Origin: a virus
Reading direction: 5' to 3' (one strand)
Length of the DNA: 20,402 bases
Virus record (IMG/VR): IMGVR_UViG_3300007640_000331
Location: 1-20,402 of that record
The first letter of the stretch is position 1. Each line of letters opens with the position of its first letter. The notes below the pieces were generated by a model that saw only the letters and a list, made by a program, of their open reading frames with translations, was not told the origin of the DNA and made no database searches. Of the stretch, positions 1-20,402 are shown in pieces. The position numbers and the translations under genes were made by a program.

Positions 1-24
1 ATTTTGATTTGTTTTTTAATGATT
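1..24 (-). repeat. Leader repeat copy 1, upstream of a gene beginning off the left edge
   Basis: This stretch matches positions 637-660 at 23 of 24 bases. In the second copy the repeat runs directly into the ATG of a leftward gene. In this copy the first two bases read AT, which on the minus strand would be the first two letters of an ATG whose last base lies just outside the window. I infer another leftward gene starting at the edge. The leader has no Shine-Dalgarno sequence and is almost only A and T. Confidence 0.75.
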
Positions 25-38
25 AATATTTATTTATT

Positions 39-638
39 TTAGTTACAAAATTTATTCCAAAAGTCGCTCAAAGCTTCGGCAAGTTTCAATTCTTCATTTG
101 TCATTTCCGAGCGATAGCAAGCAATAAATTCATTTAAGCAAAGAGCCTCATCAAATCTTTTATTTCTAGCAAGAAAGAACGATTCTTCAAAGTCATTGAT
201 TGCATTTTGACAGAATTTATACCTTGCGTTGTTTGCTCTTCTCTCTATCGATTGCAAAGCTTTTAAAAGCGAATCAATCAATAATTGCTCACTAGTTAAA
301 GAGAGAAAATTTCCCTTGCCGTCTTCTTCATAAGAATAAAGGCTTATGTCTTCACCTTCAATTTGCCAAGAATAACAAGAAAACTCTTCTTTTTCCGTGT
401 TGTTTTCCGTTGCATTTGGTAAAAAGCAAGAAACTTCTAAGCCATTAAATTGAAAGTCTATTCGGTGGCTTAAGTCATTTCCGTAAGAGCCGTTAGAAGC
501 CTCAAAACCATAGTTTAAAAGGTTTTTCGCTAGTGAATAGGCTAAAGGGTCGCAAACCTTAGGATTGTGACTTTTAAAGCCAGTTTTCCAGTAGTTAGGG
601 TTTTCTTTGTCAATATTTTTGAATTTATTTATTTTCAT
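39..638 (-). CDS. Hypothetical phage protein, 199 aa
   Basis: This open frame of 199 codons starts with ATG at 638 on the minus strand. I do not recognise the family. The protein is soluble-looking, with no signal peptide or membrane segment. The first third has aromatic and glycine residues around NGSYGNDLSHRIDFQFNG, which looks beta-rich. The last third (about 120-199) is predicted by eye to be helical, with evenly spaced Leu, Ala, Glu and Arg. Seven cysteines are spread along the chain without a clear zinc pattern. The start sits directly behind a 24-bp leader shared with the next gene to the left, which supports ATG 638 although there is no Shine-Dalgarno sequence. It is transcribed away from the structural genes, so it belongs to another (possibly early or host-takeover) module; that role is inference. 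Confidence 0.75.
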   Translation of the reverse strand: MKINKFKNIDKENPNYWKTGFKSHNPKVCDPLAYSLAKNLLNYGFEASNGSYGNDLSHRIDFQFNGLEVSCFLPNATENNTEKEEFSCYSWQIEGEDISLYSYEEDGKGNFLSLTSEQLLIDSLLKALQSIERRANNARYKFCQNAINDFEESFFLARNKRFDEALCLNEFIACYRSEMTNEELKLAEALSDFWNKFCN

Positions 639-660
639 TTTGATTTGTTGTTTAATGATT
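637..660 (-). repeat. Leader repeat copy 2, upstream of the 199-aa gene
   Basis: This is the second copy of the leader at positions 1-24, with one mismatch. It includes two bases of the ATG at 636-638. The similarity continues more loosely to about 679, so the whole spacer between the two leftward genes looks duplicated rather than just a start site. Confidence 0.8.
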
Positions 661-675
661 TAATTTTTTATTTGT

Positions 676-861
676 TTAGATTGTAGGTTGAAAGACTGTA
701 AAAGTAAAGCCTAGCTTTTTTAAGTTTGAAATGTCGTCTAGTGTCAAAGTCTTGCGACCAGTAAGACGGCTTAGAGTTTCGGCAAGTTCTTTGTCGGTTG
801 CATAGTGCAACTGGTTGCCGTAGTGGTTTTTAATTTCTATTTCGATATTTTTCATAAGCAT
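676..861 (-). CDS. Small hypothetical phage protein, 61 aa
   Basis: This is a short leftward gene ending 38 bases before the start of the 199-aa gene. I place the start at ATG 861 (second choice ATG 855). The frame stays open to a TTG at 891, but that upstream part is AT-only and looks like untranslated leader. The A-rich sequence before ATG 861 loosely resembles the leader of the next gene. The protein is compact. Its middle, around ATDKELAETLSRLTGRKT followed by LDDISNLKKLGF, looks like two or three helices, and the C-terminus is hydrophobic and aromatic. A small DNA-binding protein is conceivable, but I see no diagnostic motif and do not assign a function. Confidence 0.6.
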   Translation of the reverse strand: MLMKNIEIEIKNHYGNQLHYATDKELAETLSRLTGRKTLTLDDISNLKKLGFTFTVFQPTI

Positions 862-952
862 TTTTTTGTAATTTAATTTAATAATTTTCAAAAACTGGAT
901 TGTTTTTTGTTATTTGTCAAAACTTTTTTTCAAAAACTTTCAATTAATTCAT

Positions 953-1009
953 TTGCAACAAACTGCACGAAAGCGAAAAGCCTTGCAACTGCACGCAAGC
1001 AAACGCAAC
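953..1009 (+). repeat. Short direct repeats TTGCAAC...CTGCACG-AAGC
   Basis: TTGCAAC occurs at 953-959 and again at 983-989. Each copy is followed by a related block: CTGCACGAAAGC at 963-974 and TGCACGCAAGC at 990-1000. A degenerate third copy, ACGCAAC, ends at 1009. The period is about 30 bases. The same heptamer reappears twice just before terS. Direct repeats of this sort can be protein-binding sites, but no binding protein is identified here. Confidence 0.55.
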
Positions 1010-1093
1010 AAAACCGAACCAAAACCAAACCAGAAAACCCATTGCCTAAAACAACAAAAAAAACCACCTTAAAAACAACAAAAACCCTACCAG

Positions 1094-1190
1094 GCCCTAT
1101 AACGCATCGCCCGATTATACGCGCGTCTTAACGTCCGCGCGCGCGCCCGCGGCTTATAGGGGGGAGGGGACCTTTTAGCCACGCGCAACT
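1094..1190. other. GC-rich island with CG-alternating tract and inverted repeats
   Basis: In otherwise AT-rich DNA this segment contains an 11-base alternating CG run (1136-1146), CCGCGG (1147-1152), and a purine run of six Gs, A, four Gs, A (1159-1170). The words CCCTATAA (1095-1102) and TTATAGGG (1154-1161) form an 8-bp perfect inverted repeat bracketing the core. CGCGCG at 1120-1125 can also pair with CGCGCG from 1136. It is not coding. It could be a genome end, a packaging-initiation site or an origin-like structure; the sequence alone does not decide. Confidence 0.5.
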
Positions 1191-1267
1191 GTTTTGTATT
1201 ATATATAAAACGCCCCTTAAAAATTTACATGCCCTATGGGGCTTGACAGATGCACCGCCTTTATACT

Positions 1268-1289
1268 ATTGTTTGGATATTGTTTGGTA
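1268..1289 (+). repeat. Tandem 11-bp repeat upstream of terS
   Basis: ATTGTTTGG occurs twice head-to-tail with an 11-base period, once from 1268 and once from 1279. A period of about one helical turn would put both copies on the same DNA face, as in operator sites. The second copy lies between the putative -35 and -10 boxes of the terS promoter. Confidence 0.5.
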
Positions 1290-1302
1290 TAGGTGTTACA
1301 AT
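1273..1302 (+). promoter_or_regulatory. Candidate promoter for the terminase operon
   Basis: TTGGAT (1273-1278) and TACAAT (1297-1302) are spaced by 18 bases and resemble sigma70-type -35 and -10 boxes. Transcription would start near 1309, about 24 bases before the terS ATG. A perfect TTGACA at 1243-1248 lies further upstream, but its nearest TATACT box is only 13 bases away. Either could be used; the assignment is by eye. Confidence 0.35.
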
Positions 1303-1303
1303 A

Positions 1304-1334
1304 TTGCAACATCCATCTTACAAATTTGCAACAT
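1304..1334 (+). repeat. Two TTGCAACAT boxes, one overlapping the terS start codon
   Basis: TTGCAACAT occurs at 1304-1312 and at 1326-1334, exactly 22 bases apart. The last two bases of the second copy are the AT of the terS ATG (1333-1335). The arrangement suggests an operator or translational control site at the head of the packaging genes. TerS proteins bind DNA, so self-regulation is possible but unproven. Confidence 0.5.
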
Positions 1335-1875
1335 GAGTGTAGAAGCAGAGTTACAGGCAGAGATAAAACAGGCGATTTCGCAAGTTACTGAGTCAAAAGA
1401 GCTTGCAAAAATCAAAAGTTTAAGCAGAAGTAAGCCAGAAAAGGTGGCTAAGATACTGTATTTGCACGCTATAGGGGTGTCGCAGACGGCTATGATACGC
1501 AAATATTGCTTTGACCGCGGCACAATTATCAATACATTGGTAGATTATGCAGACTATAAGAATGCATTTCGGGAGCTTGGAGGGCAGTTATCTGCTAGAA
1601 GCTATGTAAATTTAGAGAGCCTAGAGGAAGATTTGATAGAAACTGTAAGGGAGAAGATACATACTGGAGAGTATGAGCCGACCCCAAGGGACATTAAGGA
1701 GATAAGTATAGCTAAAGCTAATTCCGCGCGTCAAGCTCTGACCGCCAGAGGCGAGGCTAGTTCTATTACAGAGAACAGGAATGTAGTCACGCAGGAGGAT
1801 TACGAAGAAACTATCAAGAAGGCCAAGGAAAGAATTAAGTTAATAAAGGGAGAGGTTATAGATGTCGAAGAATAA
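1333..1875 (+). CDS. terS: Terminase small subunit (TerS), 180 aa
   Basis: This is the DNA-recognition subunit of the packaging motor, which binds the packaging site and hands DNA to TerL. The call rests on its position just upstream of terL, its size, and a helix-turn-helix-like N-terminal part (about 36-72, around KILYLHAIGVSQTAMIRKY). A helical middle (96-140) and a charged helical C-terminus (152-175) fit the oligomerisation regions of TerS rings. The frame is open upstream to a TTG at 1243, but that extension runs through promoter-like repeats, so I choose ATG 1333. No Shine-Dalgarno sequence precedes it; instead the TTGCAACAT repeat abuts the start. The end overlaps the next gene by 14 bases. 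TerS proteins diverge strongly, so the family is inferred mainly from context. Confidence 0.75.
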   Translation: MSVEAELQAEIKQAISQVTESKELAKIKSLSRSKPEKVAKILYLHAIGVSQTAMIRKYCFDRGTIINTLVDYADYKNAFRELGGQLSARSYVNLESLEEDLIETVREKIHTGEYEPTPRDIKEISIAKANSARQALTARGEASSITENRNVVTQEDYEETIKKAKERIKLIKGEVIDVEE

Positions 1876-2107
1876 GATGTCAGACCAGGAAGAAGAGGCA
1901 TTCGCAAAAGCGAAGGCTATCTTATCTGAGCATTTCCCGAACTGGGCTATTATCGTCATAGATGATGAAGCTTCGCTGTCATATGATTATACTAATTATT
2001 ACATAGGTAAGACTCTCTGCAGAGAGACCTTATCTGAAATGAATAAAGATGATATTGAATTAATATGGGAAGAAGCGGATTTGGAGGACGAAGAAGATGG
2101 AACTTAG
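1862..2107 (+). CDS. Small acidic protein between terS and terL, 81 aa
   Basis: The gene is wedged between the terminase subunits, overlapping terS by 14 bases and terL by 11. A purine-rich GGGAGAGG (1848-1855) sits six bases before ATG 1862 and supports that start; a second in-frame ATG lies five codons later. The protein is strongly acidic, with an N-terminal helix (SDQEEEAFAKAKAILSEHF), a central hydrophobic and aromatic stretch (WAIIVIDDEASLSYDYTNYY) and a very acidic tail. I do not recognise a named family. Tight coupling to both subunits suggests a packaging accessory or a regulator of terminase, but that is inference only. Confidence 0.7.
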   Translation: MSKNKMSDQEEEAFAKAKAILSEHFPNWAIIVIDDEASLSYDYTNYYIGKTLCRETLSEMNKDDIELIWEEADLEDEEDGT

Positions 2108-3752
2108 CTTTACCCCGCATCCTATACTTTCTGCACCTACAGACGAAGAGATTGTAGCACTTGGCGAGAATGACCCACAGTTACTAAAGGCTTTGTATGA
2201 TGCACACGAAGGGCGAATCCGCGCTTCAGAAGAAGACCCTATACGGCATGGCTTTGATTTAGCAGGATGGGAGCGAATGTACGAAGGGCTTTCTCAGTAC
2301 AATGAGTGCCTGGTGCTTGGAGGTAATCGTAGTGGTAAAACCACAGGGTGTGCGAAACTGCTGATGAAGGCAGTTACTGAGAACCAAGAGGGACACGTTA
2401 TTTGCTTTTCGCAGAATATAGATACAAGTATCAAGATTCAACAGAAGGCCGTATGGGAAATGATGCCGAAGGAGTTCAGACGGAAGACCAAGAGTACAGA
2501 GGGTTATATTAATTACTCTATGCAGAATGGCTTTACAGGGCAGAGCTTTATCTTCCCAGATACTAAGACTAGGGTAGACTTTAAAACTTATACACAGTTT
2601 AGTAACAATCAGACAATCTTGGAGGGTTTTGAATTCGGCTTCAAGAACCCCGAAGGCACTAATATTGGAGCGTGGCTTGATGAGTACCTAGGTGATGCGA
2701 CCCTAGTAAACACTTTGCGATTCCGTCTTGCGACCAGAAACTCTAAGTTACTGATAGGCTTTACGCCTATTGATGGGTACACACCATTTATAAATGAGTA
2801 CCTAAGAGGAGCAGAAACATTAGAAACACGAGAAGCGAAGTTATTAGATAGAGCATTGCCAGTTAAACAGTATAGTACAGAGAGAGATGCAAGTATAATT
2901 TATTTACATTCCGATGAAAACCCCTTTGGTGGTTATGAGCGTATAGCCAAAGACCTCAAGGGCAGACCAGAAGAAGAAATTATGGTTAGAGCATATGGCG
3001 TGCCAGTCAAATCAATGACTAGCTTATTGCCATTGTTTAATACCGAAGTTAATGTATTATCCGAAACACCAAACAAATATGGACACACCTTCCCAGATAT
3101 TAAAAATAGACAACGATTTACTAATTATTGTGTGGTCGACCCCGCAGGAGCAAGAAACTATACTGCGATATGGGCTGCAGTTGATAAAGAAGGACGAGTC
3201 TTTATTTCCAGGGAATGGCCTGATAGAGGCTCATACGGAGAGTGGGCTGTTTTTGGCGACCCAAAATGGAGATATGGACCAGCATCTAAGAAGATTGGAT
3301 ATAATGTTGAAGGATATGTAGAATTATTCAAGGACATAGAATCTGACTTAGGTATTAAAGTATTTGAACGAATCGGTGACTCTAGGTATTTCGCTAGAGA
3401 GAACGAAAACAATGACGACCTATTTACTACATTTAGTGACTACGGTATGGATTTCGTTCCATCTGATGGCAGAGGCGAGGACATGGGAATCTCTGCCTTA
3501 GATGATTGGTTCAATTACAACCCCAATGTAGAAATAGATAATGCCAATAGACCTTTATGTTATATTCATAAGGATTGCGGTAATCTTATAGACAGTATCA
3601 TTAATTACAATGCAAGGGGCAAATCGGACGAAGCACTAAAGGATTTTTTTGATGTACTGAGATATTTACGAATGGCAAACGGTGGTGAAGGCCCCGACCA
3701 CGTAGATTCTGTAAACTTAAACGCAACCCGCAAAGCTAAAGGAGGATATTAA
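2097..3752 (+). CDS. terL: Terminase large subunit (TerL), 551 aa
   Basis: This is the ATPase and nuclease that drives DNA into the prohead and cuts the concatemer. The N-terminal ATPase has a Walker A loop GGNRSGKTT (75-83), a Walker B-like WLDE (193-196, hydrophobic strand then Asp-Glu) and a coupling motif IGFTP (220-224). The C-terminal RNase H-like nuclease shows the expected spaced acidic residues: Asp348 in VVDPAG, Asp428 in GDSRYF and Asp519 in FFDVLRYL. The length is typical of the family. GGAGG at 2083-2087 lies nine bases before ATG 2097 and fixes the start. The last base of the stop codon is the first base of the next ATG (TAATG), implying translational coupling. I see no sign of interruption or intein. 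Confidence 0.95.
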   Translation: MELSFTPHPILSAPTDEEIVALGENDPQLLKALYDAHEGRIRASEEDPIRHGFDLAGWERMYEGLSQYNECLVLGGNRSGKTTGCAKLLMKAVTENQEGHVICFSQNIDTSIKIQQKAVWEMMPKEFRRKTKSTEGYINYSMQNGFTGQSFIFPDTKTRVDFKTYTQFSNNQTILEGFEFGFKNPEGTNIGAWLDEYLGDATLVNTLRFRLATRNSKLLIGFTPIDGYTPFINEYLRGAETLETREAKLLDRALPVKQYSTERDASIIYLHSDENPFGGYERIAKDLKGRPEEEIMVRAYGVPVKSMTSLLPLFNTEVNVLSETPNKYGHTFPDIKNRQRFTNYCVVDPAGARNYTAIWAAVDKEGRVFISREWPDRGSYGEWAVFGDPKWRYGPASKKIGYNVEGYVELFKDIESDLGIKVFERIGDSRYFARENENNDDLFTTFSDYGMDFVPSDGRGEDMGISALDDWFNYNPNVEIDNANRPLCYIHKDCGNLIDSIINYNARGKSDEALKDFFDVLRYLRMANGGEGPDHVDSVNLNATRKAKGGY

Positions 3753-4129
3753 TGCCTAAACGAAAACTTAAAGATATAGCAGATGACATGGGGATTTCTT
3801 TTGATAAAGCATTAGAAATATCTTCATTGCATCTTGAAGAAGATATGGTCACAGGACGTGGCAAGAACACTTGGATTAACGAAGAAGGACAAGATATAAT
3901 GGATTCATATATACCTGTACCACAAAAGTACAGAGCTAAGATATTATCCGTTGCCCCAAATCAAAGATTCTCGTTTGTATACATAAAAGAAATGCTACGA
4001 AAAGTGCCTATACTTATGCCAAGAAGACTCCAAGGACCTGGTGGGGTTGGCAAGTATGTTTATATAGAAGTAGACAACAGCAACGAAAACCCTAAGTTTA
4101 AATGGGTCGAGCCGCCTAGTCTTGATTAA
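3752..4129 (+). CDS. Hypothetical protein between terL and portal, 125 aa
   Basis: The protein starts at the TAATG overlap with terL, behind a strong Shine-Dalgarno sequence AAAGGAGG (3738-3745). Residues 5-25 (KLKDIADDMGISFDKALEIS) resemble the small helical domain found at the N-terminus of bacterial IF-2 and in some phage HTH proteins. A Lys/Arg-rich and Pro-rich middle (60-95, MLRKVPILMPRRLQGPGG) and a short beta-looking C-terminus (KYVYIEVD) follow. I do not recognise a named family. DNA or RNA binding is plausible from the helical N-terminus and the basic middle; a head-assembly or packaging role is suggested only by position. A promoter-like TATAAT starts directly after it. Confidence 0.75.
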   Translation: MPKRKLKDIADDMGISFDKALEISSLHLEEDMVTGRGKNTWINEEGQDIMDSYIPVPQKYRAKILSVAPNQRFSFVYIKEMLRKVPILMPRRLQGPGGVGKYVYIEVDNSNENPKFKWVEPPSLD

Positions 4130-4131
4130 TG

Positions 4132-4140
4132 TGTTATAAT
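4132..4140 (+). promoter_or_regulatory. Extended -10 promoter upstream of portal
   Basis: TGTTATAAT combines a perfect TATAAT (4135-4140) with a TG one base upstream, the extended -10 form that can work without a good -35. No -35 box is visible. It lies in the only non-overlapping gap of this gene string. Transcription would start near 4147, one to three bases before the portal ATG at 4149, so the mRNA would be leaderless or nearly so. This fits the absence of a Shine-Dalgarno sequence for portal. Confidence 0.5.
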
Positions 4141-4148
4141 TTGCCGAA

Positions 4149-6239
4149 ATGGAGAATACCGAGACCTCGAAAGCTCTTACATATGTAAGGAAAACACCCG
4201 ATGTGCAAACTTTGCGTTGGGCATACAGTAAAACAATTTCCGACCTAGAATATTATTTCGACTTATGCCGAAGTAGTTATGATGACAGGCGTAATTGGTG
4301 GCCTGGGAAAAGCCGCGACCACCGTAAGCACGGTGCAGATGCTTTTCCTTGGGAAGGAGCATCGGATATTGAGTCCCATGTTATTGATGAACGCATAACT
4401 AGACTTGTATCTATGTTCATGTCAGCGGTTTCAAGAGCAAATGTCAGAGCATTTCCTACAGAAACAAGTGATATACCAAGAGCTACAGTAGTATCTAATT
4501 TTTTAAAGTGGATGATTTCGAGTGGTTATATACCTAGATTTAAGAAAGAAATGGAACTAGGTGCTAACTATTTACTAGAAAGAGGTATTCTTGTTACATA
4601 TGTAGGTTGGCAAAGAGAAGATAGAAAATTTTTACAACAATTAGATTTAGAACAAATTGCATCAGTATCTCCAGAGATAGCACAATCTATAGCAGACAAT
4701 GACGATACTGAAAACATTGTTAATTTATTGATTTCAGCATTTCCAGGTGTAAACTCAGAAAGAGCTAAGAAAGCCTTAGAAGATTTACGTGAAACAGGAA
4801 AAGCAGAGTTACCTACAGTAAAAAGACAAGTAGATGCCCCAGAGGTAAAAACACTTGCCCCCGATGGAGACTTTTTCTTTCCTAGCTATGTAACAGACCC
4901 ACAAAGAGCGCCATATTGTTTTTGGCGTACATACTACACAGCACAAGAGCTAGAAAATAAAGTAGTAACTGATGGTTGGGACCAAGACTTTGTAGATGTA
5001 ATGATTGAACGCTACCGCGGTATCAATATTAACTCTATTGAAAACGAGCAAGAAGGCAGAAGGTCAAACAATGTAAGTGATACTATTTATGAATCAGATG
5101 ATTTAATTGAAATCGTTTATGGTTATCAAAGATTGTTTGATGAAGAAGATGGTTCAGAAGGTATTTACTGCACAGTATTCCACAAAGATTATAGTGGAGG
5201 AGATGAAAGTCCTGCATTTGCTAAGTTTGAATTACTAAACGGGTATGAAGATTATCCTATAGTAGTAACTAAACTATCAGAAGATTCCAAAAGACTTTAC
5301 GATACAATGACTATACCAGATATTCTTCGTGGTATACAGAATCAAGTAAAGGTAGAGCGTGACTCACGCATCGATAGAAACTCTTTGGCTACATTGCCAC
5401 CAATATTACACCCCGTTGGACAAGCACCAACAGATTGGGGTCCTGGTCGTATGATTCCTTACAGAAGAAAGGGAGACTTAGACTTTGCCCCTACGCCACC
5501 ATCACCTACTGGTTCTATAGAAATAGAGCGTACACTAGAACAACAAGCAGATGCTTTAGTTGGATTAGACGTAGAAAACCCACTTGCACCCGTAAGAAGA
5601 CAATTCTTAATAGACAAGTTTTTAAATCACGCTGCAGAAGTTTTACAAATGACTTGGAAGTGCTTTCAAAGATTTGGGCCAGACGAAGTTTTCTTTAAGG
5701 TAACAGGTAGTCCAGACCCAATGAAGTTTTCAAAGGGAGATGCTAACGAAGATTATGATATTGTTGTATCTTACGATGTATTAAATACAGACAGAGAAAC
5801 ACAAGAGAAGAAACTTAATTCATTGGTATCTTTAGTGCAGTTAGACCGCTCTGGAAGAATCAATATGGATTCATTGCTAGAAGTTGTAGCTAACTCTATT
5901 GACCCTGTAATGGCAGATAGTATTTTACAAGAAGGTAAGCAAGCTGCACAAAAGATGCAACAAGATATTACTGATGACTTGGCTAAGATATTTGCAGGTA
6001 TAGAAATGCCTGCTAGACCAAATGGTGGACAAGTTGCAATGCAAGTAATACAGAATTACGCACAGCAACCAGATATTGCACAGCGTGTACAAACTGACGA
6101 AGCATTCAAAGCAAGACTAGAGAAATACATTGGACAGTATACTTTTATGGCACAACAAGCCCAGAACGCCCAAATAGGTAAGATAGGAACTGCTCCTGCA
6201 TCTATGGGTGGAATGCAAACACAAGGTATTAATCAATGA
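4149..6239 (+). CDS. Portal protein, 696 aa
   Basis: The portal forms the twelve-subunit ring at the capsid vertex through which DNA enters and leaves. The call is based on position (after terL, before scaffold and capsid), length, and family-like segments. These are a tryptophan-rich N-terminal block (48-73, RRNWWPGKSRDHRK then FPWEGASD), a long mixed core with ERDSRIDRNS near 402-411 and a PVGQAPTDWGPGRMIPYR loop, and a Gln/Ala-rich helical C-terminus (about 598-685) like the barrel of P22-type portals. The length suggests a P22-like rather than lambda-like portal. ATG 4149 has no Shine-Dalgarno sequence and sits just after a promoter-like TATAAT. The end overlaps the next gene as ATGA. Confidence 0.88.
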   Translation: MENTETSKALTYVRKTPDVQTLRWAYSKTISDLEYYFDLCRSSYDDRRNWWPGKSRDHRKHGADAFPWEGASDIESHVIDERITRLVSMFMSAVSRANVRAFPTETSDIPRATVVSNFLKWMISSGYIPRFKKEMELGANYLLERGILVTYVGWQREDRKFLQQLDLEQIASVSPEIAQSIADNDDTENIVNLLISAFPGVNSERAKKALEDLRETGKAELPTVKRQVDAPEVKTLAPDGDFFFPSYVTDPQRAPYCFWRTYYTAQELENKVVTDGWDQDFVDVMIERYRGININSIENEQEGRRSNNVSDTIYESDDLIEIVYGYQRLFDEEDGSEGIYCTVFHKDYSGGDESPAFAKFELLNGYEDYPIVVTKLSEDSKRLYDTMTIPDILRGIQNQVKVERDSRIDRNSLATLPPILHPVGQAPTDWGPGRMIPYRRKGDLDFAPTPPSPTGSIEIERTLEQQADALVGLDVENPLAPVRRQFLIDKFLNHAAEVLQMTWKCFQRFGPDEVFFKVTGSPDPMKFSKGDANEDYDIVVSYDVLNTDRETQEKKLNSLVSLVQLDRSGRINMDSLLEVVANSIDPVMADSILQEGKQAAQKMQQDITDDLAKIFAGIEMPARPNGGQVAMQVIQNYAQQPDIAQRVQTDEAFKARLEKYIGQYTFMAQQAQNAQIGKIGTAPASMGGMQTQGINQ

Positions 6240-6466
6240 GTTTAGAAGAAGCTTTAAAAGTATTACAGCATAACGAACACTTTGCTGTATTTGTATCCGT
6301 TATTCACGCATTAAGAGAAGAAGCTATAGCCGAGTTACACAAGGCAGACTATGAATCTATGCAACAAATATCTGGAAAGATTTTAACATATGACCAACTA
6401 TTACAAATGACCGATTGGCAAAGTATCCGAAAAAAACACGAAGGTACTTTTAGTGAGCTTGTATAG
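6236..6466 (+). CDS. Small helical protein between portal and scaffold, 76 aa
   Basis: The start overlaps the portal stop as ATGA, so translation is probably coupled. The protein looks almost entirely helical. It begins with SLEEALKVLQHNEHFAVFVSVIHALREEAIAEL and ends near LLQMTDWQSIRKKHEGTFSELV. Small proteins of this type are often found at this place in marine podovirus genomes, but I know no proven function. It could be a head-assembly cofactor or chaperone; that is inference from position. No cysteines, membrane segment or signal peptide are visible. Confidence 0.75.
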   Translation: MSLEEALKVLQHNEHFAVFVSVIHALREEAIAELHKADYESMQQISGKILTYDQLLQMTDWQSIRKKHEGTFSELV

Positions 6467-6471
6467 GGTTG

Positions 6472-6477
6472 TATAAT
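6472..6477 (+). promoter_or_regulatory. Candidate -10 box upstream of scaffold
   Basis: A perfect TATAAT lies in a 55-base non-coding gap. It is preceded by TTG but has no clear -35. Transcription would begin near 6484, giving a short leader of roughly 38 bases before the scaffold ATG. The gap and the lack of overlap make a promoter plausible, since the scaffold and capsid genes that follow need high expression. The word alone is weak evidence in AT-rich DNA. Confidence 0.4.
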
Positions 6478-6521
6478 GATTTTTATTCGCAATCGCTTTG
6501 GCGCAAAGAAAGTGGAAAATT

Positions 6522-7571
6522 ATGACAGATGAAATCAAAACTGACAACGTAGAGTCAGAACAAAAAAATACGGATAACAGTCTTACACCCGCAGAGTTCA
6601 TGGCTCAGCGTGTTGGTTCACCGCAAGGTGAATCTGAAGTAGCCGAAGAATCCAAAACCGAGGAAGAAGTTGTTAATAAGAGTGCAACAGAAACCGAAGA
6701 AGAAGAGACCCAGGCAGATGTTCTTTCACAGTTAGATATAGATGACTTATCGGAAGATGAATTAAAAGCATTGTCCACTAAGCTCAATAGTCGTGCAGTA
6801 GCTCGCTATGGCGAACTTACTAAAAAAAGAAAAGCGGCTGAAGAACGAATGGAACAAATGGAACGTCAATTAACTGAGTTGCAAAATTCAGAAAAAGAGA
6901 AAGTTCCAGTTGTAAAAGACAATCCTTTAAAAGACATTGTAGACCCTACTAAGTTACAAGAAGAAGCGGTCAATGCACAAGAAGTTGTGGATTGGGCTGA
7001 AGATTTATTGTACGAACGTGGAGACTACGGCCCCGATGATGTCATAGCTACAGTAGATGGAAAAGAAGTAACTAAAGCTCAAGTACGCAAAACAATGCGG
7101 CACTCACAAAATGTTCTTCGGAAGTATATACCTGCACAAATGCAGGAGATACAGAAGAAAAATACAGCTATACAAGCTAGAGATGCCTTTGCGAAAAAAG
7201 CAGAAGAAGAGTTACCCTGGATGAAAAATAAAAATAGCGAAGCGTACAAGAAGTACGATGCTATGATTAACGATAGAAGGTTAGTTGACCTTCAAACAAT
7301 TAATCCAGAAGTAGCGGCACAGATGCCATACCTTGTTGCTCACGCAGCAAATAGTATGTACGGCCGTAAAGTGTTACCTCCTACGAGGACTGCACCACGT
7401 GCAATCAAAGCCGCTCCACCAAAGAGTGCCACTACTGCAGCAGCTAAATCTGAAAAAACTGTACCAAGAACAGCTAAAAAGCTTCAAGACCAGTCAAAAG
7501 CCTTCCAATCAACTGGAAGCGTTAATGATTTCATAGCTCTTAGAACCTTACAAAAGCAAACTAGAAAGTAA
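6522..7571 (+). CDS. Scaffolding protein, 349 aa
   Basis: This is the internal scaffold that guides prohead assembly and is then removed. The call rests on position directly before the major capsid gene and on composition. There is a disordered acidic N-terminus (1-85, runs of Glu and Asp), a charged coiled-coil segment (about 96-128, KKRKAAEERMEQMERQLTEL), a mixed middle, and an Ala/Pro/Lys-rich basic C-terminus (about 290-349), which in other scaffolds contacts the capsid protein. The frame is open eight codons further up to a TTG at 6498, but ATG 6522 is the better start. A purine-rich AAAGAAAGTGG precedes it without a classical Shine-Dalgarno sequence. Sequence conservation of scaffolds is low, so the name rests on context. 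Confidence 0.8.
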   Translation: MTDEIKTDNVESEQKNTDNSLTPAEFMAQRVGSPQGESEVAEESKTEEEVVNKSATETEEEETQADVLSQLDIDDLSEDELKALSTKLNSRAVARYGELTKKRKAAEERMEQMERQLTELQNSEKEKVPVVKDNPLKDIVDPTKLQEEAVNAQEVVDWAEDLLYERGDYGPDDVIATVDGKEVTKAQVRKTMRHSQNVLRKYIPAQMQEIQKKNTAIQARDAFAKKAEEELPWMKNKNSEAYKKYDAMINDRRLVDLQTINPEVAAQMPYLVAHAANSMYGRKVLPPTRTAPRAIKAAPPKSATTAAAKSEKTVPRTAKKLQDQSKAFQSTGSVNDFIALRTLQKQTRK

Positions 7572-7584
7572 AACTTAAAATATT

Positions 7585-8598
7585 ATGTCGTTTTCAAATA
7601 CATTCGATACAACCAATACAGGTTCTGCTGTTTCTAACCGTGAGGATTTGACAGATGTCTTAACAATCCTTGCGCCAGAAGAAACCCCAGTCCTGTCCTC
7701 AGCATCGAAGACGAAAGCTAACGCAACATTTGCAGAGTGGACAGTAGACAAATTAGCCGACCCTGGAACATCTGGTGTTTCAGAAGGTGCTGACGTTACT
7801 ACTTTCTCTGACAAATTTGCAGAACGCGCTCGTCTTGGTAACTATGTGCAAAAATTCCGTAGAGATTATATGGTTTCTGATTTACAAGAAGCCGTTGACT
7901 CTGTTGGACCTGCTAAAGTTGCCCAAGCAGAATCAAAAGCAATCCGTGAACTTAAACGTGACGTAGAAGCTACAATCCTTAGTGACAATGACCGCTCTGT
8001 TGAGAACGGTGCAGGCACTAACTATGGCTTACGTGGACTAGGTAAATGGTTAGCTGACGGTACAACAATCGCAGGTACTCCTGCAGATATTCCTGCAGAT
8101 TACGTAACACCAACATTAAACAACTCCGATGAAGGAGATGCTTTTACTGAAACTATTCTTAATACTCAGTTATCAGAAATCTTCCGTCAAACTGGACAAT
8201 CTAGCAATATGATGCTTGTTGTTGATACTGCGCTTCGCCGCCGTATCTCTGACTTTGCTCGTCTTGCAGGTAATGTTGGAACTAATCCATTACGTCAAGT
8301 AAATATGGACCAAGGTCAAACAACTATTAAGTTGTCAGTTGAACTCTATGAGTCTGACCACGGTGTTGTTTCTGTTGTTAATATGAACCCTGTTACTGCA
8401 CCTGCTACTGTTACTGGAGCAAATACATCCCACGCAGACGGTTACATCATTAACCCAGATTATGTTGGTATTCACGAGCTTATCCCTATGGGAAGCACAC
8501 GCCTACCTAACTTAGGTGGTGGCGAGCGTGGATTTGTTGATTGTGCGTTGACTCTTGGTGTATACCACCCTGCAGCTCACGGTAAAATTATTGCTTAA
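7585..8598 (+). CDS. Major capsid protein, SU10/DUF5309-like, 337 aa
   Basis: This is the shell protein of the head. I recognise the N-terminus: NREDLTDVLTILAPEETPVL followed by KTKANATFAEWTVDKL matches the pattern of the SU10-type capsid family (DUF5309), which is HK97-fold. An E-loop-like charged region and a long helix follow (about 85-135, KFAERARLGNYVQKFRRDY then ESKAIRELKRDVEATIL). The C-terminal half is beta-rich and ends AAHGKIIA. The length fits the family. Position after scaffold agrees. Surprisingly for the most abundant virion protein, ATG 7585 is preceded by A/T-only sequence (AAAACTTAAAATATT) with no Shine-Dalgarno sequence. No protease gene or obvious pro-domain is seen. Confidence 0.9.
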   Translation: MSFSNTFDTTNTGSAVSNREDLTDVLTILAPEETPVLSSASKTKANATFAEWTVDKLADPGTSGVSEGADVTTFSDKFAERARLGNYVQKFRRDYMVSDLQEAVDSVGPAKVAQAESKAIRELKRDVEATILSDNDRSVENGAGTNYGLRGLGKWLADGTTIAGTPADIPADYVTPTLNNSDEGDAFTETILNTQLSEIFRQTGQSSNMMLVVDTALRRRISDFARLAGNVGTNPLRQVNMDQGQTTIKLSVELYESDHGVVSVVNMNPVTAPATVTGANTSHADGYIINPDYVGIHELIPMGSTRLPNLGGGERGFVDCALTLGVYHPAAHGKIIA

Positions 8599-8615
8599 TT
8601 AGGAGGTATATAACT

Positions 8616-9044
8616 ATGGCTAGAGTAACAATTAACGAATATTCAAACGGATATAGTGACGAAATCATCCTTAAACCAGGTGACTTCACCAATACAACTG
8701 CAGCTGCAGAAACAATCTCTATCCCTGTTAATGCAGGTGATGTGATTTGTGCAGCTACTGTACAAACTGTAACTGCCTTTTCTGGTGGTTCTTTAAGTGC
8801 AGTAAGTCTTACTGTTGGTGGTACACCAGGTGGTGCAGATGGTCTCATCGAAGCATATGATGCTTTCACAGGTGGCGATGCATTGGCATACAACACAGGT
8901 GATGACCTTGACGGTACTACTACTTATTCTTATCAGTTCGCAGCTGATGATACTATCGACATTGTAGTTACACCTACAGGCGATGGTCTTGCTGATGCAA
9001 CTGCAGGAGAAGTAAGAATCCTTTTGGACATCAAGCGTATCTAA
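8616..9044 (+). CDS. Probable head decoration or minor capsid protein, 142 aa
   Basis: The gene lies directly downstream of the capsid gene, with a strong Shine-Dalgarno sequence AGGAGG (8601-8606) nine bases before ATG 8616. The protein is rich in Thr, Ala, Gly, Val and Asp, nearly free of Lys after the first 20 residues, and alternates hydrophobic and small polar residues, so it should be all-beta. The end, GEVRILLDIKRI, looks like a final strand. No cysteine except near residue 50. Composition and place fit a capsid decoration or cement protein; a tail-related role is a less likely alternative. I do not recognise a named family. A strong terminator follows at 9059. Confidence 0.7.
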   Translation: MARVTINEYSNGYSDEIILKPGDFTNTTAAAETISIPVNAGDVICAATVQTVTAFSGGSLSAVSLTVGGTPGGADGLIEAYDAFTGGDALAYNTGDDLDGTTTYSYQFAADDTIDIVVTPTGDGLADATAGEVRILLDIKRI

Positions 9045-9058
9045 TAATTCATTCGGTT

Positions 9059-9088
9059 GGGGGGCGAAAGCCCCCTGCCTTTTATTTT
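9059..9088 (+). terminator. Rho-independent terminator after the capsid genes
   Basis: A perfect six-base GC stem, GGGGGC (9060-9065) with GCCCCC (9070-9075), encloses the very stable GAAA tetraloop. It is extended by G-U pairs at the base and followed by TGCCTTTTATTTT. The hairpin ends the capsid transcript. Its T-run abuts the ATG of the next gene at 9089, so downstream genes need readthrough or another promoter. Confidence 0.92.
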
Positions 9089-9400
9089 ATGGTCGATATA
9101 ATTACAGATATACCTAAAGATTTCACAACTGGTGAGCTTGACCAAGCATTCATCAATGAAATTAAAAGTGGTTTTAAGTTGGAAAAAGAAACCGAGCATT
9201 TGCGTGTACAACAAGCACGCAAGGAAGCACAAGAAGAAAAAGGCAAGACGCACCCTGTTCTAGGAAAGTGCGTAGCTACAATGCCTGCTAGAGAGTTCTT
9301 CCGTTTAACAGGAAAGTATGGACACGATGAAATACATTCCAAAAAATTTTTAAAATACTATCAAAGAAATTTTGGCGATTTGTCGCCCAATAAAATATAA
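9089..9400 (+). CDS. Small hypothetical phage protein, 103 aa
   Basis: ATG 9089 follows immediately on the T-run of the terminator, so there is no room for a normal ribosome-binding site. The N-terminal half is acidic and helical, with a charged segment 28-53. The C-terminal part, HPVLGKCVATMPAREFFRLTG (55-75) and then HSKKFLKYYQRNFGDLSP, resembles a small family I have seen in marine podovirus genomes near head-tail genes, without known function. The single Cys61 sits in that conserved block. The stop overlaps the next start as TAATG. A head-completion or connector-assembly role is only inferred from position. Confidence 0.72.
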   Translation: MVDIITDIPKDFTTGELDQAFINEIKSGFKLEKETEHLRVQQARKEAQEEKGKTHPVLGKCVATMPAREFFRLTGKYGHDEIHSKKFLKYYQRNFGDLSPNKI

Positions 9401-10398
9401 TGCAAACTAGAACTTACGGAAGTTTATTTAAATTGATAAAATCATTAGCGGGTGTTAGTTCATTTACTGATGATGAACAGGCTGACATTTCAAGATTTAT
9501 TAATCGTAGGTTTTTTCAAGCTTTTAACGAAAGTCCTATATGGGTTCGTTATTTGGTTACAGGCGAAAAAAGACCTGTAAGCAGTTTTAAAGAAGGTGGT
9601 CAATATTTTTCAATATTAGGCAAAGACCAAAATGGAATTAATTTTTATTTAGATACAGCAGATAAAAATTATGGCTATGTTAGAAGTGCAGGAACTGGCG
9701 ATAAATATTGGTCGAGTATTGTTAGTGATGCAGTTTTTACAACTAACCCTATTACTGGTGTAATTACATATAGCAGTTCTACTGATGAATTTGTACAGGA
9801 CTATACAGGAACAAATTATTTAGATGACTCAGTATACGATACTCCCGAAAAAGTAAAAGCTTGGAGAGGTACTGGATTAGGAGGAACTGCTCCAGAAGCA
9901 AAAAACTTTGATTCTGTAAATTTAGTACAGTTTACAAGTCTTTCTTTACCTATATTAAATAGTACAGTTACATTATCAACTTTACAAGAAATAGGAGAAT
10001 TTATAAGAATACATAGAACTGAACCATATTTAAGTCAAGGAGCAGATGAATATGATTTTATCGTCACTAAAGACGGTGCAGAAATTTTAAACTTTGACAA
10101 TAATTCTAGTGCAACTGGTTATGCCTATGTAACTTATAAAAAACCATTTACTGCTTTTACTACAAGTTCTGATTACGATACATCTACAGAAGAAGTTCCA
10201 GAAGAGTTTTTTGCATTTATTGCTCATACTGCATATGCAGATTTTTTACGTATGGATGGTCAGCATCAAAAAGCACTTTTAGAAGAACAAACTGCTAAAG
10301 GTGCATTAGATTTGCAACTTGAACGTAATGATATAATCAGCAACAATAACAACGCAAACATGAGATTTTCAACCTACGTAAGTAGACAATCACGATAA
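9400..10398 (+). CDS. Probable head-tail connector (adaptor) protein, 332 aa
   Basis: The N-terminus is helical and basic (MQTRTYGSLFKLIKSLAGV, then DDEQADISRFINRRFFQAFN with conserved-looking aromatic and Arg residues). It resembles the start of adaptor (gp4- or tail-tube-A-like) proteins of podoviruses. The middle (60-190) is beta-rich, and the C-terminus (about 265-325) is helical, with EEFFAFIAHTAYADFLRMDGQHQKALLEEQTAKG. The helix-beta-helix order and the site between capsid and tail genes fit a ring binding below the portal. Start ATG 9400 overlaps the previous stop and has no Shine-Dalgarno sequence. The connector name is inference from position and pattern. Confidence 0.68.
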   Translation: MQTRTYGSLFKLIKSLAGVSSFTDDEQADISRFINRRFFQAFNESPIWVRYLVTGEKRPVSSFKEGGQYFSILGKDQNGINFYLDTADKNYGYVRSAGTGDKYWSSIVSDAVFTTNPITGVITYSSSTDEFVQDYTGTNYLDDSVYDTPEKVKAWRGTGLGGTAPEAKNFDSVNLVQFTSLSLPILNSTVTLSTLQEIGEFIRIHRTEPYLSQGADEYDFIVTKDGAEILNFDNNSSATGYAYVTYKKPFTAFTTSSDYDTSTEEVPEEFFAFIAHTAYADFLRMDGQHQKALLEEQTAKGALDLQLERNDIISNNNNANMRFSTYVSRQSR

Positions 10399-10400
10399 TT

Positions 10401-10715
10401 ATGCCAAACTCAAGAGTATCAAACTTATATCCATTTGTAAATAACTCTGTAGATAATATGGAGATGCTATCTGTTGGTACAGGAGCAGTCGCCACATTTC
10501 AAACTACATATAATCAAAGAACTCGTTACATTGTATTAGATGTACAAGACAACGATGTATATGTAACCTATACAGGCGAGACACCTAGTGCTACATTAGG
10601 TCATATCCTATATGCAGGACGTAGTTACACTTGGAATGTAGAAACAGCCCAAGCTGCTAAGTTTCTGTCCGTTGGAGGTACAGCAATTATAGCCGCTACA
10701 GAATTTACTGACTAA
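10401..10715 (+). CDS. Small virion-type protein, 104 aa
   Basis: The gene begins two bases after the previous stop (TAATTATG) and overlaps the following start as TAATG. It has no Shine-Dalgarno sequence. The protein is beta-rich and soluble: repeated Thr, Val, Tyr and Gly, motifs such as TRYIVLDVQDNDVYVTYTGE and RSYTWNVETAQAAKFLSVGG. It reads like a compact jelly-roll or Ig-like domain of about 100 residues, common in head or tail decoration and stopper proteins. I do not recognise the family. Confidence 0.65.
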   Translation: MPNSRVSNLYPFVNNSVDNMEMLSVGTGAVATFQTTYNQRTRYIVLDVQDNDVYVTYTGETPSATLGHILYAGRSYTWNVETAQAAKFLSVGGTAIIAATEFTD

Positions 10716-11725
10716 TGGAACGTTTCCCACTAGGTTCTGCCGTTGATGTACTAGACGGAAGCCTTGCTTCTGCTTGGAGTGCATTAGATGGTAATACTGC
10801 AGGTAGTCCCTATTTGCCACCTAGTATACCTGGTAACGCATTAGACCACCCTACTTGGGACGCTTCTGAAGCTGCACCACCATTTTATGAAGTATTTAAT
10901 GGAATAACTTATTTTGATAATAGTTGGGGGCATTATGGGCAGTTGTATCCTTATGAGACATTTGCAACAATAACTAGAAATTTTTGGAAAGCTAACTTTC
11001 CTGCATTTAAAGATTTAGGTGGTGTAGACTTAGATGACCAACCTAAGGTTATAAAGATGTATGGAATGGGAAACAACTTTCCAGATAATACAGGAGACTA
11101 TGCTAATGATGATAACACTAGAGGGTCAATAAATACTAACATACCTTTAACTGCATTTTCTGAAACTGCACCTGCAGGAACTTATCCTGATAGTGGTAGT
11201 TGGACTAAGATTGAATGGATGCAAGGTGTAGATATACCTGACTCAGCAACTAAGGCTACATTTGGTGCATATATAAGAGTAGAAAGTGATGATGATTTTA
11301 GAGCTAAAAATTGTGGAGGTGTATATACATGGCAGGATGTTAGTGAAACATCAGACCCAGAAGTATATGTAAACTCTATAATATGTAAAAGAGATGCAGA
11401 TACAATAAATTTAGTAACAGGAACACAGTCAACTGGATTTAACTCAACACAACAATGGTCTGGTATGACTAATATAGAAGATGGTAATGGTAATTATTCA
11501 TCAACAAGAAAAAATAACATTACACATGTAGAGAGTATTGATTATGTAAATAGCTCTAATTATAGACAGTTTAGAAGAATAGAAAAAGAGGTAACATTAC
11601 AAACAGGCACAAGTAGAAAGTTAGGATTTGGCATGTTCTTCGCAGAAAACCAAGCAAACCTAGATGGTGCTGCAGTAAATACAGGTTCAATAGATTTTTA
11701 TAATAGTTTTGTAGTTTTTGAATAA
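10715..11725 (+). CDS. Virion-type protein of unknown role, 336 aa
   Basis: This frame of 336 codons is coupled at both ends by TAATG overlaps. The N-terminal 120 residues are rich in Pro, Trp, Tyr and Phe (for example YFDNSWGHYGQLYPYETFATITRNFWK). The rest is Asn/Thr/Ser/Asp-rich and looks beta-structured, with TWQDVSETSDPEVYVNS and a C-terminal LGFGMFFAENQANLDGAAVN. Composition suggests an extracellular virion protein such as a tail or head fibre. There is no signal peptide or catalytic motif I can recognise. Cys199 and Cys223 are the only cysteines I noticed. It could instead be a tail-spike base or minor head protein. Confidence 0.65.
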   Translation: MERFPLGSAVDVLDGSLASAWSALDGNTAGSPYLPPSIPGNALDHPTWDASEAAPPFYEVFNGITYFDNSWGHYGQLYPYETFATITRNFWKANFPAFKDLGGVDLDDQPKVIKMYGMGNNFPDNTGDYANDDNTRGSINTNIPLTAFSETAPAGTYPDSGSWTKIEWMQGVDIPDSATKATFGAYIRVESDDDFRAKNCGGVYTWQDVSETSDPEVYVNSIICKRDADTINLVTGTQSTGFNSTQQWSGMTNIEDGNGNYSSTRKNNITHVESIDYVNSSNYRQFRRIEKEVTLQTGTSRKLGFGMFFAENQANLDGAAVNTGSIDFYNSFVVFE

Positions 11726-11898
11726 TGGAAGATTTAATTAACAGACTAACGGTATCATTTTTAGGAGTATTAGCATCTTGGGGCTTGATGGATATAAGTT
11801 TAATCTTAGCTAGTATTGCATCGGTTGGTACAATAATACACACAGCTTTAGGAATAAAGAAACTTATAGATGAGCAGAAAAAAGGAAAATCCGATTAG
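11725..11898 (+). CDS. Tiny membrane protein, holin-like, 57 aa
   Basis: I found this short gene by direct translation. ATG 11725 shares its A with the preceding stop (TAATG), and the frame ends with TAG at 11896-11898. Residues 8-46 are almost entirely hydrophobic with small residues (SFLGVLASWGLMDISLILAS then IASVGTIIHTALGI). This allows one long or two short membrane helices around Met22-Asp23. The C-terminus is a lysine-rich tail (KKLIDEQKKGKSD). Small size, membrane span and basic tail are typical of phage holins, which make the inner-membrane hole for lysis. The last 29 bases overlap the next gene in another frame. A holin role is inferred; a small membrane anchor is the alternative. 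Confidence 0.65.
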   Translation: MEDLINRLTVSFLGVLASWGLMDISLILASIASVGTIIHTALGIKKLIDEQKKGKSD

Positions 11899-12163
11899 AC
11901 GTACGACTAGCAAGGGTGGTAACTATAGACCAACCAAGCAAGGCGCAGGAATGACCAAGAAGGGGGTAGAAGCTTACAAGCGTAAAAACCCTGGGTCTAA
12001 GCTCAAAACTGCCGTTACAGGCAATCCTAAGAAAGGTAGCAAGGACGCAAAGCGTAGAAAGTCATATTGTGCTAGAAGTGCAGGACAGATGAAGAAGTTT
12101 CCTAAAGCCGCTAAAGACCCTAACTCAAGACTAAGACAAGCCAGAAGGAGATGGAAATGCTAA
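11870..12163 (+). CDS. Basic DUF6321-like protein, 97 aa
   Basis: This protein is about one third Lys and Arg. I recognise the pattern MTKKGVEAYKRKNPGSKLKT, then KRRKSYCARSAGQMKKF and the terminal RLRQARRRWKC, as that of the DUF6321 family found in many marine phage genomes. Its function is not known to me. Two cysteines, Cys67 and the terminal Cys97, are family features. The gene starts inside the membrane-peptide gene (29-base overlap), and its stop overlaps the next small gene. The high charge suggests nucleic-acid or polyphosphate binding; that is inference. A mobile homing-endonuclease-like role is less likely because no catalytic motif is visible. Confidence 0.8.
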   Translation: MSRKKENPIRRTTSKGGNYRPTKQGAGMTKKGVEAYKRKNPGSKLKTAVTGNPKKGSKDAKRRKSYCARSAGQMKKFPKAAKDPNSRLRQARRRWKC

Positions 12164-12246
12164 TGAAAGGTGCTTGTTGTTCAGAATGCGCTGCCAAGGC
12201 AGTACCACAAAGAAAAACTGTTTCGTATAAACGGAGAAAAGTTTAA
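12157..12246 (+). CDS. Micro-protein with CCxxC motif, 29 aa
   Basis: This very short frame was found by direct reading. It starts at ATG 12157, six bases behind AAGGAG (12145-12150); a second ATG at 12163 is 12 bases away and less favourable. The peptide has three closely placed cysteines (CCSEC, residues 7-11 counting from ATG 12157) and a basic tail QRKTVSYKRRKV. The stop overlaps the next ATG as TAATG, and both neighbours are real small genes, so it is probably translated. One CxxC pair cannot bind zinc alone, but a dimer could. Function unknown. Confidence 0.55.
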   Translation: MLMKGACCSECAAKAVPQRKTVSYKRRKV

Positions 12247-12350
12247 TGCCGTTTAAGTCAGAAAAACAGAGAAAATTTTTATATGCTAACAAACCAAAGT
12301 TAGCAAAGCAATGGACAAAGAAGTATGGCACAAAAAAGAAAAGGAAATAA
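12246..12350 (+). CDS. Basic micro-protein MPFKSEKQRKF type, 34 aa
   Basis: This frame overlaps the previous stop by one base. GGAG at 12233-12236 lies nine bases upstream. The sequence starts MPFKSEKQRKFLYANKPKLA and continues KQWTKKYGTKKKRK, with 14 of 34 residues Lys or Arg. Short proteins with this opening are widespread in marine phage genomes and are recognisable by MPFKSE-QR-FL-ANKP. No function is known to me. They may bind nucleic acid or ribosomes because of the charge; this is inference. The last 26 bases overlap the next gene in another frame. Confidence 0.68.
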   Translation: MPFKSEKQRKFLYANKPKLAKQWTKKYGTKKKRK

Positions 12351-12492
12351 AATCTGTGCAGCAGGTAAAGCTTGGGCTAGGCGTACATTTGATACATACC
12401 CTAGTGCTTATGCTAATATGGCTGCATCTAAGTATTGTAAAGACCCTAACTATGCTAAAGGAGCAAAGGGCAAGAAAAGAAAGAAAAAGTAA
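12325..12492 (+). CDS. Basic cysteine-containing mini-protein, 55 aa
   Basis: This gene begins within the previous one. ATG 12325 is followed by KICAAGKAWARRTFDTYPSA and then ANMAASKYCKDPNYAKGA. This opening is familiar from small proteins of marine phages (C-AGK-AW----F-YPSAYAN---S-YCKDP). Two cysteines (Cys11 and Cys38) and a polylysine tail GKKRKKK are present. About one third of the residues are Lys or Arg. Two conserved-looking cysteines separated by a helical, aromatic segment suggest a small fold held by metal or disulfide. The stop overlaps the next start as TAATG. Function unknown. Confidence 0.68.
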   Translation: MAQKRKGNKICAAGKAWARRTFDTYPSAYANMAASKYCKDPNYAKGAKGKKRKKK

Positions 12493-12728
12493 TGGGTGAG
12501 CTTAAAAAGTGGAGAGACCAAAACTGGGTTCGCATCGGAACTGACGGAAAGATTAAGGGGGCTTGCGGTACGTCTAAAAACAAGAAAAACCCCGACAGAT
12601 GCCTTCCAATGGCTAAAGCCAAGAGTTTATCGCAGTCTCAGCGAGCAGCTACTGCAAAAAAGAAAAAACGAAGTAAAAAAACCGTAGTGAAAAATACACC
12701 TGCGGCAAAAGTAAGGAGTAAGAAATAA
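12492..12728 (+). CDS. Basic DUF5872-like protein, 78 aa
   Basis: The protein has the pattern LKKWRDQNWVRIGTDGKIKG, then ACGTSKNKKNPDRCLPMAKA, that I associate with DUF5872-like small proteins of viruses. Cys25 and Cys37 frame a Lys/Asn-rich loop. The C-terminal half is a Lys-, Arg- and Ala-rich tail (ATAKKKKRSKKTVVK...). Tail composition resembles H1-type histone tails. The gene starts at the TAATG overlap with the preceding gene and ends with a TAATG overlap to the next. Function is unknown; nucleic-acid binding is the simplest guess from charge. Confidence 0.75.
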   Translation: MGELKKWRDQNWVRIGTDGKIKGACGTSKNKKNPDRCLPMAKAKSLSQSQRAATAKKKKRSKKTVVKNTPAAKVRSKK

Positions 12729-13117
12729 TGGACGATATACAAGCATTAGGATTAGGAAGTGCAATGGGCTTTGTATTTAAGCTTGTAGGCACTTTAGTAG
12801 AAGCACAGAAGGCAACCGTACAGACAGTTCTAGAAAAGCAAGATATGGCTGATTCTAGTGCAGATAGAGCGGCATCTAGGGAAGGTGGAGTCATAGTAAG
12901 AAGAACCATTGTAGGAGCTATTTTATTTGCACTTATATTAGTACCGTTTATTTTGGCGTTTACTGAAAGAGGTGTAACCGTACTAGAGGCAAAAAGCTTT
13001 TTATTTTTTGAATGGTCTACTTGGCAAACTCTTGCAGGTTATGTTATACTACCCGAAGTTAGACAAACTTTACTTGCCATTGTAGGATTTTACTTTGGCT
13101 CATCTCAAATCAAATAA
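12728..13117 (+). CDS. Holin-like membrane protein, 129 aa
   Basis: This is a membrane protein with a good Shine-Dalgarno sequence AAGGAG (12713-12718) nine bases before ATG 12728. The first 20 residues form an amphipathic helix (LGLGSAMGFVFKLVGTL), and a charged linker follows (25-55, EAQKATVQTVLEKQD). A strong membrane helix lies at 56-79 (VRRTIVGAILFALILVPFIL). A weaker hydrophobic region at 92-108 and a C-terminal helix at 113-124 could cross the membrane too. The layout fits the three-helix holin group seen near phage tail genes (GTA_holin_3TM type). It would form holes in the inner membrane for lysis, but a structural or injection role cannot be excluded. No endolysin is adjacent. Confidence 0.62.
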   Translation: MDDIQALGLGSAMGFVFKLVGTLVEAQKATVQTVLEKQDMADSSADRAASREGGVIVRRTIVGAILFALILVPFILAFTERGVTVLEAKSFLFFEWSTWQTLAGYVILPEVRQTLLAIVGFYFGSSQIK

Positions 13118-13121
13118 TATT

Positions 13122-13214
13122 ATGCCCTACGGAAAAGGAACATACGGAAACAAAGTTGGACGACCATCCAAAGCTGCTAAAGCTAAAGGTCGTGCAATGA
13201 AAAAACGCAAATAA
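13122..13214 (+). CDS. Basic micro-protein MPYGKGTYG type, 30 aa
   Basis: A 30-codon frame begins at ATG 13122, four bases after the previous stop, within TAATATTATG. It encodes MPYGKGTYGNKVGRPSKAAK and ends AKGRAMKKRK, with 11 of 30 residues Lys or Arg. Peptides that open MPYGKGTYG are familiar from marine phage genomes near tail genes. The opening is Gly/Tyr-rich and the tail Lys-rich, like a mini nucleic-acid-binding peptide. Function unknown. Confidence 0.6.
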   Translation: MPYGKGTYGNKVGRPSKAAKAKGRAMKKRK

Positions 13215-13215
13215 T

Positions 13216-13488
13216 ATGGCTGTTAAAAAAACAACTAAAAAGAAAACTGCCAAGAAAGCTCCTAAAGCTACAGGTTCTTCTAGCAAGATTGCTAAGTTAG
13301 AACAACGTATTGCTGCATTGGAAGCTAAGATGGGTGGTAATCGTCCACAAGCGCCACGCCCTCAAGCACCGCGTCCACAACCACAAATGGCTCAGAGACC
13401 TCAAGCACCTGCTAGACCGCAGATGCCTAGACCTCAAATGGCACAAGGCGGTATGCCTCGTCCTCCGATGCCTGGAATGCGCGGTTAG
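13216..13488 (+). CDS. Histone H1-like Lys-rich/coiled-coil/Pro-Gln repeat protein, 90 aa
   Basis: There are three visible parts. Residues 1-20 are Lys/Thr/Ala-rich (AVKKTTKKKTAKKAPKATG), like the tails of H1-type histones and bacterial Hc1/AlgP-like proteins. Residues 23-39 are a short heptad-patterned coil (SKIAKLEQRIAALEAKM). Residues 41-90 are a disordered repeat of Arg-Pro-Gln-Ala/Met units (RPQAPRPQAPRPQ, later RPQMPRPQM) ending PMPGMRG. Such a chain may neutralise DNA with its N-terminus and multimerise through the coil; this is inference. The gene starts one base after the preceding stop and lacks a Shine-Dalgarno sequence. A shifted frame over the same stretch is also open, but its composition and start are less credible. 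Confidence 0.72.
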   Translation: MAVKKTTKKKTAKKAPKATGSSSKIAKLEQRIAALEAKMGGNRPQAPRPQAPRPQPQMAQRPQAPARPQMPRPQMAQGGMPRPPMPGMRG

Positions 13489-13493
13489 AATGA

Positions 13494-15701
13494 ATGGCTC
13501 GATACGATACATATGGTGCTGCTGATGACCAAATAATAGAGGATTCAGACACTACATTTAGAGGTTTTAACAACAGGTCAAGACCAGATTCGTTAGAGCC
13601 TGGTATGTTACAGCTTTCTGAAAATGTTAGGTTTGACACAAATGGAGTGGTTTCAAAGAGAAAAACTGTTAATGTTTTATCTGCCCCTTTTACTACAGTA
13701 GGAACAAGTCAATTAACATTACCTTTTAATTTAGACCCTTACCCTCCAGGTACTGATTTTATTGCTCGTAGCACAACTATATTAGGTGGAAATAGACTTG
13801 AATTATTGGTATCTGGTGGTGGAAGTAATGCAGGATACACAACAGGGATTTATGGTCTAACACTTACAGCAGACCCCGATAATAATTTTACAGATTTTAT
13901 TGATGGAAATTATAATATGACTTCTAGCGCTTCTGGGACTGATGTAGATTTTACTTTTCCTAATAATGATTTCTCTTTTAGAAACATATCAAATACAACT
14001 TGGAAGGTAACGGGTCCTATATTATCCAATGCACAAAATACTAGAGTAGTAGGTTCTAATAATTTTGTAGACCCTGCTAATAGCGATGAAGAGTATATAT
14101 TATTAGCGGGTACTTCAGCTGCAGTAGCAGTAAAAATTAGTGATGGGTCAAATACTACTATTGCTTACCCTAGTGGTCACGTTCTTAACGAAAATACTGT
14201 AACTGTATTACAAGCTTTTGATAAAGTTTTTATTTTTGAAAAGGGTCACGTGCCTATGTCTTGGGACATAAATTTTTCAAATGCTTTTGTAGATGAAGAA
14301 AGTGGTACATTTACACAACCTACTTTAAAAGCAGGTACTGCTGATATAACAAATGGATTAGTAGAACTTACAGGTATAACTAATACTGGTTTCGGTGCAT
14401 TAACTACTGGTGATGAAATTTCAATTATTGATTCGCATAATACTGGATTGACAGATGGAGATATTTATCAAGTAGCAGAAGCTGATGCAACAAGTATATC
14501 TTTTTACGCTGAAGTAGCTGATGTTAATAATGATGCACTAGATGTTATTGGCAGAGTATCTGGTGGAGCAGGGTTTATACACGCTCCTGCACCCGAAGAT
14601 GCGATACTTCATCGCAATAGATTGGTAGTACCATATAAGTTTACGGTTAATGCAGGAGAAGATAGCTATACAGCAAGAAATGTAACAGATGAATTATTAA
14701 TTTCCTTTCCGTTTAACGGAGAAAAGTTCGATACTACATATGGAACATTTGTAACAGCAGGTGGTGCTAATGATTCTTTTGTAGCTGCGTTTTCTTTTGC
14801 CGATGATAAGTTATTGATGTTTAACAGAAAAAGCATTTCTATTGTAACAGGAGTAGATAGTTTTAACTTTCAAGAAGCTAGAGTTCAAGTTTTAACAAGA
14901 GAAATTGGATTAGTCGCAAAAGATTCTATTGTACAAGTTGGTAATCAAATACTATTTCTTTCAGATAGTGGAGTATATGGAGTTAACTTCCAAGACCTAT
15001 ATAATTTAAGAGGTAATGATGTTCCTTTGAGTTCTGCAATAGATAATACGATACAAGGCATAGATAAAGATAATTGGCATAAATCTAGTGCTGTATATTT
15101 TGACAATAGATATTACATCGCTGTTCCTATAGGTTCATCTGGAAACAACACAAGAGTTATCGTTTATAATTTTTTGAATAAAGCTTGGGAAAGTCTTGAT
15201 AAAGTTAATAATACTGGATTTTCTATGGATAAGTTAATAGTTGCGGGAACTGGAACAAAACGTGGAGTATACGCAGTTAATTCCTTAGGTGGAGTTCATC
15301 AATTAGAAGCTAACGATTCTGATTCTCAAGATTCAACTATAGTTGAAATTGGAGGCTCTGCACAACTTACTAATATAAATTCGAGAATAATAACAAGACA
15401 ATATAATTTAGGAACTATAGATAGAAAAAAATGGAACAATTATGAAGTTGTTATAAGTAATGCTACTAGTGCAGATACTGTTGTTACCGTAACGATACAA
15501 ACAGAAAACCGTGACAGAGTTGGAGGTCCAAAAGAATATAGACCTAGTAATTTCGAAGGGGTTTCCTTCCGTGATAGAATAGGTAATCTAAGAGCTTATG
15601 GAGCGCAAGCAGAAATAGAAAACTCTAGCGGTCGATTTACTCTTAGTCAATTTCAAATTGCGGGAGCTTTAACTTTCCGTTCACAAAACAAAGCAGAATA
15701 A
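13494..15701 (+). CDS. Large tail protein, probably nozzle/tail-tube type, 735 aa
   Basis: The N-terminal block DSDTTFRGFNNRSRPDSLEP, followed by GMLQLSENVRFDTNGVVSKRK, is familiar from long beta-rich tail proteins of podoviruses (tail tubular B, nozzle or stabilisation type). The rest is Asn/Thr/Ser/Gly/Asp-rich and almost all-beta. A beta-propeller-like series runs through residues 350-600, with DDKLLMFNRKSISIVTGVDS, VGNQILFLSDSGVYGVNF and NKAWESLDKVNN. The length fits such nozzle proteins. It is followed directly by a fibre gene, as expected for a tail tip. The start is chosen at ATG 13494, six bases after the preceding stop; an ATG at 13490 is in a different frame. The exact tail role is inferred. 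Confidence 0.72.
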   Translation: MARYDTYGAADDQIIEDSDTTFRGFNNRSRPDSLEPGMLQLSENVRFDTNGVVSKRKTVNVLSAPFTTVGTSQLTLPFNLDPYPPGTDFIARSTTILGGNRLELLVSGGGSNAGYTTGIYGLTLTADPDNNFTDFIDGNYNMTSSASGTDVDFTFPNNDFSFRNISNTTWKVTGPILSNAQNTRVVGSNNFVDPANSDEEYILLAGTSAAVAVKISDGSNTTIAYPSGHVLNENTVTVLQAFDKVFIFEKGHVPMSWDINFSNAFVDEESGTFTQPTLKAGTADITNGLVELTGITNTGFGALTTGDEISIIDSHNTGLTDGDIYQVAEADATSISFYAEVADVNNDALDVIGRVSGGAGFIHAPAPEDAILHRNRLVVPYKFTVNAGEDSYTARNVTDELLISFPFNGEKFDTTYGTFVTAGGANDSFVAAFSFADDKLLMFNRKSISIVTGVDSFNFQEARVQVLTREIGLVAKDSIVQVGNQILFLSDSGVYGVNFQDLYNLRGNDVPLSSAIDNTIQGIDKDNWHKSSAVYFDNRYYIAVPIGSSGNNTRVIVYNFLNKAWESLDKVNNTGFSMDKLIVAGTGTKRGVYAVNSLGGVHQLEANDSDSQDSTIVEIGGSAQLTNINSRIITRQYNLGTIDRKKWNNYEVVISNATSADTVVTVTIQTENRDRVGGPKEYRPSNFEGVSFRDRIGNLRAYGAQAEIENSSGRFTLSQFQIAGALTFRSQNKAE

Positions 15702-15702
15702 T

Positions 15703-16437
15703 ATGGCGAAATTTACAGGTAGAAACAATTTTTCAAATGGAGACGTTATTACGGCTACAAGTCTTAATGAAATTACAGACAATTTACTTTTAGCAAGTGA
15801 TTCGTTCAGTAATACATTTACTGTAAATACAGGAGTAGTTACAATTACTAATGGGGCGATTACTACTTCCTTGTTAGAAACATCAACAGATTCAAGCACA
15901 GGTATATCTACTGAAAAAATACAAGATGATGCTATTACTACTGCAAAGCTACCAGATTCTACTGGTACTACAGACGGTGTTACATATGCAAAAATGCAAT
16001 ATGTTACAGATGCAGGTAATATATTAGGAAGAACAACATCTGGCTCTGGTGTAGTAGAAGAAGTGCCTATTGATGACGATTTAAGTGTTACAAGCCCAAA
16101 CCACGATACAGTTCCAAGTGCAAAAGCAGTTAAGGATTATGTAGATTCAGCACCTAATCACGTGCCACAATCTGTAGATAATACTACAAGATATACACGA
16201 TTACCTAATGGACTGATTATGAAATTTGGTTCATCGGCTGCAACAAGTACACAGACAACTATAAACTTTGATAGCACAATAGCTTTTTCTACATTAATAT
16301 CGGTAGTTGTAACCGCAGTAGATAGTGATGATACGCCCCCATATGCAGTTTCAATAAATTCAGCAAGCACTACAACGGTTATTGTAGACCATAGTGCAGA
16401 TGTAAATAGTCTTTATTATCAAGCAATAGGAGAGTAA
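15703..16437 (+). CDS. Tail fibre protein, 244 aa
   Basis: This is a fibre or receptor-binding protein. The N-terminal 70 residues carry short repeats around AITTSLLET, STEKIQDDAITTAKLPDST, typical of fibre shafts. PSAKAVKDYVDSA (138-151) is the segment found in many tail fibres just before the C-terminal head. The C-terminal domain begins RYTRLPNGLIMKFGSSAATS (163-182), the pattern of gp53-like fibre tips (LPNG(L)I..G), and continues with beta strands to LYYQAIGE. The gene starts one base after the preceding stop. It probably trimerises at the tail and binds the host. Which receptor it binds cannot be read from the sequence. Confidence 0.82.
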   Translation: MAKFTGRNNFSNGDVITATSLNEITDNLLLASDSFSNTFTVNTGVVTITNGAITTSLLETSTDSSTGISTEKIQDDAITTAKLPDSTGTTDGVTYAKMQYVTDAGNILGRTTSGSGVVEEVPIDDDLSVTSPNHDTVPSAKAVKDYVDSAPNHVPQSVDNTTRYTRLPNGLIMKFGSSAATSTQTTINFDSTIAFSTLISVVVTAVDSDDTPPYAVSINSASTTTVIVDHSADVNSLYYQAIGE

Positions 16438-16438
16438 C

Positions 16439-19400
16439 ATGGGGTATTCGGCAGGACCATTAGACGTTTCTAATTACGATTGGTTTTGGGATACATATAA
16501 TCCAAGCGTGGATTATACTCCTATCGTAAACGATATTAATAATATGGGGCTTGGCTCAGATGGGCAAATGATGCCCGAAGAGTCTGGGTTCTTAATGGAC
16601 TTTGATGAGCTAAACGGAATGTTTGGGCTTGTTGACTTAGACCTTATGACTGATGGCTTTAGTGCCGCAGATAGAGATTACTTAACCTCTATGGGTCTTG
16701 ATGGCTATGAAATGGTTAATCGAGCTTTTACTGATGTAGATGTAGGTGGTGGAAACTTGATGGCTGTTAATGAATTACTAGACCAAGGAGTTGCTCTTAC
16801 TAATCAAATGATTGCAGATGCAAATGCCTCCTTTGCTAGAAATAAAATAATGGCAGATATACAAGCATCTGATATTGCAAAATTAGAAGCAGCTGCAGAA
16901 GAATTTTATTATCAAACACAAAAAAGAAATTCAGATTCTTTTAGTAATCAAATTTCAAAATTCAGAGGATTTTTAACATCTCAAGTTGAGCTAGACCCCA
17001 ATACTGGTAAAATGGTAGGATATGGGTCTTTCCACGATAAGGAAAACGCAAGCATAAATGCATTAAATAGTGCTGCTTATGATTTAGAAATGGCAGTATA
17101 TGATTTCATGGCGAGTCCTGGCTATGATAATAGGTTTCATGAAGTAGATACAAGAGAGCAAATATTATCGGAAGACGGTGAAACAATGATTGATAATCCC
17201 GATTATATGCAATCAGCGCCAAGCCAAGGATTAATAGATGATTATGTTTATGCTCCTTATATGCCCGATGAAGATGCACAAACCATAGTAGAAAGAGATT
17301 TGCTTAATATACCTGGGTTTACTGGAGAAGGCGAAATCTTAGATAGTGGAGAAAGAAATACGGCAACAGGAAAACTTATTGCAGTTGCTTTAGATTTAGC
17401 AGGGCTAGGTAATATTGGTACAAAACTTTATTTAACGCAAAGTACTTGGAATACGGCTGTTAATGCAGTTGAAAGAGGAATAAATAAAATTTTAGGTACA
17501 GGTATAGATTTGCCTAATATTAATTTGCACGAATTTGCCGCTACTTTATTAAATGAAAAGTTTGTAGATAAAGATGGAAAACCTATATTAGAGGGTATAG
17601 CCAACAAGGCAGAATGGTTAATACCTTTTTATGACCCTACTTTATCTGTTAATCTAGCAATGCTAGGTGGAAACGAGCTAGGAAAGTTTGACCCTACTGG
17701 AGAAAACTTTTTTGAAAATATAGCAGATGCTTTACTTGAAGGACCTGTACTAGATGCCGTACAAGAAGCTTCTGATGCAGGAAAATTTAAAGACATTGAA
17801 ACTGATAGAGGTCAAGGCATTATGGGATTCCTTGGCAATATAAAAGCTTTTGTACAAAGTGGTGGAGTTGCTATTCAAAAAGTTTTAGGTCCAGGTCTTT
17901 CTCAAGCAATAGTAGATTTTGCTTTTTTTGATGGATTGCCTGTAGGACAAATATTAAACTCAATAGGCGTAGCTTTAGGACCACAATCAGCAGAAGATTG
18001 GAAAAGATATTTAGAAGACAAAGGAATAGACCCTAATAATGTAGAAGAGAAAGACATATCGTATTACCGTGCGTTGGTGGACGAATATCTTACTGACCCC
18101 ACTACAAAACCTTCTGGGCTTACATCCTTACAAGAAGTAACGAATGGTATTGATGACGGAGGCGTAGGAGCTAGGTATCTAAACACAATGAATAATTGGT
18201 TCAGAGATACCTATGGTGTAAACTTAGATACAATAGACCCTGTAGATGCGGCTGCATTAATGCTTAATACTATAGAAGACCAAAGAAAATATGAGCAAGA
18301 TGCATATATGAGTCCTGCTCAATTACAAACTGCTTATGATAATGAAAACATTTTTAGAAGTATACAAGGCCTTGAACCAGTATCATTTGAACAATTTAAG
18401 GCCGATTATGAATCTTCTGTTCAAAGTGATGTGTTCAAAGTAGACATAGGTAATGGATTTTCTTTTGATGCTGAAACAGTTAAAAATATTACAGATGAAA
18501 TTGAAATAGGAGATTTTCAAAGTAGCGAAGATAAATCAAATAGATTATTAGACCACGCAAATTATATTTTAAGTGACGGCAATCAAGGAGAGTCACTACA
18601 AAATTTTTATGATTCAGATATACAACTTACCTCCGAAGCGGCTATGGCTAGTACACGGACAGTTGATGAAGATGTATATATAATACCAGATGTAGAAGCT
18701 ATAGGTTATCAATTTCAATATGTTACTGCACCCGATGGAAGCGATGCAGCATATGACCCTTTAACAGGCGTAACTTATGCATTGCAAGAAGATAGATTAA
18801 TAAATAATCCTGGAATTAAAGACGATAGGTATGATTTTCCTTCTTTAACTTACTCTGATTTATTAACATCTGATAAAAATTTAAATCCTAAAAGATTAAA
18901 AGAAATAGCTAAACAAGGTCGTATAGAGTACGGAGAGTTAAAAAAATACGTAGAAGAAAACCCTTATGTTTATTTAGGCAAAAGCAAAGAGACGCACAGG
19001 CAAGACATAGTGCGCGGTATGATAGGTGGTAATTATGGTTGGGGTGGAAGAGTATCCGTTTATACATTAGCTGATTTAAGTGCAGAAGGAGTAGCAAATT
19101 TTTATAGCAAATATAATATTAACCCAAGCACTCTTTCTTCTGTTACAGGTAGAGACCCAGAATTGCCTTTTGATTATGATAATATGCCACAGCATACATT
19201 TACTGGCGATGAATTAAGGCAACTTGGAGTAGATATATTTAGCGAAGATGATTTAAATATTGCGGGATATATGCACTATAAAGGCAGAAAACCAAATGGT
19301 GGTTCTCAATATTATGAATTTCAAAGCGCAAGTCCTATTACCTTAGAGGAATATAATAATCCTGCTCCTAAAGCATTAAGAACTTTTGAATCAGAATTAG

Positions 19401-20402
19401 GGAATTATTATTTAAGAAAGTACACAGGAGATAATACAGAATTAATCGAGGAAATAGAAGAAAATGCTATGTTTCACGATTTCTTAGATAGTATAAATCC
19501 AACTAATATTGATTGGGGTCAATACGGTTATTATGACTTAGAGGGACACATGATAAAAGAAGGTCTTGTAGATGCTGATTTAAGTGTGTCTATAGGCAAC
19601 ACAACTTATTTAGAAGATTTCCAAGTAGAAAGTGACTACAAGCCAAGTGATTATTCGTTATTTACTGCTCCTGTTTCTGTTCCAGGTCAGTCAGACCAAA
19701 CAATGCTTTTTGTAGAAGATTTGGAAACTGGAATTGTCGAGTTTTATGATAACGATAGAATGAATTTATCTACGGGTAAATATGAATTTGATGCTCCAAC
19801 TATTTCTGGTTTAGAAAATGTTAGAGTTAGGATTCCTGGAACAAATAATTTTTCTGTTGGAAATAGAGCAGACATAGGAGAAGTTTTAAAACGCCTATAC
19901 GCTTCTGGTCAAATTAGTGCTGACGAAGTAACTGCCGTAGATAAGGCATTATTTACAAGAGATTATAATAATTCATTTACTCATACAGTAGTAACTACGC
20001 AAGGTGGTCAATATAGTTACGGTATGGATGATTATGTAGACCCAGATTATATTTATTTTGCAGGTTATCAAGGTGACTTTGCAACTAATTCAGAAACTGG
20101 CGATTTTGTTTTTATGGATACCTATGTTTTGGATAATCCCTCTATAGTAGGAGAAGAAGACGGACTAGGGGAAACGAGTGCAGGTTCTTTCTATAATTTA
20201 CCAGATTTTAATGTAATTGGTTTTGATAACTTTGAAGATTTAAGTCAAGGTTATCAAGATAGATTAGACTTTATTGATGCAACTAGCTTTGATTACGATA
20301 CGAAAGATTTCTTAAAACAAAATGCTTATGAATTATATAAGTCAAGAGAAGCTTTTCTGGACTTAGATGAGGAATCACAAGCATTAATCCTGCAAGCACA
20401 AG
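16439..20402 (+). CDS. Very large virion-associated protein, partial, at least 1321 aa
   Basis: I followed this frame line by line from ATG 16439 to the right edge and met no stop, so the gene continues outside the window. AGGAGAG (16428-16434) precedes the start. The protein is acidic and rich in Asp, Glu, Asn, Tyr and Gly. Residues about 113-175 are helical (LLDQGVALTNQMIADANASF then KIMADIQASDIAKLEAAAEE). Residues 312-329 (KLIAVALDLAGLGNIGTK) and 466-514 (around FVQSGGVAIQKVLGPGLSQA) are hydrophobic, glycine-rich and could be amphipathic membrane-interacting segments. No lysozyme, protease or polymerase motif is visible. After tail and fibre genes, podoviruses often encode large internal (ejection) proteins, so that is my best guess. 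A tail-associated structural protein is the main alternative. Confidence 0.85.
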   Translation, partial: MGYSAGPLDVSNYDWFWDTYNPSVDYTPIVNDINNMGLGSDGQMMPEESGFLMDFDELNGMFGLVDLDLMTDGFSAADRDYLTSMGLDGYEMVNRAFTDVDVGGGNLMAVNELLDQGVALTNQMIADANASFARNKIMADIQASDIAKLEAAAEEFYYQTQKRNSDSFSNQISKFRGFLTSQVELDPNTGKMVGYGSFHDKENASINALNSAAYDLEMAVYDFMASPGYDNRFHEVDTREQILSEDGETMIDNPDYMQSAPSQGLIDDYVYAPYMPDEDAQTIVERDLLNIPGFTGEGEILDSGERNTATGKLIAVALDLAGLGNIGTKLYLTQSTWNTAVNAVERGINKILGTGIDLPNINLHEFAATLLNEKFVDKDGKPILEGIANKAEWLIPFYDPTLSVNLAMLGGNELGKFDPTGENFFENIADALLEGPVLDAVQEASDAGKFKDIETDRGQGIMGFLGNIKAFVQSGGVAIQKVLGPGLSQAIVDFAFFDGLPVGQILNSIGVALGPQSAEDWKRYLEDKGIDPNNVEEKDISYYRALVDEYLTDPTTKPSGLTSLQEVTNGIDDGGVGARYLNTMNNWFRDTYGVNLDTIDPVDAAALMLNTIEDQRKYEQDAYMSPAQLQTAYDNENIFRSIQGLEPVSFEQFKADYESSVQSDVFKVDIGNGFSFDAETVKNITDEIEIGDFQSSEDKSNRLLDHANYILSDGNQGESLQNFYDSDIQLTSEAAMASTRTVDEDVYIIPDVEAIGYQFQYVTAPDGSDAAYDPLTGVTYALQEDRLINNPGIKDDRYDFPSLTYSDLLTSDKNLNPKRLKEIAKQGRIEYGELKKYVEENPYVYLGKSKETHRQDIVRGMIGGNYGWGGRVSVYTLADLSAEGVANFYSKYNINPSTLSSVTGRDPELPFDYDNMPQHTFTGDELRQLGVDIFSEDDLNIAGYMHYKGRKPNGGSQYYEFQSASPITLEEYNNPAPKALRTFESELGNYYLRKYTGDNTELIEEIEENAMFHDFLDSINPTNIDWGQYGYYDLEGHMIKEGLVDADLSVSIGNTTYLEDFQVESDYKPSDYSLFTAPVSVPGQSDQTMLFVEDLETGIVEFYDNDRMNLSTGKYEFDAPTISGLENVRVRIPGTNNFSVGNRADIGEVLKRLYASGQISADEVTAVDKALFTRDYNNSFTHTVVTTQGGQYSYGMDDYVDPDYIYFAGYQGDFATNSETGDFVFMDTYVLDNPSIVGEEDGLGETSAGSFYNLPDFNVIGFDNFEDLSQGYQDRLDFIDATSFDYDTKDFLKQNAYELYKSREAFLDLDEESQALILQAQ

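What the first reader, a model, noticed from the sequence alone, without database searches (positions are those of the whole stretch)
11725..13488. Translationally stitched cassette of mini-proteins between tail-module halves
Nine consecutive small genes of 57, 97, 29, 34, 55, 78, 129, 30 and 90 codons lie between two long virion genes. Most overlap the next start by TAATG or by longer out-of-frame overlaps. Six are Lys/Arg-rich. Two look like holins. Three are so short that ordinary gene calling would skip them. A conserved set of tiny basic proteins in a late operon is unusual. It may be a DNA-condensing or virion-packaged protein set, or an anti-host set, combined with lysis.
Basis: partly seen in the sequence, partly recalled or inferred. 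Interest (0 to 1): 0.75.

Follow-up and report, generated by a model that had tools for sequence, protein, structure and literature searches.

The report
Cassette of tiny basic virion proteins
This marine virus of bacteria carries a tightly packed, swappable row of very small, positively charged proteins whose relatives in other ocean phages are fused into one protein that is labelled or detected as part of the virus particle, so they are probably packed with the viral DNA, although that has not been shown directly.

Summary
In detail: nine overlapping small genes lie at 11725-13488, and Phage C75C1 has the same nine genes and identical junctions. Seven (not six) are strongly basic (pI 10-12, flanking virion proteins 4-5). 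Most are under purifying selection; the 34-codon gene (12246) is supported by one relative only, and the last (13216) is weakly constrained.

Across 80 related contigs the genes form a swappable set, all on the coding strand and in front of the Hc3-like gene. Modules are exchanged while the stop/start stitching is kept. The core trio, g5 (PSAYAN motif), g6 (DUF5872-like) and g2 (DUF6321), recurs next to head or packaging genes in unrelated cyanophages and pelagiphages.

In T4-like cyanophages the g6 and g2 domains, plus a short g5-like motif, are fused in one protein beside terminase. S-SCSM1's is labelled 'virion protein'; mass spectrometry found a DUF6321 protein in S-CREM2 virions. Stand-alone T4-like DUF6321 proteins begin with what looks like a capsid-targeting leader plus an (L/I)xE protease site.

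Best reading: basic virion proteins packaged with DNA, analogous to T4 internal proteins. Virion presence of the window's own proteins is inference. The two membrane proteins are separable; holin function is not shown.

The parts
11725..11898 (+). g1, 57 aa small hydrophobic membrane-type protein; starts inside the stop of the upstream 336-aa gene
   Evidence: homologues in 16 loci, including P8625 gp27 (weak, E about 0.02)
11870..12163 (+). g2, 97 aa, DUF6321 (PF19846, 49 bits, cutoff 28.5), pI 11.6; overlaps g1 by 29 nt
12157..12246 (+). g3, 29 aa CCxxC...KRRK protein; AAGGAG 6 nt before the start; overlaps g2 by 7 nt
   Evidence: relatives in L003-L005, L007, L068 and L083
12246..12350 (+). 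g4, 34 aa basic protein; replaced in L005 by a different basic module (KLEKASxAHAGQAK) that keeps the same 26-nt overlap with g5; absent in L003
   Evidence: weak PHROG_1375 match (E 0.005); only one close relative
12325..12492 (+). g5, 55 aa 'PSAYAN' family (phrog_27331, 7e-29)
12492..12728 (+). g6, 78 aa (phrog_23735, 1.5e-36); homologue of DUF5872 through intermediates
12728..13117 (+). g7, 129 aa membrane-type protein (phrog_38283, 1.4e-68): long N-terminal helix, second helix, hairpin, C-terminal helix (low-confidence model, pLDDT 66)
13122..13214 (+). g8, 30 aa MPxGKGTYGxKxGRPxKK family; 11 invariant residues over 25 sequences; AT-hook-like core in some relatives
13216..13488 (+). g9, 90 aa Lys-rich head, short coiled-coil-like stretch, Pro/Gln/Arg-rich tail, pI 12
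   Evidence: weakly constrained
13494..15701 (+). 735-aa Hc3-like/virion gene that follows the cassette in all relatives where it is on the contig

Best explanation
The cassette encodes a swappable kit of small basic proteins that are made late, as a translationally overlapping row, and are packaged in the particle, most likely inside the head in contact with the DNA, where they would neutralise phosphate charge and help compact or order the genome; they would be analogues of T4 internal head proteins. Phages that appear to use a prohead protease (T4-like cyanophages) deliver related domains as a multi-module protein, or as single modules with a capsid-targeting-like leader; this virus and other short-tailed phages encode the modules as separate tiny genes. 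Shown: gene structure, conservation, charge, module exchange, homology of g2 and g6 with domains of the fused T4-like protein, and mass-spectrometric detection of a DUF6321-containing protein in S-CREM2 virions. Inferred: virion presence of the window's own proteins, location inside the head, DNA binding, protease cleavage, and charge neutralisation. g1 and g7 are membrane proteins that share the operon but are a separable unit.
For: Seven proteins of pI 10-12 between virion proteins of pI 4-5. Conserved frames, junctions and purifying selection for most of the genes. Among 80 related contigs, 65 carry two or more of the basic families, every family hit is on the coding strand, and the families lie 5' of the Hc3-like gene. 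The g5/g6/g2 trio as separate ORFs lies between scaffold and capsid genes in P-SCSP2 and upstream of the capsid gene in HTVC027P; DUF6321 lies between scaffold and capsid in HTVC031P, just after capsid/cement in DSL-LC04, just after capsid in P-SCSP1s and before terminase in S-TIP28. In T4-like cyanophages the domains are fused in T4-GC119-type proteins beside terminase; S-SCSM1 gp29 is labelled 'virion protein' in a phage whose paper reports 45 virion proteins by mass spectrometry, S-B43's is labelled 'structural protein', and S-CREM2 ORF137 with a C-terminal DUF6321 is listed in the virion proteome (4 unique peptides; PMC10665884 Table 3). Stand-alone DUF6321 ORFs of cyanomyoviruses: 22 of 27 start MKx[FYL], 26 of 27 have (L/I)xE before the basic domain (16 sites against 4.1 in shuffles of 15 distinct leaders, 0 of 200), resembling the T4 capsid-targeting leader and gp21 rule described in PMC9026906. 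T4 internal proteins are small, basic and contact DNA phosphates through lysines (PMC3012670, PMC9026906).
Against: No virion proteomics exists for this phage or any phage with the separate mini-ORFs that I could find. S-CREM2 coverage is 4.1% and the peptides cannot be placed on the DUF6321 domain; S-SCSM1's evidence is a record label, as its supplementary table could not be opened. The g5 to PSAYAS match in the fusion is a short motif only (hhalign probability 68%, 19 columns). Strict (L/I)xE sites are not enriched in the long fused proteins (57 against 48.5, 17 of 200 shuffles). The window proteins have no targeting leader. P-SCSP1u, of the same clade as P-SCSP2 and P-SCSP1s, has a capsid shell made only of major capsid protein (PMC10575957), so any packaged copies are not ordered shell parts. 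No fold or PDB match shows DNA binding.
Confidence: 0.55

Rival explanations
1. The proteins are packaged and injected, and act on the host (blocking restriction or nucleoid proteins), as T4 IPI does, rather than serving the DNA inside the head.
For: T4 internal proteins are precisely such a mixed set, exchanged between phages because of host defences (PMC3012670, PMC9026906); module exchange between close relatives fits an arms race.
Against: g2, g5 and g6 are unusually conserved (g2 100% identical in L003 and L005; DUF6321 in 430 phage records with very different hosts), which does not fit host-specific inhibitors; no defence-related family match.
Confidence: 0.2
2. They are assembly or packaging helpers (scaffold, terminase or nucleic-acid chaperones) that act during head filling but are not kept in the mature particle.
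For: Repeated location beside scaffold, capsid and terminase genes.
Against: DUF6321-containing protein detected in purified S-CREM2 virions and virion labels in S-SCSM1 and S-B43; but contamination by abundant late proteins is possible.
Confidence: 0.13
3. The row is mainly a lysis cassette: g1 and g7 are holin and antiholin, and the basic peptides are membrane-active.
For: g1 and g7 have membrane-type segments and sit together in P8625 and many relatives; one g7 relative has a sub-threshold hit to GTA_holin_3TM (E 0.42).
Against: No significant holin family for g1 or g7; no endolysin recognised in the window; the basic families occur without g7 beside capsid genes in other phages.
Confidence: 0.07
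4. Cytoplasmic late-phase regulators that bind nucleic acid or ribosomes.
For: Basic, Cys-containing, AT-hook-like core in g8 relatives.
Against: Location in structural modules and virion evidence for relatives; no match to regulator or ribosomal families.
Confidence: 0.05

Closest known systems
T4 internal head proteins (IPI, IPII, IPIII) with capsid-targeting sequence
   Same: Small, basic, variable sets of late proteins packed with DNA; cyanomyovirus DUF6321 proteins have a similar-looking MKxF... leader and (L/I)xE site
   Different: No sequence relationship shown; the window proteins have no leader, and no prohead protease was recognised in the window
T4-like cyanophage protein cluster T4-GC119 (phrog_727/phrog_3477; S-SCSM1 gp29, Syn9 gp114, P-RSM4 gp120)
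   Same: Contains homologous DUF6321 and DUF5872-like domains and a PSAYA motif in one protein
   Different: One long protein beside terminase with extra modules, instead of separate overlapping mini-ORFs before an Hc3-like gene
Phage C75C1 (OQ984151) cassette
   Same: Same nine genes, order and junctions, g2-g9 93-100% identical
   Different: Its record misses g4 and annotates the wrong frame for g5
P-SCSP2 / HTVC027P small basic gene rows
   Same: PSAYAN, DUF5872-like and DUF6321 as separate neighbouring ORFs
   Different: Different phage lineages and positions (scaffold to capsid, or upstream of GroES and capsid); order PSAYAN-DUF5872-DUF6321, whereas the window has DUF6321 first

Membership tests
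DUF6321 (PF19846) | Profile score above the curated cutoff of 28.5 bits | tested here: met
   g2 scores 49 bits, E 9.9e-13
DUF5872 (PF19197) | Profile match of g6 itself | tested here: not met
   No hit for g6; relatives reach the family: L068 3.6e-13 and P-SCSP2 5e-14, and both align with the g6 profile. Treated as a distant relative, not a member
T4-type internal head proteins | Small basic late proteins | tested here: met
   Seven proteins with pI 10-12 in a structural-gene row
T4-type internal head proteins | N-terminal capsid-targeting leader cut after (L/I)xE | tested here: not met
   Absent from the window proteins; present-looking only in T4-like cyanophage relatives of g2. Hence 'works like', not 'is a member'
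T4-type internal head proteins | Presence inside the mature head and injection | not testable with these tools
   Only indirect: relatives detected or labelled in virions
Phage holins (g1, g7) | Match to a holin family | tested here: not met
   Nothing significant in Pfam, PHROGs or NCBIfam
Phage holins (g1, g7) | Lethal membrane permeabilisation | not testable with these tools
   Needs expression
AT-hook peptides (g8) | RGRP core flanked by basic residues, Pfam AT_hook match | tested here: inconclusive
   Window has KVGRPSK, several relatives KRGRPPxKK; one member hits AT_hook only at E 0.32

The most novel reading that the evidence does not exclude
Unrelated ocean phages share a transferable 'nucleoprotein kit': the same basic modules are encoded as translationally stitched mini-genes in short-tailed phages and as capsid-targeted multi-module proteins, possibly cut by the prohead protease, in T4-like phages; the modules are shuffled like cards in one genome slot, and one of them (DUF5872) is also named in a giant algal virus (PMC12085832).
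Probability: 0.35. Interest if true: 0.75.

Novelty: new variant of a known kind. Interest (0 to 1): 0.6.

Why it matters
DUF6321 matches 430 phage records, including SAR11 phage HTVC010P and hundreds of cyanophages, and the families here are annotated as unknown function. The comparison gives a concrete, testable role (packaged basic virion proteins), explains why genes too short for annotation persist, and shows that overlapping gene rows and fused multi-module proteins can carry related functions. It also warns that automatic annotation misses or misframes such genes.

Tried and rejected
PDB searches with profiles of g2, g5, g6 and g7 gave nothing significant (best a chance-like cytochrome c1 match, E 0.01, for g5). 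The predicted g2 structure (pLDDT 68; helical domain from about residue 30) had no PDB fold match. The g7 model was low confidence and matched only unnamed or uncharacterised phage proteins. Defence and NCBIfam libraries gave nothing. Papers naming DUF6321: none held. P-SSP7 and Syn5 head regions show no annotated cassette, so the kit is not universal in T7-like cyanophages. The idea that the long fused proteins are cut at strict (L/I)xE sites throughout was tested and is not supported for internal sites. The genome-contig search for the PSAYAN family found 19 loci, nearly all in metagenome-assembled genomes and not analysed further, so it gave no host assignment.
Full report
What is there. 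The window is an IMG/VR virus record of 20,402 bases, possibly a fragment. It holds the structural genes of a tailed phage: large terminase 2097-3752, a 696-aa portal-like gene, major capsid protein 7585-8598 (phrog_1328), an Hc3-like 735-aa gene 13494-15701 and a tail-fibre-like gene.

Reality of the genes. The closest record, Phage C75C1 (OQ984151), has all nine in the same order with identical overlaps: -29, -7, -1, -26, -1, -1, +4, +1. Pairwise comparison with C75C1 and three IMG/VR contigs gives pN/pS of 0-0.25 for g1, g2, g3, g5, g6, g7 and g8, with differences concentrated at third positions even in the 29- and 30-codon genes. g4 is supported only by C75C1 (100% identical, two synonymous changes) plus a Shine-Dalgarno-like GGAG; g9 is weakly constrained. 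g3 and g7 have AAGGAG at good spacing; the others rely on overlap or have weak sites, as do several long genes of this phage. The C75C1 record misses g4 and annotates an out-of-frame 62-codon ORF in place of g5. Seven of the nine proteins have pI 10-12; the nearest flanking virion proteins have pI 4.2-4.8.

A swappable set in one slot. A search with g7 brought 80 related viral contigs. Profiles of the basic families (g2, g3, g4, g5, g6, g8, g9 and two further basic modules seen in relatives, 'KLEKASKAHAGQAK' and 'LYxNINKRKKAG') were run on all ORFs. Sixty-five contigs hold two or more of the families, and all hits are on the coding strand. Where the Hc3-like gene is on the contig (42 loci), 170 of 175 basic genes lie 5' of it; the five exceptions are in contigs where its start, extrapolated from the alignment, falls 223-267 nt before the end of the last basic gene. 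In 25 of the 42 the last basic gene ends within about 12 nt of it. Junctions are kept while content changes: g5>g6 is a 1-nt overlap in 30 of 45 cases, g6>g2 a 1- or 4-nt overlap in 27 of 40. At the g4/g5 junction of the window the same 26-nt overlap exists in L005 with a different basic protein upstream, and in L003 g4 is cleanly absent with g3 stitched directly to g5. In L006 g3-g6 are replaced by one LYxNINKR-type protein. The window clade has DUF6321 (g2) upstream of the trio; most relatives have the order g7, g8, (KLEKAS), g5, g6, g2, Hc3.

The same modules elsewhere. In P-SCSP2 (T7-like, Prochlorococcus) the PSAYAN, DUF5872 and DUF6321 proteins lie between scaffold and capsid genes; in pelagiphage HTVC027P as PSAYAN, DUF5872-like, KASKTHAKQAK, DUF6321 upstream of GroES and capsid; in HTVC031P DUF6321 lies between scaffold and capsid; in P-SCSP1s DUF6321 plus an LYANIHAKRKR protein lies between capsid and gp11; in DSL-LC04 DUF6321 and PSAYAN follow capsid and cement; in S-TIP28 DUF6321 plus an LYRNINKR protein lies before terminase. 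So the modules travel together and sit in head or packaging regions of several unrelated phages.

Fusion and virion evidence. In T4-like cyanophages DUF6321 is the C-terminal domain of proteins between the small and large terminase genes (T4-GC119). S-SCSM1 gp29, S-B43, Syn9 gp114 and P-RSM4 gp120 also carry a DUF5872-like domain (g6 profile to S-SCSM1 gp29 iE 3.6e-5; PHROG cross-hits) and a PSAYAS segment. The PSAYAS link to g5 is a short motif, hhalign probability 68%, although one environmental fusion (L149) has a fuller PSAYAN segment. By motif, 24 of 50 longer IMG/VR proteins carry PSAYA, and others carry the LYANI or KASK..H module. S-SCSM1 gp29 is labelled 'virion protein' in a phage with a mass-spectrometric virion proteome of 45 proteins (PMC9602691); S-B43's is labelled structural; S-CREM2 ORF137 (108049-109521), which ends in DUF6321, is in the published virion proteome with 4 unique peptides and 4.1% coverage (PMC10665884 Table 3). 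Which part of ORF137 the peptides come from is unknown.

Leader and cleavage site. Where cyanomyoviruses encode DUF6321 alone, it starts with sequences such as MKSFKQLRIDINE|SAW or MKNFAQYIEE|DW. In 27 such ORFs, 22 begin MKx[FYL] and 26 have (L/I)xE ahead of the basic domain; 16 sites against 4.1 in shuffles of 15 distinct leaders. T4 internal proteins have a 10-residue capsid-targeting leader and gp21 cuts after L/I-x-E (PMC9026906). The resemblance is therefore specific but not proof. In the long fused proteins strict (L/I)xE is not enriched (57 against 48.5), and only the looser [LIVM]xE is (150 against 107.6; controls are also raised, 332 against 269). I therefore claim the leader site, not a fully cut multi-module protein.

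Mechanism. The most likely mechanism is charge-neutralising, DNA-associated virion proteins, made as an overlapping late row and packed with the genome. T4 offers the precedent: about 300 copies of each basic internal protein, lysines in contact with DNA phosphates (PMC9026906, PMC3012670). The P-SCSP1u shell contains only capsid protein (PMC10575957), so packaged copies in that clade would be internal or disordered. An injected anti-host role is the main rival and cannot be excluded.

The membrane pair. g1 and g7 homologues occur without the basic set in P8625, so they are separable. No family search identifies them as holins; the g7 model is low confidence.

Noticed in passing
L083 5584-5772 (C75C1 record 34644-34832): The GenBank record of C75C1 annotates an out-of-frame 62-codon ORF where the conserved g5 frame lies, starts the DUF6321 gene late, and omits g4.
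   Followed up: yes
L196, L198, L195, L151, L126: Environmental cyanomyovirus proteins join an LYANIHAKRKR-type module to DUF6321; L196 also has an MKxF-like leader and LxE sites between the parts.
   Followed up: partly
window 9400-11725 against L083, L003, L005: Strong mosaicism upstream of the cassette: the 332-aa gene is 36% identical to C75C1 but 90% to L003, while the neighbouring 104-aa gene is 100% identical to C75C1.
   Followed up: no
L068 5168-5986: A 272-codon ORF beginning like a glycosyltransferase is inserted between g1 and g7 in one relative, on the same strand.
   Followed up: no
L100-L118: PSAYAN-family hits in GTDB species genomes are nearly all in marine metagenome-assembled genomes, probably binned phage contigs.
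   Followed up: no
L089 495-2804 (P-TIM40 gp113): A 769-aa very Lys-rich protein directly upstream of the stand-alone DUF6321 gene; contains KKQQRFFGMVR and other short basic modules.
   Followed up: no
L092 3213-3533, L093 3206-3523: The gene right after the fused T4-GC119 protein starts MKTFKQFMSES / MKSFQDFLQES, also like a capsid-targeting leader.
   Followed up: no
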